Shown piece by piece: positions 1-64,000 of a DNA stretch of 64,000 nucleotides. Every line of letters starts with the position of its first letter. The first letter of the stretch is position 1. The notes under the pieces were generated by a model. The model did no database searches. It was not told where the DNA came from and was given only the letters and a program-made list of their open reading frames with translations. The stretch is taken from positions 1 through 64,000 of the forward strand of contig NZ_QVMV01000006.1 of assembly GCF_003417465.1 (NCBI RefSeq). Direction: 5' to 3'. The translations under genes and the position numbers were made by a program. Source of the DNA: Wenzhouxiangella sp. 15190 (GTDB taxonomy: Bacteria; Pseudomonadota; Gammaproteobacteria; Xanthomonadales; Wenzhouxiangellaceae).

Positions 1-67
1 CAGGCTCACTTCTCGTTGGAAACGCGGTCCCCGTTCAGGCTCATGTGTCATTGGACAAGGCTCGGGC

Positions 68-96
68 TTGCAAAGAATGGGAGTCGACCATATAAT
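68..96 (+). promoter_or_regulatory. Sigma-70 promoter of the initiator tRNA gene
   Basis: A TTGCAA -35 box at 68-73 is separated by 17 bp from a perfect TATAAT -10 box at 91-96. The mature tRNA begins at 109, so transcription would start a few bases before it. This is the clearest sigma-70 promoter in the window. It probably drives the tRNA and, by read-through of the terminator behind it, the rimP-nusA-infB operon. Confidence 0.8.
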
Positions 97-108
97 TGTG
101 AATTCGAT

Positions 109-185
109 TGCGGGGTGGAGCAGTCTGGCAGCTCGTCGGGCTCATAACCCGAAGGTCGCAGGTTCGAATCCTGCCCCCGCTACCA
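109..185 (+). tRNA. metY: Initiator tRNA-fMet (CAT anticodon)
   Basis: A 77-nt cloverleaf with CCA encoded. The acceptor stem pairs 110-115 with 175-180, the D stem 118-121 with 131-134, the anticodon stem 136-140 with 148-152 and the T stem 158-162 with 170-174. The anticodon CAT is at 143-145. Initiator hallmarks are three consecutive G-C pairs at the base of the anticodon stem (GGG 138-140 / CCC 148-150), an A11-U24 pair, and no Watson-Crick pair at position 1:72. Here that mismatch is U1-U72, whereas Escherichia coli has C1-A72. Its place directly before rimP-nusA-infB matches the metY locus of enterobacteria. Confidence 0.95.
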
Positions 186-199
186 GGTTTTTGGAGATG

Positions 200-229
200 A
201 AAAAAGCCCCTGGTTTAAGGGGCTTTTTT
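200..229 (+). terminator. Intrinsic terminator/attenuator between tRNA-fMet and rimP
   Basis: A perfect 11-bp stem of six A, then GCCCC (200-210), pairs with GGGGC plus six T (219-229) around an 8-nt loop. The A tract and T tract make it usable in both directions. It lies 14 nt after the tRNA and 24 nt before rimP, so it can end the tRNA transcript and attenuate transcription into the rimP-nusA-infB operon. Confidence 0.85.
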
Positions 230-252
230 CGTTACGGGCCGGAGAGAACATC

Positions 253-735
253 GTGGCTGTTAGCGACAAGCTGGAAACGTTGCTGGCGCCGCTGGTCGAG
301 GATCTCGGTTACGAGTTCGTCGGCATCGAGTACCAGTCCAACCCCAAGAATCGGCTGATCCGGCTCTATATCGACCGGCCGGAAGTCGGCATCGGGGTCG
401 ACGATTGCGAACGAGTCAGCCACGAAGTGTCGGCCCTGCTGGATGTCGAAGACCCGGTCAGCGGTCAGTACACGCTGGAAGTCTCTTCCCCGGGTATCGA
501 GCGGCCGCTGTTCACCGGCGCGCATTTCGCCCGCTTTGTCGGCGAAGTTGCGAAGGTGATGTTGGCCGTGCCGATGGACGGGCGCCGCAAGTTCAAGGGC
601 CTGATCATCGGTGCCGACGACGAACAAGTGATTATGGATGTGGACGGTGAGCAGTACACGCTGACCATTGCCGACATTCAGCGCGCCAACCTGGCGCCGG
701 ACGTGGATGCGCTGTTGGCGCAGAAGCGACATTGA
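253..735 (+). CDS. rimP: Ribosome maturation factor RimP
   Basis: This 160-aa protein is needed for late assembly of the 30S subunit, where it acts on the pre-30S particle before the S19-containing head is complete. The N-terminal domain contains the family segment around YEFVGIEY and LYIDRP, followed by the EVSSPGIERPL motif near residue 75 and an Sm-like C-terminal domain. The length is close to the usual 150-160 aa. The start is GTG, chosen because of a GGAGAG ribosome site at 241-246. It is the first protein gene of the conserved rimP-nusA-infB-rbfA-truB operon. Confidence 0.95.
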   Translation: MAVSDKLETLLAPLVEDLGYEFVGIEYQSNPKNRLIRLYIDRPEVGIGVDDCERVSHEVSALLDVEDPVSGQYTLEVSSPGIERPLFTGAHFARFVGEVAKVMLAVPMDGRRKFKGLIIGADDEQVIMDVDGEQYTLTIADIQRANLAPDVDALLAQKRH

Positions 736-766
736 AACGGATTCTTATTTGCGGAACTTGGCAATC

Positions 767-2272
767 ATGAGTAAGGGCAAGGAAATTCTGCAGGTAGTCG
801 AGGCCGTCTCCAACGAGAAGGGCCTGCAGCGCGAGACGATCTTCGAGGCCATCGAGGCCGCGTTGGCATCGGCTGCGCGCCGACGCCACCCCGAAGACAT
901 CGAGGTGCGCGTTGCGATCGATCGCAGCACCGGCGATTACGAGGCTTTTCGCCGGTGGGAGGTGATCTCCGACGACGAGGAGGAGGCCGAGCTGGAGTCC
1001 GAAGACCGTCAGATTCGCCTGGCCGACGCGCACAAGCACGACCCCGACCTGGAAGTTGGCGACTACATCGAAGAGCCGATGGAGCCGCCGGAGTTCGGGC
1101 GCATTGCCGCACAGGCCGCCAAGCAGGTCATCGTTCAGCGCGTGCGCCAGGCCGAGCGGGCCCAGGTGGTCGAAGCCTTCGAAGAGCGTGTCGGCGAACT
1201 GGTCAGTGGCCAGATCAAGCGCATGGAAAAAGGCGGCATTATGCTCGATCTGGGCGAGAATGCCGAGGCCTTCATTCCTTCACGCCACACGATTCCCGGG
1301 GAAACGGCGCGCATCAACGATCGCGTACGCGGCTATCTCTACGAGGTGCGTCCGGAAGTGCGCGGACCGCAGCTGTTCGTCAGCCGCACCATGAACGAAT
1401 TTCTCATCGAGTTGTTCAAGCTCGAGGTGCCCGAAATCGGCCAGGATCTGATCGAGCTCAAGGGTGCGGCCCGCGATCCGGGGCGCCGAGCCAAGATCTC
1501 CGTCAACGCGCTCGATGAGCGTACCGACCCGATCGGTGCCTGCGTGGGCATGCGGGGTTCGCGCGTGCAGGCCGTCTCGAACGAGCTGGCCGGTGAACGC
1601 ATCGACATCATCCTGTGGGACGAGAACCCGGCCCAGTTCGTGATCAACGCCATGGCACCGGCTGAAGTCCACTCGATCGTGGTCGATGAAGACACCAACA
1701 GCATGGATATCGCCGTCGAGGAAGAGAATCTCTCGCAGGCGATCGGCCGCGGTGGGCAGAACGTGCGGCTCGCTTCCGAGTTGACCGGCTGGAACCTCAA
1801 TGTCATGACCATCGAGGAAGCCGAGCAGAAAAGCGAATCGGAAGCCACCACGCTCCTCGAGATGTTCAAGATCAAGCTTGATGTCGACGAGGAGGTTGCC
1901 ACCATCCTGGTGCAGGAAGGTTTTACCAATATCGAGGAAGTCGCCTACGTACCGGAAAGCGAACTGCTCGAGGTCGAAGAGTTCGACGAGAACATTGTGG
2001 CCGAACTGCGCCAGCGTGCCCGCGATGCCCTGTTGACGCAAATGATCGCTTCCGAGGAACAACTCGAGGAGCACAAGCCGGAGCAGGATCTGCTTGATCT
2101 GGAAGGCATGACCGATACCATCGCCTACCGCCTGGCCGAGAAGGGCATTCGCACGCGCGACGATCTGGCCGAGTGCGCGGTCGACGAACTCGAGGAAATC
2201 GAGGAGCTCGATCCCGAGCTGGCCGCCGAGCTGATCATGGCCGCGCGTGCGCACTGGTTTGCCGAGGAATAA
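767..2272 (+). CDS. nusA: Transcription termination/antitermination protein NusA
   Basis: This 501-aa protein binds RNA polymerase and nascent RNA and controls pausing, termination and antitermination. The N-terminal RNAP-binding domain starts at MSKGKEILQ. An S1 domain lies near residues 135-200, and two KH modules follow, with GMRGSR near 260 and IGRGGQNV near 325. Two acidic C-terminal helix-hairpin repeats cover about residues 370-501. An upstream in-frame extension to 668 overlaps rimP and resembles no NusA, so the ATG at 767 was chosen. The ribosome site is weak (GGAAC), which fits translational coupling to rimP. Confidence 0.97.
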
Positions 2273-2292
2273 ACGAGGTTCGAGGAATAGAC

Positions 2293-4875
2293 ATGTCTCA
2301 GGTCACTGTTTCACAACTTGCTGATGTATTGGGCGTCGAAGTCGATCGCCTGATTACCCAGCTCAAGGAAGCCGGAATCGAGGTCAGTGAACCCGATGCC
2401 GCGGTGACCAATGAGGACAAGATCAAGTTGCTCACCTATCTGCGTTCGAGCCATGGTAAGGCCGAATCGGAAGATACGACGCAGCCGCGCAAGGTCACAC
2501 TGACGCGCAAGAGCGTGAGTGAGTTGAAGGTGCCCACCGGCGGCGCCGGTCGCACCCGTTCGCGTGGTGCCGTGCCGTCGCGCACGGTCAATGTGGAAGT
2601 GCGCAAGCGTCGCACCTACGTCAAGCGTGGCGAGATTTCCGAAAAGGAACAGAGCGACCCGGAACGCGAAGCCGCGGCCCAGGCGCTGGAAGAAGCCAAG
2701 CGCCAGCGCGAGGAAGCCGAACGGGCCGAACGCGAAGAGGCCGAACGTCGCCAGCAAGAAGCCGAGGAACAGGCACGCCTCGACGAAGAGGAGCGCAAGA
2801 AGCGCGAGGCCGAGCAAGAAGAGCAGCGCAAGGAAGCGGATCGCCAGCGCGCCGAAGCCGAAGCGCTGAAGAAGGTCGAAGAAAAGGTTGCCCGCCAGGC
2901 CGCTCAGAAGGAAGCCGAACGCAAGGCTTCCAAGACCAAGGGCGAAAAGGCCGACGCCAATACGCGCTATGGTCGTGAAGAACTGCACATCGCGCCGAAA
3001 TCCAAGCGCCGCAAGCCCAAGCGCAAGGGCGGCGCCAAGGCGGCCCGCGTGGCCAGCAGCGTCGGCGGTGAGCACGGTTTCCAGCGGCCGACCGCGCCGG
3101 TCAAGCGCGAGATCGAAGTGCCCGAGACCATCACCGTCGGTGAGCTGGCCAAGCTGATGGCCGTCAAGGCCGGTGAACTGATCAAGGTGCTGATGAACAT
3201 GGGCACCATGGTCACCATCAACCAGCCGCTGGACCAGGACACCGCCATCCTCGTGGTCGAGGAAATGGGTCACGAGGCCAAGCGGGCCGAAGAGAAGGAC
3301 ATCGAACAGCAGCTGGCAGCCGCAGAAGAGGATGCCGCCGCCGAAGGTGAAGAAGTCCCCCGTCCGCCGGTGGTTACCGTGATGGGCCACGTCGACCACG
3401 GCAAGACGTCGCTACTCGACTACATCCGTCGTGCCAAGGTGGCCTCCGGTGAACAGGGTGGTATCACCCAGCACATCGGCGCCTATCACGTGAAGACCGA
3501 CAACGGTGTGGTGACCTTCCTGGATACCCCGGGCCACGCGGCATTCACTTCCATGCGTGCCCGCGGTGCCGATGCGACCGACATCGTCATCCTGGTGGTG
3601 GCCGCCGACGACGGCGTGATGCCGCAGACAAAGGAAGCCATCCAGCATGCGCGTGCCGCCGGCGTGCCGCTGATCGTGGCCGTCAACAAGATGGACAAGC
3701 CCGAAGCCGATCCCGATCGCGTCAAGTCGGAGTTGGCCGCCGAGGAAGTCGTGCCCGAGGACTGGGGCGGTGAGGAAATATTCGTGCCGGTTTCGGCCAT
3801 TACGGGCGACGGCATCGACAACCTGCTCGAGTCCATCCTCCTGCAGTCCGAAGTGCTCGAGCTCAAGGCCAACCCCGAGCGCCGCTGCCGCGGCGTGGTG
3901 GTGGAATCCTCGCTCGACAAGGGCCGCGGCCCGCTTGCCACCATCCTGGTCCAGGACGGCACATTGCATCGCGGCGACATGATTCTTGCCGGCGAGGAAT
4001 TCGGTCGCGTGCGTGCGATGTTCGATGAAACCGGCCAGGCCATCGAAGAAGCGGGTCCGTCCATTCCGGCCGAGGTGCTGGGTCTGTCGGGCGTACCCAA
4101 CGCCGGCGACGACGTATTGGCCGTGGCCGACGAAAAGAAGGCCCGCGAGGCCGCAGAACAGCGCAAGCAGTCTGCCCGGGAAGGCCGCCTGGCCGAGAAG
4201 CAGGCCGCCAAGCTGCAGAATCTGTTCGAGCAGATGGGCGAAGACAGCGAAGAGCAGCAAACTGTCAACCTGGTCATCAAGGCCGATGTACAGGGTTCGG
4301 TCGAGGCGCTACGCGATGCTTTGACCCGCTTGTCCAACGAAGAAGTCAAGGTCAACGTCATCGCCTCGGGCGTAGGCGGGATCACCGAGTCCGACGCGAG
4401 CCTGGCGCAGGCCTCGGATGCGATCATCATCGGTTTCAACGTGCGCGCTGATGCTGCCGCGCGCAGGATCATCCAGGAAGCCGATCTCGACCTGAATTAC
4501 TACAGTGTCATCTACAACGCGATCGACGACGTCAAGAAAGCCATCTCCGGCCTGCTCGGTACCGACACCAGGGAAGAGATCATCGGTCTGGCCGAGGTCA
4601 AGGATGTGTTCCGGTCCTCAAAGCTGGGCGCGATCGCCGGTTGCCTGGTGGTCGAGGGCGTGGTCAAACGCGCCAACCCGATTCGCGTGCTGCGTGACAA
4701 CGTGGTGGTCTTCGAAGGCGAGCTCGAGTCGCTGCGTCGCTTCAAGGACGACGTCTCTGAAGTGCAGGCCGGCACCGAATGCGGTATCGGCGTCAAGCAG
4801 TACAACGACGTCAAGCCGGGCGACCAGATCGAGTGCTTCGAGCGAATCGAAGTGCAGCGAACCCTGGACGACTGA
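2293..4875 (+). CDS. infB: Translation initiation factor IF-2
   Basis: This 860-aa GTPase brings fMet-tRNA to the 30S subunit and promotes subunit joining. An IF2_N domain occupies the first 50 residues. A highly charged Glu/Lys/Arg/Ala linker follows (about 120-250), then a second IF2_N module (about 280-335). The G domain has G1 GHVDHGKT at 365-372, G3 DTPGH at 411-415 and G4 NKMD at 465-468. Domains II to IV follow to the C terminus. The ATG at 2293 follows GAGG at 2282-2285. The longer reading frame from 2173 is an overlap with nusA. The stop overlaps the rbfA start by one base. Confidence 0.97.
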
Positions 4876-5219
4876 TGGGAACGGGCCGAGCCGAACGCGT
4901 CGCCGGGCTTCTGCGGCGCGAACTGGCCGACATCCTCCACAGCCAGTTCGAATACGAGATTCCGCGCGGCCTCATCAGCGTCACCGACGTCGAGGTCGCG
5001 CGCGACATCGCGCATGCCAAGGTCTACGTCGCGGTACTCGAGATCGAGCAGGCACCCGAAATCATCCGGTTCCTGAACGAGCACGCCGGCCAGGTTCGCC
5101 ACGAATTGAGCCAGCGAGTCCGCCTGCGCCATACGCCCGAACTGAAGTTCCTGCACGATACCTCCTCGGAAACCGGCGACCGCATCGAGAAGTTGCTTGC
5201 GGCTGCGAAAAAGAAGTAA
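4875..5219 (+). CDS. rbfA: 30S ribosome-binding factor RbfA
   Basis: This 114-aa KH-fold protein binds the 30S subunit and helps 16S rRNA 5'-end maturation and cold adaptation. The family pattern runs from RAERVAGLLRREL through ISVTDVEVARD to LRHTPELKFLHD. The start ATG shares its first base with the infB stop (TGATG at 4873-4877), which shows tight coupling. The C-terminal tail is shorter than in E. coli (133 aa). A longer upstream frame is only an infB shadow. It is followed by a heptad-repeat element that separates it from truB. Confidence 0.94.
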   Translation: MGTGRAERVAGLLRRELADILHSQFEYEIPRGLISVTDVEVARDIAHAKVYVAVLEIEQAPEIIRFLNEHAGQVRHELSQRVRLRHTPELKFLHDTSSETGDRIEKLLAAAKKK

Positions 5220-5224
5220 ATCGT

Positions 5225-5320
5225 GAATAGAAAATAGTAAATAGAAAATAGTAGGAAGGTCGGGGCATAGCCCCCAGCGCGCACCAGTTCTATTTTCTAT
5301 TTTCTTTTCTCTATTTTCTT
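5225..5320. repeat. Heptad-repeat inverted element, AAATAGW family (H1)
   Basis: The left arm (5225-5254) is a tandem array of 7-bp units of type AAATAGT/AAATAGA. The right arm (5289-5320) is the reverse-complement array of similar units. A 34-bp GC-rich core lies between them. It fills the rbfA-truB gap inside an otherwise tightly packed operon, beginning a few bases after the rbfA stop and ending about 11 bp before the truB ATG. RNA from it would fold into a long imperfect hairpin. Confidence 0.8.
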
Positions 5321-5331
5321 CCCTTACCCCA

Positions 5332-6210
5332 ATGACCGACGGCATCCTCCTCCTCGACAAACCTCCCGGCATTACCTCAAACGCTGCACTCGGCCGGGCC
5401 AAGCGCACTATCGGGATCAAGAAGGCCGGGCATGCTGGCACACTCGATCCGATGGCTTCCGGCCTGCTGGTACTTTGTTTCGGCCAGGCCACCAAGGTCG
5501 CCGCCTTTCTGCTTGATGCCGACAAGACCTACGAAGCCGAAGTCCGGCTGGGTGTGACCACCGACAGCGAGGATGCCGAGGGCAAAGTGCTCGATCGCAA
5601 GTCCGTGCCCGTGTTCGAAGAGGCGCAGATCGAAGCCGCGCTCAAGCGTTTCCGGGGCCCGATCGAGCAGATCCCGCCCATGCATTCGGCCCTCAAGCAC
5701 AAGGGGAAACGGCTCTATGAACTGGCCCGCAAGGGTGAATCCGTGGAGCGGCCGCCGCGTTCGGTCGTCATTCACTCGCTCGAGCTGACCCGCCGCGACG
5801 AAGAAACCCTGTGCCTGCGGGTGAGTTGTTCCAAGGGCACCTATATCCGTTCACTGGCCCGCGACATCGGCGAGGCACTCGGCTGCGGCGCACATCTGGC
5901 CGGACTCCGCCGGACCGCCAGCGCACCCTTCGACATTGCGGACGCGGTGGGATTGACGGCACTGGAATCCCTCGCTCCCGAGCAGGCACGAGTCCTGTTG
6001 GTGCCGCCGGATCGCGCCCTCGAGCATCTCCCGGCCCTCGAGCTGGACGATCAGCAAGCCCACCGGATCCGCCACGGCCAGCGCCTGGCGGGTTTGAAGG
6101 CGGCGCATTCCGGGCTGGTTCGCATCTACGGTCCCGAAATCTTTCTCGGCGTCGGCGAGATGGACGGCATGGGGCATCTCAAGCCGGTGCGGCTGTTCGC
6201 CACGGGCTGA
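5332..6210 (+). CDS. truB: tRNA pseudouridine(55) synthase TruB
   Basis: This 292-aa enzyme converts U55 of tRNA to pseudouridine in the T loop. The catalytic motif GTLDPMASG carries Asp39, KPPGITS is near the N terminus, and the KTYEAEVRLG strand follows at about residue 65. The C-terminal PUA-like RNA-binding part contains the residues after about 235. Length fits the family. The ATG at 5332 follows the H1 repeat, leaving no strong ribosome site. It ends the ribosome/transcription operon. The usual next genes rpsO and pnp are absent here. Confidence 0.95.
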   Translation: MTDGILLLDKPPGITSNAALGRAKRTIGIKKAGHAGTLDPMASGLLVLCFGQATKVAAFLLDADKTYEAEVRLGVTTDSEDAEGKVLDRKSVPVFEEAQIEAALKRFRGPIEQIPPMHSALKHKGKRLYELARKGESVERPPRSVVIHSLELTRRDEETLCLRVSCSKGTYIRSLARDIGEALGCGAHLAGLRRTASAPFDIADAVGLTALESLAPEQARVLLVPPDRALEHLPALELDDQQAHRIRHGQRLAGLKAAHSGLVRIYGPEIFLGVGEMDGMGHLKPVRLFATG

Positions 6211-6236
6211 TGACGGCAGTGCAGTAGACTGCCGCG

Positions 6237-7433
6237 ATGGCGGTTTCTTCCGAACGATTCGAACACGCGGACGTTGTCATCATCGGCGCCGGCGCGGCCG
6301 GCCTGATGTGCGCGATCACGGCCGCTCGGCGCGGCCGTTCGGTGCTGGTGGTGGACCACGCCAACAAGATCGGCAAGAAGATACTGATGTCCGGGGGTGG
6401 GCGCTGCAACTTCACCAACATGTATTCCTCGCCCGACAATTTCCTTTCGGCCAACCCCCATTTCTGCAAGTCGGCGCTCAGCCGCTACACGCCCTGGGAC
6501 TTCATCGCCCTGGTGGAGGCTCATGGTGTGCCATATCACGAGAAGAAGCTGGGTCAGCTGTTCTGCGACCGTTCCTCGAAGGATATCGTGCGCTTGCTTC
6601 TGGACGAGTGCGAAGCCGCGGGGGTGGAGGTGAGAACACACTCGCCGGTCACGGTCGAACAACTCGGGCCGCCGCATGAACTGACCGGCCCGAACGGACC
6701 GATTCGCTGTGAATCGTTGGTGATTGCGACCGGCGGCTACTCCATTCCGCGCATGGGCGCGAGCGGTTTCGGTTTCGACTTCGCACGCCAACTGGGCCTG
6801 AATATCCAGCCGACGCGCGCGGCACTGGTACCCTTCGTCTTCGAGGGCCGCAAGCTCGAGCAGATTCAGGGCCTGGCCGGTATTTCCATCGAAACCTACA
6901 GCGAGGCCGGCGGGACGGGGTTCCGGGAAAACATCCTGTTCACCCACCGGGGTCTTAGCGGCCCGGCCATGCTGCAGACCTCGTCCTATTGGCATCCCGG
7001 CGAGCCGGTGACGATTGACTTGCTTCCGGATACCGATCTTGAAGCGCATCTTCGAGAATGGCGCGGCAAACACCCGCGGTCGAGTTTCAAGAATGCGCTG
7101 GCCGATCTCCTCCCTCGTCGCATCGCGGAGCGATGGTGTGAACTGTGGCTGAAGGACAAGCCAATGGCCGAAGTTTCCGATGCGGAGATCGAACAGGCCG
7201 TACGGAGGCTCCAGCCGTGGTCTGTGTGGCCTGCCGGAACCGAGGGCTACCGTACGGCCGAGGTCACGATCGGCGGCGTCGATACCGCTGCGCTCTCATC
7301 CAAGACGATGGCATGCCGGGAGCAGCCGGGCGTGTACTTTATCGGAGAGGTTGTGGATGTGACCGGCCATCTCGGCGGCCACAATTTCCAGTGGGCCTGG
7401 GCATCGGGGCATGCTGCCGGGGAGTCCGTCTGA
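6237..7433 (+). CDS. HI0933/YhiN-family flavoprotein (BaiN-like)
   Basis: This 398-aa NAD(P)/FAD-dependent oxidoreductase-like protein has the dinucleotide-binding motif GAGAAG at 16-21, a KILMSGGGRCN signature near residue 50 and a C-terminal FAD-contacting segment GGHNFQWAWASG. This is the HI0933/YhiN family, which includes BaiN of bile-acid-converting clostridia. The physiological substrate in proteobacteria is unknown. It begins 26 bp after truB on the same strand and may be co-transcribed with it. No dedicated partner gene is visible. Confidence 0.85.
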   Translation: MAVSSERFEHADVVIIGAGAAGLMCAITAARRGRSVLVVDHANKIGKKILMSGGGRCNFTNMYSSPDNFLSANPHFCKSALSRYTPWDFIALVEAHGVPYHEKKLGQLFCDRSSKDIVRLLLDECEAAGVEVRTHSPVTVEQLGPPHELTGPNGPIRCESLVIATGGYSIPRMGASGFGFDFARQLGLNIQPTRAALVPFVFEGRKLEQIQGLAGISIETYSEAGGTGFRENILFTHRGLSGPAMLQTSSYWHPGEPVTIDLLPDTDLEAHLREWRGKHPRSSFKNALADLLPRRIAERWCELWLKDKPMAEVSDAEIEQAVRRLQPWSVWPAGTEGYRTAEVTIGGVDTAALSSKTMACREQPGVYFIGEVVDVTGHLGGHNFQWAWASGHAAGESV

Positions 7434-7565
7434 ACTGCCATACGCCTTGGTCGATCAACGATGAACTTATTATTGGACTTTCCGCGCACAAAGAAATCGA
7501 ACTTGGGTCGCTGAGCAACATTCGGCGGGACCGCAGGAAGCCCTGACGGCGAGCTTCTGATCGAG

Positions 7566-8396
7566 TCAGTCTTCAGTTGCAGCCTGCTTCTTGACGCGGG
7601 CCTTGATGCCCTCGGTGACGTGCGGTTCGATGGCCGCGCGCATCGGGGTGATCAGCTTGAAGGGGGCGGCCAGGATGTGGCCGGACTGCAGCCACTGGTC
7701 GCCGCCGGTGACGTCCATGACGACGCCGCCGGCTTCCTGGACGAGCAGGGCGCCCGCGGCAATGTCCCAGGGCTTGAGGTTGAGTTCCCAGTAGCCGTCC
7801 AGGCGTCCGCAGGCGACGTAGGCCAGGTCGAGCGAGGCCGTGCCGGCGCGCCGGAAATCCTCCACCTTGTCGAACATGGCGTCGAACATGCCCTGGTAGG
7901 CCTCCATCAGCCGGCGCTGACGGAACGGAAATGCCGTAGCGACGACCGCAGTGGCCAGCTCCTTCCGGCCGGACACACGCATGCGCTGGCTGTTGAGGAA
8001 GGCACCCTGGCCGCGGCTGGCGGTAAACATCTCCTCGCGCATCGGATCGTAGACCACGCCGGCCTCGATGCGGCCCCTGACCTGCAGGGCGATGGAAATG
8101 GCGAAATGCGGGATTCCCCGAAGGTAGTTACTGGTGCCGTCGATGGGATCGACGATCCACACGTGGTCGCTGTCCCCGGTCTGCCCGCCTTCCTCGCCGA
8201 GGATGGCGTGGTCCCGGTGGTGTTTGAGGATGTGCTCGCGGATGGCCTGTTCGCAGCCGCGGTCGACGTCGCTGACGTAATCGTGCCGGGCCTTTCGCTC
8301 GACCGGGATGCCTTCCAGGCGAGAGCGGTAGCGAAGGGCGATATCACCGGCGCGGCGCGCGGCCTCGACGGCGATGTTGAGATGGGGGTTGGACAT
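7566..8396 (-). CDS. suhB: Inositol-1-monophosphatase family protein SuhB
   Basis: This 276-aa Mg-dependent phosphatase has metal-binding motifs GEEGG at 67-71 and DPIDGT at 83-88, and a C-terminal WDIAAG motif. In gammaproteobacteria SuhB also binds NusA and acts in rRNA antitermination, and nusA is encoded nearby. The ATG at 8396 (MSNPHLNIAV) is preferred over an upstream in-frame Met at 8420. It is divergent from trmJ over a 64-bp gap, the usual gammaproteobacterial arrangement. Confidence 0.93.
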   Translation of the reverse strand: MSNPHLNIAVEAARRAGDIALRYRSRLEGIPVERKARHDYVSDVDRGCEQAIREHILKHHRDHAILGEEGGQTGDSDHVWIVDPIDGTSNYLRGIPHFAISIALQVRGRIEAGVVYDPMREEMFTASRGQGAFLNSQRMRVSGRKELATAVVATAFPFRQRRLMEAYQGMFDAMFDKVEDFRRAGTASLDLAYVACGRLDGYWELNLKPWDIAAGALLVQEAGGVVMDVTGGDQWLQSGHILAAPFKLITPMRAAIEPHVTEGIKARVKKQAATED

Positions 8397-8460
8397 TGCG
8401 GGCGCTGACTGAAGTGCCAAACCCGTAAGGATAAAGGATTATCGGGGTAAAATCGCCCGC

Positions 8461-9225
8461 ATGACGAATCCAGCGAGCAATATTCGGGTCGTGCTGGTCG
8501 GTACGACGCACCCGGGCAACATCGGCGCGACGGCGCGGGCGATGAAGGTAATGGGGCTGGAGCGCCTCTACCTGGTCTCGCCGGCGAAGTTTCCCTCTGG
8601 CGAGGCGACCGCCATGGCGTCCAGCGCCGACGACATCCTGGCCAATGCGGTCGTCGTCGACGATTTCATGGAGGCCATCGCCGGCTGCCCGCTGGTGCTC
8701 GGCACCACGGCGCGTCTGCGTTCCCTGCCGCAGCCGCTGTTCGACCCGCGAACAGCCGCGGAGAAGGCAGTAGTCGAGGCCGGCAAGCACGACGTGGCGA
8801 TGGTTTTCGGCCGTGAGAAGAGCGGGTTGAGCAACGAGGAAGTGCGCCACTGCCACTGGCTGGTCAATATCCCGACCAGCGAACAGTACTCCTCGCTCAA
8901 CCTGGCCCAGGCGGTCCAGATTCTGGCCTACGAGATGCATCTGGCCGCGCTCGGTGGCGGTCCCGGTGAGACGCTGCCACCGGACTGGGAGCCGGTGGAG
9001 CCCGAGCGCCTGGAGTTCTTCTTCAACCGGCTCGAGGAAGCGCTTCTGGCCATCCGTTTCCTGAATCCGCGCCAGCCAAAACGCCTGATGCAGCGCCTGC
9101 GCCGCCTCTACCTGCGCGCCCGGCCGGACGAGAACGAGCTCAATATCCTCAACGGCATCGTCTCCCATACCCTGGGGATCGTTCGTGAGCGAACCGATGA
9201 ACAGCCAGACCAACAAGAAGACTGA
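8461..9225 (+). CDS. trmJ: tRNA (cytidine/uridine-2'-O-)-methyltransferase TrmJ
   Basis: This 254-aa SPOUT-superfamily methyltransferase 2'-O-methylates position 32 of several tRNAs with S-adenosylmethionine. The N-terminal VLVGTTHPGNIGATARAMK segment and the knot motifs VFGREKSGLSNEEV (near residue 115) and NIPTSEQYSSLNLAQAV (near 140) are diagnostic. It is divergent from suhB. Its 3' end overlaps the alkyltransferase-like gene by 41 bp, implying co-expression. In E. coli trmJ precedes iscR; no isc genes follow here. Confidence 0.93.
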   Translation: MTNPASNIRVVLVGTTHPGNIGATARAMKVMGLERLYLVSPAKFPSGEATAMASSADDILANAVVVDDFMEAIAGCPLVLGTTARLRSLPQPLFDPRTAAEKAVVEAGKHDVAMVFGREKSGLSNEEVRHCHWLVNIPTSEQYSSLNLAQAVQILAYEMHLAALGGGPGETLPPDWEPVEPERLEFFFNRLEEALLAIRFLNPRQPKRLMQRLRRLYLRARPDENELNILNGIVSHTLGIVRERTDEQPDQQED

Positions 9226-9577
9226 TCCGGTCTCCGATGCCGACCGTTACCAGCGCATCTGGGACGTGGTGGCCGGCATTCCCCGGGGCTGCGTGCTCAA
9301 CTATGGGTCGGTTGCCCGCCTGGCCGGACTGCCGGGTCGGGCGCGCCTGGTCGGCATGGCGATCGGCCGTGCCCCGAAGAAGATGGCGCTGCCCTGGCAC
9401 CGCGTCGTCAACGCCCAGGGCAAGATCAGTTTCCCCGAAGGTAGCTCCAAGGGTGCTGAACAACGCCGGCGACTGGAAGAAGAGGGCGTGGAATTCGAGG
9501 ACGACAAGATCGACCTCGATCGCTTCAGCCCGGAACGGGCGCTGGACAGGATGCTTTGGGGACCGGGGAAGGAGTGA
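9185..9577 (+). CDS. Alkyltransferase-like (ATL) DNA-binding protein
   Basis: This 130-aa protein belongs to the O6-alkylguanine-DNA alkyltransferase fold, but the catalytic PCHRV is PWHRV with Trp at residue 71, the hallmark of ATL proteins. ATLs bind O6-alkylguanine lesions without repairing them and pass them to nucleotide excision repair. The helix-turn-helix segment GSVARLAGLPGRARLVGMA follows about residue 40. The GTG at 9185 has a GGGGA site at 9174-9178; an ATG at 9197 is an alternative. It overlaps trmJ and is followed by a repeat-filled gap. Confidence 0.88.
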   Translation: MSEPMNSQTNKKTDPVSDADRYQRIWDVVAGIPRGCVLNYGSVARLAGLPGRARLVGMAIGRAPKKMALPWHRVVNAQGKISFPEGSSKGAEQRRRLEEEGVEFEDDKIDLDRFSPERALDRMLWGPGKE

Positions 9578-9643
9578 CCTCGACAAGCCGCCATGGCGCC
9601 TGGCGGGGAGTGGCTTCGGTGAGGGTGGAGGTGATTGGGGTAA

Positions 9644-9842
9644 AGCACGAAATCCGAAGCACCAAATTCGAAACAAATTCGAAATTCGAATGACCGAAAC
9701 GCACCATGATCCAGGTGGTTGGCCGAGGGCGATGTAATGCCAATCGAGTCGGGCTTCAATAGGCCGCCGGTTGTTGTTTGGATCATTCGAACATTGGAAT
9801 TTCGAATTTGTTTGAGATTTGGTGCTTGAGCTTTGGAATTTT
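9644..9842. repeat. Heptad-repeat inverted element, AAATTCG family (H2)
   Basis: The left arm (9644-9700) and right arm (9777-9842) are imperfect inverted copies made of 7-bp related words such as AAATTCG, CACCAAA and GAAACAA. A 76-bp core lies between them. It fills most of the 282-bp gap between the ATL gene and the convergent mtfA-like gene. The same arm sequence recurs at 10701, 34395, 45233 and 62612. Confidence 0.8.
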
Positions 9843-9859
9843 ACAAGTTGGGTGATAGC

Positions 9860-10615
9860 TCATACGTCCCTGCCCCTGTAAAACGCCAACAGAAGCCTGA
9901 AAACCCCCGGCTCATGTTGCTCCAGCCAATCGGGGGCATCGAAGAAATACTCGCTGGTAACGGCGAAATACTCGGCGGGTGACTCGGCCGCGTAGGGGTC
10001 TATAGCGGGTTCTTCATCGAGGTCGAGCGTGTCGTTGAGTCGCTTGAAGGCGTCGGAGAAAGTGCTCGTCCAATCGGCCGGGTCCATCGAGCGATGCAGG
10101 GGCGGGAAGCCGTCCATGTCGCCGTTTCTCTGGTCGATCTGGTGGGCGAGTTCGTGGACGACCACGTCGAAGCCCTGGCCCTGGGCGGAGTCCATCACGT
10201 CGGCCATCGACAACACGACCGGCCCGCGCGCCCAGGCCTCGCCGGCACGCAGGTCGCGGCCGTGGCTGACCACGCCGGCTTCGTCCTCGATTTCTTCCTC
10301 GGCGATGAACTCATCGGGATAGAGGATGAAGGTGTGGAAGTCGCCGTAGGCGTCGATGCCCAGATCGAGGATCGGCCGGGCGGCGAGCATGGCGATGGCC
10401 AGGCAGTCGAGGTGTTCCGGTTCCATGCCCCCGGCGCCCAGAAACGTCTTGCCGGCCAGAATTTCCGCAGCCCGATGAAGCAGGCGCTCGACGGAGTCAC
10501 CCTCGATCGCCGCCAGAGCCGGGAAGTGGTCAATCACCGCCGCAATGTCTTCGCGCGACGGCATGGCCGCATCGACCTTGCGCTGCCAGCGTCGTTGGCG
10601 CAAATTGTGGAACAT
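9860..10615 (-). CDS. mtfA: MtfA-like zinc peptidase
   Basis: This 251-aa protein carries the gluzincin motif HELAHQID with H154, E155 and H158, and a downstream AESPAEYFAV segment that supplies the third ligand Glu. It matches the MtfA (YeeI) family. In E. coli MtfA binds the repressor Mlc, relieving repression of glucose PTS genes, and has aminopeptidase activity. Whether Mlc exists in this organism cannot be seen here. No signal peptide is evident, so it is cytosolic. Repeat arms of the same family lie on both sides (9644-9842 and 10701-10769). Confidence 0.85.
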   Translation of the reverse strand: MFHNLRQRRWQRKVDAAMPSREDIAAVIDHFPALAAIEGDSVERLLHRAAEILAGKTFLGAGGMEPEHLDCLAIAMLAARPILDLGIDAYGDFHTFILYPDEFIAEEEIEDEAGVVSHGRDLRAGEAWARGPVVLSMADVMDSAQGQGFDVVVHELAHQIDQRNGDMDGFPPLHRSMDPADWTSTFSDAFKRLNDTLDLDEEPAIDPYAAESPAEYFAVTSEYFFDAPDWLEQHEPGVFRLLLAFYRGRDV

Positions 10616-10700
10616 GCGAGAACTCGAGTGGTCGGCAGAGGTTCAATTATCAATCATTTTCCGGGCCGCTACAGGGAACTCAATGCACCGCTCGCAGGTG

Positions 10701-10769
10701 TTTGGGTCATTCGAACATTGAGATTTCGAATTTGTTTCGGATTTGAGATTTCGGATTTGGTGCTTCCGA
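10701..10769. repeat. Solitary AAATTCG-family heptad arm (H3)
   Basis: A single arm in the same orientation as the right arm of H2, with words such as TCATTCG, ATTTCGAA, TTTGTTTCGG and GGTGCTTC. I see no inverted partner between 10616 and 10700. It ends just before the possible dapE start codons. A reading frame that enters dapE from 10743 is repeat-derived. Confidence 0.7.
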
Positions 10770-10802
10770 CGAATGTCGGTCAATACTGTAAGCTTCACCC
10801 CC

Positions 10803-11987
10803 ATGGCGACTGCTCCCTCCCAAGCCGAACGCGATGCCGTGCTGGACCTGGCCCGCGAGCTGATCGCGCGCGAGTCGGTCACGCCCGAGGACGCCGGCTG
10901 CCAGCCGTTGATCGCCGAACGGCTCGAGCGGGCGGGGATGACGGTCGAGTCGTTCGATGTCGAAAGCGTGCGCAACCTGCTGGCGTATCACGGCAGCGGC
11001 TCGCCGCATTTGATGCTGGTCGGTCACACCGATGTCGTGCCGCCCGGCCCCGAGGCGAACTGGACTTCACCGCCGTTCGAACCCGAAGTTCGCGACGGTA
11101 TGCTCTACGGTCGGGGTGCGGCGGACATGAAGTCTTCCGTGGCCGCTTTCGTGGTGGCGCTCGAACGGTTCCTCGCAGACGTTCCGGACCATGCTGGAAC
11201 CATCTCCGTCTTGCTGACATCGGATGAAGAAGGTCCGGCGCGTCACGGCGTTCGTGCCGTGGTGCCGCGGCTCGAAGAACGCGGCCTGATGCCGGATGCC
11301 TGCCTGGTGGGCGAACCATCCAGTCGCGATCGACTGGGCGATGTAATTCGAATCGGGCGGCGGGGGTCGATCCAGGGGCGGCTGCGGGTTTACGGTACGC
11401 AGGGACACACCGCCTACGCCGATCCCGCGGAGAATCCGGTTCACCGCGCCGGACCGTTGCTGGCCGAGCTGGGCCGGCTGGACTTCGATGACGGCGACGA
11501 ATTTTTTCCAGCGACAAGGCTGCAGATTTCGAATGTACGTGCCGGCACCGGTGCGGACAACGTCACGCCTGGAGAACTCGAAATCTGGTTCAATCTGCGC
11601 AACAACCCGAACAGCGGGTCGGATGCACTGCAAAAGCGCTTGCGAAATCTCGTCGAGCGCTTCGACCCGGGACGCTGTGAACTGGATTGGCGCGTGTCCG
11701 GAGAGCCATTCGGGCCGGCAACCGGGCCGTTGCCCGAGGCGGTTCAAGCTGCCTGCGGTGAACTGCTGGGTATCGAGACGCAGCCGGATACCGGCGGCGG
11801 CACTTCCGACGGACGCTTCTTCGGTCCGCTCGGGATTCCGGTCGTCGAACTCGGCCCGGTCAATACCACCATCCACCAGGTCGATGAGCGCATTACCGTG
11901 GAAGACCTGGTCTTGCTGCCCGGGCTCTATCGGCGCATCATCGATTTGATGCTGGGTTCCGAAGGTGCCACATGCGCGTCATCCTGA
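10803..11987 (+). CDS. dapE: Succinyl-diaminopimelate desuccinylase
   Basis: This 394-aa M20-family di-zinc hydrolase converts N-succinyl-LL-diaminopimelate to LL-diaminopimelate for lysine and peptidoglycan synthesis. Visible motifs are MLVGHTDVVPPG (zinc ligand His and bridging Asp region), GRGAADMKSS, TSDEEGPA with the catalytic Glu pair, and the C-terminal GPVNTTIHQVDERI zinc ligand His. The start is uncertain: ATG 10803 fits family N termini, ATG 10773 is possible, and neither has a clear ribosome site because a repeat lies directly upstream. The 3' end overlaps ftsB by 16 bp. Confidence 0.93.
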   Translation: MATAPSQAERDAVLDLARELIARESVTPEDAGCQPLIAERLERAGMTVESFDVESVRNLLAYHGSGSPHLMLVGHTDVVPPGPEANWTSPPFEPEVRDGMLYGRGAADMKSSVAAFVVALERFLADVPDHAGTISVLLTSDEEGPARHGVRAVVPRLEERGLMPDACLVGEPSSRDRLGDVIRIGRRGSIQGRLRVYGTQGHTAYADPAENPVHRAGPLLAELGRLDFDDGDEFFPATRLQISNVRAGTGADNVTPGELEIWFNLRNNPNSGSDALQKRLRNLVERFDPGRCELDWRVSGEPFGPATGPLPEAVQAACGELLGIETQPDTGGGTSDGRFFGPLGIPVVELGPVNTTIHQVDERITVEDLVLLPGLYRRIIDLMLGSEGATCASS

Positions 11988-12256
11988 TCGTTCTGCTGGT
12001 GATTCTCGTCTTGCTGCAGGTGCAGCTTTGGCGGCAGTACAGTGAAGTGCAGACCCTGCACGAGCTGGTCGAACAGCAGCAGTCCGAGAACGAGGAACTC
12101 GAAAAGCGTAACGAGGCCCTGGCGGCCGAGGTGGAGGACCTGCGTGCGGGCCTGGATGCCATCGAGGAGCGCGCCCGCTCCGAGTTGGGCCTGATCCGCG
12201 AAGGGGAGGATTTCTTCCTGATCGTCGATCCGGAAGATGCCGAGCCCGAGAGCTAG
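11972..12256 (+). CDS. ftsB: Cell division protein FtsB
   Basis: This 94-aa bitopic membrane protein has a transmembrane helix at about residues 3-22 and then a coiled coil rich in Glu, Leu and Gln (about 25-65). It ends with the FtsB motif IEERARSELGLIREGE. FtsB works with FtsL and FtsQ in the divisome. ATG 11972 follows GAAGG at 11961-11965 and overlaps dapE. In most gammaproteobacteria ftsB sits between eno and ispD, so the link to dapE is a different neighbourhood. Confidence 0.88.
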   Translation: MRVILIVLLVILVLLQVQLWRQYSEVQTLHELVEQQQSENEELEKRNEALAAEVEDLRAGLDAIEERARSELGLIREGEDFFLIVDPEDAEPES

Positions 12257-12269
12257 AACTCAAAGCCGG

Positions 12270-13145
12270 ATGCAGACTTATCGTTTTGCCAAGCTGATCT
12301 TTACGGCCGAGGACGGTCGGCTCCGCCACGAACGCGAAGAACTCGAAACCAATCTGCGGCCCCAGGCCGCACGCTTGCTCCAGCACCTGCTCGACAACGC
12401 CGGCGAGGTCGTGCCACGCGAGCGTTTGTTCGAGGTCATCTGGGGTGACGAGACCGTGGTCGATTTCGAGTCGGGGCTGGCAGCACTGCTACGCGAGCTG
12501 CGCCAGGCTATCCGCTCCGTCGCCGGGCCAGGGGACCTCATCGAGACCGTGCCGCGCCGGGGCTATCGACTCAATGCCGAGATTGACCAACACGCCGGTG
12601 GGCGGCAGAACGCGCGGCGATGGCGGCTGGCCATGCTGCTTGCCGCGTTGCTTCCAGTGCTCGTCGGTACCGGTTACGGCGTCTGGCTGGCGCGCGATAG
12701 CTCGGACGTACATCAGCCGGCCGTGTTCAGCCTCGCCATTCTGCCTTTCGATGACTATGAAAAGCCGGCCGATCTTCCAGATCATGTCGGGCTGCTGATT
12801 GCGGATACACTTCTGGCCGAGTTGTTGACCCGGCCGACCAAAGGCCTCCAGATGCTCGGGCGCACCAGCTTGCGGCCCTATCTTGACCGGAATGATGTCG
12901 TCTCGGCCGTGGCCGACGATCTTGGCGTCGATCTGCTGATCGAGGGATCCGTGTCCGGCCGGGAAGGAGGTGAATGGCGTGCAGAGCTGCGCTTGCTGGA
13001 TGTACCCCCCGGACGAGTGATCTGGTCGACGACAGCCGGAAGCGGGGCGGATGAAAAGCCGGAAGTTCGCGCAGTGGCAGCCGCTATGGCCGATGAACTG
13101 GCGAAAGCCTGGCCTGAGATTCGTCGGCAACTGAGCAGCGACTAG
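12270..13145 (+). CDS. CadC-like winged-helix regulator with TolB-type C-terminal domain
   Basis: This 291-aa membrane-bound regulator begins with an OmpR/CadC-type winged helix (about 1-105), with recognition segment ESGLAALLRELRQAI and wing ETVPRRGYRL. A single transmembrane helix lies near 118-137. The outer part starts FSLAILPFDDY and resembles the FlgO/TolB N-terminal domain common in such regulators. ATG 12270 was chosen because the upstream extension overlaps ftsB. The target is unknown; the secreted protein gene 140 bp downstream is a candidate. Confidence 0.82.
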   Translation: MQTYRFAKLIFTAEDGRLRHEREELETNLRPQAARLLQHLLDNAGEVVPRERLFEVIWGDETVVDFESGLAALLRELRQAIRSVAGPGDLIETVPRRGYRLNAEIDQHAGGRQNARRWRLAMLLAALLPVLVGTGYGVWLARDSSDVHQPAVFSLAILPFDDYEKPADLPDHVGLLIADTLLAELLTRPTKGLQMLGRTSLRPYLDRNDVVSAVADDLGVDLLIEGSVSGREGGEWRAELRLLDVPPGRVIWSTTAGSGADEKPEVRAVAAAMADELAKAWPEIRRQLSSD

Positions 13146-13284
13146 TCAATTCATTGAATTTTCGGATCTTCTTCGGATTTCAGGAAAATTTCAGGGTAAT
13201 TGCAGGGTGGATCCATGGCATGTGAGTCGGCGCAGGCTCATTGTAAGGGCACACTCAATGCTACGGCTCAACGAGGAGATCGTT

Positions 13285-13710
13285 ATGAAGGAACGCAGAT
13301 TAATTCTCATTCTGGCAGGGTGCTTGATCGCGCTCTCGGCATTGCCCGCACTGGCGGACTCGCCCTTTACGCAACCCGGTCCCGAATCGGGGATGGTTGT
13401 CGGCACGCCGGGACGGCCGGCAAATAATATCTACCCGGTCAGGGTCGTCGAGATTGACGGCCAGAACATCAGTCCGCGCGAGGTGATGTGGCTCAAGCCG
13501 GGCAAGTATACGTTTACCGTTTCCGCCCTGGTCCGTAACCCGCCCGGTCTCAGCGCCATGCGCGGGCGCGTTCGCACGCAGGAAGGCATGAACGAGATCG
13601 AGGTCGTGGTCGAGGCCGGCAAGGCCTACTACATCGGTGCCCATTACGAAGGCAGGGAACGCGACAAGCCCTATAACCTGGTGGTCTATCGCGTCGAGGA
13701 GCAGGAGTGA
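13285..13710 (+). CDS. Small secreted protein of unknown function
   Basis: This 141-aa protein has a clear signal peptide (MKERRLILILAGCLIALSAL followed by PALA, likely cut before DSPF). The mature part of about 118 aa is predicted beta-rich, with an EIDGQ...LKPGKYTFTV segment resembling PEGA-type folds and a later VVEAGKAYYIGAHYEG segment. I do not recognise a family. ATG 13285 follows GAGGAG at 13273-13278. Its stop overlaps the truD start by 4 bp (GTGA), so the two are translationally coupled. That coupling of an exported protein with a tRNA enzyme is odd. Confidence 0.75.
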   Translation: MKERRLILILAGCLIALSALPALADSPFTQPGPESGMVVGTPGRPANNIYPVRVVEIDGQNISPREVMWLKPGKYTFTVSALVRNPPGLSAMRGRVRTQEGMNEIEVVVEAGKAYYIGAHYEGRERDKPYNLVVYRVEEQE

Positions 13711-14741
13711 GCGAGGAAGACAGTCCCCAACCCGGGTTTGCCTGGGGCGGGCCGCTCGCCACCGGGCAAATCCGGGTCGAACCCGAGGATTTCGTGGTCA
13801 GCGAGGAGCTTGGACACCAGCCGGACGGCGAGGGCGAGCATCTCTGGCTGTGGGTGATCAAGCGCGAGCGCAATACCGTGGATGTGGCCGCCGACCTGGC
13901 GCGTGCCGCCGGCGTGCATATCCGTCAGGTCGGTTTTGCCGGCCTCAAGGATCGTAATGCGGTTACCCGGCAGTACTTCTCCATCCATCTTCCGGGGACG
14001 GACTCGCCGGACTGGAGCGCGTGGTCGATTCACGGCGTCACCATCGAGTCGGCCTCGCGCAGTTCTCGCAAGATCAAGCGCGGGCGCCTGCGCGGCAATC
14101 GCTTCGAACTCATCGTGCGGGACGTGGACGGCGACCGGGCGGCGCTCGAGCAGCGGCTGATCGCTGCGCGAGATCACGGTGTTCCCAACGGTTTCGGTGA
14201 ACAGCGTTTCGGCGGCAACAATATTGCCCGGGCCAGGGCGCTTTTTCGTGGGGAACTGCGCCGCAAGCCGTCAAAGATCAAGCGTGGTTTCTATCTTTCA
14301 GCGGCGCGCAGCCTGGTGTTCAACCACGTGCTGATCGAGCGCCTGCGCCGCGGCGACTGGAACCGGTTGATCGACGGCGACCTGGCGATGCTCGACGGCA
14401 GCCGTTCCTTCTTTGAAGCCGACGCGGATGATCCCGAGCAGGTGCGTCGTTGCGCCGAGCTCGATATCCATCCTTCCGGCCCGCTATCCGGCCAGGGTGA
14501 CAGTCCGGCAGGCGGAGAGGCGGCCGAGCTCGAGAACCGAATGTTCGACGCCCACCACGAACTGGTGGAGGGGCTGGCGAAGTTCGGTATGAAGCAGGAG
14601 CGCCGCCCGTTGAGGATGCGCGTCGGTGAGCTTGAGTGGGATTTCCTCGACGACCGAACCCTGAAGCTTGCCTTCTCGCTGGGCACTGGCAGCTACGCGA
14701 CGTCGGTACTGCGGGAGCTGGTCGACTACGACTCGGGCTGA
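13707..14741 (+). CDS. truD: tRNA pseudouridine(13) synthase TruD
   Basis: This 344-aa enzyme makes pseudouridine 13 in tRNA-Glu and others. The catalytic motif VGFAGLKDRNAVTRQYFS carries the essential Asp near residue 80, and PNGFGEQRFGG follows near 160. The TRUD insertion domain occupies the middle third. The GTG start overlaps the upstream stop and is preceded by GCAGGA. In many gammaproteobacteria truD lies with ispD-ispF-surE, which are not present here. Confidence 0.93.
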   Translation: MSEEDSPQPGFAWGGPLATGQIRVEPEDFVVSEELGHQPDGEGEHLWLWVIKRERNTVDVAADLARAAGVHIRQVGFAGLKDRNAVTRQYFSIHLPGTDSPDWSAWSIHGVTIESASRSSRKIKRGRLRGNRFELIVRDVDGDRAALEQRLIAARDHGVPNGFGEQRFGGNNIARARALFRGELRRKPSKIKRGFYLSAARSLVFNHVLIERLRRGDWNRLIDGDLAMLDGSRSFFEADADDPEQVRRCAELDIHPSGPLSGQGDSPAGGEAAELENRMFDAHHELVEGLAKFGMKQERRPLRMRVGELEWDFLDDRTLKLAFSLGTGSYATSVLRELVDYDSG

Positions 14742-14745
14742 TGGG

Positions 14746-14900
14746 CACCGTAGGTCGGGATCACATCCCCGACGGACGAGGCCTGTATACCCCCACTGGG
14801 GCGCTATGCGTGTTCGTGGGTCGAAAGTGGGAAACACATGAGCGCCGAGTGTGGGTGGACGAAATGTCGTCCGTCGGGGATGTGACCCCGACCTACGGTG
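14746..14900. repeat. REP-like 155-nt hairpin, GTAGGTCGGG family (R1)
   Basis: Left arm 14746-14779 and right arm 14867-14900 are inverted copies of 34 bp with one mismatch, containing GTAGGTCGGG and ATCCCCGACGGACGA. The 87-bp core between them is itself partly self-complementary (GGGGCGCT near 14798 against AGCGCC near 14841), so the whole unit can form one long hairpin. It lies between the convergent truD and FHA genes, where it may end transcription from both sides. A single arm recurs at 16624. Confidence 0.85.
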
Positions 14901-14919
14901 TCTTCGATACAGGTCGTCG

Positions 14920-15327
14920 TTACCCCATCAACGAGGGCCAATAGATATACGCCGCGGCCGCAATGCTGCCGGCGGCTATCACGCCCAGCGAAATCCACAA
15001 CCACGCCCGGCTCTTGCGGGGTTCGGCTTCCTTGAGAACGCTGGGGGGACGCAAGCCCGGTGCCTGCAGCACGAAGCGGTATTCGCCCAGGCGGATCTCG
15101 TCGCCGGACTTCAGTGGCCGGCGCTGTGCCGGCTCGCCGTTGACCCAGGCTTTCCCGGCCGGTTCCAGCATCAGGGTCTCGCCGTCGTAGACGATCCGGG
15201 CGTGGCGCTCCATCAGGCCGTCCAGGCTGATATCGGCGTCCTTCGCCGAGCCGATGGCGGTGTCTTCGACGAGCGGAAAGTTCTGTCCGGTAATCGACCC
15301 GGAGGCGGCTTTCAGGCGAAATTGCAT
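14920..15327 (-). CDS. FHA-domain protein with C-terminal membrane anchor
   Basis: This 135-aa protein has an FHA (phosphothreonine-binding) domain at about residues 1-90, with DTAIGSAKDADISLDG and GLMERHARIVYDG containing the conserved Gly, Ser/His and Asn-region contacts. A transmembrane helix of about 20 residues lies near the C terminus (WLWISLGVIAAGSIAAAAYI). This would place the FHA domain in the cytoplasm on a tail anchor. ATG 15327 has GAGG upstream; an upstream TTG is less likely. No kinase or phosphatase is nearby, so its partner is unknown. Confidence 0.82.
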   Translation of the reverse strand: MQFRLKAASGSITGQNFPLVEDTAIGSAKDADISLDGLMERHARIVYDGETLMLEPAGKAWVNGEPAQRRPLKSGDEIRLGEYRFVLQAPGLRPPSVLKEAEPRKSRAWLWISLGVIAAGSIAAAAYIYWPSLMG

Positions 15328-15429
15328 CGGTGCCTCGGCATTCAAATCTGGTGGTTATTCTAGCGCTCTGGGAGAGGGTTCACGCCAAGGCGTAAGGCCT
15401 GACGGGATTTCGGAACAGCACGCGGCTGG

Positions 15430-16578
15430 CTACACGTGGTCGAGCGCTGTCGAGAGGTCCTCGATCAGGTCGTCGACGTCCTCGATGCCCACCGACAGGC
15501 GGATCAGGGTGTCGGTGATGCCGAGCTTGTCGCGGTTCTCCTTCGGAACCGACCCGTGGGTCATGATGGCCGGGTGGTTAACCAATGACTCGACACCGCC
15601 CAGCGACTCGGCCAGGGCGAACAGGTGCGTGTTCTCCAGGAATCGCCGGGCGCGCTCGAGGTCGCCACCAATGTCGAAGCTGACCATGCCGCCGAACCCA
15701 CGCATCTGCTTTTCGGCCAGGGCCTTTTGCGGGTGGCTGTCGAGACCGGGATAGATGACCTTTTCGACCTTGGGGTGCTCGCTCAGCCACTCGGCGATAC
15801 GGCCGGCGTTCTCGCAGTGCGCCTTCATGCGCAGCGCCAGGGTCTTGACCCCGCGCATCACCAAGAAGGAATCGAACGGTCCCTGCACGCCGCCGGCTGA
15901 GTTCTGGATGAAGGCGATCTCCTCGGCCAGCTTGTCGTCCTTGACGACGACGGCACCGCCGACCATGTCGGAGTGGCCATTGAGGTACTTGGTGACCGAG
16001 TGCACCACGATATCGGCGCCGAGTGCGATCGGCTGCTGCAGCATGGGGGTGGCAAAGGTGTTGTCGACGACCAGCAGCGCTCCGGTTTCGCGAGCCAGTT
16101 CGGCCATTGCGGCGATGTCGACCAACTGCAGCATCGGGTTGGTGGGCGTTTCGACCCAGATTATCTTCGTCTTTTGGGTGATCGCCGCGCGCGCGGCGTC
16201 GGTATCGGCCAGGTCGGCAAAACTGAATTCGAGCCCGGAGGAACGGCGGCGCACACGCTCGAACAACCGCCATGTGCCGCCGTAAAGGTCGTGCATGGCC
16301 AGTACGTGGTCACCCGGCTCGAGCAGATGCATGAGCGCGTCGGTCGCGGCCATGCCCGAGGCGAAGGCAAAACCATGGCTGCCGCCTTCCAGATCGGCGA
16401 CGCAAGCTTCCCAGGCCTTTCGCGTGGGATTGTGCGTGCGCGAGTACTCGAAGCCCTGGTGGTCACCCGGGCTCTTCTGAACATAGGTCGAAGTGGTGTA
16501 GATCGGGGTCATGATGGCCCCGGTCGAGGGGTCCGGTGACTGGCCGGCGTGGATGACGCGTGTGGCTAGTTTGCTCAT
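15430..16578 (-). CDS. Cystathionine gamma-lyase / gamma-synthase (Cys/Met PLP family)
   Basis: This 382-aa enzyme of the cystathionine PLP family has the Schiff-base lysine K197 in HSVTKYLNGHSD, the phosphate-binding ASGMAATD near 73-80 and the PLP-stacking Tyr of MHDLYGG near 99. Gamma-lyase and gamma-synthase are hard to separate by sequence alone. The neighbour encodes cystathionine beta-synthase, which favours cystathionine gamma-lyase and reverse transsulfuration (homocysteine to cysteine). It is downstream of that gene on the same strand across a 102-bp gap with a REP-like arm. Confidence 0.9.
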   Translation of the reverse strand: MSKLATRVIHAGQSPDPSTGAIMTPIYTTSTYVQKSPGDHQGFEYSRTHNPTRKAWEACVADLEGGSHGFAFASGMAATDALMHLLEPGDHVLAMHDLYGGTWRLFERVRRRSSGLEFSFADLADTDAARAAITQKTKIIWVETPTNPMLQLVDIAAMAELARETGALLVVDNTFATPMLQQPIALGADIVVHSVTKYLNGHSDMVGGAVVVKDDKLAEEIAFIQNSAGGVQGPFDSFLVMRGVKTLALRMKAHCENAGRIAEWLSEHPKVEKVIYPGLDSHPQKALAEKQMRGFGGMVSFDIGGDLERARRFLENTHLFALAESLGGVESLVNHPAIMTHGSVPKENRDKLGITDTLIRLSVGIEDVDDLIEDLSTALDHV

Positions 16579-16623
16579 GTTCGTTGCTCGTTGGTTGACT
16601 TGTTCGTTGCTTTGTCGAGGCCT

Positions 16624-16657
16624 GCGTAGGTCGGGGTAACATCCCCGACGGACGACT
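16624..16657. repeat. Solitary arm of the GTAGGTCGGG REP-like family
   Basis: This 34-bp copy matches the left arm of the hairpin at 14746 (GTAGGTCGGG...ATCCCCGACGGACGA) in the same orientation. It is itself a small palindrome (GTCGGGG ... CCCCGAC), so even a single arm forms a hairpin. It lies between the gamma-lyase and beta-synthase genes. Confidence 0.8.
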
Positions 16658-16680
16658 GCGCAGGTAGTATGCTAGGTCGT

Positions 16681-18054
16681 CTACCGGTCCGCTCTCCGGC
16701 GCAGATAGTTGAGCAGGTCCACTCGCGTGATCAGGCCCATGAACTCCTCGCCGTCGAGCACGATGGCGACGAGGTCGCGGTTGAAGATCGGCAGCAGGTC
16801 GTCGATGCTGTCGTTGACCTGTACCGCTTCGAGCTTGGTGACCATGGCGGAAGAAACCGGTTCTGAAAAATGGTCTTCGTGCCTGTAGACGGCCATCAGC
16901 AGATCTGATTCGTCGACGATGCCGACGATGCGCTTGCCGTCGATGACCGGCAGTTGCGAGACGTCGTAGAGTTTCATCCGCTTGTAGGCGTTCGACAGCG
17001 GCTCGTCGGGACCCACGGTGATGGCATCGCGCGTTGCGGCTGGTCGCGCGATCAAATCGCGCAGGTCGCCGTGCTCGTCGGTGTCCAGGAAGCCCTGCTC
17101 ACGCATCCAGGTGTCGTTGTACATCTTCGACAGGTACTTGTTGCCGGTGTCGCAGACGAAGCTGAGCACTTTCTTTGGTTCCGTCTGCTCGCGGCAATAT
17201 TTCAGCGCGGCCGCCAGCAGAGTGCCGGTCGAAGAGCCGCCGAAAAGCCCCTCCTTCTCGAGTAGCAGACGTGCGGTGAGGAAGCTCTCCTTGTCGGAAA
17301 TCGAGTAGGCCTTGCGCACGCGCGAGAAGTCACTGATTGAGGGCAGGAAGTCCTCGCCGATGCCTTCGACCATCCAGCCGCCGGCGTCGTCGCGCACATT
17401 GCCGGTGGCAACGTAGTCGGCCAGGATCGAGCCTTCCGGGTCGGCCAGTACGAGCTCGAGCTCGGGTGCGGCTGTGGCAAAGTGGCGCGAGAGGCCCGTG
17501 ATCGTCCCGCTGGAGCCGACGCCGAGGACTAGGGCATCGAGTTCGCCGTTCATCTGTCGGATGATTTCCGGGGCGGTGTCTTCTTCGTGAGCCTTGGGGT
17601 TGTCCGGATTACCGAACTGGTTGATGAAATAACTGTTTTCCGTCTCGCCGGCCAGTTTTTCAGCCAGGTCCTGGTAATACTCGGGATGACCCTTGCCGAC
17701 GTCGGAGCGGGTGATGATCACTTCCGCGCCCATGGCCTTGAGGTTGGAAATCTTCTCCCGGCTCATCTTGTCGGGAATGACCAGAATCAGGCGGTAGCCC
17801 TTCTGGGCGGCGACCAGGGCGAGACCCAGCCCGGTATTGCCGGCGGTGCCTTCGATGATCGTGGCGCCTGGCACGAGGTCGCCGCGGCGCTCGGCCTCCT
17901 CGATCATCTTCAGGGCGATACGGTCCTTGATCGATCCGGCCGGGTTCTGGTTTTCGAGCTTGAGGTAGAGCTCGCAGGGCCCGGTATCCAGGTTGTTGAC
18001 GCGCACGATCGGCGTGTTGCCGATCAATTCGAGGGTATTGCTGTAGACGTTCAT
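16681..18054 (-). CDS. Cystathionine beta-synthase
   Basis: This 457-aa fold-type II PLP enzyme has the catalytic lysine K43 in NPAGSIKDR, the PLP phosphate loop EGTAGNTG near 75 and GVGSSGTITG near 180. Two CBS domains follow at about 340-457, as in eukaryotic and some bacterial cystathionine beta-synthases. It lacks the haem-binding N-terminal region. It condenses serine and homocysteine to cystathionine, and with the adjacent gamma-lyase gives the reverse transsulfuration route. ATG 18054 (MNVYSNTLEL) was chosen over an upstream frame extension. Confidence 0.92.
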   Translation of the reverse strand: MNVYSNTLELIGNTPIVRVNNLDTGPCELYLKLENQNPAGSIKDRIALKMIEEAERRGDLVPGATIIEGTAGNTGLGLALVAAQKGYRLILVIPDKMSREKISNLKAMGAEVIITRSDVGKGHPEYYQDLAEKLAGETENSYFINQFGNPDNPKAHEEDTAPEIIRQMNGELDALVLGVGSSGTITGLSRHFATAAPELELVLADPEGSILADYVATGNVRDDAGGWMVEGIGEDFLPSISDFSRVRKAYSISDKESFLTARLLLEKEGLFGGSSTGTLLAAALKYCREQTEPKKVLSFVCDTGNKYLSKMYNDTWMREQGFLDTDEHGDLRDLIARPAATRDAITVGPDEPLSNAYKRMKLYDVSQLPVIDGKRIVGIVDESDLLMAVYRHEDHFSEPVSSAMVTKLEAVQVNDSIDDLLPIFNRDLVAIVLDGEEFMGLITRVDLLNYLRRRADR

Positions 18055-18144
18055 CCCGGGGGTCTGGTCATATGGGGTTGCCAGCCGGCCACGATAGCCC
18101 AAGTGGCGGTGCGGGGGCAAGGAAAGTCGGGAAGGGACAATGCA

Positions 18145-18170
18145 AACGCCCGGCGCGGCGGCCGGGCGTT
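18145..18170 (-). terminator. Hairpin terminator after the YdcH-like gene
   Basis: AACGCCCGGC (18145-18154) pairs with GCCGGGCGTT (18161-18170), a perfect 10-bp stem with a 6-nt loop. On the minus strand it lies 23 bp after the stop of the YdcH-like gene and is followed by TTTG, a short T tract. It separates this gene from the cystathionine pair. Confidence 0.6.
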
Positions 18171-18193
18171 GGCGGGAATCAGTTGGGCCGGAT

Positions 18194-18412
18194 TCAGGCG
18201 GCCTGCGATTGTTCCATCATGCGGGTGAGTTGGTCCTTGGTGCGGAGCTTTTCTCGCTTGAGCTCGTTGAGGGCCAGATCTTCCATCGGCGCGGTGCCGT
18301 TTTCGGCGGCCAGTACCCGTTTTTCGAGCTGCTGATGCTGGTTGTAGAGTCGACGGAACTCATCATTGTTCTTGAGCATGACTTCCACCTGATCCTTCTG
18401 ATTCTCGAACAT
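18194..18412 (-). CDS. YdcH-family (DUF465) small protein
   Basis: This 72-aa, mostly helical protein has the YdcH/DUF465 pattern: an N-terminal EFRRLYNQHQQLEKRV segment, then LALNELKREKLRTKDQL near the C terminus. The function of the family is unknown. ATG 18412 (MFENQKDQVEV) follows an AGGAG-type site in the reverse strand; the longer frame from 18466 is not supported. A 244-bp gap on its upstream side holds a 9-bp GC hairpin (18475-18498) and otherwise nothing I recognise. Confidence 0.82.
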   Translation of the reverse strand: MFENQKDQVEVMLKNNDEFRRLYNQHQQLEKRVLAAENGTAPMEDLALNELKREKLRTKDQLTRMMEQSQAA

Positions 18413-18656
18413 GGGCAGACTCCTTCTGTTGGGTCCGTGAGTGCATGCGAGCGCTTCCGCCCGCACATAGAACGACGGGCCGCACTGCGGCGGCCCGTGT
18501 GAAATTCGGGGATGAGATGCTGCGCTACAGGGTGCGCTGGTTCAGAATCGTCCCTGCGGCGGCTGGATGCTGCGAGCAAAGCGCTCGAAAAATCAACCAT
18601 CACAATTACTTTATAGCGCCGACGCTCGCAGAGTTCAAGGGCCAGCTCGGAATCCA

Positions 18657-19655
18657 TCAGTCGTTCAACAGAATCACGTCCACACGGCGGTTCTTGCGTC
18701 GGCCGTCAGCGGACTCATTGCTGGCAATCGGGAAGTCTTCACCCATGCCCACGGCCTGGATGCGGTCGGCGTCGATACCCTGTTCGACGAGGGCGTCACG
18801 CACCGCCTCGGCGCGCAGGCGTGAAATGCGCATGTTGGCGCTGGAAGAGCCGGTCGAGTCGGTGTGACCCTCAATGCGGATCTGCTTGTCGGGCTCGCCC
18901 TCGACCAGCCTGACCACGTCGTCGAGGTGATCGCGCGCCTCCGGCTGGAGCGTGGTTTCGCCGCTGTCGAACAGTACGTCGCCTAGGGTGACGACCACGC
19001 CGCGGTCGGTTTCGCGCAGTTCCAGGTATTCCAGGCGTCGACGCATGGAATCGGCGGCCTCGGTAGCCAGTTCGGCTTCCCGGTGCGCGAGTTCGATTTC
19101 GCTGGCCTGAGCCTCGGCCAGGCGACGGGCGGCCTCGGCCTCCTCGCGCGCCTCGCGCTCGCGGCGGGCCGCTTCCTCGCGCAGATCCTCGGCAGTCATG
19201 GCTTCGAGACGAGTGCGTTCGACTTCCTCGCTGGCCGCCTCGCTCTGCAATATGGCGCGCTCGGCTTCGCGACGTGCCTGCTGGACTTCGAGCCGGCTGG
19301 CGCGCAGCAGAAGCCGCGTCCGTTCGGCTTCAACGGCATCGATCTCCTCGCGCGCCTGGGCGCGGAAGGCCTCGGCGCGCGCGATCTCGAGGCGCTTGGC
19401 CGCCAGCTTGATCCGGTGTGAAAATTCGGCTTCCGAGAGGCCTTCCGCGCCGGCGGCGCGCACGGCGCGTTCGGTATCCGACAGCGCGAGCGGAACGCGA
19501 TCGGACAATTCGGTGTTGGCCCGGAATTCCTCCAGATCGCTCTGCAGGTTGCGCAGTGCGGAATTTTCCCTGGGCTGCTGCGTGGCGCAGGCGGTTAGGG
19601 CGGCGAGTATCAGTACCACGAGGGTTGTGCGGATGGCTCGATGCAGGAAGATCAT
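18657..19655 (-). CDS. OmpA-family lipoprotein with long coiled-coil region
   Basis: This 332-aa exported protein has a lipoprotein signal ending AALTAC (lipid-modified Cys near residue 23). A DUF4398-like region and a long charged Ala/Glu/Arg coiled coil cover about 30-215. The C-terminal OmpA peptidoglycan-binding domain is at about 220-330, with FDSGETTLQPEA, IEGHTDSTG and NRRVDV. It probably links the outer membrane to peptidoglycan. Its start overlaps the upstream DUF4398 gene by 4 bp, so the two are made together. Confidence 0.9.
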   Translation of the reverse strand: MIFLHRAIRTTLVVLILAALTACATQQPRENSALRNLQSDLEEFRANTELSDRVPLALSDTERAVRAAGAEGLSEAEFSHRIKLAAKRLEIARAEAFRAQAREEIDAVEAERTRLLLRASRLEVQQARREAERAILQSEAASEEVERTRLEAMTAEDLREEAARREREAREEAEAARRLAEAQASEIELAHREAELATEAADSMRRRLEYLELRETDRGVVVTLGDVLFDSGETTLQPEARDHLDDVVRLVEGEPDKQIRIEGHTDSTGSSSANMRISRLRAEAVRDALVEQGIDADRIQAVGMGEDFPIASNESADGRRKNRRVDVILLND

Positions 19656-20044
19656 GGCTGGATGGCCTCCTCGCCGAAGACCTCGACCAGGTCAGAGCGA
19701 ACCTGTTCGAGATCTTCCTGCTTGCGCTGAAGTTCCGCGCGGACGAGCGCGGCCCGGGTACGGGCCAGTGCCAGCTGTGCTTCGATTTCGGCCTGCTCGG
19801 CCAGGCGCCGGGCGTCGTCGGGGCGATCGTTCTCGAGTGCCTGGGCAGCTCCATTCAGCCGTTCGCGCGCGTAGCGCAGTTCGATCGGCGCATATTCCTC
19901 GGCATCCGCCGCCTCGGCCTGCTCAATCGCGTCGCGTGCGTTGTTGAGCATGGAAGGATCAGGGGGCGTGGTGGCGCAGGCGGCGACCAGCGTCAGCAAT
20001 GCTGCGCCGGCAAGCAGACGTTTAGTCATCATCAAGTCGGTCAC
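19652..20044 (-). CDS. DUF4398-domain lipoprotein
   Basis: This 130-aa lipoprotein has signal peptide MTDLMMTKRLLAGAALLTLV and lipobox VAAC (Cys near 23). The DUF4398 helical domain follows, with ARDAIEQAEAADAEEYAPIEL and ARERLNGA. The GTG start at 20044 was chosen because AGGAAG lies 5-6 nt upstream; an ATG at 20032 is possible. It overlaps the OmpA-family partner, which carries a similar helical region. The function of the pair is unknown beyond an envelope role. Confidence 0.85.
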   Translation of the reverse strand: MTDLMMTKRLLAGAALLTLVAACATTPPDPSMLNNARDAIEQAEAADAEEYAPIELRYARERLNGAAQALENDRPDDARRLAEQAEIEAQLALARTRAALVRAELQRKQEDLEQVRSDLVEVFGEEAIQP

Positions 20045-20074
20045 TGGCTTCCTGTTTTCAGGTGGGGACGCGGA

Positions 20075-20716
20075 TCAGGCCGCGTCCGGCTGGTTTTCCG
20101 GCATGGCCCTGCGAACGGGCTCGATGGCCTTGAGTTCTTCGCAGATGCTTCGAATGCGCTCGAGCGGTTCGATATCACAATCGAACCTCTCGGCATTATA
20201 GACCTGTGGCAACAGACAACAATCGGCGAGTGTCGGTTCATCGCCGTGGCAGAAACGGCCGGTGCGCGGATGGTCGAGCATGCGTTCGACAGCGGCCAGG
20301 CCGGCTTCGGTCCAGTGCCGGTACCAGGCCAGCTTGGCGTCCTCGTCCAGGCCGGCCGGCCCGGTCAGGTACTTGAGCACGCGCAGGTTGTTGAGCGGGT
20401 GAATCTCGCAGGCGATGGCCTGGGCAATGGCGCGCACCCTGGCGCGCCCGACGGAATCGGTCGGCAACAGGGCAGGCCGGGGATGTAGCTCTTCGAGGTA
20501 CTCGAGCATGGCCATCGACTGGGTGATCACGACCTCGCCGTCGACCATCGTGGGCACCAGCTGCTGCGGATTGAGCGCCGTGTAGTCCCCCCCGTACTGC
20601 TCGCCACCACCGCGCACCAGGTGCACGGGCCGGATCTCGTGGTCGATACCCTTGAGGTTGAGCGCCATGCGCACCCGGTAACTCGCCGATGAGCGCCAAT
20701 ACGAATACAGAATCAT
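20075..20716 (-). CDS. maiA: Maleylacetoacetate isomerase (zeta-class GST)
   Basis: This 213-aa GST-fold enzyme isomerises maleylacetoacetate to fumarylacetoacetate with glutathione. The N-terminal active-site loop is YWRSSASYRVRMALN, where the usual SSCS is SSAS. NPQQLVPTM and ITQSMAMLEYLEE form the glutathione site. It is the last gene of the homogentisate cluster and overlaps fahA by 4 bp. A long open frame that continues upstream to 21820 is only a shadow of fahA. ATG 20716 is the family start. Confidence 0.92.
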   Translation of the reverse strand: MILYSYWRSSASYRVRMALNLKGIDHEIRPVHLVRGGGEQYGGDYTALNPQQLVPTMVDGEVVITQSMAMLEYLEELHPRPALLPTDSVGRARVRAIAQAIACEIHPLNNLRVLKYLTGPAGLDEDAKLAWYRHWTEAGLAAVERMLDHPRTGRFCHGDEPTLADCCLLPQVYNAERFDCDIEPLERIRSICEELKAIEPVRRAMPENQPDAA

Positions 20717-21699
20717 CTTTCGTACCGCACGACCTTCTGTTCGATGGCGCCGAAGATGGACTCGCCTTCGCGCGTTTTCATTTCGATGCGGACGACGTCG
20801 TCGAACTGCATGAACGGCGTCTTCGGCTCGCCGCCGGCGATGATCTCGAGCATGCGCTTTTCCGCCAGGCAGGAGGCGCCGCGGCTGGTGTCCTGGTTGG
20901 CGATGGTGCCCGAACCGACCAGTGAGCCGGCCGCCAGCGGACGGGATTTGGCCGCATGGGCGACCAGTTCGGCGAAGGAAAACTGCATGTCCTCGCCGGC
21001 TTCCGGTTCGCCGAACAGCTCGCCGTTGAGATGGGTCAGGAGCGGCAGGTCGAGCTTGCTGTCCCGCCATGCGTCGCCCAACTCGTCGGGTGTGACCACC
21101 ACCGGCGCCAGGGCCGAGCGCGGCTTGGACTGCAGGAAGCCGAAGCCCTTGGCCAGTTCGCCCGGGATCAGGTTCCTCAGTGAAACGTCGTTGAGGATCG
21201 TGACCAGCTGGATGTGCCCGGCGGCCTCGCCGGCATCGACGCCCATCGGCACGTCGTCGGTAATGATGCCGATCTCGGATTCGAAATCGATGCCCCACTC
21301 GGTCGAGGCCATGGTGATGGGGTCGTAGGGCCCCATGAAGCCGTCGGAGACGGCCTGGTACATCAGGGGGTCGGTGAAGAAGCTCTCCGGCACCTCGGCA
21401 CCGCGCGCCTTGCGTACGCGCTCGACGTGCGGCAGGTAGGCCGATCCGTCGACGAACTGGAAGCAGCGCGGCAGCGGCGCGGCCAATGCCTGCACATCCA
21501 GGTCGAAGCTGCCCTCGGCCGTGCCGTTCATCAGGTCCTCGAACAGGCTGGCAAGCCGTGGGGCGGCGCTGTCCCAGTCGTCCAGGGCTGTCTGGAGCGT
21601 CGGTGCGATGTCCGTGGCCAGGACCGCCCGGGTGAGGTCGCGGTTGACGACGACCAACGTGCCGTCGCGTCCGCCTTCTTTGAGGGTTGCCAATTTCAT
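20713..21699 (-). CDS. fahA: Fumarylacetoacetate hydrolase
   Basis: This 328-aa FAH-family enzyme splits fumarylacetoacetate into fumarate and acetoacetate, the last step of tyrosine degradation. The metal site is seen in WGIDFESEIGI (acidic ligands near 135-145) and the ILNDVSLRN segment near 167, with a C-terminal GSGTIANQDTSRG motif. It belongs to the shorter bacterial FAH type of about 330 aa. An AGAGG site precedes ATG 21699. It lies between hmgA and maiA; the hmgA-fahA gap holds repeat element H4. Confidence 0.93.
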   Translation of the reverse strand: MKLATLKEGGRDGTLVVVNRDLTRAVLATDIAPTLQTALDDWDSAAPRLASLFEDLMNGTAEGSFDLDVQALAAPLPRCFQFVDGSAYLPHVERVRKARGAEVPESFFTDPLMYQAVSDGFMGPYDPITMASTEWGIDFESEIGIITDDVPMGVDAGEAAGHIQLVTILNDVSLRNLIPGELAKGFGFLQSKPRSALAPVVVTPDELGDAWRDSKLDLPLLTHLNGELFGEPEAGEDMQFSFAELVAHAAKSRPLAAGSLVGSGTIANQDTSRGASCLAEKRMLEIIAGGEPKTPFMQFDDVVRIEMKTREGESIFGAIEQKVVRYER

Positions 21700-21760
21700 G
21701 TGTTGTTGCCTCTAAGTTCGTTTGTGTGGCTGCTTTTCGGCTAGCGATCTGGTTTGGTCG

Positions 21761-21930
21761 AGAAAATAGTGAATAGAAAATAGTAAATAGAAGCGGGCTT
21801 TCGGGGAAACGGTGTGCCATCTATTGTTGACGGATGCTTTCGGCTTGCCGTGACGAAGGTGTCATTCCTTCGCAATGCCACAGAACGCCCGAAGCCGAAC
21901 TATTTTCTATTTTCTTTTCTCTATTTTCTA
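21761..21930. repeat. Heptad-repeat inverted element, AAATAGW family (H4)
   Basis: Left arm 21761-21793 consists of units AAATAGT, GAATAGA, AAATAGT, AAATAGA. Right arm 21900-21930 is the inverted array. The core of about 106 bp begins GAAGCGGG and ends CCGAAC. The right arm runs into the stop codon of hmgA: the TAG read on the minus strand (21928-21930) is part of the array. It fills the hmgA-fahA gap. Confidence 0.8.
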
Positions 21931-23055
21931 ATCCTTCGGTTTCCAACTATCCACATACCCCGTCCACTCGATCTTTTCGGCATCGTCGGTGACATCGAGT
22001 GCATCGCGGGTGTCGAGCATGACGGCGACTTCCTCGGTCTTGTCTTTCTTGGGCGTGAACGCATTGTTCATCGCCTTGGGATGGGGGCCGTGGGTGAAGC
22101 CACAGGGGTGGTGCGTCATCATGCCGGGGTGGATGTTGTCGCGCGAGAAGAAGTTTCCGGCGTGATAGAACAGTACCTCGTCGTAGTCATCGTTGTTGTG
22201 GAAGAACGGCACCTTGAGCGCGTCTTCGTCGGACTCGAACGGACGCGGCGTGAAGGTGCAGATGACGAAGCGGTGCGCCACGAAGGTGGTGTGCGCCGAC
22301 GGCGGCAGGTGATAACGATGGCTCATGAGCGGCCGGATGTCGCGCCAGTTGATGCGCACCGGCATGAGATCACCCTTCCAGCCGACCGCATCCAGCGGGT
22401 TGAACGGATAGGTGATGGTCGAGACCTGCTGGCGCCGCTTGACGTGGACTTTCCACTCGTCCTCTCCCTGCTGGTCGCGGAAGGCATCGTCGATTTCCGG
22501 GCTGTCGAGGATGGCCGGGTCGAAGATGGCATGCGGGCCGACCAGGCCTTTCTCCGGAAGCATGTAGCTGGAGTTGGTCGCTTCGATGAGCAGCATCTCG
22601 ACCGGTGCGTCGGACTCGATGCGCCACATCGTGCCGCGCGGCAGCATGATGTAGTCGCCGTCGCGAAAGCTCAAGTGGCCGAAGTCGCAGAACAGCTCGC
22701 CCGCACCGTCGTGGATGAACAGCAGCTCGTCGCCGTCGCCGTTGCGGACCAGGTGGTCCATCTTGCCGTCGGAGTGCCAGCAGCGGAACTTGCAGTGCGC
22801 GTTGCTGAGCAGCTCGGCGGCCTGCCACGGCGAATTCAAGCCATCGTCGAGCTTGGTCGTATCGAAGGCGCGGGGCTGCAGCGGCCCTTCGAAATCGGTC
22901 CAGCCGGTGGGCATATGCGTGTGGTAGAAGTGCACGGCCGGGCCGAAGAAACCTTCCTTGCCCATCTCGCGCTCATAGGTTCCCTCGGGCAGGTTGGTAT
23001 GCGCCTGCCGGCTGGCCCTGCCTTCGACTTTTGAATGGCTGATCCACTTTTTCAT
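21928..23055 (-). CDS. hmgA: Homogentisate 1,2-dioxygenase
   Basis: This 375-aa cupin-fold iron dioxygenase opens the ring of homogentisate to maleylacetoacetate. The C-terminal segment FFHNNDDYDEVLFYHAGNF followed by HPGMMTHHPCGFTHGPHP holds the candidate iron ligands. It is shorter than the 430-440 aa classical enzyme and belongs to the compact bacterial form. GGAGG lies 6 nt before ATG 23055; a longer frame to 23154 is repeat-derived. The stop codon lies within heptad element H4. It is flanked on both sides by AAATAGW elements. Confidence 0.9.
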   Translation of the reverse strand: MKKWISHSKVEGRASRQAHTNLPEGTYEREMGKEGFFGPAVHFYHTHMPTGWTDFEGPLQPRAFDTTKLDDGLNSPWQAAELLSNAHCKFRCWHSDGKMDHLVRNGDGDELLFIHDGAGELFCDFGHLSFRDGDYIMLPRGTMWRIESDAPVEMLLIEATNSSYMLPEKGLVGPHAIFDPAILDSPEIDDAFRDQQGEDEWKVHVKRRQQVSTITYPFNPLDAVGWKGDLMPVRINWRDIRPLMSHRYHLPPSAHTTFVAHRFVICTFTPRPFESDEDALKVPFFHNNDDYDEVLFYHAGNFFSRDNIHPGMMTHHPCGFTHGPHPKAMNNAFTPKKDKTEEVAVMLDTRDALDVTDDAEKIEWTGYVDSWKPKD

Positions 23056-23110
23056 TGCTGCCTCCGGTTGGGTCTTTGCTGTAGAGCGTGCTTTGGCTTT
23101 CGGTGGAAGT

Positions 23111-23224
23111 TTAGAAAATAGTAAATAGTAAATAGTGAATAGAAGCAGTACCAAGTGGCGACTGGCAGATTCCCGGGCCGGCCGCGGGGAATCTATTTTC
23201 TATTCACTATTTTCTATTTTCTTG
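23111..23224. repeat. Heptad-repeat inverted element, AAATAGW family (H5)
   Basis: Left arm 23111-23143 carries AAATAGT three times, then GAATAGA. Right arm 23192-23224 is the inverted array. The 48-bp core begins GAAGCAG and has a GC-rich palindrome CCCGGGCCGGCC. It fills the hppD-hmgA gap, with its right edge 1 bp from the hppD stop codon. Confidence 0.8.
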
Positions 23225-23225
23225 C

Positions 23226-24272
23226 TCAAAGCACGCCGCGCTTTTCCTGGTCGCGCTCGATCGCCTCGAACAGGGCCGTGAAGTTGCCCTCGCCGAAGCC
23301 TTCGTTGCCCTTGCGCTGGATGATCTCGAAGAAGATCGGGCCGATGTTGGTCTTCGTGAAGATCTGCAGCAACTGCTTGTCGGCATCGTTGGGATCGGCG
23401 TCGATCAGGATCTTGTTCTTGCGCATGCGTTCCACGTCTTCGCCATGGTTCGGAATGCGCTCGTCGATCGCGTCATAGTAGGTGTCGGGTGTGTCGAGGA
23501 AGTCCACGCCTTTCTCGCGCAGCCCCTCGACGGTCTCGTAGATGTTGTCGGTGTAGAGCGCGATGTGCTGGACGCCTTCACCGTTGTATTCGTCGAGATA
23601 CTCGTTGATCTGGCTCTTGGGATCTTCCGATTCGTTGATCGGGATGGCGATCTTGCCATTGGGCGCGGTCATGGCCTTTGACTTCAGGCCGGTGGCCTTG
23701 CCCTTGATGTCGAAGTACTTGACCTGGAAAAAGCCGAACAGGTCTTCATAGAAGTCCGACCACTGCTTCATGTTGCCGTTGTAGACGTTGTGCGTGAGGT
23801 GGTCGATGAAGTTCATGCCCATGCCTTCGGGATGGCGATCGACCGCCGGGTCGAATTCGAAGTGCTTGTCGAGGTCCTGCTCGCCTTCGGTCAGGTACAG
23901 CACGGAACCACCGATGCCCTCGATGCAGGGTACGTCGATCGGCAGGGTGTCGGGCTTGTTCTCGACATCCTTGGCGCCCTTGCCACGGACGGCTTCGTAA
24001 GCGGCTTTCGAATCCGACACGCGCATGGCGAAGCCGGTGCAGCAGGGGCCGTGGGCGGCGCTGAAGTCGCTGGCGAAGGAGTCGCTGGTCTCGTTGACCA
24101 GGAAGTTCATGTCGCCCTGGCGGTACAGGGTGACCGGCTGCGACTTGTGGCGCGCCACGGCAGTGAATCCGAGTTGATTGAACAGGTCGTGCAGCATCGC
24201 CGGTTCGGGCGCGGCGAATTCGATGAATTCAAACTGCTCGACGCCAAGCGGATTGGGATGGGACTGGCTCAT
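23226..24272 (-). CDS. hppD: 4-hydroxyphenylpyruvate dioxygenase
   Basis: This 348-aa Fe(II) enzyme converts 4-hydroxyphenylpyruvate to homogentisate. It has two vicinal-oxygen-chelate domains; the C-terminal one carries the iron ligands in NFIDHLTHNV (His near 175), GEGVQHIALYTD (His near 255) and GPIFFEIIQRKGNEGFG (Glu near 325), with the last motif diagnostic. ATG 24272 follows an AGGAG site. It is the first gene of the operon hppD-hmgA-fahA-maiA, divergent from the MarR gene across a 136-bp region with a palindromic operator. Confidence 0.95.
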   Translation of the reverse strand: MSQSHPNPLGVEQFEFIEFAAPEPAMLHDLFNQLGFTAVARHKSQPVTLYRQGDMNFLVNETSDSFASDFSAAHGPCCTGFAMRVSDSKAAYEAVRGKGAKDVENKPDTLPIDVPCIEGIGGSVLYLTEGEQDLDKHFEFDPAVDRHPEGMGMNFIDHLTHNVYNGNMKQWSDFYEDLFGFFQVKYFDIKGKATGLKSKAMTAPNGKIAIPINESEDPKSQINEYLDEYNGEGVQHIALYTDNIYETVEGLREKGVDFLDTPDTYYDAIDERIPNHGEDVERMRKNKILIDADPNDADKQLLQIFTKTNIGPIFFEIIQRKGNEGFGEGNFTALFEAIERDQEKRGVL

Positions 24273-24361
24273 GATTCGGTCTCCTTGCAAACTGGTGCGT
24301 TTCGAAGAAAGGCGATACTCGGGACAAATTGGCAATGAACTTGCCGGATACCCATGATATT

Positions 24362-24377
24362 AGTTACATTTGTAACT
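24362..24377. promoter_or_regulatory. Palindromic operator for the MarR-type regulator
   Basis: AGTTACA (24362-24368) and TGTAACT (24371-24377) form a perfect 7+7 inverted repeat with a 2-bp spacer, typical in size for MarR dimers. It lies in the hppD/marR divergent gap, 31 bp before the marR ATG and about 90 bp before hppD. A weak -35/-10 pair for the regulator (TTGCCG 24341-24346, TTACAT 24364-24369) would overlap it, suggesting autoregulation. Confidence 0.65.
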
Positions 24378-24408
24378 GTTTTCAAGCCCGACGGACACTG
24401 ATTCGACC

Positions 24409-24843
24409 ATGCTCGACCTCGAGGAATTCCTTCCCTATCGCCTGTCCGTGCTTTCCAACCGGATCAGCAACGGCATTGCCCGCACTTACCAGGAGCGCTT
24501 CGATCTGAGCGTGACGGAGTGGCGGGTGATCGCCATCGTCGGCCGCTATCCCGGGGTGACGGCCACCGAAGTGGCCGAGCGCGCCGCAATGGACAAGGTC
24601 GCCGTCAGCCGGGCGGTCAGTCGATTGCTCGAGTCCGGCCGGCTCGAGCGTCACGACAACCATCCGGATCGACGCGCCAAACGGCTGTATCTGAGCGGGG
24701 AGGGCGAGGAAATCCATGAGGCGATCGTGCCGGCGGCCCTCGCCTATGAGCGTGATCTGCTGGAAGTGCTCGAGCCCGAAGAGCGGCGCCGCTTCCTCGA
24801 CAGTCTCGAACGCCTGGCCAGGGCCGCCGAGCGCCACGGCTGA
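24409..24843 (+). CDS. MarR-family transcriptional regulator of tyrosine catabolism
   Basis: This 144-aa winged-helix protein has the MarR core: LSVTEWRVIAIVGRYPGVTATEVAERAAMDK (recognition helix about residues 45-80) and a wing with DRRAKRLYLSGEG near 90. It is transcribed away from hppD, so it most likely represses or senses aromatic intermediates for hppD-hmgA-fahA-maiA; this is inference from position and the palindrome at 24362. truC starts 9 bp after its stop and may be co-transcribed. Confidence 0.88.
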   Translation: MLDLEEFLPYRLSVLSNRISNGIARTYQERFDLSVTEWRVIAIVGRYPGVTATEVAERAAMDKVAVSRAVSRLLESGRLERHDNHPDRRAKRLYLSGEGEEIHEAIVPAALAYERDLLEVLEPEERRRFLDSLERLARAAERHG

Positions 24844-24852
24844 GTGCCGGAA

Positions 24853-25554
24853 ATGGCCTTCGATATTCTCTTTCGCGACGACTGGCTGTGCGCCATCGCC
24901 AAACCGCCGGGCATCCTGGTGCACCGTAGCAACATCGCCACGGACCGGGAATTCGTGATGCAGAATCTGCGCGACCAGCTGGGGAAGCGCGTCTGGCCGG
25001 TGCACCGGCTTGATCGAGCCACCTCCGGCGTACTGCTTTTCGCGCTCGATCCCGAAACGGCCAGGCGGCTTGGTCAGGCCTTCGTGGATCGGCATGTCGA
25101 CAAGCGCTACCTGGCCGTGGTGCGCGGCTGGACGGACGAGGCCGGCACGATCGATCACCCCGTTGCGCGGCACGAGCGTGCGGAGGCACGCGAGGCAAGA
25201 ACGCATTATCGGCGCCTGGCTACCTGTGAACTGCCGGTTCCAGTCGGTGGCTTCGAGACGGCGCGCTATTCGCTGGTGGAGGCCCGCCCCGAAACGGGAC
25301 GGCGCCACCAGATTCGCAGGCATTTCAAGCATATCTCGCATCATCTGATCGGCGACACGACCTATGGCGATGGCCGGCACAATCGTCTGTTTCGAGAACA
25401 CCTGCATTGTCACCGCATGCTGTTACACGCGAGCCGGCTCGAATTCGATCACCCCCGTGAAGGTCGGCTTGAAGTGACGGCCCCCCTGGCCGGCGAGTTT
25501 GCCCGCCTGGCCGAAGCGGTCTTCGGCTGGACGGAGGGGGAGGAAGCGGTTTGA
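24853..25554 (+). CDS. truC: tRNA pseudouridine(65) synthase TruC (RluA family)
   Basis: This 233-aa RluA-family synthase has the catalytic motif HRLDRATSGVLLFA with the conserved Asp near residue 55 and GRRHQIRRHFKHISHHLIGDTTYG in the second half. Length and the absence of an S4 domain match TruC, which modifies U65 of tRNA-Ile and tRNA-Asp. ATG 24853 is preferred; a GTG at 24844 is in frame. Specificity within the RluA family is inferred. Confidence 0.85.
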   Translation: MAFDILFRDDWLCAIAKPPGILVHRSNIATDREFVMQNLRDQLGKRVWPVHRLDRATSGVLLFALDPETARRLGQAFVDRHVDKRYLAVVRGWTDEAGTIDHPVARHERAEAREARTHYRRLATCELPVPVGGFETARYSLVEARPETGRRHQIRRHFKHISHHLIGDTTYGDGRHNRLFREHLHCHRMLLHASRLEFDHPREGRLEVTAPLAGEFARLAEAVFGWTEGEEAV

Positions 25555-25572
25555 CGCTTGGGATAAAATTCT

Positions 25573-25655
25573 GTTGTGGTCGGTTGTCTGTGATCTGTGG
25601 CCCGACCATTGACCCTGATTACTGACTACCGAGTACAGACTACTGACTACTGCAA
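25573..25655. repeat. Heptad-repeat inverted element, GTCNGTA family (H6)
   Basis: Left arm 25573-25601 has units GGTCGGT, TGTCTGT, GATCTGT. Right arm 25621-25655 read in reverse complement gives GTCAGTA, GTCTGTA, CTCGGTA, GTCAGTA. The core is short, about 20 bp. The arms are less exactly matched than in other loci. It fills the truC-carboxypeptidase gap and ends about 20 bp before the next start codon. Confidence 0.65.
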
Positions 25656-25675
25656 CCCCTAACCCGAGCAAAGTC

Positions 25676-26800
25676 ATGCACATCCATTCCAACTTCGACA
25701 GCGGCAACATCGAGGTACTCGATGCCGAAAGCCCGGACAATATCCGCCTGAAGATTCGCCCTGACGCTGGTGGCGAGCACATGCAATGGTTCCATTTCCA
25801 GCTTTCCGGGGCGCGTGACACGCACTGCCGGATGGCCATCGAGAATGCCGGAGAGGTGTCCTACGTCGACGGTTTCGAGAACTACGAGGCCGTGGCCAGC
25901 ACCGATCGCATCAACTGGTTCCGGGTACCCACCGAATTCGACGGCAAGCAGCTTGTTATCAAGCACAAACCCGACAGCGACATCGTCTATTACGCCTACT
26001 TCGCCCCATACACGCAGCACGAGCACGAGCAGCTGATTGTCTCCGCCCTGGCCGACGAAAGGGTGAGCGCGGAGGTGCTTTGCACCACGCCTGACGGTCG
26101 TCCTCATACCATGTTGCGAATCGGCGAGCCGAGCAAGCAGCGCAAGACGATCTGGGTCATCGCACGCCAGCATCCCGGCGAAACCATGGCCGAATGGTGG
26201 GTCGAGGGCTTTCTGGAGCGGCTGCTCGATCCCGAAGAGCCGGTTTCAAGACAATTGCTCGAGCATGCGGTGATCTACCTCGTGCCTAACATGTGCCTGG
26301 ACGGCGCCGTTCGCGGGCACCTGCGCTGTAACGCGAAGGGACGCAACCTCAACCGTGAATGGGCCGAACCGTCCGAGGAAGAATCCCCCGAGGTGTTCTT
26401 CACGCGGCAGATGATGCACGCTATCGGCGTGGACATGGCCTTCGACGTGCACGGTGACGAGGCGTTGCCCTACAACTTCATTGCCGGTGCCGAAGGTACG
26501 CCGTCCTGGAACGAGCGCAAGCAGGACCAGCTCGATCGCTTCAAGAACCTACTGGCCGAACTCAGTCCCGATTTCCAGACAGAGCACGGCTACGAGGTCG
26601 GCGCGCCCAACAGCTCGGACCTGAAGAAGAATACCGATTACATGGCCGAGACCTTCGATTGCCTGGCCATGACTCTGGAAATGCCGTTCAAGGACAATGC
26701 CGACCTGCCCATGCCGGAAATCGGCTGGTCGCCGGATCGCTGCAAGCACCTGGGCGCGACCTGCGTCGACGCTTTCTGGCGAATCCTGCCCAGGCTCTGA
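25676..26800 (+). CDS. M14 carboxypeptidase of cytosolic (CCP/Nna1-like) type
   Basis: This 374-aa zinc carboxypeptidase has zinc ligands H166 and E169 (RQHPGETMAEW) and H259 (DVHGDE), substrate-binding NLNREW at 224-229, and catalytic Glu E335 in MTLEMPFKDN. An N-terminal beta-sandwich domain of about 120 residues precedes the catalytic part and no signal peptide is present. Both features mark the cytosolic M14D subfamily related to eukaryotic deglutamylases. The bacterial substrate is unknown. Confidence 0.9.
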   Translation: MHIHSNFDSGNIEVLDAESPDNIRLKIRPDAGGEHMQWFHFQLSGARDTHCRMAIENAGEVSYVDGFENYEAVASTDRINWFRVPTEFDGKQLVIKHKPDSDIVYYAYFAPYTQHEHEQLIVSALADERVSAEVLCTTPDGRPHTMLRIGEPSKQRKTIWVIARQHPGETMAEWWVEGFLERLLDPEEPVSRQLLEHAVIYLVPNMCLDGAVRGHLRCNAKGRNLNREWAEPSEEESPEVFFTRQMMHAIGVDMAFDVHGDEALPYNFIAGAEGTPSWNERKQDQLDRFKNLLAELSPDFQTEHGYEVGAPNSSDLKKNTDYMAETFDCLAMTLEMPFKDNADLPMPEIGWSPDRCKHLGATCVDAFWRILPRL

Positions 26801-26836
26801 GCAGGGATACGCTATCGGGCCGTTCTGGCCTGTAGA

Positions 26837-27499
26837 TCAGGCGGCCTGAAACCAGAAGTTGGATGCCACGGTGATTCGTTCGCTCCTGCCGTGGTAGGGC
26901 GCGACTTCGTGCATTAAGTGGGAAGGGAAAACGATCAGCTGCCCGGCCTCGAGCCGGTAGTTGATCGAACCGTGTCCGTAAGGCCGGCGCATCCGCATGT
27001 TGCCGGGATCAAGGTACATGCTCGATGCGGGGCGCGCGTCCAGGAAGCGGAGCACTCCGTTGTCGGGGTTCCTGGCCCCTTCATCGTCACCGGGTGACAC
27101 GCAGTAGATGCTCGACCAGGATGCCATCGGATGATTATGGACCGATGCATAGCCGGCTTCGCGGGTGATATGAAACCAGGTGTGGTTGGAAACCCGTAGC
27201 TGTTGCATCTGTTCGTCGCTGTAGCCGTTGAGGTTCTGAACCACGCGGATGACACTGCCGACCACGAATTGTTTCAAAGTCTGAACGCAGTCGTCGGGCC
27301 AGCTAAAGAGGCTGAACTCCGACTCGAACACGTTGTGCTTGAGCGTGGGGGTCTTCGGCTTTGGTTCGATCTGCGCTCCTTCGCGTTCGAGAAACAGCGC
27401 CTTCAGCGCCCGGTTCAGGGAATCGGGATCGGGATGGCGTGTCTCGACCATAGGGGCCGCGAAAGCCGGTGTCACATTGAGTTGGGGAGGTTCCGGCAT
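26837..27499 (-). CDS. Putative 2-oxoglutarate/Fe(II) oxygenase
   Basis: This 220-aa protein resembles the 2OG-FeII_Oxy_5 group. Visible elements are WFHITREAGYASVHNHPMASW (His 121 and 123 as candidate iron ligands), GQLIVFPSHLMHEVAPYHG (His 197) and SERITVASNFWF, where Arg 208 should bind the 2-oxoglutarate carboxylate. The substrate is unknown. It is downstream of the TonB receptor on the same strand but separated by a terminator, so it may have its own promoter. It converges with the carboxypeptidase gene. Confidence 0.78.
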   Translation of the reverse strand: MPEPPQLNVTPAFAAPMVETRHPDPDSLNRALKALFLEREGAQIEPKPKTPTLKHNVFESEFSLFSWPDDCVQTLKQFVVGSVIRVVQNLNGYSDEQMQQLRVSNHTWFHITREAGYASVHNHPMASWSSIYCVSPGDDEGARNPDNGVLRFLDARPASSMYLDPGNMRMRRPYGHGSINYRLEAGQLIVFPSHLMHEVAPYHGRSERITVASNFWFQAA

Positions 27500-27540
27500 A
27501 TGATGCTCAGGCTACTTGCGCAAGGGGTTGGATATTCTAT

Positions 27541-27580
27541 AAAAAGAGCGGCCCGCAGGTGATGTGCCTGCGGGCCGTTT
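27541..27580 (-). terminator. Rho-independent terminator after the TonB receptor gene
   Basis: CGGCCCGCAGG (27549-27559) pairs perfectly with CCTGCGGGCCG (27567-27577), an 11-bp stem with a 7-nt loop. Read on the minus strand it is followed by CTCTTTTT (27548-27541), a proper U tract. It starts about 25 bp after the receptor stop codon and should end that transcript. Confidence 0.88.
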
Positions 27581-27602
27581 CAGTCAACTTCAGCCGAGTT
27601 CG

Positions 27603-30500
27603 TCAGAAATCGACATTGACCCGAGCATAGTAGAACTGCCCGGGAATGCGATGCTGAGTGGCATCGAAGCTGTTGGCGAAGGCCGACATCGACACCGGCG
27701 GATCACGATCGAAGACGTTGTCCAAGCCAAGGGTAAATTTGGCGTTTCCAAAGTCCATCTGGTCGAAGTAGTACGACAATTGAACATCGTTGTAGACCAC
27801 CGATCCCAGTTTGTTGGTTGGATTGTCCGGGTCCGGGTTGGAGCACAGGCCCAATTCCACAAAGCTCGGCGAGAGCCCGTCGCTACAAGGTTCGGTGTAG
27901 TTGTGGATGTACTGGACATTCCAGACGGCTTCCCAGTTGCTCATGGTCCAGATCAGGTCCAGGTTGCTCCGCCACTCCGGGAAGCTGCGGTCAGGCTGGC
28001 CGGGCAACAGCGTACCGAGCAGGTCACGTGTTTCTTCGGCCGCATCGGGATCGCCAAAATCAGGAACAGACTCCTCGAACTCCGAGACGTAGGTTCCGCG
28101 CCAGACCGAGCGCAAGACCCCCCAGGGCAGATCGCTGAAGGTATAGTCAATCGACCAGTCGACGCCGGCGGTTTTCGTGCCGCCGATATTCACCTGGGTG
28201 TCGAGCAGTCGGGATACTTCGCCCGACGACGAGCGCTCGATCAGGTCGCAAAGCCGCGACGAGAATGCACAAGCATCGAGAATGCTCTGGGCACCAATCG
28301 AGGTAATCGAGTTCTCCAGCTCGATGTCGTAGTAGTCGATTGCCATGTTCAGGCCCGGCACGGCTTGCGGGCTCCAGGCAGCGCCGACGGTGAAGGAATC
28401 GGAAGTTTCCGGTTCCAGATCCGGGTTGCCGCCGGTGGTGATGCGAATTTGCGTGTTGATCTGCTCAAAGCTGCCGTCTGCGGGCACGCCCTGATCGATG
28501 CAGTTGTCGATCACTTCCTGGGGTACGCCGCTGTCGAGGAAGTTGGAGCACGGGTCATTCAACTCGGGGTCGGCGACGCCGAGACCGCCGAACAGCTCCT
28601 GGACGCCGGGCGCCCGGAAGCCTTCGGAGAAGCTTGCCCGCAACAACATGTCCTCGTAGGGTCGCCAGCGTACCCCGACCCGGGTAGTGGTGTCCGAACC
28701 GAGCCGCTCGAAGTCCGATGAGCGGATTGACGCATCGAGTTCGAGTAGTTCGGCGCCCGGGGCGCCGGCCAGCAGCGGAACATTGACCTCCGCGTACCAG
28801 GCTTCCAGGTTGAGTCGACCGGAAGTGGGCGAGCGCTGACCCCCGCTGACGCTGGACGCGCCGGAGCCGGCCTGGGCCAGAGGGTCGGGTGTGTCGGCAG
28901 CAAATTCGCGACGCTTTTCGAAGCCGGCAGCGAAGGACAGCGGCCCGGCCGGCAGTTCGACGATACTGCCGCTGATGTTGGCGAGCCAGTTGTGCATCTC
29001 CTGCTCGTTTTGCTCCAGCGCCGTGTAGGTGACGTAATCGACCATTTCCTGCGTGATCGAGCCGCCGCTGCCGGGAGCCGTACCGGTGTTCTGCTGGCCG
29101 CCGAAGATGTTGAACGGCACGCACTCGCCGGTGCACTGGTCGGCCGGGCCCAGAGCCCGGGCCAGCCGATCGTGATTGAGCAGGTTCTCGATCGAGGCAT
29201 TACGCTCCGAGCGGGAATAAGTGTATGAGACGTCCCAGTCGAATGGGCGGCCTGCTACGTCGAAGCTGCCGTCGAAACCGCCAGTCCAGCGCCAGGTGTC
29301 GACCTCGCCGTTGTAATTGCGCGTACCGGCCTCGACGAATCGGCGGCCGATAAGGGTCAAATTCTCGCGTGGGTCAAGATCGATGCCGAATGGGTTGTAG
29401 GGGTTGTCCGCCGACACGCCGACATCAAGCGGCAGGATGCCGGCCGACCCTAGGAAAATGGGCACCGGTGCCTGCAGTTGAACGGAGTCGCGCCGGTTGT
29501 AGAACCCTTCGGTGAAGAAGCGGACCTGCGGCGAGAACTCGTGCGTGGCCTGGATATAGGCCGAAGTCTGCTCGATTGGAATCTGCAGGTAGTTGTCGGG
29601 TGCGAAGTTGAAGCGGTCGGCGGTGCCGTCGAAATCTCGGAAGTCACCGATGGACGGCATGCCCGTTCCCGGATCACGCGTGAGGTCGAATTCCTCGCCA
29701 GTTTCGGGGTTCGCGAATAAAAAGCGACCTTCGGGCGTTGCCGAGGAGCCGCGGCTGATCGGCCCGCCGAAGATGTCGGCACCGAACTGCGGCACGCGCG
29801 AGATCTTGCGGTCGGCCGCCATGATTTCTTCCTGCTTGGTGTAGCTGAGATTAACCAATACATTGCTTTGGTCGTCCCCGCGGCCGATAGTAAAGCTGTA
29901 GGCTTCCTCCTCGCCGTCGCCTTCACTGGTCTGGCCGTACTGGGCGCTTGCCGAGGTGCCGGAAAAATCATCGCGGGTGATGATGTTGACCACCCCGGCG
30001 ATGGCGTCCGAACCATAAACCGAGGAAGCGCCGCCGGTCAGGACCTCGATCCGCTCCACGGCGGCGGCGGGAATGGTGCTCAGGTCGGCGGCGTTGGCCA
30101 CCCCGGCTTGCGTGGTTGCTTTGACCCAGCGGCGCCCGTTGACCAATACAAGGGTGCGCTCGGGGCCGAGATTCCGTAGTGACACGCGCACGCCGCCGTC
30201 GCCGCCCTGGTCGGGCGAATTGAAGGCGGTGTTGATGGCCGATCCCGAAGCCGACATCTCCTGAAGGAGATCGCCGACTCGGGTATGTCCGGAACGTTCG
30301 ATCTCTTCGCGGTCGATCACCGTTACCGGTGCCGGTCCTTCCAAGCCTGTTCGTTTTATGCGTGTGCCTGTGACCTCGACGCGATCGAGTGCGGTCGACT
30401 CCTCGGTTTCCTGCGCGCTCGCAGTGCCCGCGACCATGGCGGGCAGCGCGGTAGCAAAGGCCGCCGCAAACACGCTCAACCTGGGTTGAGATTCTTTCAT
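27603..30500 (-). CDS. TonB-dependent outer-membrane receptor
   Basis: This 965-aa receptor has a signal peptide (cut after GTASA), a TonB-box-like LDRVEVTGTRI segment, a plug domain (about 55-180, including VLVNGRRW, ERIEVLTGGASSVYGSDAIAGVVNI) and a large beta-barrel ending FYYARVNVDF with terminal Phe. The plug and the long loops with Cys pairs resemble receptors for complex carbohydrates or peptides rather than the shortest siderophore receptors. The ligand cannot be assigned. GGGAGGA precedes ATG 30500. No transporter genes adjoin. Confidence 0.93.
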   Translation of the reverse strand: MKESQPRLSVFAAAFATALPAMVAGTASAQETEESTALDRVEVTGTRIKRTGLEGPAPVTVIDREEIERSGHTRVGDLLQEMSASGSAINTAFNSPDQGGDGGVRVSLRNLGPERTLVLVNGRRWVKATTQAGVANAADLSTIPAAAVERIEVLTGGASSVYGSDAIAGVVNIITRDDFSGTSASAQYGQTSEGDGEEEAYSFTIGRGDDQSNVLVNLSYTKQEEIMAADRKISRVPQFGADIFGGPISRGSSATPEGRFLFANPETGEEFDLTRDPGTGMPSIGDFRDFDGTADRFNFAPDNYLQIPIEQTSAYIQATHEFSPQVRFFTEGFYNRRDSVQLQAPVPIFLGSAGILPLDVGVSADNPYNPFGIDLDPRENLTLIGRRFVEAGTRNYNGEVDTWRWTGGFDGSFDVAGRPFDWDVSYTYSRSERNASIENLLNHDRLARALGPADQCTGECVPFNIFGGQQNTGTAPGSGGSITQEMVDYVTYTALEQNEQEMHNWLANISGSIVELPAGPLSFAAGFEKRREFAADTPDPLAQAGSGASSVSGGQRSPTSGRLNLEAWYAEVNVPLLAGAPGAELLELDASIRSSDFERLGSDTTTRVGVRWRPYEDMLLRASFSEGFRAPGVQELFGGLGVADPELNDPCSNFLDSGVPQEVIDNCIDQGVPADGSFEQINTQIRITTGGNPDLEPETSDSFTVGAAWSPQAVPGLNMAIDYYDIELENSITSIGAQSILDACAFSSRLCDLIERSSSGEVSRLLDTQVNIGGTKTAGVDWSIDYTFSDLPWGVLRSVWRGTYVSEFEESVPDFGDPDAAEETRDLLGTLLPGQPDRSFPEWRSNLDLIWTMSNWEAVWNVQYIHNYTEPCSDGLSPSFVELGLCSNPDPDNPTNKLGSVVYNDVQLSYYFDQMDFGNAKFTLGLDNVFDRDPPVSMSAFANSFDATQHRIPGQFYYARVNVDF

Positions 30501-30712
30501 CGGTATTCCTCCCATCGTTTTTCGAAGTTTTTTCGATCAAGCCCCCCTCGTAACGAAAATGTCACAAATGTCGATGCAATTGCAACTATGTAGAACTACG
30601 GAGTAGCTCCTGGCAGACTCTTTGGCAAACTCACTCAGGCGTGGAATGGCCCTCTGCAGTGAGCCCGGACGGTGCCGCAGCATCGTTACAGCGGGCCCGG
30701 AGCAGGGCGTGA

Positions 30713-30922
30713 ACGGTCTGCCACGTGGCAGGACTCATGCCGGGCGAGACCATGACGTGCGAAGCGGCCGATGAGGTGGTTCAGGCGGACGTCGATGCCG
30801 GCAGCTTCACCAATACCGCGAAAGCAGCAGCGACGGGACCATCATCGCAAACAATCGAAGATTCAGATACGGCCCAAGCCATGACCGATCTGATCCACAC
30901 AGACCGCTTCGAGTCTCCTTGA
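30713..30922 (+). pseudogene. Remnant of a surface repeat protein (DUF11/DUF7507-like end)
   Basis: An open stretch of about 69 codons after a stop at 30710-30712 encodes LMPGETMTC, VVQADVDAGSFTNTA and TIEDSDTAQA in order. This is the consensus of DUF7507/DUF11-type repeats of bacterial surface proteins. It ends in DLIHTDRFESP, close to the D-x-I-F-x-D-x-F-E tails I recall at the C termini of secreted proteins in Xanthomonadales relatives. No signal peptide, earlier repeat or ribosome site is present, so it looks like the decayed 3' end of a larger gene. The remaining gap 30501-30712 should hold the receptor promoter. Confidence 0.55.
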
Positions 30923-31588
30923 TCAGGCCAGGCGCGAGGCCGGGTCGACCAACTCCAGGCGCCTGAGGGCCACGCCGGCCTGGGTACGGTTGCGAACGTC
31001 CAGTTTCTGCAGGATTTCGCTCATGTGTGCCTTGACGGTGCGTTCCTGGATGCCCAGTTCGTCGGCGATCTGCTTGTTGAGCCAGCCGTCGGCGACCAAG
31101 GCCAGCACGCGGAACTGCTGGGGCGTGAGGGCGGCGATGTGTTCGGCCAGCACCAGATCCTCGTCGTTGGAGTCCAGATCGGCGACGGCCCGCTCGAGGT
31201 GCGGCGGCACCCATTCGCGACAGCCGAATACGGCGTTGAGCGCAGTCGTCATGTCGTCCAGCCCGGAGCTTTTGGGGATGAAGCCGGCGGCGCCATGGTC
31301 GAGTACGCGCCGGATCACGCGGGGGTCCTCGTTGGCCGACACCACCACGACGGCGACGGCCGGATGATGGCAGCGAATCGAGGCCAGGCCGGCCAGGCCA
31401 TGGCTGCCGGGCATGTGCAGGTCGAGCAGCACCAGGTCGATGTCTTCGTGTTCCTCGAGCAGGGAAGCAGTTTCGGGCAGGTCCCGGGCCTCGAGAATCT
31501 CGACATCGTCCAGGCAGGCGCCGAGCGCCTGCACCAGGGCGCCCCGGAAAAGCGGGTGGTCGTCGGCAATGAGCACGCGCGTAGCCAT
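30923..31588 (-). CDS. NarL/FixJ-family response regulator
   Basis: This 221-aa regulator has a receiver domain (about 4-120) with the acidic pocket DDHP, phosphoacceptor Asp56 in LLDLHMPG and KSS (Lys near 103). A LuxR-type helix-turn-helix follows (about 155-215, LTPQQFRVLALVADGWLNKQIADEL and VKAHMSEIL). ATG 31588 was chosen over an upstream frame. No histidine kinase is adjacent, so it is an orphan here. It lies 27 bp downstream of the 3-hydroxybutyrate dehydrogenase gene on the same strand and may share its transcript. Confidence 0.92.
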   Translation of the reverse strand: MATRVLIADDHPLFRGALVQALGACLDDVEILEARDLPETASLLEEHEDIDLVLLDLHMPGSHGLAGLASIRCHHPAVAVVVVSANEDPRVIRRVLDHGAAGFIPKSSGLDDMTTALNAVFGCREWVPPHLERAVADLDSNDEDLVLAEHIAALTPQQFRVLALVADGWLNKQIADELGIQERTVKAHMSEILQKLDVRNRTQAGVALRRLELVDPASRLA

Positions 31589-31615
31589 GATGCCGATGTT
31601 AGGGGTTTCCAACCG

Positions 31616-32386
31616 CTATTGCACCGTCCAGCCACCGTCGACGACGATGCACTGGCCGGTGATATTGCGAGCCGTCGGTCCCACCAGGAAGGCGCAGATG
31701 CCGGCCAGTTCCTCGAATGAAATGAACACCCCCTTGGGCATGGGCTTGAGCATAATTTCGTCGACCACTCTGTCCTCGGAGATGCCGTGGGTTTTTGCCT
31801 GGTCGGCGATCTGCTTTTCCACCAGCGGCGTCTTGACGTAGGTCGGGCAGACGGTGTTGATGGTGATGTCGGTATCGGCCGTTTCCAGCGCCAGCACCTT
31901 GGAGAAGCCGGTCAAGCCGTGCTTGGCCGCGACGTAGGCACTCTTGAACGGGCTGGCAACCAGGGAATGAATGGAGCCGATGTTGACGATGCGGCCGAAA
32001 CCCTGCTCGCGCATGCCCGGCAGCAGGGCGCGGGTCAGGCGGGCGGTGCCCGTGAGCATGACCTGAACGAGCTGATCCCACTTGTCCATGGGAAAATCTT
32101 CCAGGCGCGCGACATGCTGCAGCCCGGCGTTGTTGACGAGTACGTCGACGGGGCCGTCCAGTTCCGCAACCAGGCGTTCGACTTCCTCGTCGCGCGTGAC
32201 GTCCACGGCGTAGCCACTTGCATGGCCGCCAGCTCCGTTGATCTTTTCGGCGGTGACCTCGGCGGCGCGGGCGTCGAGATCGGTGGCGAGTATGCTGTGA
32301 CCGGCCTGTGACAGGTGGTATGCGATGCCGGCACCGATGCCGCTGCCGGCTCCGGTGATCAGGATGCGCAGGGTGCGATCGCTCAT
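31616..32386 (-). CDS. bdhA: D-3-hydroxybutyrate dehydrogenase
   Basis: This 256-aa short-chain dehydrogenase has the NAD motif TGAGSGIG at 11-18, NNAG near 85-88 and the catalytic residues Ser138, Tyr151 and Lys155 within SIHSLVASPFKSAYVAAKHG, a pattern specific to 3-hydroxybutyrate dehydrogenases. It oxidises D-3-hydroxybutyrate to acetoacetate. It is divergent from the 3HB-oligomer hydrolase gene, which makes its substrate. Acetoacetate is also the product of the tyrosine cluster nearby. Confidence 0.92.
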   Translation of the reverse strand: MSDRTLRILITGAGSGIGAGIAYHLSQAGHSILATDLDARAAEVTAEKINGAGGHASGYAVDVTRDEEVERLVAELDGPVDVLVNNAGLQHVARLEDFPMDKWDQLVQVMLTGTARLTRALLPGMREQGFGRIVNIGSIHSLVASPFKSAYVAAKHGLTGFSKVLALETADTDITINTVCPTYVKTPLVEKQIADQAKTHGISEDRVVDEIMLKPMPKGVFISFEELAGICAFLVGPTARNITGQCIVVDGGWTVQ

Positions 32387-32544
32387 GGTCGGTACGAACT
32401 CCCGGACAGTTTGTCGTCTACAGGTTGAAGCCTAGCAAAGCCATTCGCGGTCGGCTGCTGTACCAAAGTCCATTGCGCTCGCCCGAGCGCGCCCTGCTAG
32501 AGTGTCGTTTCCAAGTCGAACCCTCCTCAAGGCGAGAGAAGAAG

Positions 32545-34341
32545 ATGCGACTGAAACTGACCGCCGCCGTTCTGGCCGGCCTGCTGCTGGCAGCCTGTGA
32601 TTCCGCCCAAGAACCCGCCACCGACGGACGAGAGGTCGCCCCGGAACTCGATGTCCGGATCACCGAACACCGCGATGGGGACGATCTGCTCACGGCCGGC
32701 CTGGGACTGGAAGGAATGGCCGGTATGCCGCCCCAGCCGGCTGACCCGGCGGCGCCGACACCCGATGAGCTTCGCCGCATGGCCATCCACAAGTCCTGGA
32801 CCGGCATCCAGTCATTCACGCCGGCCGGCGGTCTGGGCGGGCTGCTGGAAGAATTGCCGACCGTGCCCGGTCGTGAATTCCAGGCCTTCGTCACACTGGC
32901 CGATGCCGCGCATCCGGTCCGTGTGTTGCTGCAGTTGCCCGATGATTTCGACGCCGACTCGCCCTGCCTGGTCGTGGCCCCGGCGTCGGGCTCGCGCGGC
33001 GTTTATGGGGCCATCGCCCTGGCCGGCCCCTGGGCACTGCCCGCCGGCTGCGCCGTCGCCTACACGGACAAGGGCGCCGGGACGGACTTCTACGACTACT
33101 CGACCGAGACCGGCGTGGCACTGGACGGAACGCGTGTCGCCGGTCGCCAGGACAACGCTCTGGGCTTTCAGGTCGAGACGCGATCGGATGACGCCGATGA
33201 AGCGACCGTCGCGCTCAAGCACGCCCATTCCGGCGACCATCCGGAAGCCGACTGGGGGCGGCACGTCCTGCGCGCGGCCGAGTTTGGCCTCCGGGTACTC
33301 TCCGACGAGTTGGACGGCGAATTCTCCGCTGAAAACACGCGCGTGATTGCCGCTGGCCTGTCGAATGGTGGCGGCGCGGTGCTGCGTGCGGCCGAACAGG
33401 ACGGTGACGGCCTGCTTGACGCAGTGGTTGCCGTCTCGCCGAACGTGACCGCGCCCGATGCGCCGCCGTTGTATGACTACGCCACGGCCGCGGCGCTCTA
33501 CCAGCCCTGCTTGCTGGCGAATCTCGACGCGGTCGATGATATGCCGCTGGGCAACCCGACGCAGGCGGCCATGGGCGAAGTGCGCTGTGCGTCCCTGGTT
33601 CGCGCCGATTTGCTGGACGAGGCCGGTTCGGAGACGGCGCGAGCGCGTCTTGAGGCGTTGGGATTCGAGGCGGCCGCGCTTCGCCAGTCGGCCGTCAATG
33701 TGGCTCTGGATCTCTGGCGCACGGTCGCCGCCAGTTACGCTTCGGCCTATCTGCAACGCGGGCCTTTCGACATGCCCTGCGGCTTCGCATACAGCGCGCC
33801 CGGAGCCACCGCGGCCCAGCGCAACGGCTGGTGGGCACTGCATTCGGGCATCGGTGCGGGCGCTGGTATCGTGTTGACGGATTCAGGTGAGGAAAGCCAG
33901 GACAAGCAGCTGCCGGCACTGAGATGCCTGCGCCATCTGTGGACCGGCAAGGGCAGTGAAGCGCGCCGACTCCACGAAGCCGTCGAGGCCACGCGGGCTT
34001 CGGCCCGCCTGCCGGGTGACGCACCGGTGATTGTGATCCACGGCGCCGACGACGGTCTGATTCCGCCAGCTTTCAGCAGCCGCCCATGGGTCGAGCAGGC
34101 TCGTGAGAACGGCGGCAATCTGACCTATTGGGAAGTCGAAAAGGCTCAGCACTTCGATGTGCTACTGGGCGCGCCCGGCGTGGCCGGGCGCTACGTGCCG
34201 CTGCTGCCCTATGGCTGGCGGGCCTTGGATAGCGTCAACGAGATACTCGATGGAAGCGGCCAACCTGGTGATGACCGGATTATCGACCCCGATCCCGCAC
34301 CGGTCGGTGAACCGCTGCGGTGGGAGGATCTGGGGCTTTGA
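32545..34341 (+). CDS. D-3-hydroxybutyrate oligomer hydrolase, lipoprotein
   Basis: This 598-aa protein matches the 3HB-oligomer hydrolase family, which splits oligomers from polyhydroxybutyrate breakdown to monomers. The N-terminus is a lipoprotein signal with lipobox LLLAAC (Cys 18). The nucleophile is Ser273 in GLSNGGG, and VIVIHGADDGLIPP and KAQHFDVLL supply the Asp and His. Its lipobox places it in the periplasm or outer membrane. ATG 32545 follows GGCGAGAG-type purines. It is divergent from bdhA, so oligomer cleavage and monomer oxidation are encoded together. Confidence 0.9.
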   Translation: MRLKLTAAVLAGLLLAACDSAQEPATDGREVAPELDVRITEHRDGDDLLTAGLGLEGMAGMPPQPADPAAPTPDELRRMAIHKSWTGIQSFTPAGGLGGLLEELPTVPGREFQAFVTLADAAHPVRVLLQLPDDFDADSPCLVVAPASGSRGVYGAIALAGPWALPAGCAVAYTDKGAGTDFYDYSTETGVALDGTRVAGRQDNALGFQVETRSDDADEATVALKHAHSGDHPEADWGRHVLRAAEFGLRVLSDELDGEFSAENTRVIAAGLSNGGGAVLRAAEQDGDGLLDAVVAVSPNVTAPDAPPLYDYATAAALYQPCLLANLDAVDDMPLGNPTQAAMGEVRCASLVRADLLDEAGSETARARLEALGFEAAALRQSAVNVALDLWRTVAASYASAYLQRGPFDMPCGFAYSAPGATAAQRNGWWALHSGIGAGAGIVLTDSGEESQDKQLPALRCLRHLWTGKGSEARRLHEAVEATRASARLPGDAPVIVIHGADDGLIPPAFSSRPWVEQARENGGNLTYWEVEKAQHFDVLLGAPGVAGRYVPLLPYGWRALDSVNEILDGSGQPGDDRIIDPDPAPVGEPLRWEDLGL

Positions 34342-34394
34342 GTTGACTTGGAATAAGGCTGTACAGGCTCGTGCTTCGGGCAAGGATTATGTGT

Positions 34395-34465
34395 GCGAAA
34401 TTCCAAATTCGAAGCACCAAATATCAAACAAATTCGAATGACAGAAATTCAAATGTTAGAAACGG
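34395..34465. repeat. Solitary AAATTCG-family heptad arm (H7)
   Basis: A single arm, oriented like the left arm of H2 and H8, with GAAATTCC, AAATTCGAAGCACCAAAT, CAAACAAATTCG and AATGACAGAAA words. I see no inverted partner before the next gene at 34518. It lies in the convergent gap after the 3HB-oligomer hydrolase gene. Confidence 0.7.
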
Positions 34466-34517
34466 AATGGCGCGGGCATTTGACAAAGGCGCTCACGAAT
34501 TAGTTATTCCGTGGTTT

Positions 34518-34955
34518 CTAGCGGAGAACGCCGCGTTGGAGCATGGCGCGGTTGTAGAAGATCAGGAAAATTCCGATGGCGACGATCACGCCCGAGAAGA
34601 TGAGCCCGGCGGCACCCATGATCTCGGCGCCGTTGGAGAGCACGAAGTTCTGGAATGACGTCATCAGCATGGCGATAAACGAGATGATGAACAGCTCGTA
34701 AGCCCTGCGCAGTCGCAGTAGCATGGCGACCGACCCCAACAGGGCGCTGACAATAGCAATGCCCCAGGTGGCGACCGCCCAGGCGGGTATTCCGTAAAAG
34801 TACGCCAGTTGCTCTTCAGTGAAAGCCGACATGTAGGATTCCAGCCGCATCTGGGTGGCGATGAAGTCGAACGCGCCAACGGCATTCCAGAGTACGGCAA
34901 TCACGGCAATGATCCAGAAGTGCACCGGCGGAAGGGAGACGGGTGCATCGATCAT
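34518..34955 (-). CDS. Four-helix integral membrane protein, unknown
   Basis: This 145-aa protein has four predicted membrane helices, near residues 13-32, 58-78, 87-106 and 115-135. A short acidic stretch follows the first helix, with AFDFIATQMRLESYM. I recognise the general shape of a small conserved membrane family but no function. An AGAGGGA site precedes ATG 34955. It is divergent from the BrkB-family gene across 181 bp. Confidence 0.7.
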   Translation of the reverse strand: MIDAPVSLPPVHFWIIAVIAVLWNAVGAFDFIATQMRLESYMSAFTEEQLAYFYGIPAWAVATWGIAIVSALLGSVAMLLRLRRAYELFIISFIAMLMTSFQNFVLSNGAEIMGAAGLIFSGVIVAIGIFLIFYNRAMLQRGVLR

Positions 34956-35136
34956 GGTGGGTCCCTCTTTTCACGTTTTCGACATTTTGCGCCTGCCTGT
35001 TGGGCACGGCAAGTCAGTGGCTGCCGAGAGCGACGCGCTTGGCCGGCGTGTCGAGTCGGTCTGGCCAGCGATCGATGAGTCGACCGTCCTGTTCGACGTG
35101 TCCGGCGGTCTACCGTCATCGGGTATGCTTCCAGAC

Positions 35137-36084
35137 ATGTTGGAGACGGTCCGCAAGCACATTCCCGCGCCGGTGAAACGCTGGCTGGGGATCTTTGCGT
35201 CCGCCGGCCAGAATTGGGTCCAGAGCCAGGCCTTCATCTATGCCGCGGCCCTGGCGTTCTTCACGGTCTTTTCGATCGCGCCGGTCATGATCGTGATCGT
35301 TGCCCTGGCGGGCCTGGTGCTGGGGGAGGAAACCGCCAGAGCCGAGCTGATGAGCCAAATCGAGGCCGTGCTCGGCTCTCAGGCCACGGGTGCGGTCGAG
35401 ACCGCCATCCAGAACTCCCAGATCGAGGGCGGCGGCTTGTGGCCGACCGTGGCGGGTATCGCGGCCACCGCAGTGGGCGCGACGACCGTCTTTGCCCAGA
35501 TGCAGAAGTCACTCAACCAGATCTGGGACGTGGCGCCGCGGCCGTCGCGCAACAGCATCTGGCTGTTTATCAAGACGCGCGTGCTGTCGCTGACCATCGT
35601 GCTGGCGATCGGCTTCGTCCTGCTCGTGTCACTGCTGCTCAGCGTCGTGGTTCGTGCCGTGATGATGTATGCCGAACAGTGGCTGCCCGTTCCCGGCTGG
35701 GCCATGCTCGGCCTCGAAGTCCTGTTGTCCTTGTTGGTGGTCACGATGTTGTTCGCGGCGATCTTCCGAATCCTCCCGGATGTGGCGCTGCGCTGGTCCG
35801 AGGTGCTGGCCGGGGCGTTCATCGCGGCCTCGCTGTTCACGCTGGGGCGGTCACTGATTGCCTGGTACCTGGCCAACACCGCGGCGGCCTCGGCCTATGG
35901 GGCGGCCGGTTCGCTCGTGCTCCTGTTGCTCTGGGTCAACTACTCCTCGTTGATTCTGCTCTTCGGCGCCTCCATTTGCCGGGCGCGCCTGGAAGCCGAC
36001 GACCGGCCGATCCGACCACGCAATACGGCCGTACGGGTGCATCGCGAGTTGATCGAGGACCCGAGCCCGGAAAAAGGGTCCTGA
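35137..36084 (+). CDS. YihY/BrkB-family membrane protein
   Basis: This 315-aa protein has about six membrane helices and the YihY/BrkB pattern: AAALAFFTVFSIAPVMIVIVALAG near residues 35-55, FAQMQKSLNQIWDV near 125, GRSLIAWYLANTAAASAYGAAGS near 240 and a last helix LLLLLWVNYSSLILLFGA. The family was once called ribonuclease BN, which is now known to be wrong, and its function is unsettled. ATG 35137 was chosen; ATG 35125 is possible. It is followed by a CYTH gene 5 bp later. Confidence 0.85.
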   Translation: MLETVRKHIPAPVKRWLGIFASAGQNWVQSQAFIYAAALAFFTVFSIAPVMIVIVALAGLVLGEETARAELMSQIEAVLGSQATGAVETAIQNSQIEGGGLWPTVAGIAATAVGATTVFAQMQKSLNQIWDVAPRPSRNSIWLFIKTRVLSLTIVLAIGFVLLVSLLLSVVVRAVMMYAEQWLPVPGWAMLGLEVLLSLLVVTMLFAAIFRILPDVALRWSEVLAGAFIAASLFTLGRSLIAWYLANTAAASAYGAAGSLVLLLLWVNYSSLILLFGASICRARLEADDRPIRPRNTAVRVHRELIEDPSPEKGS

Positions 36085-36089
36085 CCGGC

Positions 36090-36626
36090 ATGGCCAGAAA
36101 CATCGAGATCAAGGCCCGCGTGGCCGATCCGGGTCAAATGGCCAGGCGCATTTCAAGCGTGGCCGAGGAGGGCCCCTGGACCATCAAACAGGACGACACT
36201 TTCTTTGCTTGCAAGAGCGGTCGCCTGAAGCTGCGCGATTTCGGTAACGGAAACGGCGAACTGATCTTCTACCGGCGACCGGATCAGGCCGGGCCGGGCC
36301 ACTCGGAATATCGCATAACACCCACCGAAGATCCTGAGGGCCTGCGCGCGGTGCTGGCGGAGGCACTGGGTGTTACCGGGCGGGTGCGCAAGCAGCGCGA
36401 GCTCTATCTGGCCGGCCGATCACGGATTCACCTTGACCGCGTCGAGGGACTGGGTGACTTTATGGAGCTTGAAGTTGTGCTTTCCGACAAGGAGTCGTCT
36501 GCGACCGGCGAGGCGGAGGCGCGGTTCCTGATGGAGCGGCTGCAAATTGCCAAAGAGGACCTGGTCGAGGTGGCTTATGTCGACATGCTCGAGGAAGTGC
36601 CGGCTTCGTCCGACAACACGGACTGA
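36090..36626 (+). CDS. CYTH-domain protein (class IV adenylate cyclase-like)
   Basis: This 178-aa protein begins with the CYTH signature EIKAR (residues 5-9) and has paired basic strands KLRDFGNGNGELIFYRRP and HLDRVEGLGDFMELEVVL, which line the triphosphate tunnel of these enzymes. Families with this fold include class IV adenylate cyclases, thiamine triphosphatases and inorganic triphosphatases; the substrate cannot be told from sequence. ATG 36090 follows an AAAAAGGG site. It is probably co-transcribed with the BrkB gene. Confidence 0.85.
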   Translation: MARNIEIKARVADPGQMARRISSVAEEGPWTIKQDDTFFACKSGRLKLRDFGNGNGELIFYRRPDQAGPGHSEYRITPTEDPEGLRAVLAEALGVTGRVRKQRELYLAGRSRIHLDRVEGLGDFMELEVVLSDKESSATGEAEARFLMERLQIAKEDLVEVAYVDMLEEVPASSDNTD

Positions 36627-36632
36627 GTAGGA

Positions 36633-37670
36633 TCATGCATTAAGCGCGTCGCGCCAGAGTTGCGTGAGATTCCGGCTGGTCCAGCGGCTCACGTCGGGCG
36701 CTTTGCTCTGCTCGTCGCATAGAATGGCGTGCAGCCGAGAGACGAGCCCTTCGATGTCATCGGCCGGGTAGCGAAAGCGGTCAGGGTACTGTTCCGGATA
36801 GCACAGCGCGTCCGGCACGACGGGAATCGCGCCGGCACTGACGGCTTCGAGCATGGACAGCCCCTGGAATTCGTGCGCAGCGGTGCTGACCACGATGCCG
36901 GCGTGGCCGAGCAGGGCGCGATAGTCCGTTCGCGGCAGCAGGCCGTCGGCCACGATGTGCTCACCCAGTTCCTTCCGGATCCGCGCGAGTGCGGCGGGTG
37001 TTCTGCGTGGGCGTTTGCCCAGCAGGGCGAGCCGGAAATCGACGCCTTCGTTGGCTAGGCGGCAGACGGCTTCGGCAAACAATTCAGGCCGCTTGTCGTA
37101 CTCCCAGCGGTGATTCCACACGATTAGCCGTCGGTCGCGATTGCCGGCCGCCGGCACGGGCTCGACCGGAACCGGCAGCACGCGGCACTTCGGCGCCAGC
37201 CGGTCGGCGAGGTCGCGTGGTGCGCGATCGGGCATCTTGTCGGCGAATTGCCCAACACCCTCGAGAAAGGTCCGTCGGTTGTAGTCGGAGTTGAACAGCA
37301 GTTCGTCGGCCGCCAGGGCACCGTAGATCTGCACGATGGCGTGCTCGATGGTCCTGACCTGGTTGCGGCTGACCGGGTAGGCGAGCTGGTTTTCGTGGAA
37401 GTAGTAAATCGTTGGCGCGTCGGTCAGCTGCGGATGAAGGCCGCGCAGGGTGGCCAGGTCGACCATCGAGGTGGCCAGTACACGATCGGGCGGTTCGGCC
37501 GGCATGTCGTCGAGCCAGCTCAGGGGGTTGCCACGGATGCGCCAGGCGAAGTGCCGGTCCGGCAATTCCCGCACGGTCCAGTCGATACCTTCGATATGGG
37601 TGACCAACCAGTCCACCCAGGCGGCGTGGCTGTCGGAGCGGTAGGCGGACAGGAGCAGTATGCGGGTCAC
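36633..37670 (-). CDS. DUF3524/QTMAN-like glycosyltransferase
   Basis: This 345-aa protein starts RILLLSAYRSDSHAAWVDWL, the pattern of the DUF3524 N-terminal domain, with YYFHENQLAYP near residue 90. A GT4-type C-terminal domain follows, with WNHRWEYDKRPELF near 185 and the nucleotide-sugar EFQGLSMLEAVSAGAIPVVPD motif near 270. Vertebrate GTDC1, the tRNA-queuosine mannosyltransferase QTMAN, has this architecture. The bacterial substrate is not proven. It lies downstream of the acyl-CoA ligase gene on the same strand, 25 bp away. Confidence 0.78.
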   Translation of the reverse strand: MTRILLLSAYRSDSHAAWVDWLVTHIEGIDWTVRELPDRHFAWRIRGNPLSWLDDMPAEPPDRVLATSMVDLATLRGLHPQLTDAPTIYYFHENQLAYPVSRNQVRTIEHAIVQIYGALAADELLFNSDYNRRTFLEGVGQFADKMPDRAPRDLADRLAPKCRVLPVPVEPVPAAGNRDRRLIVWNHRWEYDKRPELFAEAVCRLANEGVDFRLALLGKRPRRTPAALARIRKELGEHIVADGLLPRTDYRALLGHAGIVVSTAAHEFQGLSMLEAVSAGAIPVVPDALCYPEQYPDRFRYPADDIEGLVSRLHAILCDEQSKAPDVSRWTSRNLTQLWRDALNA

Positions 37671-37695
37671 TTGCCAGTTCGGTAGTTGGGCCTGC

Positions 37696-39324
37696 TCAGT
37701 CCTCGAACTCGACCCGGTTGTCGGCCCGGGCGACCAGGTGGGCGTACTTCGCCTCGATGACGTCGCGCTTGATCTTGAGCGTGGGCGTGAGCAGGCCGTT
37801 GTCGACCTCCCAGGTTTCGCTGACCACGATCAGGTTGGCAAGGCGTTCGTGCGGTTCCAGATCCTCGTTCAGCCGGTCGAGATCGGATTCGAGCTGCCGG
37901 GATACATGCTCCTGATCGTCGGGTGCATGTTCGGCCAGTTGCACCAGCGCCACGGGCTGCGTCATGCCGCTTCCGAGCACGCAGGCCATCTCGATCCAGG
38001 AATTGCGCGCGATCAGGCTTTCGACCGGCACCGGCGCGACGTACTTGCCCTTGGCCGTTTTGAACAACTCCTTGACGCGGCCGGTGATGGTCACGTAGCC
38101 GTCCTCGATGAAGGCACGGTCTCCGGTGTGGAAGAAGCCGTCTTCGGTCATGCTCTCGGCGGTGAGCTCGTCGGCCCTGTAGTAGCCGTCCATCAGGCAG
38201 GGGCAGCGAATCAGCAGTTCCTGCTCGTCGCTGACCTTCAGCTCGGCTTCGGGCAGGGCGCGGCTGATGGTGCCGAAGCGCGGCTCGACATCGAGTCCGA
38301 TCTGCGTGCCGTAGGCGAAGGTCTCGGTCATGCCCCAGCCTTCGCGGATGGTCACGCCGATGCGATCCCACCACTCGAGCAGCGAGACGGCCATCGGTGC
38401 GCTGCCGCTGGCGAACCAGCGCACCTGGTCGAAGCCGAGCTGTTTCTTGATCTTGCGCTTGACCAGCGTCGAGACCAGCGGAATACGCAGCAGCCGGTCG
38501 AGCTTTTCGGGAGGCAGCTTCTCGAGCACGCCGAGCTGGAAGCGCTTCCACAGCCGGGGCACGGATCCGAACAGCGTGGGCCTGGCGTGGCGCAGATCGT
38601 CGGCAAAGGTGTCGATGGATTCGGCGAAGTAGAGCGAAGTCTGGGCGTAGAAACTGGCGGCCTCGACGTAGGCACGCTCGGTGCAGTGCGATAGCGGCAG
38701 GTAGGAGAAAACGCGGTCGCCCGGCTCCACGCCCAGCGCGTTCGGAATTGTGTGACCGACGAATGCGAAGTTCGAGAAGCTGTGCATGGCGCCCTTGGGC
38801 GTGCCGGTGCTGCCGGAGGTGTAGAGCAGGGTGGCCAGATCCCGTTCGCTTCGTCTGCGGGTCTGGAAGTCTCCGGCCGGACGCTCGATCAGTTCGTCCC
38901 ACGAATGCTCGCCCTCGGTGTCGGGATAGGGCATGGCGATGGTCGTCACGCCTTCCGGCACGCCGGCAAGGCGCTCGGCGGCCTGGTCGATCTTGCCGAC
39001 GAAGCAGGCGCGACTGCCACTGTGCTCGAGGATCTGGCGAATGGTGTCGGCCTTGGCCGTGGGGTAGACGGGCACGCTGACCAGCCCGGCGAGAATGATG
39101 GCCATGTCGGCCAGCACCCAGTGCGCGCAGTTGCGCGAGATCAGGCCAACCCGGTCACCCGGCGCCAGCCCCAGCCGTTCCAGCGCGGCGGCCATGCGGC
39201 GCGCCTCGTCGAAGGCTTCGGCCCAGGTCCAGGTGTGCCACTCCCGTTCGATCGGCTGGGACAGGTAGCGCTGGTCGGGCGTCGTTCTGGCCCGGTGCGC
39301 CAGTTGATCCTGAATGCCGCGCAT
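37696..39324 (-). CDS. Long-chain fatty-acid-CoA ligase-like AMP-binding enzyme
   Basis: This 542-aa adenylate-forming enzyme has the P-loop LLYTSGSTGTPKGAMHS near residue 170, SYLPLSHCTERA near 215, the GWGMTET motif near 325 and FHTGDRAFIEDGYVTITGR near 400, ending with the catalytic-lysine region LLTPTLKIKRDVI. It should activate a fatty acid to its CoA ester. GGGGAGA precedes ATG 39324. It is divergent from rarA across 97 bp. Confidence 0.88.
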   Translation of the reverse strand: MRGIQDQLAHRARTTPDQRYLSQPIEREWHTWTWAEAFDEARRMAAALERLGLAPGDRVGLISRNCAHWVLADMAIILAGLVSVPVYPTAKADTIRQILEHSGSRACFVGKIDQAAERLAGVPEGVTTIAMPYPDTEGEHSWDELIERPAGDFQTRRRSERDLATLLYTSGSTGTPKGAMHSFSNFAFVGHTIPNALGVEPGDRVFSYLPLSHCTERAYVEAASFYAQTSLYFAESIDTFADDLRHARPTLFGSVPRLWKRFQLGVLEKLPPEKLDRLLRIPLVSTLVKRKIKKQLGFDQVRWFASGSAPMAVSLLEWWDRIGVTIREGWGMTETFAYGTQIGLDVEPRFGTISRALPEAELKVSDEQELLIRCPCLMDGYYRADELTAESMTEDGFFHTGDRAFIEDGYVTITGRVKELFKTAKGKYVAPVPVESLIARNSWIEMACVLGSGMTQPVALVQLAEHAPDDQEHVSRQLESDLDRLNEDLEPHERLANLIVVSETWEVDNGLLTPTLKIKRDVIEAKYAHLVARADNRVEFED

Positions 39325-39421
39325 GCTGGGTTCTCCCCTCTTGAACGGATGTTGCCGGGAGTATAGCAATCACCGCCGCAACCGCCAGAGCCGGCCGCCA
39401 CGAGGCGTAAAATGACGTGTC

Positions 39422-40723
39422 ATGAGCGACCTGTTTGCGACCGAAGAAACCGATCACGCACCCGGCGGCCCGCTGGCCGACCGTCTGCGCCCGAAGCATT
39501 TCGATGACGTGGTCGGGCAGGATCATCTGCTGGGCGATCAGGGGCCGCTGCGGCGCATGATCGACTCCGGCCGGGTTGCCTCCCTGGTCTTCTGGGGGCC
39601 GCCGGGTACGGGCAAGACCACCCTGGCTCGCCTGCTCGCCCAGGTCGGGGACCTGGCCTTCGTCCAGATCTCAGCCATTTTCTCCGGCGTCGGTGACCTC
39701 AAGAAGATCTTCGAGGCCGCGAAAATGCGCCGGCGCAACGGCCAGGGCACCTTGCTGTTCGTCGACGAGATCCATCGCTTCAACCGCGCCCAGCAGGACA
39801 GCTTCCTGCCGCATGTCGAGGACGGCACCATCATTCTGGTGGGCGCGACCACCGAGAACCCTTCCTTCGAGCTCAACGGCGCGTTGCTCTCACGCATGCA
39901 GGTTCTGGTGCTGCAGCGTCTGGATCACCAGGCACTCGACCGCTTGCTCGAGCGTGCCGAGGCGCACGTCGAAAGGAAATTGCCGGTCGATGACGAGGCG
40001 CGCGAAATGCTGCTGGCCATGGCCGACGGCGATGGACGCTACCTGTTGAACATGGCCGAAGCAATCTATGAGTTGGCGGCCGACGGCGAAACGATCGATA
40101 GCGAGCGACTGATGGGCCTGGTGCAGCGGCGTGCGCCAGCCTACGACAAGGACCGGGAAGAGCACTACAACCTGATTTCGGCCCTGCACAAGTCGCTGCG
40201 CGGTTCCGATGCCGACGCCGCCCTGTACTGGCTGGCGCGCATGCTCGTCGGCGGCGAGGATCCGCTCTACGTCGCCCGGCGGCTGATTCGCTTTGCCTCC
40301 GAGGACGTCGGCCTGGCCGACCCGCAGGCGCTCACGCAGGCTCTGGCGGCGCGCGAGGCCTACGAGGTGCTCGGCTCGCCCGAGGGCGAGCTGGCCATTG
40401 TCCAGGCCACGCTTTATCTGGCCACGGCGCCGAAGTCCAATGCCATCTACACGGCGGCCGGAATGGCCTGGCGGGCGGCGAAGGAATCCGGGTCGCTGAT
40501 GCCGCCGGCGCATATTCTCAATGCGCCGACCGCCCTGATGAAGGATCTGGGCTACGGCAAGGATTACGTCTACGACCACCACACCGACAAGGGATTTTCC
40601 GGGCAGAACTATTTTCCCGACGAGATGGAGCGGCAGCGCTTCTATCGCCCGGTCGAGCGCGGATTCGAGCGCGAGGTCCTCAGGCGACTGGACTGGTGGG
40701 AGCGGCAGCGGGGCCGCTCCTGA
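39422..40723 (+). CDS. rarA: Replication-associated recombination protein RarA
   Basis: This 433-aa AAA+ ATPase (MgsA) acts at stalled replication forks and is related to clamp loaders. Walker A GPPGTGKTT lies near residue 58, Walker B LLFVDEIHRFN near 115, sensor GATTENPSFELN near 140, and the C-terminal tetramerisation domain ends with NYFPDEMERQRFY. ATG 39422 has only a weak ribosome site. It is not followed by serS, as in E. coli, but by a small orphan gene. Confidence 0.93.
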   Translation: MSDLFATEETDHAPGGPLADRLRPKHFDDVVGQDHLLGDQGPLRRMIDSGRVASLVFWGPPGTGKTTLARLLAQVGDLAFVQISAIFSGVGDLKKIFEAAKMRRRNGQGTLLFVDEIHRFNRAQQDSFLPHVEDGTIILVGATTENPSFELNGALLSRMQVLVLQRLDHQALDRLLERAEAHVERKLPVDDEAREMLLAMADGDGRYLLNMAEAIYELAADGETIDSERLMGLVQRRAPAYDKDREEHYNLISALHKSLRGSDADAALYWLARMLVGGEDPLYVARRLIRFASEDVGLADPQALTQALAAREAYEVLGSPEGELAIVQATLYLATAPKSNAIYTAAGMAWRAAKESGSLMPPAHILNAPTALMKDLGYGKDYVYDHHTDKGFSGQNYFPDEMERQRFYRPVERGFEREVLRRLDWWERQRGRS

Positions 40724-40852
40724 GCGCCATTTCTGCCGACGAATGGATCACATTCGTGAAGGAGCGGTTTCGAGCGACCTGCAATCTGGGTTATATTGCA
40801 ATTGAATACCGCAGTTGTGACCGTCGTCACTGATCTGCAGGAGGGCCGAAGG

Positions 40853-41257
40853 ATGCGCCGTGAAGACGACGACAATGTTTACCAATTCGTCACCGACGAT
40901 ACGATCAAGCGTGCCGAGGAGATGTGTTCTTCGCTGTCGAGCAATATCGGGCTCGAGCGGCGCGGCCAGACGACTTACTACCAGGGCGCCATCTCCGACA
41001 TGAGTTCCATGTCCGGTCGCTTCAGCAAGGTGACCGTGGCCGATTCCGGCAGTAGCACCGATCAGCTGACGCTGATTTCCGATCAGCCCCTGGCCTCATC
41101 CAGAAACGCACTGCTCGTCTTCCGGGCCGGCCCGGGCGAGGACATGAAATACCTGGGCAAGCATGACGACACTCGTACCGGTCAGCGTCAGGAAGACGAG
41201 GGCGAGACGAAGTACATTGCTCGCTATACGATCCTGCGCGACGTCCGCAAGCGTTAA
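40853..41257 (+). CDS. Hypothetical 134-aa cytosolic protein
   Basis: This is a soluble, charged protein with no signal peptide or membrane helix. A helical start (DDTIKRAEEMCSSLSSNIGL) is followed by beta-rich repeats and a conserved-looking SSRNALLVFRAG segment, then a polar C terminus. I do not recognise a family. ATG 40853 follows GGAGGG at 40840-40845, a strong ribosome site, which supports a real gene. It is followed by a 94-bp inverted-repeat element that can serve as its terminator. Confidence 0.65.
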   Translation: MRREDDDNVYQFVTDDTIKRAEEMCSSLSSNIGLERRGQTTYYQGAISDMSSMSGRFSKVTVADSGSSTDQLTLISDQPLASSRNALLVFRAGPGEDMKYLGKHDDTRTGQRQEDEGETKYIARYTILRDVRKR

Positions 41258-41347
41258 GAAGCCTCTGAAAACTACTGCGCGTGCGCCTGACGGCGTCCGG
41301 CGGCCACCGTCAGCCACCCGCTCGCTACGTTTTCAGAGGCTTCTTAA
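41254..41347. repeat. REP-like element, TACTGCGCG core, with 19-bp arms (R2)
   Basis: Arms TTAAGAAGCCTCTGAAAAC (41254-41272) and its exact complement (41329-41347) flank a 56-bp core that starts CTACTGCGCG and ends CGCTCGCTAC. The core contains its own hairpin and recurs at 50856 with different arms. The left arm includes the stop codon of the 134-aa gene and the right arm reaches the stop of the convergent MATE gene, so it may terminate both. Confidence 0.85.
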
Positions 41348-42741
41348 GAGGCTTTTTGATGGGGTATCGAGGGCATTCTGCGGAAGGTCAGAAGGACGAT
41401 TCCCAGCAGCCACATGGCGCAGACGAAGTCGATCGTGGTCGCGCCGTAGTAAACGCCAGACACCCCGATCAGGGTCGGTAACGTCAGCATGACCGGCACG
41501 TAGAACAGCAGTTGCCGCGAGACGGAGACCAGGGTGGCCTTGCCGGGCTGTTCGATTGCCGGCAGAAGCGCCAGGGCGGTGAACACGATCGGGAGTACCG
41601 GCAGCACCAGCATCAGCACGCGGAAACGGTGCAGGTCGATCGCTGCCAGGGCGGCATCCGGCAGCATCAGCGCCAGCGTGGCCTCCGGGAAGAGATTCAT
41701 GACGATCCAGATCGGTACGATCATGGCCGCACCGGCGGCGACGAAGGTCCAGTAGCTGTCGCGGATGCGTTGCCACTGCCCCGCGCCGTAGTTGATGCCG
41801 GCCACCGGCTGGAAGGCGCGCATCAGACCGAACAGCGGTGTGATCATGAAAAGCAGCACGCGCCAGGCCGCGCCGAAGAAGGCGATGTCGGCCTCATCGC
41901 CGATGCGGCTGAGCATGTTGAACACCACCACGGCCTGGACCAGGCCGGTCGAGCTTTGCACCATGGCCGGCGTGCCCAATCGGACGATGCGTCCGGCCAG
42001 GGCCCGCGGCAGGCCCAGGAAGCGGGCGTCCACCGGGTAACTGGCGCGGCCCCGCGCAAAGCGTTGCCAGACCAGCAGGCCGCCGACCGCACCGCCGATA
42101 TTCGTCGCCCAGGCCGCGCCGGCCACGCCCCAGTCGAAGACCGTGATGAAGACCGGCGTGAGGAGAATGTTGATCAAAAGTCCCGTGGCCATGTAGGCGG
42201 CCGCCAGCTTCATCTTGCCCTCGCCCCGGATGAGCATGTTGAGTGTCATGCCGCCAATGGCACCGAAGCCGCCCAGGGCCGATGCCCGCAGATAGGCGGC
42301 GGCGATCGGAACCAGGTCGTCGCGCGCCCCCATCGCATAGACCAGCTTCTCGGCCAGGCTGCCGCCCAGCAGGGCATAACCCATGGAGAGAAGAAATGCG
42401 ACGGTGATGGCCGTTCCGGGCAGTTGCTTGACCGTCTCGCGGTCGCCGCGTCCGATGGCGATCGACAGCGCCACACCGCCGCCGATGCCGGCCAGGGAGC
42501 CCAGTCCCAGGGTCAGCTGGGTCAGCGGATAGGCGAGCACCGCGCCGGCGAGCGCCTGCTCGCCGATGAGGTGCCCGATGTAGACGGCGTCCATCACGGC
42601 GTTGAGGCCGAAGGCCATCATTACGGCAATCGCCGGCCAGGCCATGTGCCACAGCACCCTGAGCCGTGAGCCGTAAAGGATCAAGTGGGCATGCGGGTCG
42701 GCGTGCTCCTTCGGCAGGGCGGTTTCGGGCGTGGAGGCCAA
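41344..42741 (-). CDS. MATE-family efflux transporter
   Basis: This 465-aa membrane protein has 12 predicted helices in two related halves, typical of Na+- or H+-coupled MATE exporters, with HMAWPAIAVMMAFGLN near residue 33 and QPVAGINYGAGQW in the second half. The best start is a TTG at 42741, because the first ATG falls at the first helix. That start is uncertain. It begins 7 bp after the stop of the ABC permease gene and is likely co-transcribed. The substrate is unknown. Confidence 0.85.
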   Translation of the reverse strand: MASTPETALPKEHADPHAHLILYGSRLRVLWHMAWPAIAVMMAFGLNAVMDAVYIGHLIGEQALAGAVLAYPLTQLTLGLGSLAGIGGGVALSIAIGRGDRETVKQLPGTAITVAFLLSMGYALLGGSLAEKLVYAMGARDDLVPIAAAYLRASALGGFGAIGGMTLNMLIRGEGKMKLAAAYMATGLLINILLTPVFITVFDWGVAGAAWATNIGGAVGGLLVWQRFARGRASYPVDARFLGLPRALAGRIVRLGTPAMVQSSTGLVQAVVVFNMLSRIGDEADIAFFGAAWRVLLFMITPLFGLMRAFQPVAGINYGAGQWQRIRDSYWTFVAAGAAMIVPIWIVMNLFPEATLALMLPDAALAAIDLHRFRVLMLVLPVLPIVFTALALLPAIEQPGKATLVSVSRQLLFYVPVMLTLPTLIGVSGVYYGATTIDFVCAMWLLGIVLLTFRRMPSIPHQKAS

Positions 42742-42748
42742 GGGGCGT

Positions 42749-45208
42749 CTATCCGCCCGCGCGCAGGATGCGGATGGGCGAGGTTTTGAGCACCGAACGG
42801 TTGCCCAGCCAGCCGCTGCCGACGACCAGCACGAACGATACGACAAAGCCGCTCGCCAGCAGCAGAGCCGAGGGCCGGTAGGCGAATTCGAACAGCTCGC
42901 GCGCCAGCAGCCAGCCGGTCAGCGCCGCGCCGCCGGTGGCCAGCACGGCGGCGATCAGCGCCATGGCGCCGTACTCGATCAGCAGCCCGCGTCGTACCAG
43001 GGCATCGTCGGCACCCAGTGCGCGGATCAGGGCCGCTTCCTGCCGGCGCTCGTCGCGGGTGGCTTCCAGAGCCGCCAACAGCACCACCAGCCCCGCGATC
43101 AGGGTAAAGAAGAACACCACCTGGGCCGCGCTCGAGACCCGGTCGATGATCTCTCCGATGCGATCCAGCAGGGCGCCGATATCGATGATCGATACGTTGG
43201 GCCAGCCCTGCTGGATATCGCGCAGGGGGCCGGCGTCTTCGGGCAGGCGGAAGCTGGCGATGAACTGGTGCGGCAGCGACTCGCCCGCCGAGGGCGTGAG
43301 CAGGATGAAGAAATTGACGTTGAACGATTCCCACTCGACCTCGCGCATGCTCGTTACCGTCGCATCCAGGCGCTGGCCGCCGGCCTCGAAAAGCATGGTG
43401 TCGCCCATGCCGACGCCCGTTCGCTCGGCCCAGCGCTGGGCCAGGGAAATCTCGCCGTCGGCGTCCGGCGCGAAGAACGTGCCTTCGATGACGCGATTGG
43501 CCGGCGGTAGTGTATCGATCCAGGAGACGTTGGTTTGCCCGGCCCAACGGTGATCCGGTGGCGGTTCGCCGTTGACCTCGATGAGGTTGACGGTGGCCAT
43601 TGGGCGAATCTGGAGGTTGAGCGCGCCGGCCTCGACCAGGGCTTCGTGCACGGCCTCGCGCTGGTCGGGCTGGATGTTGACCACGAAGTGATCGGCGGTG
43701 TCTTCCGGCAGGCTGCCGCGCCACTGCTCGAGCAGTTCGGCCCGCACGATCATCAACAGCAGCAGCGCCATCAGACCCAGGCCCAGGGCGGTGATCTGGA
43801 TGATGCCCTGGCCGCGGCGGCGGTGCAGCCCGGCCAGCCCGAAACGCCAGTCGGCCCGCGTGCGCTTTGACAGTTGCCGGCTCAGCCCCATCGCGCCCCA
43901 GGCGGCCAGGGCCAGGACGGCGGCCAGCGTGGCCGAACCGCCGAGCACGATCATTGCCAGGCGCAGGTTGCCGAGCTGCAGTACCGGAATCGCCAGCGCG
44001 CCCAGAATCGGTACCAGCCACAAGCCGCCGGCCAGCCCGGGCCGGGTGTCGAGTGATCGGTTGAGAATGCGCATCGGCGCGACCGATCTGAGCGCCACCA
44101 GCGGCGGCAGGGCGAAGCCGGCCGCCAGCAGCAGGGTGAAACTGCCACTGCCGACAAGCGGCATCAGGCGGGCCGGCGGCAGTTCGCCGGCGGGGCCGTC
44201 GGCCAGGATCGAGGCGATGACGGTCTGCGCGCCGAAGGCCAGGACCCCGCCGGTGGCGATTGCCGCCAGCGCCAGCCACAGCAGCATCAGGCTCAGTGCG
44301 CCGAGAATCTGGCGACCTTCGGCGCCGAAGGCCTTAAGGAGCGCGACCAGGTCGCGCTGAGAGCGCGAATACCTGAGTGCGGCCAGCAGCACGGCGGCGG
44401 CGGCCAGGATCACGGCGGTCAGCGCGGCCACGCCCAGGAAGCGTTGGGCCTGCTCGAGCGCCTGGCCGGTGTCGGCCTCGGCCTCGGCGACGGTTTCGAT
44501 GTCCTGGCGGTCTTCGACTCTTGGTTCGACCCAGCGGCGGAATTCGGCCACGCCCGATTCGCTGCCGGCGACCAGAAGGCGCCAGCGCACGCGCGAGCCC
44601 GGGCCGAGCAGTTCGCTGTCGAGCAGGTCGTCCATGTGGATGATCAACCGCGGGGCGAGCATGAAGCGGCTGCCGCCACGGTCCGGCTCCCAGGTCAGCA
44701 CGCGCTCGATGTTTACGGCGCGGCGACCGATGTCGACTTCCACGCCGGTATCGGTCTCGAACAGGCGCAGCCCCCGGGCTGCCATCCAGCCCGTGCCCGG
44801 CCGGGGTGCAGTCGCCAGGGTTTCTTCCTGATCGCTACCGAGTCGGTCGGCCAGCTTGAGCTGCCCGCGCAGCGGGTAGGTCTCGGTGACGGCCTTGAGG
44901 TCGACCAGGTGGCTTTCCTCGCCGACGAACAGCACCGTGCTCAAAAGCGCGATCTCGGCCGTATCCAGGCCCAGTTCGCCGGCCTTTTCCCGGTATTCTT
45001 CGGGCAGGCGCTCGCGCCCGGTTATCACCAGGTCGGCGGCCAGCACCTCGCCGGCCTGTCGCTCCAGCGCCCGCCCGACGCGGTCGGTAAACAGGCTCAC
45101 CGCAGCCAGCGCGGCCGTCGCCACCACCAGTCCGGCGAACAACATCACCAGAGCGCCGGAGCGGGATTGGCGGGTCAGCAGTTTTAGCGAGAGAGCTGCT
45201 GAATTCAT
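42749..45208 (-). CDS. ybbP: FtsX-like ABC transporter permease (YbbP type)
   Basis: This 819-aa membrane protein has an N-terminal helix, a periplasmic domain (about 45-255), three helices (265-370), further helices near 395-440 and 470-490, a second periplasmic domain and a final FtsX block of three helices (about 690-800). Two FtsX units in one chain fit the YbbP family. Its ATPase partner lies upstream across a repeat-filled gap of 186 bp. The pair belongs to the conserved tesA-ybbA-ybbP locus; its substrate is not established. Confidence 0.9.
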   Translation of the reverse strand: MNSAALSLKLLTRQSRSGALVMLFAGLVVATAALAAVSLFTDRVGRALERQAGEVLAADLVITGRERLPEEYREKAGELGLDTAEIALLSTVLFVGEESHLVDLKAVTETYPLRGQLKLADRLGSDQEETLATAPRPGTGWMAARGLRLFETDTGVEVDIGRRAVNIERVLTWEPDRGGSRFMLAPRLIIHMDDLLDSELLGPGSRVRWRLLVAGSESGVAEFRRWVEPRVEDRQDIETVAEAEADTGQALEQAQRFLGVAALTAVILAAAAVLLAALRYSRSQRDLVALLKAFGAEGRQILGALSLMLLWLALAAIATGGVLAFGAQTVIASILADGPAGELPPARLMPLVGSGSFTLLLAAGFALPPLVALRSVAPMRILNRSLDTRPGLAGGLWLVPILGALAIPVLQLGNLRLAMIVLGGSATLAAVLALAAWGAMGLSRQLSKRTRADWRFGLAGLHRRRGQGIIQITALGLGLMALLLLMIVRAELLEQWRGSLPEDTADHFVVNIQPDQREAVHEALVEAGALNLQIRPMATVNLIEVNGEPPPDHRWAGQTNVSWIDTLPPANRVIEGTFFAPDADGEISLAQRWAERTGVGMGDTMLFEAGGQRLDATVTSMREVEWESFNVNFFILLTPSAGESLPHQFIASFRLPEDAGPLRDIQQGWPNVSIIDIGALLDRIGEIIDRVSSAAQVVFFFTLIAGLVVLLAALEATRDERRQEAALIRALGADDALVRRGLLIEYGAMALIAAVLATGGAALTGWLLARELFEFAYRPSALLLASGFVVSFVLVVGSGWLGNRSVLKTSPIRILRAGG

Positions 45209-45232
45209 CGGGAGCAGGCTTCGCTATTGGGC

Positions 45233-45387
45233 GCAAATCCGAAATTCGAAGCACCAAATTCGAAACAGGCATGAAATTCGAAATTCGAATGACAGAAACG
45301 GATAGGTGCCGAGGTGTCAAGCGCCCGCCGTTTCAAGCATTCGTGCTTCGTATTTGTTTCGGATTTGGTGCTTCGGATTTCGAGTTT
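45233..45387. repeat. Heptad-repeat inverted element, AAATTCG family (H8)
   Basis: Left arm 45233-45300 (AAATCCG, AAATTCGAAGCACCAAA, GAAATTCGAATGACAGAAA words) faces right arm 45335-45387 (GTGCTTCG, TTTGTTTCGGA, TTTGGTGCTTCGGATTTCG words) over a core of about 34 bp. It separates the ATPase gene from its permease gene. The right arm ends 8 bp from the ATPase stop codon. Confidence 0.8.
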
Positions 45388-45394
45388 GCGAGCG

Positions 45395-46099
45395 TCAAGC
45401 ATGCTCAGTAGCTCCCTCGCCGCCCGTAAGCACGCCGTCTTCAATCTTGTCCACCCGTCCACACCGCCGAGCGAGCTTCATGTCATGTGTGACCAGAACG
45501 AGCGCCGTGCCGTGATGTTCATTGAGTTCGAACAGCAGGTCGGCCACCGCCTCGCCGGTGCGCTGGTCGAGGTTGCCAGTCGGTTCGTCGGCGAACAGGA
45601 TTTCGGGCTCGCCGGCGAAGGCCCGGGCAATCGCCACGCGCTGCTGCTCGCCGCCGGAGAGCTGGCGCGGGTAGTGTTCCAGGCGGTGGCTCAGGCCGAC
45701 CTGGTCGAGCGCTTCGAGGGCGCGCTTGCGTGGGTGTTCGAAGGCGGCGATCTCCAGCGCCAGCATCACGTTCTCCAGCGCGGTCAGGCTGGGCAGCAAG
45801 TGAAAGCTCTGGAAGACGAAGCCGACGTGGCGTTTGCGCAACCGCGCGCGGGCGTTTTCGTCAAGCGACTTGAGTTCGGCGCCGGTCAGCCGGATATCGC
45901 CACTGGTTGGGCGGTCGAGGCCGGCCAGCAGACCGAGCAGGGTGGTCTTGCCCGAGCCGGAGGCCCCGACGATCGCCAGCGTTTCGCCGGCGTTCAGGTC
46001 CAGGCTGATATCTTTGAGAATCTCGAGTCGCCCGCCGGGGGCGTCGACCGAAAATCCCACCTGTCGGGCCGACAGGATGCTTTGTGTGGATTGATCCAT
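45395..46099 (-). CDS. ybbA: ABC transporter ATP-binding protein (YbbA type)
   Basis: This 234-aa ATPase of the LolD/MacB class has Walker [10 protein letters not shown] near 45-53, the signature [14 protein letters not shown] near 150, Walker [13 protein letters not shown] near 170 and the switch His in LVTHD near 205. ATG 46099 (MDQSTQS) forms a CATG with the ATG of divergent tesA; an upstream Met at 46129 would overlap tesA by 32 bp. It pairs with the FtsX-like permease downstream. Confidence 0.92.
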
Positions 46100-46709
46100 G
46101 TTCAAACTGTTCCCGAAAGGACTGTTCATTGCGTTGCTGAGCGCATCATTGTGCCTGCCGGTGAGTGCGGCGACGGTGATGGTCGTCGGCGACAGTCTCT
46201 CCGACGCCTATTCCATCCCCCGTGAATCGGGCTGGGTGCATCTGCTTTCCGAACGCCTCGACGGCGAGCACGAAGTAATCAACGCCAGCATCTCGGGCGA
46301 AACCACCGCCGGGGCGGTCACCCGGATCGACGGGCTGCTGGAAACACACCGGCCGGATGTCGTGCTGATCATTCTTGGCGGCAATGACGGCCTGCGTGGG
46401 CTATCGCCGACGCAGACCGAAGACAATCTGGCGGCCGTGATCGAAAAAGGCAAGTCGGCCGATGCCACCGTGGCCTTGATGCAGATCCGCCTGCCGCCCA
46501 ATTTGGGCCCGGTCTATATCGAGCGCTTCGAGGCGATCTATCCGCGCCTGGCCGAGCGCTATGACATCGAGTTCCTGCCGTTCTTTATCGACGATATTTT
46601 CGACAAGCCCGGAATGCTCCAGGATGACGGCATTCACCCCACCGCCGAGGCCCAGCCGCTGATGCTCGAGGCCGTCTGGCCGAAGCTGCAGGCGCTGCTC
46701 GCAGGTTAA
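46098..46709 (+). CDS. tesA: Periplasmic SGNH esterase / acyl-CoA thioesterase I
   Basis: This 203-aa hydrolase has a signal peptide (cut near VSA-ATV, about residue 24), block I GDSLSDAY with nucleophile Ser33, GGND near 93-96 and the Asp-His pair in DDGIHPT near 175. It matches TesA (thioesterase I, protease I, lysophospholipase L1). Its ATG shares two bases with the start codon of divergent ybbA, so each promoter must lie inside the other gene or depend on a distant site. Confidence 0.92.
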   Translation: MFKLFPKGLFIALLSASLCLPVSAATVMVVGDSLSDAYSIPRESGWVHLLSERLDGEHEVINASISGETTAGAVTRIDGLLETHRPDVVLIILGGNDGLRGLSPTQTEDNLAAVIEKGKSADATVALMQIRLPPNLGPVYIERFEAIYPRLAERYDIEFLPFFIDDIFDKPGMLQDDGIHPTAEAQPLMLEAVWPKLQALLAG

Positions 46710-46798
46710 CGACTGACAGCGTTAGCGGCCTGGGAGTTTCTCAGAGGCTCCCTTGCCTGTATGCTTTGAAACTTGGCCCGAGACTCCCAGCGAATCCC

Positions 46799-48394
46799 AT
46801 GTCCGAACGCGAAATCATGGAATACGACGTCGTGATCGTCGGTGCCGGCCCGGCCGGGCTGGCCTGTGCGATCCGGCTCAAGCAACTCAAGGACGAGCTC
46901 AACGTCTGCGTGATCGAGAAGGCTGCCGAGATCGGCGGGCACATCCTCTCCGGCGCGGTTATCGAGCCCGAGCCGCTGGATGCACTCATCGACGGCTGGC
47001 GCGACGATCCGCCGCCGATCTGCGTGGAAGCCGGCAAGGATCAGCTCATGCATCTGAGCAAGACCGGCAAGCGCAAGCTGCCCACCCCGCCGCAGCAGAA
47101 GAACCACGGCAACTTCATCGTCTCGCTCGGCGCACTGAGCGGCTGGCTGGCGCCGAAAGCGGAAGCGCTGGGCGTGGACCTGTTCCCCGGTTTCGCCGCC
47201 GCCGACCTGTCCTATAACGACAAGGACGAAGTGCAGGGCGTGATCATCGGCGACATGGGCGTCGACGCCGAGGGCAACGAGAAGGACACCTACGTCCAGG
47301 GCATCGAGATTCACGCGCCGGTGACCGTGCTGGGCGAAGGCTGTCGCGGTCACTTGACCAAGCGGGCGATCCGCAAGTACAAGCTCGACGCCGACAGTGA
47401 CCCGCAGACCTACGGCATCGGCATGAAGGAGCTGTGGCGCCTGCCCGAAGGGCGAGTCGAGCCGGGCCGGATCCAGCACACCGTGGGCTGGCCGCTGCCC
47501 AAGGAGATTTACGGCGGCAGCTTCATCTATCACCTCGACAAGGACCGCGTGGCCGTCGGCTTCGTCTGCGGTCTGGACTACCAGGACCCGAAGTTTTCGC
47601 CGTTCGAAGCCTTCCAGCAGTTCAAGCACCACCCGATGATGCACGAAATGCTCGAGGGCGGCGAGATCCTGTCGGCCGGCGCCCGTGCGCTGGTCGAGGG
47701 CGGTTACCAGTCTCTGCCGAGGGTCGAGATGCCCGGTGCGGTGCTGATCGGCGACTCGGCCGGCCTGCTCAACGTGCCCAAGATCAAGGGCGTCCACCAG
47801 GCGATGAAATCGGGCATGCTCGCTGCCGAGCACCTGGCCGGGAATCTCGGCAGCGAAGGCTTCGACAAGCGGCTGCGCGAGTCCGACGTCATGGCCGAAC
47901 TGAAGAAGGTGCGAAACATCCGCCCGGGGTTCAGCAAGGGTCTGTGGCGCGGCATGGTAACGGCGGCCATCGAGACGGTCACCGCCGGCAAACTGCCGCG
48001 CACGCTCGAAAACCACGCCGACTATGAGCAGTACCGCAAGCTCGACGAACCGGGTCTGAAGTTCGATCATGTCGACCGCGACCTGCCGCCGCGCGATCGC
48101 CTGGCCTCGGTCTACTTCGCCCAGACCGCGCACGACGAAGACCAGCCAGTGCACCTGAAGATCATCGATCCGGACGTGTGTTTCACCCGATGCGAGGAAG
48201 AGTACGGCAACCCCTGCACCCGCTTCTGCCCGGCCAACGTCTACGAAGTGGTCGAGGACGAAGGCGGCAAGCGCCTCCAGATCAATGCCGCCAACTGCGT
48301 CCACTGCAAGACCTGCGACATCGCCGACCCCTACCAGGTTATCGACTGGGTCACGCCGGAAGGCGGGTCAGGGCCGAACTATACGAACCTTTGA
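46799..48394 (+). CDS. Electron transfer flavoprotein-ubiquinone oxidoreductase
   Basis: This 531-aa membrane-associated iron-sulfur flavoprotein passes electrons from ETF to ubiquinone in fatty-acid and amino-acid oxidation. The FAD motif GAGPAG is at 15-20, with EKAAEIGGHILSGAVIEP near 45-60. The C-terminal 4Fe-4S site has CxxE/CTRFCPANVYE and CVHCKTCDIADP near 460-510. ATG 46799 (MSEREIME) was chosen; MEYDVVIVG at residue 7 is possible. The etfA/etfB genes are not in the window. Confidence 0.93.
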   Translation: MSEREIMEYDVVIVGAGPAGLACAIRLKQLKDELNVCVIEKAAEIGGHILSGAVIEPEPLDALIDGWRDDPPPICVEAGKDQLMHLSKTGKRKLPTPPQQKNHGNFIVSLGALSGWLAPKAEALGVDLFPGFAAADLSYNDKDEVQGVIIGDMGVDAEGNEKDTYVQGIEIHAPVTVLGEGCRGHLTKRAIRKYKLDADSDPQTYGIGMKELWRLPEGRVEPGRIQHTVGWPLPKEIYGGSFIYHLDKDRVAVGFVCGLDYQDPKFSPFEAFQQFKHHPMMHEMLEGGEILSAGARALVEGGYQSLPRVEMPGAVLIGDSAGLLNVPKIKGVHQAMKSGMLAAEHLAGNLGSEGFDKRLRESDVMAELKKVRNIRPGFSKGLWRGMVTAAIETVTAGKLPRTLENHADYEQYRKLDEPGLKFDHVDRDLPPRDRLASVYFAQTAHDEDQPVHLKIIDPDVCFTRCEEEYGNPCTRFCPANVYEVVEDEGGKRLQINAANCVHCKTCDIADPYQVIDWVTPEGGSGPNYTNL

Positions 48395-48430
48395 TCGGGC
48401 GTTGAATATGGACCTACCCTTTGTGCCTCA

Positions 48431-48596
48431 GCGTCCGGTTTCCGGTTTCCGGTTTACGGTTTACGGGAAGGCTTGGGATCAGTCTGTCTGTCTTGATGGC
48501 ATAAGGGCGTCTACCAGACCGGCGCTTCATTCCTCCGTGCTCGAAGCCGTGAACGCCGGAATCCGTATACCGGAAACCGGAAACCGTAAACCGTAA
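48431..48596. repeat. Heptad-repeat inverted element, TTTMCGG family (H9)
   Basis: Left arm 48431-48468 reads TCCGG-type heptads: TTTCCGG twice, then TTTACGG twice. Right arm 48554-48596 read in reverse complement gives TTTACGG, TTTCCGG, TTTCCGG, TATACGG, ATTCCGG. Two variants of one 7-bp word occur in both arms. The core of about 85 bp begins GAAGGC. The right arm ends 2 bp before the aroC start codon. Confidence 0.85.
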
Positions 48597-48598
48597 CC

Positions 48599-49693
48599 AT
48601 GTCCACCAACTCCTTCGGCCACGTTCTGACGCTCACGACCTTTGGCGAAAGCCACGGGCCGGCGATCGGGTGTGTGATCGACGGGTTTCCACCGGGGATG
48701 GAGATCACGGCGGAGGAGATTCGCGACGAGTTGATGCGGCGGGCGACCGGGCAGAGCCGCTGGACCTCGCAGCGCAAGGAGGCCGAGGACGTCCAGATTC
48801 TCTCCGGCACCTTCGAGGGCAGGACGACGGGCGCGCCAATCGCGCTTTTGATCTACAACACGGATGCGCGCTCGAAGGACTACTCGAAGATCGCCGAGCA
48901 GTTCCGGCCCGGGCATGCCGACTACACCTATCACCACAAGTATGGTATTCGCGACTACCGCGGCGGCGGGCGCTCTTCGGCGCGCGAGACGGCCATGCGG
49001 GTCGCCGCCGGTGCGTTGGCGAGGAAATACCTGAAGGACCAAGTCGGGGTCGAGATCACCGGCTGGCTGGGCCGGATCGGTGACGAAGTCTGCGACGAGA
49101 AATTCGACGCTTCAGTGATCGACTCCAATCCCTTCTTCTGTCCGGACGCTTCCAGGATCGAGGCGCTCGAGAATTACATGAAAAAGCTCTGGAAGTCGGG
49201 CGACTCGGTGGGTGCACTGGTCAAGGCGCGCGCCACCGGCGTGCCCGTCGGGCTGGGTGCGCCGGTCTACGCCAAGCTCGATGGCGACCTGGCCGCGGCG
49301 ATGATGAGCATCAACGCCGCCAAGGGCGTGGAGATCGGCGCTGGCTTCGATTCGGTGGCACAGAAGGGCACCGAGCACCGCGACGAGATTACGCCGGAAG
49401 GCTTCGAGTCCAATCACGCCGGTGGCGTGCTGGGCGGCATTTCGACCGGGCAGACGGTCGAGTGCGCGGTGGCCTTCAAGCCGACCTCGTCGTTGCGCCT
49501 GCCCGGGAAGACCGTGGATATCCGGGGTGAACCGGTTGAAATCGTGACCACCGGCCGCCATGACCCATGTGTCGGGATTCGCGCCGTGCCCATCGTCGAG
49601 GCCATGCTGGCCCTGGTGATCATGGACCACTATTTACTCAACCGCGCCCAGTGCGGCGACGTAGGCGAGCAGACGCCGCGCATCCCAGGGTAA
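48599..49693 (+). CDS. aroC: Chorismate synthase
   Basis: This 364-aa enzyme converts 5-enolpyruvylshikimate-3-phosphate to chorismate with reduced FMN. The family signatures are [14 protein letters not shown] near residue 16, [20 protein letters not shown] near 120 and the C-terminal [17 protein letters not shown] near 325. ATG 48599 follows directly after repeat H9 with no clear ribosome site. Chorismate feeds the trp genes further along the window. It is bounded on both sides by heptad elements. Confidence 0.95.
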
Positions 49694-49793
49694 GTGGGAA
49701 GTGCAAAAAGTGTGAAGTGTTCAGTGTGAAGTGTGAAGAAGGCGCGGCTATGGGCGGTCGTTCTTTACACTTCACACTTTACACTTAACACTC
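49694..49793. repeat. Heptad-repeat inverted element, AGTGTRA family (H10)
   Basis: Left arm 49694-49740 includes AGTGTGA, AGTGTTC, AGTGTGA, AGTGTGA. Right arm 49762-49793 read in reverse complement gives AGTGTTA, AGTGTAA, AGTGTGA, AGTGTAA. The core is about 22 bp, begins GAAGGCG and ends CGTTC. The element starts at the base after the aroC stop codon and ends 39 bp before the asd start. Confidence 0.85.
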
Positions 49794-49832
49794 GCCAACT
49801 AATTCCCATTCGAATCAGAAGCAAACATCATC

Positions 49833-50855
<1,023 letters not shown>

Positions 50856-50906
50856 GCTACTGCGCGTGACGGTGGCCACCGTCACACAGCCGCTCGCTAA
50901 GCTCCT
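50856..50906. repeat. REP-like element, TACTGCGCG core, second copy (R3)
   Basis: The core CTACTGCGCG...GGCCACCGTCA...CGCTCGCTA matches the element at 41254, with a nearly perfect inner palindrome GACGGTGGCCACCGTC. Its arms are GAGCT and AGCTC, which match each other but not the arms of the other copy. It starts next to the asd stop codon. Confidence 0.75.
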
Positions 50907-50935
50907 CGACGATTAATTCCAGTCAGCGATCCCTT

Positions 50936-50963
50936 GAAAGCGCCGCCCCCTGGCGGCGCTTTC
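50936..50963 (+). terminator. Hairpin terminator after asd
   Basis: GAAAGCGCCGCC (50936-50947) pairs perfectly with GGCGGCGCTTTC (50952-50963), a 12-bp stem with a 4-nt loop. The T tract is only CTTTC, so termination strength is uncertain. It lies about 80 bp after the asd stop and separates asd from fimV. Confidence 0.65.
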
Positions 50964-50989
50964 GCATTATGTGAACACATTGGTATACT
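50961..50989 (+). promoter_or_regulatory. Extended -10 promoter upstream of fimV
   Basis: TATACT at 50984-50989 is preceded by TGG, giving an extended -10 (TGGTATACT). A weak TTCGCA lies 17 bp upstream. Transcription would start about 45 bp before the fimV ATG. This is the most likely start of the fimV-to-purF transcription unit. Confidence 0.45.
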
Positions 50990-51038
50990 CGCTTGAATTG
51001 AAATAATTTTGATCAAGCACTAGAGGGACTCGGCGCTC

Positions 51039-53867
51039 ATGGCCAACAATGCTGTTCGATGGATCGCACCCGTTCTGCTGGGTGCACTCATGTTGCTGTT
51101 TCCTGCCGATGGCTTGCGGGCGCTCGGGCTCGGGGAGGCCCGCGTCGATTCCTGGCTGGGCCAGCCGCTCGATATCTCCATTCGCCTGCTCGACGTCGAG
51201 TCCGAAGCGGTCGAATCGGTCAGCGTGGCGCCGGCGTCGCTCGAGGACTACGAACGCCTGGGCGTGCCGAGCGATTCGCTGGGACTGGGGCTCGAGGTAA
51301 CGGTCGATCGCAGTACCGATCCGGCCACCGTCCGGGTCCGCTCGAAGCAGCCGGTCGACGATCCCGTCGTCCAGATTCTCATCGATGCGCGCTGGTCCAG
51401 CGGTCGCGTACTGCGTGAATACACCCTTTTCCTGGATCCGCCGGTCAGGGATTCCGCTGCACCGGTGCGCGATGTCAGTCAGCCGGCCGCCGAGTCCGCC
51501 TCCGAACCCGCGTCCGAAACGGAGCCGGCGCCCGCTGAGCGCCAGGAACGTGAGGCAGCCCAGCGGGCCGACGAGCCGGCGACGCAGCCGTCGTCCAGGC
51601 CCTCGCAGCCGGCGGACGATTCAGCCGCGACAGCGCCGCGCGCCGGCGACACCGTACGAGTTTCCCGGGGCGATACCTTGTGGCGTATCGCCCAGGATTG
51701 GCGCAGCGACCGCTCGCTGAGCATGGACCAGGTCATGCTGGCCATCTTCAATCGCAACCGGGGCGCTTTCCTCGGCGAGAACATCAACCGGCTGCGCAGC
51801 GATGCGCTGCTGGACATGCCGGGCACGGACGAGGTGCGGGCAGTGGACCGCGCCGAGGCCGAACAGCGTGTGCGCGAGCACATGCGGTCGTGGCAGCCGC
51901 AAGTGGCCGAGGATGTCCCCGTCGTATCGGATGCGGCCACGCCGGAAACACCGGAGCCACCTGCAGAGGCTGATCAGGAAGCTGTTGCCCAGGAAGAACA
52001 GGGAGCTGCCCAGGAAGAAGAAGCTGGCCCGGAAGACGGGGCGGCCGAGACAGCCGAGAGCGAAGAGGACTACCGGCTCGATGTCGTCCCGCCTGAAGAC
52101 GACCAGTATTCGGAAACGTCGGCGGTATCCGAAAGCGAGGTTCAGCGTGTGAGCCAGCAGCTGGCCGAGGTTGAAGAGGAGATCGCCGCCAGCGGTGTCG
52201 AGAACGAGCGCTTCGAAGAGCATGTCGCCGAAGTGCGGGACGCCCTCGACCAGCGCGATATGGCCGGTGTGGCCGTGGCCGAGGAATCTCTGGCTGAACT
52301 CGAGGACCGACTGCGCGAAGCCCGTGAGACTCGGGCGGAACAGGACGAGCTTGCCCAGGCCGACGATGGTGGGGAATCCACGGACGGTGATGCGGGCGAC
52401 GAGGTCACCGAGTACATGAGCGAACTTGAAGAAGAGTTCGGGGTGGAGGACGGCGAAGAAGCCGCTTCCGAAAGCGAGGAAATGGCAGCGGTGGATGAGG
52501 CCGGCACCGGGGAAGCAGGCGAATCCGATGGTGGCGATACCCGGACCGAAGACGAAAGCGAGGCGATGGCTGCCGCCGACGATTCGGCGGGTGATGAATC
52601 CGGCCAGGCGGAAGAAGCAGAGGATTCCATGCCGGTTACGCGCAGTTCCGATGGCACGTCCGGCTGGCTGTGGCCCGCCGTTGGCCTGCTGGTGCTGGTG
52701 ATCGTCGTCGTGGCCGCCTTGTTGTGGCTGCGCCGTCGCCGCGAGGGGTCTGAAACGGGCGAGGTCGCTTCGACCGCCGGCGATGCCGTCGCATCGGCCC
52801 GCGCTTCGGTGGCCCGGAAGCCGGGTGACCTGGCCGCGCACCTGGCACTGCTGAAACTGCTGGCCGACCGGGGACGCGAGCAGGAATTCACCGACGCCTT
52901 CGACCAGATGTATCAGCATGTCGAAGACGAGTCCGCACCGGAATGGCAGGAGGCGCTGTCGCTGGCGTCGGCGCATGTTCCCGACCATCCGTTACTTACG
53001 CCGCATGAAGCGCCGGAAGAGGATGACTTCGACCGGCGGGCTGACGAAATGCTCGGCATGCTCGACATGGACGAATCCGATGCCGAATCCGAAGACGCTG
53101 CAGACACCCAACAGCGCGAGTTCGGCGATACCGGCGACGAGGCGTTCGATCTCGGCCTGGAGGAAGAAACGCGTGAACCGGCGCCTTCCGGGACCGAAGG
53201 CGACGCCGGTGAAGCCGACCAGGAAGAGACATTCGATGAAGACATGGACCTTGCCGTGCTATCCGACCGTCTCGACGATCAGAACAGTGATGCCGGGTCA
53301 GTCACCTCGGTCCCTCAGGACACGGGAGAGACCGATTTCGGCACGTTCGAGGAATCTGACGAGGAGGCCGCCTCGACCGAAGAAGCCGCAGACGAGCATT
53401 CCGAAGCCCCGGTCGATCTCGAGGATGAAAAGGCAACGGGCCCCGACCTGGACTTCACCCCGGCGCGTGAACAGGAAGCCGAGGAAGTTCTGGGCGAAGC
53501 CGGTGCGCGTGAAGACGAGGATCTCGATCTCGAGTTGAGCTCGGATGTCGAGGACTTCGATTCCACGGCCCCCGACGAAGGGCTCGATTTCGACCTCGGC
53601 GAATCCGATGAGACCGGGGCTGAGACATCCGAACCGGAGGAAGTGCCCGGCGCGGGTGAGTCGGCGGATTCGGCCGAGGAAGAATCAACGGAACAGGCAG
53701 GCGGCTCACTCAGCGACGAAGATGCCGACGTCAAGCTCGATCTCGCCCGCGCCTACATCTCGGTCGACCTGGCCGATTCGGCGCGGCCGGTTCTCGAGGA
53801 AGTGATCAGCGACGGCAGCGAATCCAAGCGCGAGGAAGCCAGAAAGCTGCTCGACGATCTCGATTAG
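51039..53867 (+). CDS. fimV: FimV-family polar hub protein
   Basis: This 942-aa protein has a signal/anchor at about 5-28, an N-terminal periplasmic FimV domain (about 30-135), a LysM peptidoglycan-binding motif at 203-262, a very acidic linker, one transmembrane helix at about 543-566 and a cytoplasmic Glu/Asp-rich part. The last 45 residues form the conserved FimV C-terminal TPR-like motif (DADVKLDLARAYISV). In Pseudomonas FimV organises polar type IV pili and cAMP signalling. It is followed by truA, the usual order. Confidence 0.92.
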   Translation: MANNAVRWIAPVLLGALMLLFPADGLRALGLGEARVDSWLGQPLDISIRLLDVESEAVESVSVAPASLEDYERLGVPSDSLGLGLEVTVDRSTDPATVRVRSKQPVDDPVVQILIDARWSSGRVLREYTLFLDPPVRDSAAPVRDVSQPAAESASEPASETEPAPAERQEREAAQRADEPATQPSSRPSQPADDSAATAPRAGDTVRVSRGDTLWRIAQDWRSDRSLSMDQVMLAIFNRNRGAFLGENINRLRSDALLDMPGTDEVRAVDRAEAEQRVREHMRSWQPQVAEDVPVVSDAATPETPEPPAEADQEAVAQEEQGAAQEEEAGPEDGAAETAESEEDYRLDVVPPEDDQYSETSAVSESEVQRVSQQLAEVEEEIAASGVENERFEEHVAEVRDALDQRDMAGVAVAEESLAELEDRLREARETRAEQDELAQADDGGESTDGDAGDEVTEYMSELEEEFGVEDGEEAASESEEMAAVDEAGTGEAGESDGGDTRTEDESEAMAAADDSAGDESGQAEEAEDSMPVTRSSDGTSGWLWPAVGLLVLVIVVVAALLWLRRRREGSETGEVASTAGDAVASARASVARKPGDLAAHLALLKLLADRGREQEFTDAFDQMYQHVEDESAPEWQEALSLASAHVPDHPLLTPHEAPEEDDFDRRADEMLGMLDMDESDAESEDAADTQQREFGDTGDEAFDLGLEEETREPAPSGTEGDAGEADQEETFDEDMDLAVLSDRLDDQNSDAGSVTSVPQDTGETDFGTFEESDEEAASTEEAADEHSEAPVDLEDEKATGPDLDFTPAREQEAEEVLGEAGAREDEDLDLELSSDVEDFDSTAPDEGLDFDLGESDETGAETSEPEEVPGAGESADSAEEESTEQAGGSLSDEDADVKLDLARAYISVDLADSARPVLEEVISDGSESKREEARKLLDDLD

Positions 53868-53880
53868 GCCGGATGCCCGA

Positions 53881-54672
53881 ATGCGACTGGCCGCCGGCAT
53901 CGAGTACGACGGCAGCGGTTTCTACGGCTGGCAGCGACAGCGCCAGTCGCCGACCGTCCAGGCCTGCCTCGAATCAGCCCTGAGCCGGGTGGCCGACCAT
54001 CCGGTGACCATCCATTGCGCCGGTCGCACCGACACCGGGGTGCATGCCCACTGCCAGGTGGCCCACTTCGACGCGCAGGCCGAGCGCCAGGAGCGCGCCT
54101 GGGTACTCGGCGCCAACACGCATTTGCATCCCGGTATTTCGGTACTGTGGGTGCGCCCGGTCGACGAGGCTTTCCACGCACGCTTTTCGGCCACGCGCCG
54201 GCGCTATCGTTACCGCATGCTCAATCGCTGGGTGCGTCCCGCTATCGATCGGGGGCGGGTCGCCTGGATTCGCCAGCCGCTTGACGCTGAACGCATGCAC
54301 GAAGCCGCTCAGGCCCTGCTCGGCGAGCATGATTTCTCCAGTTTCCGGGCGGTGGGCTGCCAGGCCAGGTCGCCGGTACGCGAGATCCATCATGTGTCGG
54401 TGACTCGTCAAGGCAGTGAAGTCGTCATTGACATCGAGGCCAATGCCTTCGTCTACCATATGGTCAGAAATATCGCGGGAACCCTGATTCCGGTCGGCAA
54501 GGGCGAGCAGCCCGTATCCTGGCCGGGCGCGGTGTTGACCGCGGCCGATCGCACCGTGGCCGGGCCGACGGCACCGGCAGACGGGCTTTACTTCGTGGCG
54601 CCGACCTACCCGGATCACCCGCAGCTGCCGGTCGGGCGGGAAGTCGACTTTCCAGCGCGGGATGATCAATAG
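53881..54672 (+). CDS. truA: tRNA pseudouridine(38-40) synthase TruA
   Basis: This 263-aa enzyme modifies U38-U40 in the anticodon stem of tRNAs. The catalytic Asp51 lies in CAGRTDTGVHA, and the second half contains EIHHVSVTRQG and YHMVRNIAGTLI. Length fits the family. It starts 13 bp after fimV and its 3' end precedes trpF by 19 bp. The same fimV-truA-trpF order is seen in Pseudomonas and Xanthomonas. Confidence 0.95.
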   Translation: MRLAAGIEYDGSGFYGWQRQRQSPTVQACLESALSRVADHPVTIHCAGRTDTGVHAHCQVAHFDAQAERQERAWVLGANTHLHPGISVLWVRPVDEAFHARFSATRRRYRYRMLNRWVRPAIDRGRVAWIRQPLDAERMHEAAQALLGEHDFSSFRAVGCQARSPVREIHHVSVTRQGSEVVIDIEANAFVYHMVRNIAGTLIPVGKGEQPVSWPGAVLTAADRTVAGPTAPADGLYFVAPTYPDHPQLPVGREVDFPARDDQ

Positions 54673-54691
54673 GCCATCGGGCATCAAGACC

Positions 54692-55297
54692 ATGATTCGC
54701 ATCAAGATTTGCGGCATCACCCGTATCGAGGACGCGCTGTCGGCGGCAACGGCCGGCGCCGATGCCATCGGCCTGGTCTTTGCCGAGAAGAGTCCGCGAC
54801 TGGTCGACATCGAGCAGGCGGTTACCGTGTGCCGGGCGCTTCCGCCTTTCGTCAGCCGGGTCGGTCTGTTCATGGATGCGACGGCTGAAACGGTGGCAGA
54901 GACGCTCGAGCAGGTGCCGCTGGACTGGCTGCAGTTCCACGGACGCGAGGATCAGGACTTCTGCCGGCAGTTCGGCCGGCCGTGGATGAAAGCCCTGGCC
55001 ATGGGCGGTGAGCGACCCGAGGACCCAACGGACTATGAACGGGCCGACGCCCTGTTGCTCGACGCGCACGCACCGGGAAAGGCCGGCGGCGGCGGCGAGG
55101 TTTTCGACTGGGCCCGGGTGCCGCGGCTTGATCGCCCCTGGGTGCTGGCCGGCGGCCTGAATCCCGTAAATGTAGCCGAGGCCTGCAGGCTTCTGCAGCC
55201 CGATGCGGTGGATGTTTCAAGCGGTGTGGAAGTCCGCCCCGGGGTGAAGAGTGATAAGCTGATTCATGACTTTATCAAGGCGGTGAAAGATGGCTGA
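54692..55297 (+). CDS. trpF: Phosphoribosylanthranilate isomerase
   Basis: This 201-aa TIM-barrel enzyme performs the third step of tryptophan synthesis. It begins [15 protein letters not shown], with the catalytic Cys at residue 7. The phosphate-binding [11 protein letters not shown] and [14 protein letters not shown] motifs are near the C terminus. ATG 54692 was chosen over an in-frame upstream Met that overlaps truA. It overlaps trpB by 8 bp. No trpE/G/D/C genes are in the window, so the pathway is split. Confidence 0.94.
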
Positions 55298-56513
55298 AAC
55301 AGCCGAAAAGACAGCGATTCCGACCCAGTTGCCCGACGCCGGCGGTCATTTCGGCGTATTCGGCGGACGCTTCGTCTCCGAGACCCTGATGGCCGCGCTC
55401 GAGGAACTGGAAGCCGCCTGGCGCAAGTACCTGGCCGACGACGCGTTCGTCGCGAGACTCGACTCCGACCTGGCGCACTTCGTCGGCCGTCCCTCGCCGC
55501 TTTATCTGGCCGAGAACCTGACCCGCAAGGTGGGCGGGGCGCAGATCGTGCTCAAGCGCGAAGATCTCAATCACACCGGCGCACACAAGATCAACAACAC
55601 CGTCGGCCAGGCCCTGCTGGCCCAGGCCATGGGCAAGCAGCGCGTGATCGCCGAAACCGGCGCCGGCCAGCATGGCGTGGCCACGGCGACCGTGGCAGCC
55701 CGGCTGGGCATGAAGTGCGTGGTCTACATGGGATCCGAAGACGTCAGGCGCCAGTCGGTCAACGTTTTCCGCATGAAGCTGCTCGGTGCCGAAGTCATCA
55801 GCGTCGAGGCCGGCTCGAAAACCCTCAAGGACGCCCTCAACGAGGCCATGCGCGACTGGGTCACCAACGTCGACGACACTTTCTACGTGCTGGGTACGGT
55901 CGCCGGCCCGCATCCCTATCCGGCCATGGTGCGCGACTTCAATGCCGTCGTCGGGCGCGAGGCGCGCCAACAGGTACAGGAAGAATACGGTCGGCTGCCG
56001 AACGCCCTGGTCGCCTGCGTCGGCGGCGGCTCCAACGCCATCGGCCTGTTCCATCCCTTCATCGGGGATGACGAGGTGGCCATGTACGGAGTCGAGGCCG
56101 CCGGTCACGGACTGTCCGGCCATGAGCATGCCGCCAGCCTGTGCGCCGGACGCATCGGTGTTCTGCACGGCTCGCGCACCTACCTGCTCGACGACGACGC
56201 CGGGCAGATCATCGACACGCATTCGGTCTCCGCCGGACTCGATTATCCGGGCGTCGGTCCCGAGCACGCCTGGCTGAAGGATTCCGGGCGGGCGGCGTAT
56301 GTCGGCATCGACGACGAGGAGGCGCTGGCCGCCTTTCATGAGCTGACCCGCTCGGAGGGCATCATGCCGGCACTGGAGTCCGCCCATGCCGTCGCCTACG
56401 GCATGAAGCTCGCGGCCGGACGCAGCAAGGACGAAATCGTCCTGGTCAATCTCTCCGGCCGGGGTGACAAGGACATCAACACCGTGGCAGAACTGGAAGG
56501 AATGACGCTTTGA
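55290..56513 (+). CDS. trpB: Tryptophan synthase beta chain
   Basis: This 407-aa PLP enzyme joins indole and serine to tryptophan. The Schiff-base Lys100 lies in HTGAHKINN, and [13 protein letters not shown] near 250 binds the PLP phosphate. The N-terminal [16 protein letters not shown] is typical of TrpB1. It overlaps trpF at the start and trpA at the end by 4 bp, matching the coupled alpha-beta complex. Confidence 0.96.
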
Positions 56514-57343
56514 ACCGTATCGACGCGCGATTCGGAGACCTCAGGCGGCGTGGCCGCTGCGCCCTGATTCCCTACGTGACAGCCGGCTACCCCGGCCCGG
56601 ATGCGACCGTCCCGGTGATGCACGCCGCCGTCGAGGCAGGCGCCGACCTGCTCGAGGTCGGCATGCCGTTTTCCGATGTCATGGCCGACGGCCCGGTCAT
56701 CCAGGAGGCCTGCGCTAGGGCGCTCGAGCAGGGCACCGGACTGCAGGAAGTGCTGGCGATGGTCGCCGAATTTCGCCGCAGCGACGCCGCCACACCGGTC
56801 GTCCTGATGGGCTATGCCAACCCGATCGAGCGTCGCGGCGTGGCGCGCTTCTGCGAGGAAGCCGCTGCCGCCGGTGTCGACGGCCTGCTGATCGTCGACG
56901 TGCCGGCCGACGAAGCCGCGGAAATGCGTGCCGAGCTGGCCCGTCACGATCTGCACCAGATTTTCCTGGTCGCACCGACCACCACCGATGCGCGCTTGAA
57001 GCGGGCGGCCGCACTGGCCGGCGGATTCCTCTATTACGTCTCGATCAAGGGCGTGACCGGAGCGTCTACCCTCGACACCGCCTCTCTGGCGCCGGCGGTT
57101 GAACGAATTCGCAACGCCGCCGGTGTACCCATTGCCGTCGGCTTCGGCATCAGGACGCCGGAACACGCGGCGACCGCGGCCGAGAGCGCCGATGCCGTGG
57201 TCATTGGATCGGCCCTGGTCGAGCGCCTGGGCAAGACGGACTCTCCCGCGGCTGCCGTGGATGCGGCGCGTGAATACCTTGCTCCCGTTCGCGAGGCCAT
57301 GGACAATAACGCCTCTTCCAAACGCGACGCGGTGAGCGCCTGA
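56510..57343 (+). CDS. trpA: Tryptophan synthase alpha chain
   Basis: This 277-aa TIM-barrel subunit cleaves indole-3-glycerol phosphate and passes indole to TrpB. Catalytic Glu49 and Asp60 are present ([16 protein letters not shown]), and the phosphate site is [11 protein letters not shown] near 215. The start is an unusual TTG at 56510 that overlaps the trpB stop (TTGA). It has a strong GGAAGGA site at 56495-56501, inside trpB, so initiation is probably coupled to trpB termination. Confidence 0.94.
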
Positions 57344-57344
57344 A

Positions 57345-58244
57345 ATGAGCTGGTTCCAGAAATTGATGCCCGGTCGGATCCGTACCGAAGGTTCAAAGAG
57401 TCGCAAGGTGCCCGACGGGCTCTGGACAAAGTGCAAGGCCTGCGAAGCAGTGCTGTATCGGCCCGAGCTGGAACGCAATATCAACGTCTGCCCGAAGTGC
57501 GACCACCACATGGCCCTGTCCGGTCGGGCGCGCCTGGATGCTTTCCTTGACGAGGGCGAGCACATCGAAATCGGCGCGGATCTGGCGCCGGTGGACATAC
57601 TGAAATTCAAGGACACCAAGAAGTATCGCGACCGTCTGGCGGCCAGCCAGAAGGCCACCGGTGAGAAGGACGCGCTCGTGGCCTTGCGCGGCAAACTGCT
57701 GGAACTGGAGCTGGTGGCCTGCGCATTCGACTTCCGCTTCATGGGTGGCTCGATGGGTTCGGTCGTCGGCGAACGCTTCGCCCTGGCCGCGCAGGATTGC
57801 CTGGAGCGTGAATTGCCGCTGGTCTGTTTCGCCGCCTCCGGCGGCGCCCGCATGCAGGAGGGCCTGTTCTCGCTGATGCAGATGGCCAAGACCTCGGCAG
57901 CGCTGGCGCGCATGGCCGAAGAAGGCCTGCCCTATATCGTGGTGCTGACCCATCCGACCACCGGTGGTGTGTCGGCCAGCCTGGGCATGCTCGGCGACAT
58001 CAATCTCGCCGAACCCAACGCCCTGATCGGTTTTGCCGGCCCCCGCGTGATCGAACAGACCGTGCGCGAGAAGTTGCCGGAGGGTTTCCAACGCTCGGAG
58101 TTCCTGCTCGACAAGGGCGCCATCGACCAGATCGTCGATCGACGCGAGCTGCGCCAGCGCATTCACGGCCTGCTGACCATGCTGATGGCACCGCGTCGGG
58201 ACGAAGAGACTCGCGAAGGCGAACTGGTCGACGAGGATCGGTAA
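57345..58244 (+). CDS. accD: Acetyl-CoA carboxylase carboxyltransferase beta subunit
   Basis: This 299-aa subunit transfers the carboxyl group from biotin to acetyl-CoA together with AccA. An N-terminal zinc ribbon has CKAC and CPKC pairs near residues 28-50. The crotonase-fold body has [14 protein letters not shown] near 128 and [10 protein letters not shown] near 163. It starts 1 bp after trpA. The order trpA-accD-folC is common in gammaproteobacteria. Confidence 0.95.
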
Positions 58245-58266
58245 CCGACAGCCCCGCCGGCCTGAC

Positions 58267-59541
58267 TTGAACACGTCTTCCAACCCGAACCTGACAGACT
58301 GGCTCGACCGGCTTGAGCGGCGCGCACCGGCCTCGCGGATCGAGCTGGGACTCGAGCGCGTGCAAGCGGTCTGGCGGCGTATGGATGCCGAACTGTCGAT
58401 GCCGGTGATCACTGTGGCGGGCACCAACGGCAAGGGCTCGGTGGTGGCCATGCTCGAATCCATGCTGATCGCCGGCGGTTACCGCCCGATGGCCTACACC
58501 TCGCCGCATATCCTGCGGTTCGCCGAGCGCATGCGCATTGCCGGTCGGGAAGCCGAAGAGACGGACATCGTCGATGCGCTGGAGCATGTCGAACGGGCGC
58601 GAGCCGACATCGCCCTGACGTATTTCGAACAGACCACCCTGGCCGCGTTCCGGCTGGCCGCGCGGGCCGGCGTCGACGCTATCGTACTGGAGGTCGGCCT
58701 GGGTGGCCGGCTCGACGCCGTCAACGTGGTCGATGCCGACGTGGTCGTCATTACGTCCATTGATATCGACCATGCCGAATTTCTCGGCGACACGCGTGAG
58801 CGAATCGCGTGCGAGAAGGCGGGCGTGGCCCGCGCTGGCCGCCCCGTGATCGTCGGTGAGCCCGATCCACCTGCCAGTCTCAATGAGGCGCTCGAATCGA
58901 TCGGTGCGTGCGTGATTCGCGCCGGCGAATGCCTGGGTCCTGCGGGTGCAGTGGATGCCTTGCGAATCGTTCACGGTGATTTCAGTCTCGAGCTGCCCCG
59001 GCCGCCCCTGCTCGGGGATTGGCAACGTGGCAACGCGGCCTGCGCGGTGATTGCCTTGATCGAGCTGGCCGACCGTTTGCCGGTCACCGAGGCGCAGATG
59101 GCCGCCGGGTTGCGCGACGTCCGGTTGCCGGGACGCTTTCAGATCGTCAGGCGCAATCCCGAGGTGATCCTGGACGTGGCCCACAACCCGGCCGCGGCCG
59201 CCGCGCTGGCTTCCGCCCTGGGTCGGGCACAGACAAACAGCATCGCGGTCTTCAGCGCGCTGGCCGGCAAGGATGTTGCCGGCATTGGCCGAGCGCTGGA
59301 CGCCTGTTTCACGCGCTGGCTGGTGGCACCGCTGGACGGCGACCGGGCACAACCGGCCGGGGACATTGCGGCCGAACTCGAAGATGCGCCTGTTTCCGGT
59401 ACCGTGGAAACGGTAGAATCCGTACCTGCCGCGCTGCAACAAGCGCTGGCCGATAGCGGACCCGCCGATCGCGTGGTGGTGTTCGGCTCGTTCCTGACCG
59501 TGGCCGAGGCCTGGATCGAACTCTCACCGAAGGCGCACTGA
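58267..59541 (+). CDS. folC: Folylpolyglutamate / dihydrofolate synthase
   Basis: This 424-aa Mur-ligase-family enzyme adds glutamate to folates. The ATP loop GTNGKGS is at 52-58, YTSPHILRFAERMRI is near 80, LEVGLGGRLDAVNV near 140 and LDVAHNPAAA near 300. The best start is a TTG at 58267 with no good ribosome site. Later Met codons would cut the fold, so a non-ATG start is needed. It ends 4 bp before the SPOR-protein gene. Confidence 0.92.
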   Translation: MNTSSNPNLTDWLDRLERRAPASRIELGLERVQAVWRRMDAELSMPVITVAGTNGKGSVVAMLESMLIAGGYRPMAYTSPHILRFAERMRIAGREAEETDIVDALEHVERARADIALTYFEQTTLAAFRLAARAGVDAIVLEVGLGGRLDAVNVVDADVVVITSIDIDHAEFLGDTRERIACEKAGVARAGRPVIVGEPDPPASLNEALESIGACVIRAGECLGPAGAVDALRIVHGDFSLELPRPPLLGDWQRGNAACAVIALIELADRLPVTEAQMAAGLRDVRLPGRFQIVRRNPEVILDVAHNPAAAAALASALGRAQTNSIAVFSALAGKDVAGIGRALDACFTRWLVAPLDGDRAQPAGDIAAELEDAPVSGTVETVESVPAALQQALADSGPADRVVVFGSFLTVAEAWIELSPKAH

Positions 59542-59545
59542 ACGT

Positions 59546-60544
59546 ATGGACAAGGTTCTCAAGCAGCGGCTGGTTGGCGCCAGCATCCTGATTGCCCTGG
59601 CGGTGATCTTCCTCCCCATGCTGTTCGACAACGGCGATGGCGCCGACGTCGAAGAGCGTGAACTGGCCCTGGACCTGCCCGAGCGCGATGCCGGTGATCG
59701 CCGGGTGCGGCGGCTGGCACTGGATCCCGACCAGGCGCGGCAGCCGCCGGGCGAAAGCGAGGCCGAACCGCCGCCGTCCGAGCCCCGGACCGAGACGCCG
59801 CGTCCGGTCGAGGAGGCGTCCCGGCCTGAACCCGTTGAACGGGAGCAGGGCGCAACGGGCGACGACGAGTCCCCGGAGCCGGAAGCGCCCCGGCCGGCCG
59901 AGTCGGAAGAAGTCGAAGAAGTCGAGCCGCTGCCGGAGCCCGAGGCGCAATCCGCTGAAGGAGATGACGGGCAGCAAACGACGCCGGCCGAGACCGAGCC
60001 GGTGCGTGAAGAACCGGACGAGTCCGAAACGGTGCCATCCTCTTCGACCGACGGGGGTTGGGCCGTTCAGGTGGCCGTTTTCAGTAATCGCGAGACGGCC
60101 AATTCGATCCGCCAGCGCCTGGAGGATCTCGGGCACCGAGCCTTCATGGACGTACTCATCCGGGACCAGGCCGAGCTGTTCCGGCTACGAACCGGACCCT
60201 ACCAGGACGAAGCAACGGCCGAACAGGCGCGCGGCCAGATTGCCGCCACCGTGGCAGGCGTCGATCCGGTCACGCGTGAATTGTCGAACGAAGCCGCGGC
60301 CGCCGATCGGCAGGGTCTGTCGGTCCAGGTCGGTTCCTTTGCCAGCCGCAACAATGCCGAGCGGCTGGTCGGGCAGTTGAGCGATGCGGGCTTCGACGCG
60401 TTCATGTTCGGCGAGGATTCCGGGGGGCGAACCATCTGGCGGGTGCGGGTCGGAACCCATGACGAGCGCGCCGACGCCGAGCGCCTGCTCGAGAAATTGC
60501 GCGAAGAACAGGGCCTTGAAGGAATCGTGGTTTCCCATCCATGA
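59546..60544 (+). CDS. dedD: DedD-like protein with two SPOR domains
   Basis: This 332-aa inner-membrane protein has an N-terminal helix at about 10-28, a long acidic Pro/Glu-rich linker (about 30-165) and two tandem SPOR domains. The first starts GGWAVQVAVFSNRETAN near 170 and the second GLSVQVGSFASRNNAER near 255. SPOR domains bind denuded peptidoglycan at the division site. DedD proteins commonly have one SPOR domain. It overlaps cvpA by 4 bp (ATGA). Confidence 0.9.
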   Translation: MDKVLKQRLVGASILIALAVIFLPMLFDNGDGADVEERELALDLPERDAGDRRVRRLALDPDQARQPPGESEAEPPPSEPRTETPRPVEEASRPEPVEREQGATGDDESPEPEAPRPAESEEVEEVEPLPEPEAQSAEGDDGQQTTPAETEPVREEPDESETVPSSSTDGGWAVQVAVFSNRETANSIRQRLEDLGHRAFMDVLIRDQAELFRLRTGPYQDEATAEQARGQIAATVAGVDPVTRELSNEAAAADRQGLSVQVGSFASRNNAERLVGQLSDAGFDAFMFGEDSGGRTIWRVRVGTHDERADAERLLEKLREEQGLEGIVVSHP

Positions 60545-61068
60545 ACTGGGCGGATTACGCCATTATCGGCATTATCCTGCTGTCGATGGTGGTCAGCCTG
60601 TTTCGCGGTTTCATGCGGGAGGTGTTCTCCCTGCTGGTGTGGATCGCGGCGGTGTACGCGGCGCTGCAGGCGGCCGGCCCGCTGGCGGTGCAACTCGAAG
60701 GCGTGATCGAGGTCCCCTCGGTACGCGTGATCATCGCCTTCGTCGGTATATTCCTGGTCGTGTTGGCCATCGGCGGATTGATCAACTACCTGCTGGGAAA
60801 ACTCGTCGACAGCACCGGACTGAGCGGGACCGATCGCATGTTCGGCGCCCTGTTCGGCGCGCTTCGTGGCCTCGCCATCGTGCTGGTGGCGGTGATCATC
60901 GCCGGATTCACGCCGTTCGTGGCCGACCCCTGGTGGCAGCAATCGACGCTGTTGCCCGAGATGGAGCGAATGGCGACCTGGCTGGTCGGTTTCTTCCCCG
61001 AGTCCATCCAGGAATATCTGCCCGACAAAGTCGTTACCGAACAAGTCACTACGGAGGCTGACGCCTGA
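60541..61068 (+). CDS. cvpA: Colicin V production protein CvpA
   Basis: This 175-aa inner-membrane protein has four predicted helices, with the conserved MNWADYAIIGIILLSMVVSL start and FRGFMREVFSLLVWIAA. CvpA is required for colicin V export and for envelope homeostasis in E. coli. Its fixed position before purF is a conserved gammaproteobacterial operon. Its start overlaps dedD, and purF starts 1 bp after its stop. Confidence 0.93.
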   Translation: MNWADYAIIGIILLSMVVSLFRGFMREVFSLLVWIAAVYAALQAAGPLAVQLEGVIEVPSVRVIIAFVGIFLVVLAIGGLINYLLGKLVDSTGLSGTDRMFGALFGALRGLAIVLVAVIIAGFTPFVADPWWQQSTLLPEMERMATWLVGFFPESIQEYLPDKVVTEQVTTEADA

Positions 61069-61069
61069 C

Positions 61070-62548
61070 ATGTGCGGAATCATCGGAATCGTGGGTCGCT
61101 CACCGGTAGCGGCCCGGCTTTATGACGCCATGACCATCCTGCAGCACCGCGGCCAGGACGCGGCCGGCATGACCACCCTTGACAATGGGCGGATGCGCTC
61201 GGCCCGTGGGCTGGGCCTGGTGCGCGACGTCTTCTCCGAGGAGGCCGTCTCCGGGCTGAACGGTGAAGTCGGCATCGGCCATGTGCGCTATCCCACCGCC
61301 GGCTGCGACCGTCCCGACGAGGCCCAGCCGATGTACGTCAACTCGCCCTGCGGCATCTCCCTGGGCCACAACGGCAATCTCATCAATAGCGACCGGCTCA
61401 GCGAGGAGCTGTTTTCCGAGGACCGCCGGCACATCAATACCGAGTCGGATTCGGAAGTGCTGCTCAACGTCTTCGCTCACGAATTGGCCGACTATGCGCG
61501 CAACGGGCTCGAGCCCGCCGATATCTTTGCCGCCGTCGACGGCGTCTACCGGCGCTGCAGGGGTGGTTACGCGGCGGTAGCGCTGATTGCCGGCGTCGGC
61601 CTGGTGGCCTTTCGCGACCCCAACGGCATTCGCCCGGCCGTGGTCGGTCGGCGCGAGTCGCCGGAAGGGCCGGAGTACATCGTCGCTTCCGAGTCGGTGG
61701 TCCTCGATATCCTCGGCTTCGATTTCGTCTCCGACATCGCACCCGGTGAATGCGTGTTCGTGACCCTCGAGGGTGAACTGCACCGGCGCGTGAGTGAGTA
61801 TGCCGAGTCGTATACACCGTGCATGTTCGAGTACGTCTACTTCGCGCGTCCGGATTCGATGATCGACGATCTCTCGGTCTACAAGGCCAGGCTGCGCATG
61901 GGCGAGGCGCTGGCCGAGCGTATTCTCCGGGAGTGGCCCGATCACGACATCGATGTCGTCATTCCCGTGCCCGACACCAGCCGCACGGCCTGCCTGCCGC
62001 TGGCGCACCAGCTCGACGTGAAGTATCGCGAGGGGCTGATGAAGAACCGCTACATCGGCCGGACGTTCATCATGCCCGGCCAGGAGGAGCGCGTGCGTTC
62101 GGTGCGGCGCAAGCTCAATACCATCTCCCTGGAGTTTCGCAACAAGAACGTGTTGCTGGTCGACGACTCGATCGTGCGCGGCACGACCTCCAAGCAGATC
62201 ATCCAGATGGCCCGCGAGGCTGGCGCGAAGAAGGTCTACCTGGCCTCTGCATCGCCGCCCGTGCGTTATCCCAACGTCTATGGCATCGACATGCCCGCGG
62301 CCAGCGAACTGGTGGCATCCGGTCGCACGGAAGAGCAGATCCGCGAGGTCATCGGCGCCGACCGGCTGATCTACCAGGACCTGGACGCGCTGGAAAAAGC
62401 GGTGCGGGGCAAGAACCAGCGGCTCACCGGTTTCGACAGTTCCTGTTTCAGCGGTGAATACGTCACGGGCCTCGACGACGGTTACCTTGAGGAACTGGAA
62501 GCGCGGCGATCGGATGCTGCGCGGCTACAGCGGCGTTCTGCCGGCTGA
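61070..62548 (+). CDS. purF: Amidophosphoribosyltransferase
   Basis: This 492-aa enzyme starts purine synthesis by replacing the pyrophosphate of PRPP with ammonia from glutamine. The N-terminal nucleophile Cys2 is in MCGIIGIVG, so Met1 must be removed. The PRTase loop VLLVDDSIVRGTTSKQII is near 365 and the glutamine-site RHRGQDAAG-like segment near 28. Length fits class II enzymes. It ends the fimV-to-purF run; a repeat-filled gap of 333 bp follows. Confidence 0.96.
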   Translation: MCGIIGIVGRSPVAARLYDAMTILQHRGQDAAGMTTLDNGRMRSARGLGLVRDVFSEEAVSGLNGEVGIGHVRYPTAGCDRPDEAQPMYVNSPCGISLGHNGNLINSDRLSEELFSEDRRHINTESDSEVLLNVFAHELADYARNGLEPADIFAAVDGVYRRCRGGYAAVALIAGVGLVAFRDPNGIRPAVVGRRESPEGPEYIVASESVVLDILGFDFVSDIAPGECVFVTLEGELHRRVSEYAESYTPCMFEYVYFARPDSMIDDLSVYKARLRMGEALAERILREWPDHDIDVVIPVPDTSRTACLPLAHQLDVKYREGLMKNRYIGRTFIMPGQEERVRSVRRKLNTISLEFRNKNVLLVDDSIVRGTTSKQIIQMAREAGAKKVYLASASPPVRYPNVYGIDMPAASELVASGRTEEQIREVIGADRLIYQDLDALEKAVRGKNQRLTGFDSSCFSGEYVTGLDDGYLEELEARRSDAARLQRRSAG

Positions 62549-62611
62549 ACAGTTTAGAGTCCCCGATAGGGTATCCGTATATTCCTCGCCTTCAGGCAAT
62601 GGATCGCTCTT

Positions 62612-62782
62612 GTAATTTTCAAATTTCAAGCACCAATACACAAACAAGGACCAGTGTTTCAATCATCGAATGATCAAAAACATGGCCCGAAGCATTCGAA
62701 GCGCCCCGGTTCGTTTCGGTGATTAGAAATTTCGATCATTGAGATTTGTTTGAAAATTGGTGCTTGGTACTTGGATTTTGAA
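62612..62782. repeat. Heptad-repeat inverted element, AAATTCG family, diverged (H11)
   Basis: Left arm 62612-62675 (TTTTCAAATTTCAAGCACCAAT, CAAACAAGGACC, TCATCGAATGATC) faces right arm 62719-62782 (GATTAGAAATTTCGATCATTG, GATTTGTTTG, AAAATTGGTGCTTGG). The core is about 43 bp. It is a diverged member of the family at 9644 and 45233. Together with about 60 bp on each side it makes up the purF-photolyase gap, where I see no gene. Confidence 0.7.
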
Positions 62783-62881
62783 CGCTTGGAGCAATCGGTC
62801 GCCTGGCCGATCGATCCGGCTTCAGCCGGTAGTCGTGGACTGCTGATGGGATCCTGATCCATCGGGTGCGACAATCCGGTC

Positions 62882-64000
62882 ATGTCTGATACCGCCATTG
62901 TCTGGTTTCGCCGGGATCTTCGCCTGGCCGACAATCCCGCACTCGACCATGCGCGCCGGGAACATGCGCGGGTCGTTCCCCTGTTCGTGTTCGACCCCGG
63001 GGGCGAAGCCCCGTGGTCGCCCGGCGCCGCGAGTCGCTGGTGGCTGCACCGATCACTGGCCGAACTCGACGAGCGGCTGCGCGATCGGGGCAGCCGGCTG
63101 ATACTGGCCAGCGGCGATCCGTTGGCGGCGATCGATCGGGTTCGCCGGGTGACCGGCGCCGGGGCGGTGTACTGGAACCGTTGCTACGAACCCGGCCCGG
63201 TCGAGCGCGATCGGGGTATCAAGCGGCGGCTCGGCCGTGACGGCGTAACGACCCGCAGTTTCAAAGGATCCCTGCTGGTCGAGCCCTGGGACGGGGTCAA
63301 GGCCGACGGGGAGCCATACCGGGTCTTCACGCCTTTCTGGAAGCAGGTACAGAAACGCTGGCTGCCGCCCGGCTATCACGCCGAACCCCGTGAGCTTGCT
63401 GCGCCGCGCCGCTGGCCGGCCAGCCTGGCGCTGGGCGAACTCGGTTTGCTGCCCGACCACGACTGGCCGCAGAAATTTGGCACTTGCTGGTCGCCCGGAG
63501 AACTCGGCGCACGGCGTCGCCTGGAAGCATTCACCGATCAGGCGCTCGACTACCATGCGCTGCGTGACCGACCCGACCGAAGCGGGACCTCGCGCCTGTC
63601 GCCGCATCTGCATTACGGCGAGATATCCCCCGGACAGATCGTGCGCGCCCTCGAGCCGTCCGGTGAATTGCCGCGGGGAAAGGGCCGCATGGTGTTCACC
63701 AGTGAACTGGCCTGGCGGGAATTCTCACATCACTTGTTATGGCACTTCCCGCACATGCCGGAGCGATCCCTCAAGCCGGCGTTTCGGGCCTTCCCCTGGC
63801 GCGATCGGCGCGACTACGCCGACGATCTGGCCGCATGGCAGCGCGGGCGGACCGGCATTCCCATGGTCGACGCCGGCATGCGTGAGTTGTGGGAGACGGG
63901 GTGGATGCACAACCGGGTGCGCATGCTCGTCGCCTCCTTCCTGACCAAGAACCTGCTCATTCCCTGGCAGGATGGTGCGCGGTGGTTCTGGGAGACCCTG
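62882..64000 (+). CDS. phrB: Deoxyribodipyrimidine photolyase (3' end beyond window)
   Basis: The open frame of 373 codons runs off the window with no stop. It begins MSDTAIVWFRRDLRLADNPA, the class I photolyase/cryptochrome N terminus with the antenna alpha/beta domain. FAD-domain motifs follow: RLSPHLHYGEISPGQIV near 242, ELAWREFSHHLLW near 275, and RTGIPMVDAGMRELWETGWMH near 325. It uses blue light to split cyclobutane pyrimidine dimers. About 90-100 residues should be missing. The start ATG 62882 lacks an obvious strong ribosome site. Confidence 0.93.
   Translation, partial: MSDTAIVWFRRDLRLADNPALDHARREHARVVPLFVFDPGGEAPWSPGAASRWWLHRSLAELDERLRDRGSRLILASGDPLAAIDRVRRVTGAGAVYWNRCYEPGPVERDRGIKRRLGRDGVTTRSFKGSLLVEPWDGVKADGEPYRVFTPFWKQVQKRWLPPGYHAEPRELAAPRRWPASLALGELGLLPDHDWPQKFGTCWSPGELGARRRLEAFTDQALDYHALRDRPDRSGTSRLSPHLHYGEISPGQIVRALEPSGELPRGKGRMVFTSELAWREFSHHLLWHFPHMPERSLKPAFRAFPWRDRRDYADDLAAWQRGRTGIPMVDAGMRELWETGWMHNRVRMLVASFLTKNLLIPWQDGARWFWETL

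Follow-up and report, generated by a model that had tools for sequence, protein, structure and literature searches.

The gene hmgA of Wenzhouxiangella sp. 15190 ends in a TAG codon that is also the first triplet of an array of tandem heptads, which raises the question of whether the array supplied the stop codon and how it came to lie there. The locus was studied in a window of 64,000 nt, meaning the whole stretch of DNA analysed (contig NZ_QVMV01000006.1, positions 1 to 64,000). The studied genome is designated G000, and other G numbers are relatives. The features around the end of hmgA are as follows.

20713..21699, minus strand: fumarylacetoacetate-hydrolase-type gene, downstream of hmgA and in the same direction (family matches under cut-offs)
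21761..21790: left arm of element H4
21791..21899: core of H4, 109 nt, single copy in the genome; its folding lengthens the arm stem
21900..21930: right arm of H4, heptad type TAG[A/T][A/G]AA in minus-strand reading
21928..21930, minus strand: TAG stop codon of hmgA, which also begins the outermost heptad of the right arm of H4
21928..23055, minus strand: hmgA, homogentisate 1,2-dioxygenase family (PF20510 and PF04209 above cut-off, TIGR01015 far under cut-off)

The end of hmgA

On the minus strand, hmgA ended in ...VDSWKPKD followed by TAG, and this TAG opened TAGAAAATAGAGAAAAGAAAATAGAAAATAG, the right arm of H4. The initial annotation had read the stop codon as the first heptad of this arm, and positions 21928–21930 bore this out: the first TAG of TAGAAAATAGAGAAAAGAAAATAG... 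is the hmgA stop. The two arms formed an inverted pair of 30 nt, 90% complementary and 109 nt apart. Lag-7 arrays were present beyond chance: with the stricter detector, the window had 10, versus one in total over 20 shuffled windows.

A match to hmgA was found in 52 of 61 genomes, its own included. Gene ends were read at 30 loci, again with its own; one of them, L035, did not show the gene end, and G016, where the gene is split, was included as well. The initial annotation had considered either insertion at the old stop or truncation of the gene, and had proposed aligning HmgA C-termini for a shifted protein end. No shift was found. The orthologues of the five closest relatives (88–95% identity) stopped at the same codon position and ended WKPK[D/N/R], that is, WKPKN with TGA in G003, G010 and G016, WKPKD with TAA in G024 and WKPKR with TAA in G027. 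In the element-free relatives G043 and G053 (73% identity), hmgA ended WKPKS and WKPKA, both with TAG, and a TAG at this position therefore needs no array. More distant relatives mostly had a WKG ending. That H4 truncated hmgA and its TAG made a new, earlier end, as the place of this TAG in the first heptad might suggest, is hardly credible and was rejected because the orthologues, G043 and G053 among them, end at the same codon.

The evidence supports insertion of H4 at the old stop or directly after it. In terms of position the array does supply the stop codon, as first annotated; as history this is no more than possible, since TAG is present in relatives without the element. Judging from the aligned sequences, hmgA kept its ancestral end, the TAG heptad coinciding with the stop or taking it over, and this TAG may predate the array. 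An identical stop position and identical downstream bases in relatives without the element had been named in advance as counter-evidence; the stop position was the same, the downstream bases were not.

All five closest relatives carried an element of a family other than TAG behind hmgA. The array was GGTTTCA in G003, G010 and G016, GGTTTCC in G027 and a 9–10-nt unit in G024; further genomes had GGGAAGA (G025), CAGTTGT (G034) or others. Overall, the detector found periodic arrays in 17 of 26 hmgA spacers, at a median of 5 nt from the stop (at four of the larger distances, as seen by eye, it had picked up the second arm or had started part-way into the first), and none in nine. The H4 core had no clear alignment with the spacers of G003 or G027, while the spacers of G003 and G010 aligned well with each other.

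Elements in the window and their distance from stop codons

Further elements and genes in the window were:

5216..5319: third TAG element in the window; the stop of gene 4875–5219 overlaps with its first unit, which is degenerate
23112..23222: H5, between hppD and hmgA, with TAG-type arms at 23112–23142 and 23192–23222
23226..24272, minus strand: hppD (4HPPD, TIGR01263)
25615..25652: single array of CTGACTA type, matching the arms of PF05635 locus C22b
45209..45394: spacer with AAATTCG-type arms, matching the arms of PF05635 locus C39, as do spacers 9578–9859 and 10616–10772
48434..48596: H9, in front of aroC, with GGTTTCC/CCGGAAA arms and no matching PF05635 locus in the genome
49708..49792: H10, behind aroC (gene end 49693), with GTGTGAA arms that match PF05635 locus C22a

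Another inverted repeat, of type GTAGGTCGGGRTNACATCCCCGACGGACG and without heptads, was seen at 14742–14919 and 16579–16680. The sole Rfam match in the whole window at gathering thresholds was a tRNA at 109–182.

The initial annotation had also described precise abutment to gene ends as a pattern. A tendency of this kind was confirmed, and exactness was seldom seen. The edge of H5 had been placed 1 bp from the hppD stop; its strict array ended at 23222, three bases before the stop at 23226–23228. H10 had been said to start at the base after the aroC stop, which is not true of its strict array (49708, 14 nt after) and is true of degenerate units from 49692, which lie flush and share the last two bases of the stop.

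Across the genome, TAG heptads occurred at 22 places, 19 of which had both arms by the detector. Four of these 22 elements were excluded from the codirectional set (three lay between convergent genes and one between two gene starts). In half of the remainder (9/18) the element began no more than 12 nt from a stop, and in two of these the array overlapped it; 2/18 ended within 12 nt of a start. Position within the gap was non-uniform (KS p = 0.015), and the contrast of nine stop-side with two start-side elements gave p = 0.065. None of the 22 elements disrupted a gene as called by a simple in-house gene finder. Selection against damage explains most of the stop-side bias, and a target preference for sites behind stops is possible.

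Protein ends were compared with G003 at 18 further TAG sites; 14 were equal in length and four differed by 1–3 residues (#9, #10, #11 and #15, judged by eye). At site #11, G003 has a TAG stop without an array. The product of gene 4875–5219 was one residue shorter at its end than its counterparts in G003 and G024; the last 12 residues of hppD were identical in G003, G024 and G027.

A PF05635 gene between heptad arms

One of the 22 TAG elements contained a PF05635 gene. This element (G000:C6:64417-64891), located between two protein genes, enclosed a PF05635/TIGR02436 four-helix-bundle gene in a core of 402 nt; the S23 protein encoded by 23S rRNA intervening sequences belongs to this family. Its ORF of 131 aa matched PF05635 (E = 1e-36, above cut-off), the TIGR02436 four helix bundle protein (2.2e-36) and structure 2gsc (7.1e-30). 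G000 had five PF05635 genes, each between inverted arms.

At L071:1960-2394 (G000:C22), the PF05635 ORF extended into its own heptad arm, so that its last residues (SHFTLNTSHSPDTSHSAAEPR) were largely translated heptads. At G000:C22:2402-5441 (also L071), GTGTGAA arrays recurred every 0.6–1 kb with pairs of small ORFs between them, resembling a row of cassettes. These pairs are putative toxin–antitoxin modules, and the row lies beside presumed sulfate-assimilation genes.

PF05635 was present in 18 of 37 genomes and in 9 of 17 (eight of these nine above cut-off), and in none of 14 control genomes. Of the 47 matches, 44 yielded a locus for analysis. Their inverted-arm score exceeded the 99th percentile of 960 random windows in 31/44 and the maximum of these windows in 20/44. 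Period-7 arrays flanked both sides in 24/44 (mock 1/44) and period-8 arrays in three (mock 0); two-sided arrays of either period were absent by the detector at no fewer than 17 of the 44.

The gene was also framed by arms in distant phyla. In a collection with one genome per species, at least 592 stretches were found and at least 589 confirmed, and the best 80 of these were studied, which are those nearest to the query and not a random sample. By title they came from Proteobacteria, Acidobacteria, Bacteroidota, Nitrospirae, Planctomycetes, Clostridia, Elusimicrobia and others. Among these best 80 of at least 589 loci, period-7 arrays lay on both sides in 41 (mock 0/80) and period-8 arrays in seven (mock 0); by the detector, at least 32 had neither. 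The arm score was above the 99th percentile of 156 mock positions in 45/80 and above their maximum in 39.

Pairing of arm heptad and protein

Arm similarity followed protein similarity. Of the 44 loci, 37 entered the Mantel test (L107, L108, L116, L123, L125, L129 and L132 were dropped for missing, wrong-strand or unsuitable protein reads), and the 25 with two complementary periodic arms were used. The correlation was r = 0.52 (p = 0.0002) over 300 pairs and r = 0.37 (p = 0.0002) for the 296 pairs below 70% identity. Of ten window elements compared within G000, eight matched the arms of a single one of the five PF05635 loci. This locus was C6 for three TAG elements, C22a for H10, C22b for the array at 25615 and C39 for three AAATTCG spacers. 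The ten elements were chosen by the authors, and the three AAATTCG spacers were picked for C39 after a prior look. Spacer 16579–16680 was marginal for C15, and H9 matched none of the five. H4 scored 54 against the C6 arms (null maximum 30) and did not match the other four loci.

H4 thus probably belongs, as a member without an ORF, to a family of small mobile elements whose full form consists of heptad arms and a PF05635/TIGR02436 gene and whose protein would move cognate-armed DNA in trans. Recognition of the heptads by the protein, and movement in trans, are what we infer from this anatomy and pairing. The association could also run in reverse, the heptad hairpins being made or moved by something else and the PF05635 genes being passengers that settled in the arms. 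Short elements do far outnumber PF05635 copies, as in the TAG family, and both H9 and the GTGTGAA arrays of G024 are without a matching gene found in their genomes. We nevertheless regard this as unlikely, given that the arm family goes with the protein lineage, that matches in G000 are one-to-one, and that arms frame the gene even across phyla.

Cores and arm complementarity

No similarity was found among the 19 TAG cores, that of the full copy included. Copy number was tested for 15 of them (three cores shorter than 20 nt and the 402-nt core were left out), and each was single copy in G000. Across six genomes the same 15 matched only themselves, save one weak match in G003 (E = 0.009). With TAG cores unrelated and single copy, arms and cores therefore have different histories, for which simple copying of whole elements gives no explanation. 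In this the TAG elements are unlike ordinary deletion derivatives, which counts against the reading of H4 given above. Fold energies of cores were mostly near shuffled values.

Four of 18 GTGTGAA elements examined had related cores (L072:7697-7866, L072:8662-8831, L080:1589-1766 and L090:1714-1884), sharing a core of 108–111 nt at 80–87% identity over the longer matches. A shared core as in a miniature element (MITE) was accordingly rejected for the TAG elements and is true of these four. Three TAG cores measured 108–109 nt, near the length of the shared GTGTGAA core, and were without sequence similarity.

The arms of a TAG element paired no better with each other than with arms of different TAG elements (mean 43.2 versus 45.9, upper-tail p = 0.993), and there is therefore no sign of selection for exact pairing. 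Co-evolving arms as a mark of hairpin selection were rejected, the trend being opposite.

RNA structure, termination and reverse transcriptase

As RNA, H4 was predicted to form one long stem (z −3.24). A simple scan with loops of 3–8 nt found no terminator-like site (G+C-rich stem and T run) at 21650–23300, versus a shuffle mean of 2.1. TAG elements also lay inside what we take to be ATP-synthase, rplJ–rplL and pilB–pilC operons. Strong termination is unlikely on both grounds, the missing terminator-like site at H4 and H5 and the position within apparently essential operons.

Regulation has been the published reading of such repeats. The heptanucleotide elements of Geobacter metallireducens were taken as regulatory sites (passages of PMC2700814), as were the TAACTGA heptamer sets of Beggiatoaceae, Cyanobacteria and Bacteroidetes, whose overlap with stop codons had already been noted (passages of PMC4679880). 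Arrays maintained by selection behind genes, as terminators, cis sites or RNA elements, would fit the fold of H4 and the repeated occupation of the same spacers. We consider this improbable for the elements studied here: besides the points on termination, the heptad is wholly different from one related species to the next, and orthologous spacers are in some cases empty.

The search for an RVT_1 (PF00078) reverse transcriptase gave no match in G000 and ten others of 16 genomes, some of these assemblies being incomplete. This is evidence against a retro route like that of diversity-generating retroelements, and a reverse transcriptase acting in trans was rejected. A stretch of 30 kb in G018 (C1:3792391-3820990) held a cluster of nine reverse-transcriptase matches, of which four had the same score.

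TAG elements in related genomes and reuse of gaps

Among 27 genomes, TAG arrays gave 49 matches in G000, one weak match in G026 and none in the other 25. From this near-restriction, the TAG family seems to have spread within the G000 lineage. Site #9 mixed TAG and TCG units, and TCG arrays were present at site #7 in G003, which suggests that the TAG unit arose from TCGTGAA.

Elements have been gained at near-empty junctions. At site #1, between genes presumed to be pilB and pilC, the junction measured approximately 0–2 nt in G003 and G024 versus a whole TAG element in G000 (starts set by eye). The spacer between genes 30923–31612 and 31616–32386 was 0–3 nt in G000, G024 and G027, versus a 216-nt GGTTTCA element in G003. 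Spacer by spacer, the same gaps of the syntenic region often held different families, or none. By detector calls, with lists compiled by hand, gaps at TAG sites held another family in G003 or G024 in 14/21 cases versus 11/53 for other window spacers (p = 0.0003); with only spacers having an orthologous pair in G003 or G024, the contrast was 14/21 versus 11/50 (p = 0.0008). Gaps behind genes are therefore reused repeatedly.

Immobile arrays might instead arise in place through slippage and hairpin expansion, with growth halting at coding sequence. Varying copy numbers, the overlap of some arrays with stop codons and the unit-to-unit drift suggested by site #9 would suit such an origin. It is nonetheless very improbable that one heptad arose in this way at 22 places of G000 while being all but absent from 26 relatives, or that junctions of 0–3 nt gained elements of about 200 nt or more.

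GGTTTCA arrays were found in 26 of 27 genomes, most of them in G003, where one of two PF05635 genes had GGTTTCA arms; most other genomes with these arrays had no GGTTTCA-armed PF05635 gene among the loci examined. G024 had GTGTGAA arrays, yet the arms of its single PF05635 locus differed. Both findings count against the proposed reading, as do the unmatched H9, the marginal spacer 16579–16680 and the PF05635 loci without two-sided arrays. For GTGTGAA arrays the control counts are uninformative, as the heptad read backwards nearly repeats itself. Long GTGTGAA arrays were seen at contig ends (G000:C6:4-63 and C9:4-63); they probably broke the assembly there, and longer arrays may be missing from it.

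Proposed mechanism and comparison with known systems

A full element consists of an inverted arm of about 4–5 tandem heptads, a PF05635/TIGR02436 gene and a second inverted arm, with a heptad that differs between protein lineages. We propose that the protein would bind cognate heptad arrays and that host enzymes would, in trans, copy or move the DNA enclosed by two such arrays. Most of the new copies to survive would be those in gaps directly after stop codons, and for this reason arrays would touch gene ends. In an hppD–hmgA–fah transcript, the arms may form a stem of about 30 bp, and RNase III could cut it, by analogy with Coxiella, while transcription continues.

If the pairing of protein and heptad is causal, the S23 protein and the heptamer arrays, in several bacterial groups so far ascribed to regulation without proof, would both gain a testable function. 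The elements would then be a new kind of mobile element with its specificity in a seven-base address, and repeats touching or overlapping stop codons would be remains of insertions tolerated behind genes. More tentatively, there might be a widespread class of enzyme-less mobile elements in which a four-helix-bundle protein reads lineage-specific heptads as an address and host enzymes spread the enclosed DNA, with the heptamers of Geobacter, Beggiatoaceae and Cyanobacteria and the 23S rRNA intervening sequences as members or relics. Cyanobacteria also have STRR repeats.

Our search of the open literature, which took in few subscription journals, found no paper joining PF05635 genes to dispersed heptad arrays. 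The main texts of PMC4679880 and PMC2700814 contain neither S23 nor four-helix. A CRISPR survey (PMC10910872) uses the name '23S rRNA-intervening sequence protein' once, and a Flavobacterium genome paper (PMC5524665) names a 'four helix bundle protein'.

Among the closest known systems are the intervening sequences (IVS) in the 23S rRNA of Coxiella and Leptospira, which share the PF05635 family and stem-forming terminal inverted repeats. Passages of PMC4990558 describe the Coxiella IVS as excised by RNase III, with a 28-bp stem and three tandem heptameric repeats before the S23p ORF, the S23 protein as without known function and a solved relative of the PF05635 protein as a five-subunit ring. 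Unlike the IVS, the elements of this study are found in the spacers that separate protein genes; they come in several families and many copies per genome, and the S23p ORF is missing from most. H4 itself has the long-stem ends of an IVS, but lies outside the 23S rRNA gene, between hmgA and the fah-type gene, and has no S23p ORF in its 109-nt core.

The four-helix bundle is related to Avd of diversity-generating retroelements, and the bAvd and Avd models matched below their cut-offs; in contrast to such retroelements, no RVT_1 match accompanies it in G000. Like MITEs, the elements are short, non-coding and intergenic, have inverted ends common to dispersed copies and are apparently served in trans. 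They differ from MITEs in having tandem-heptad ends in place of a fixed terminal repeat, unrelated TAG cores and a paired protein that is no known transposase. With the heptamers of Geobacter and Beggiatoaceae they share abundant intergenic arrays, and the Geobacter heptamer GGGACCG, when rotated, is the arm unit of a PF05635 locus (L093).
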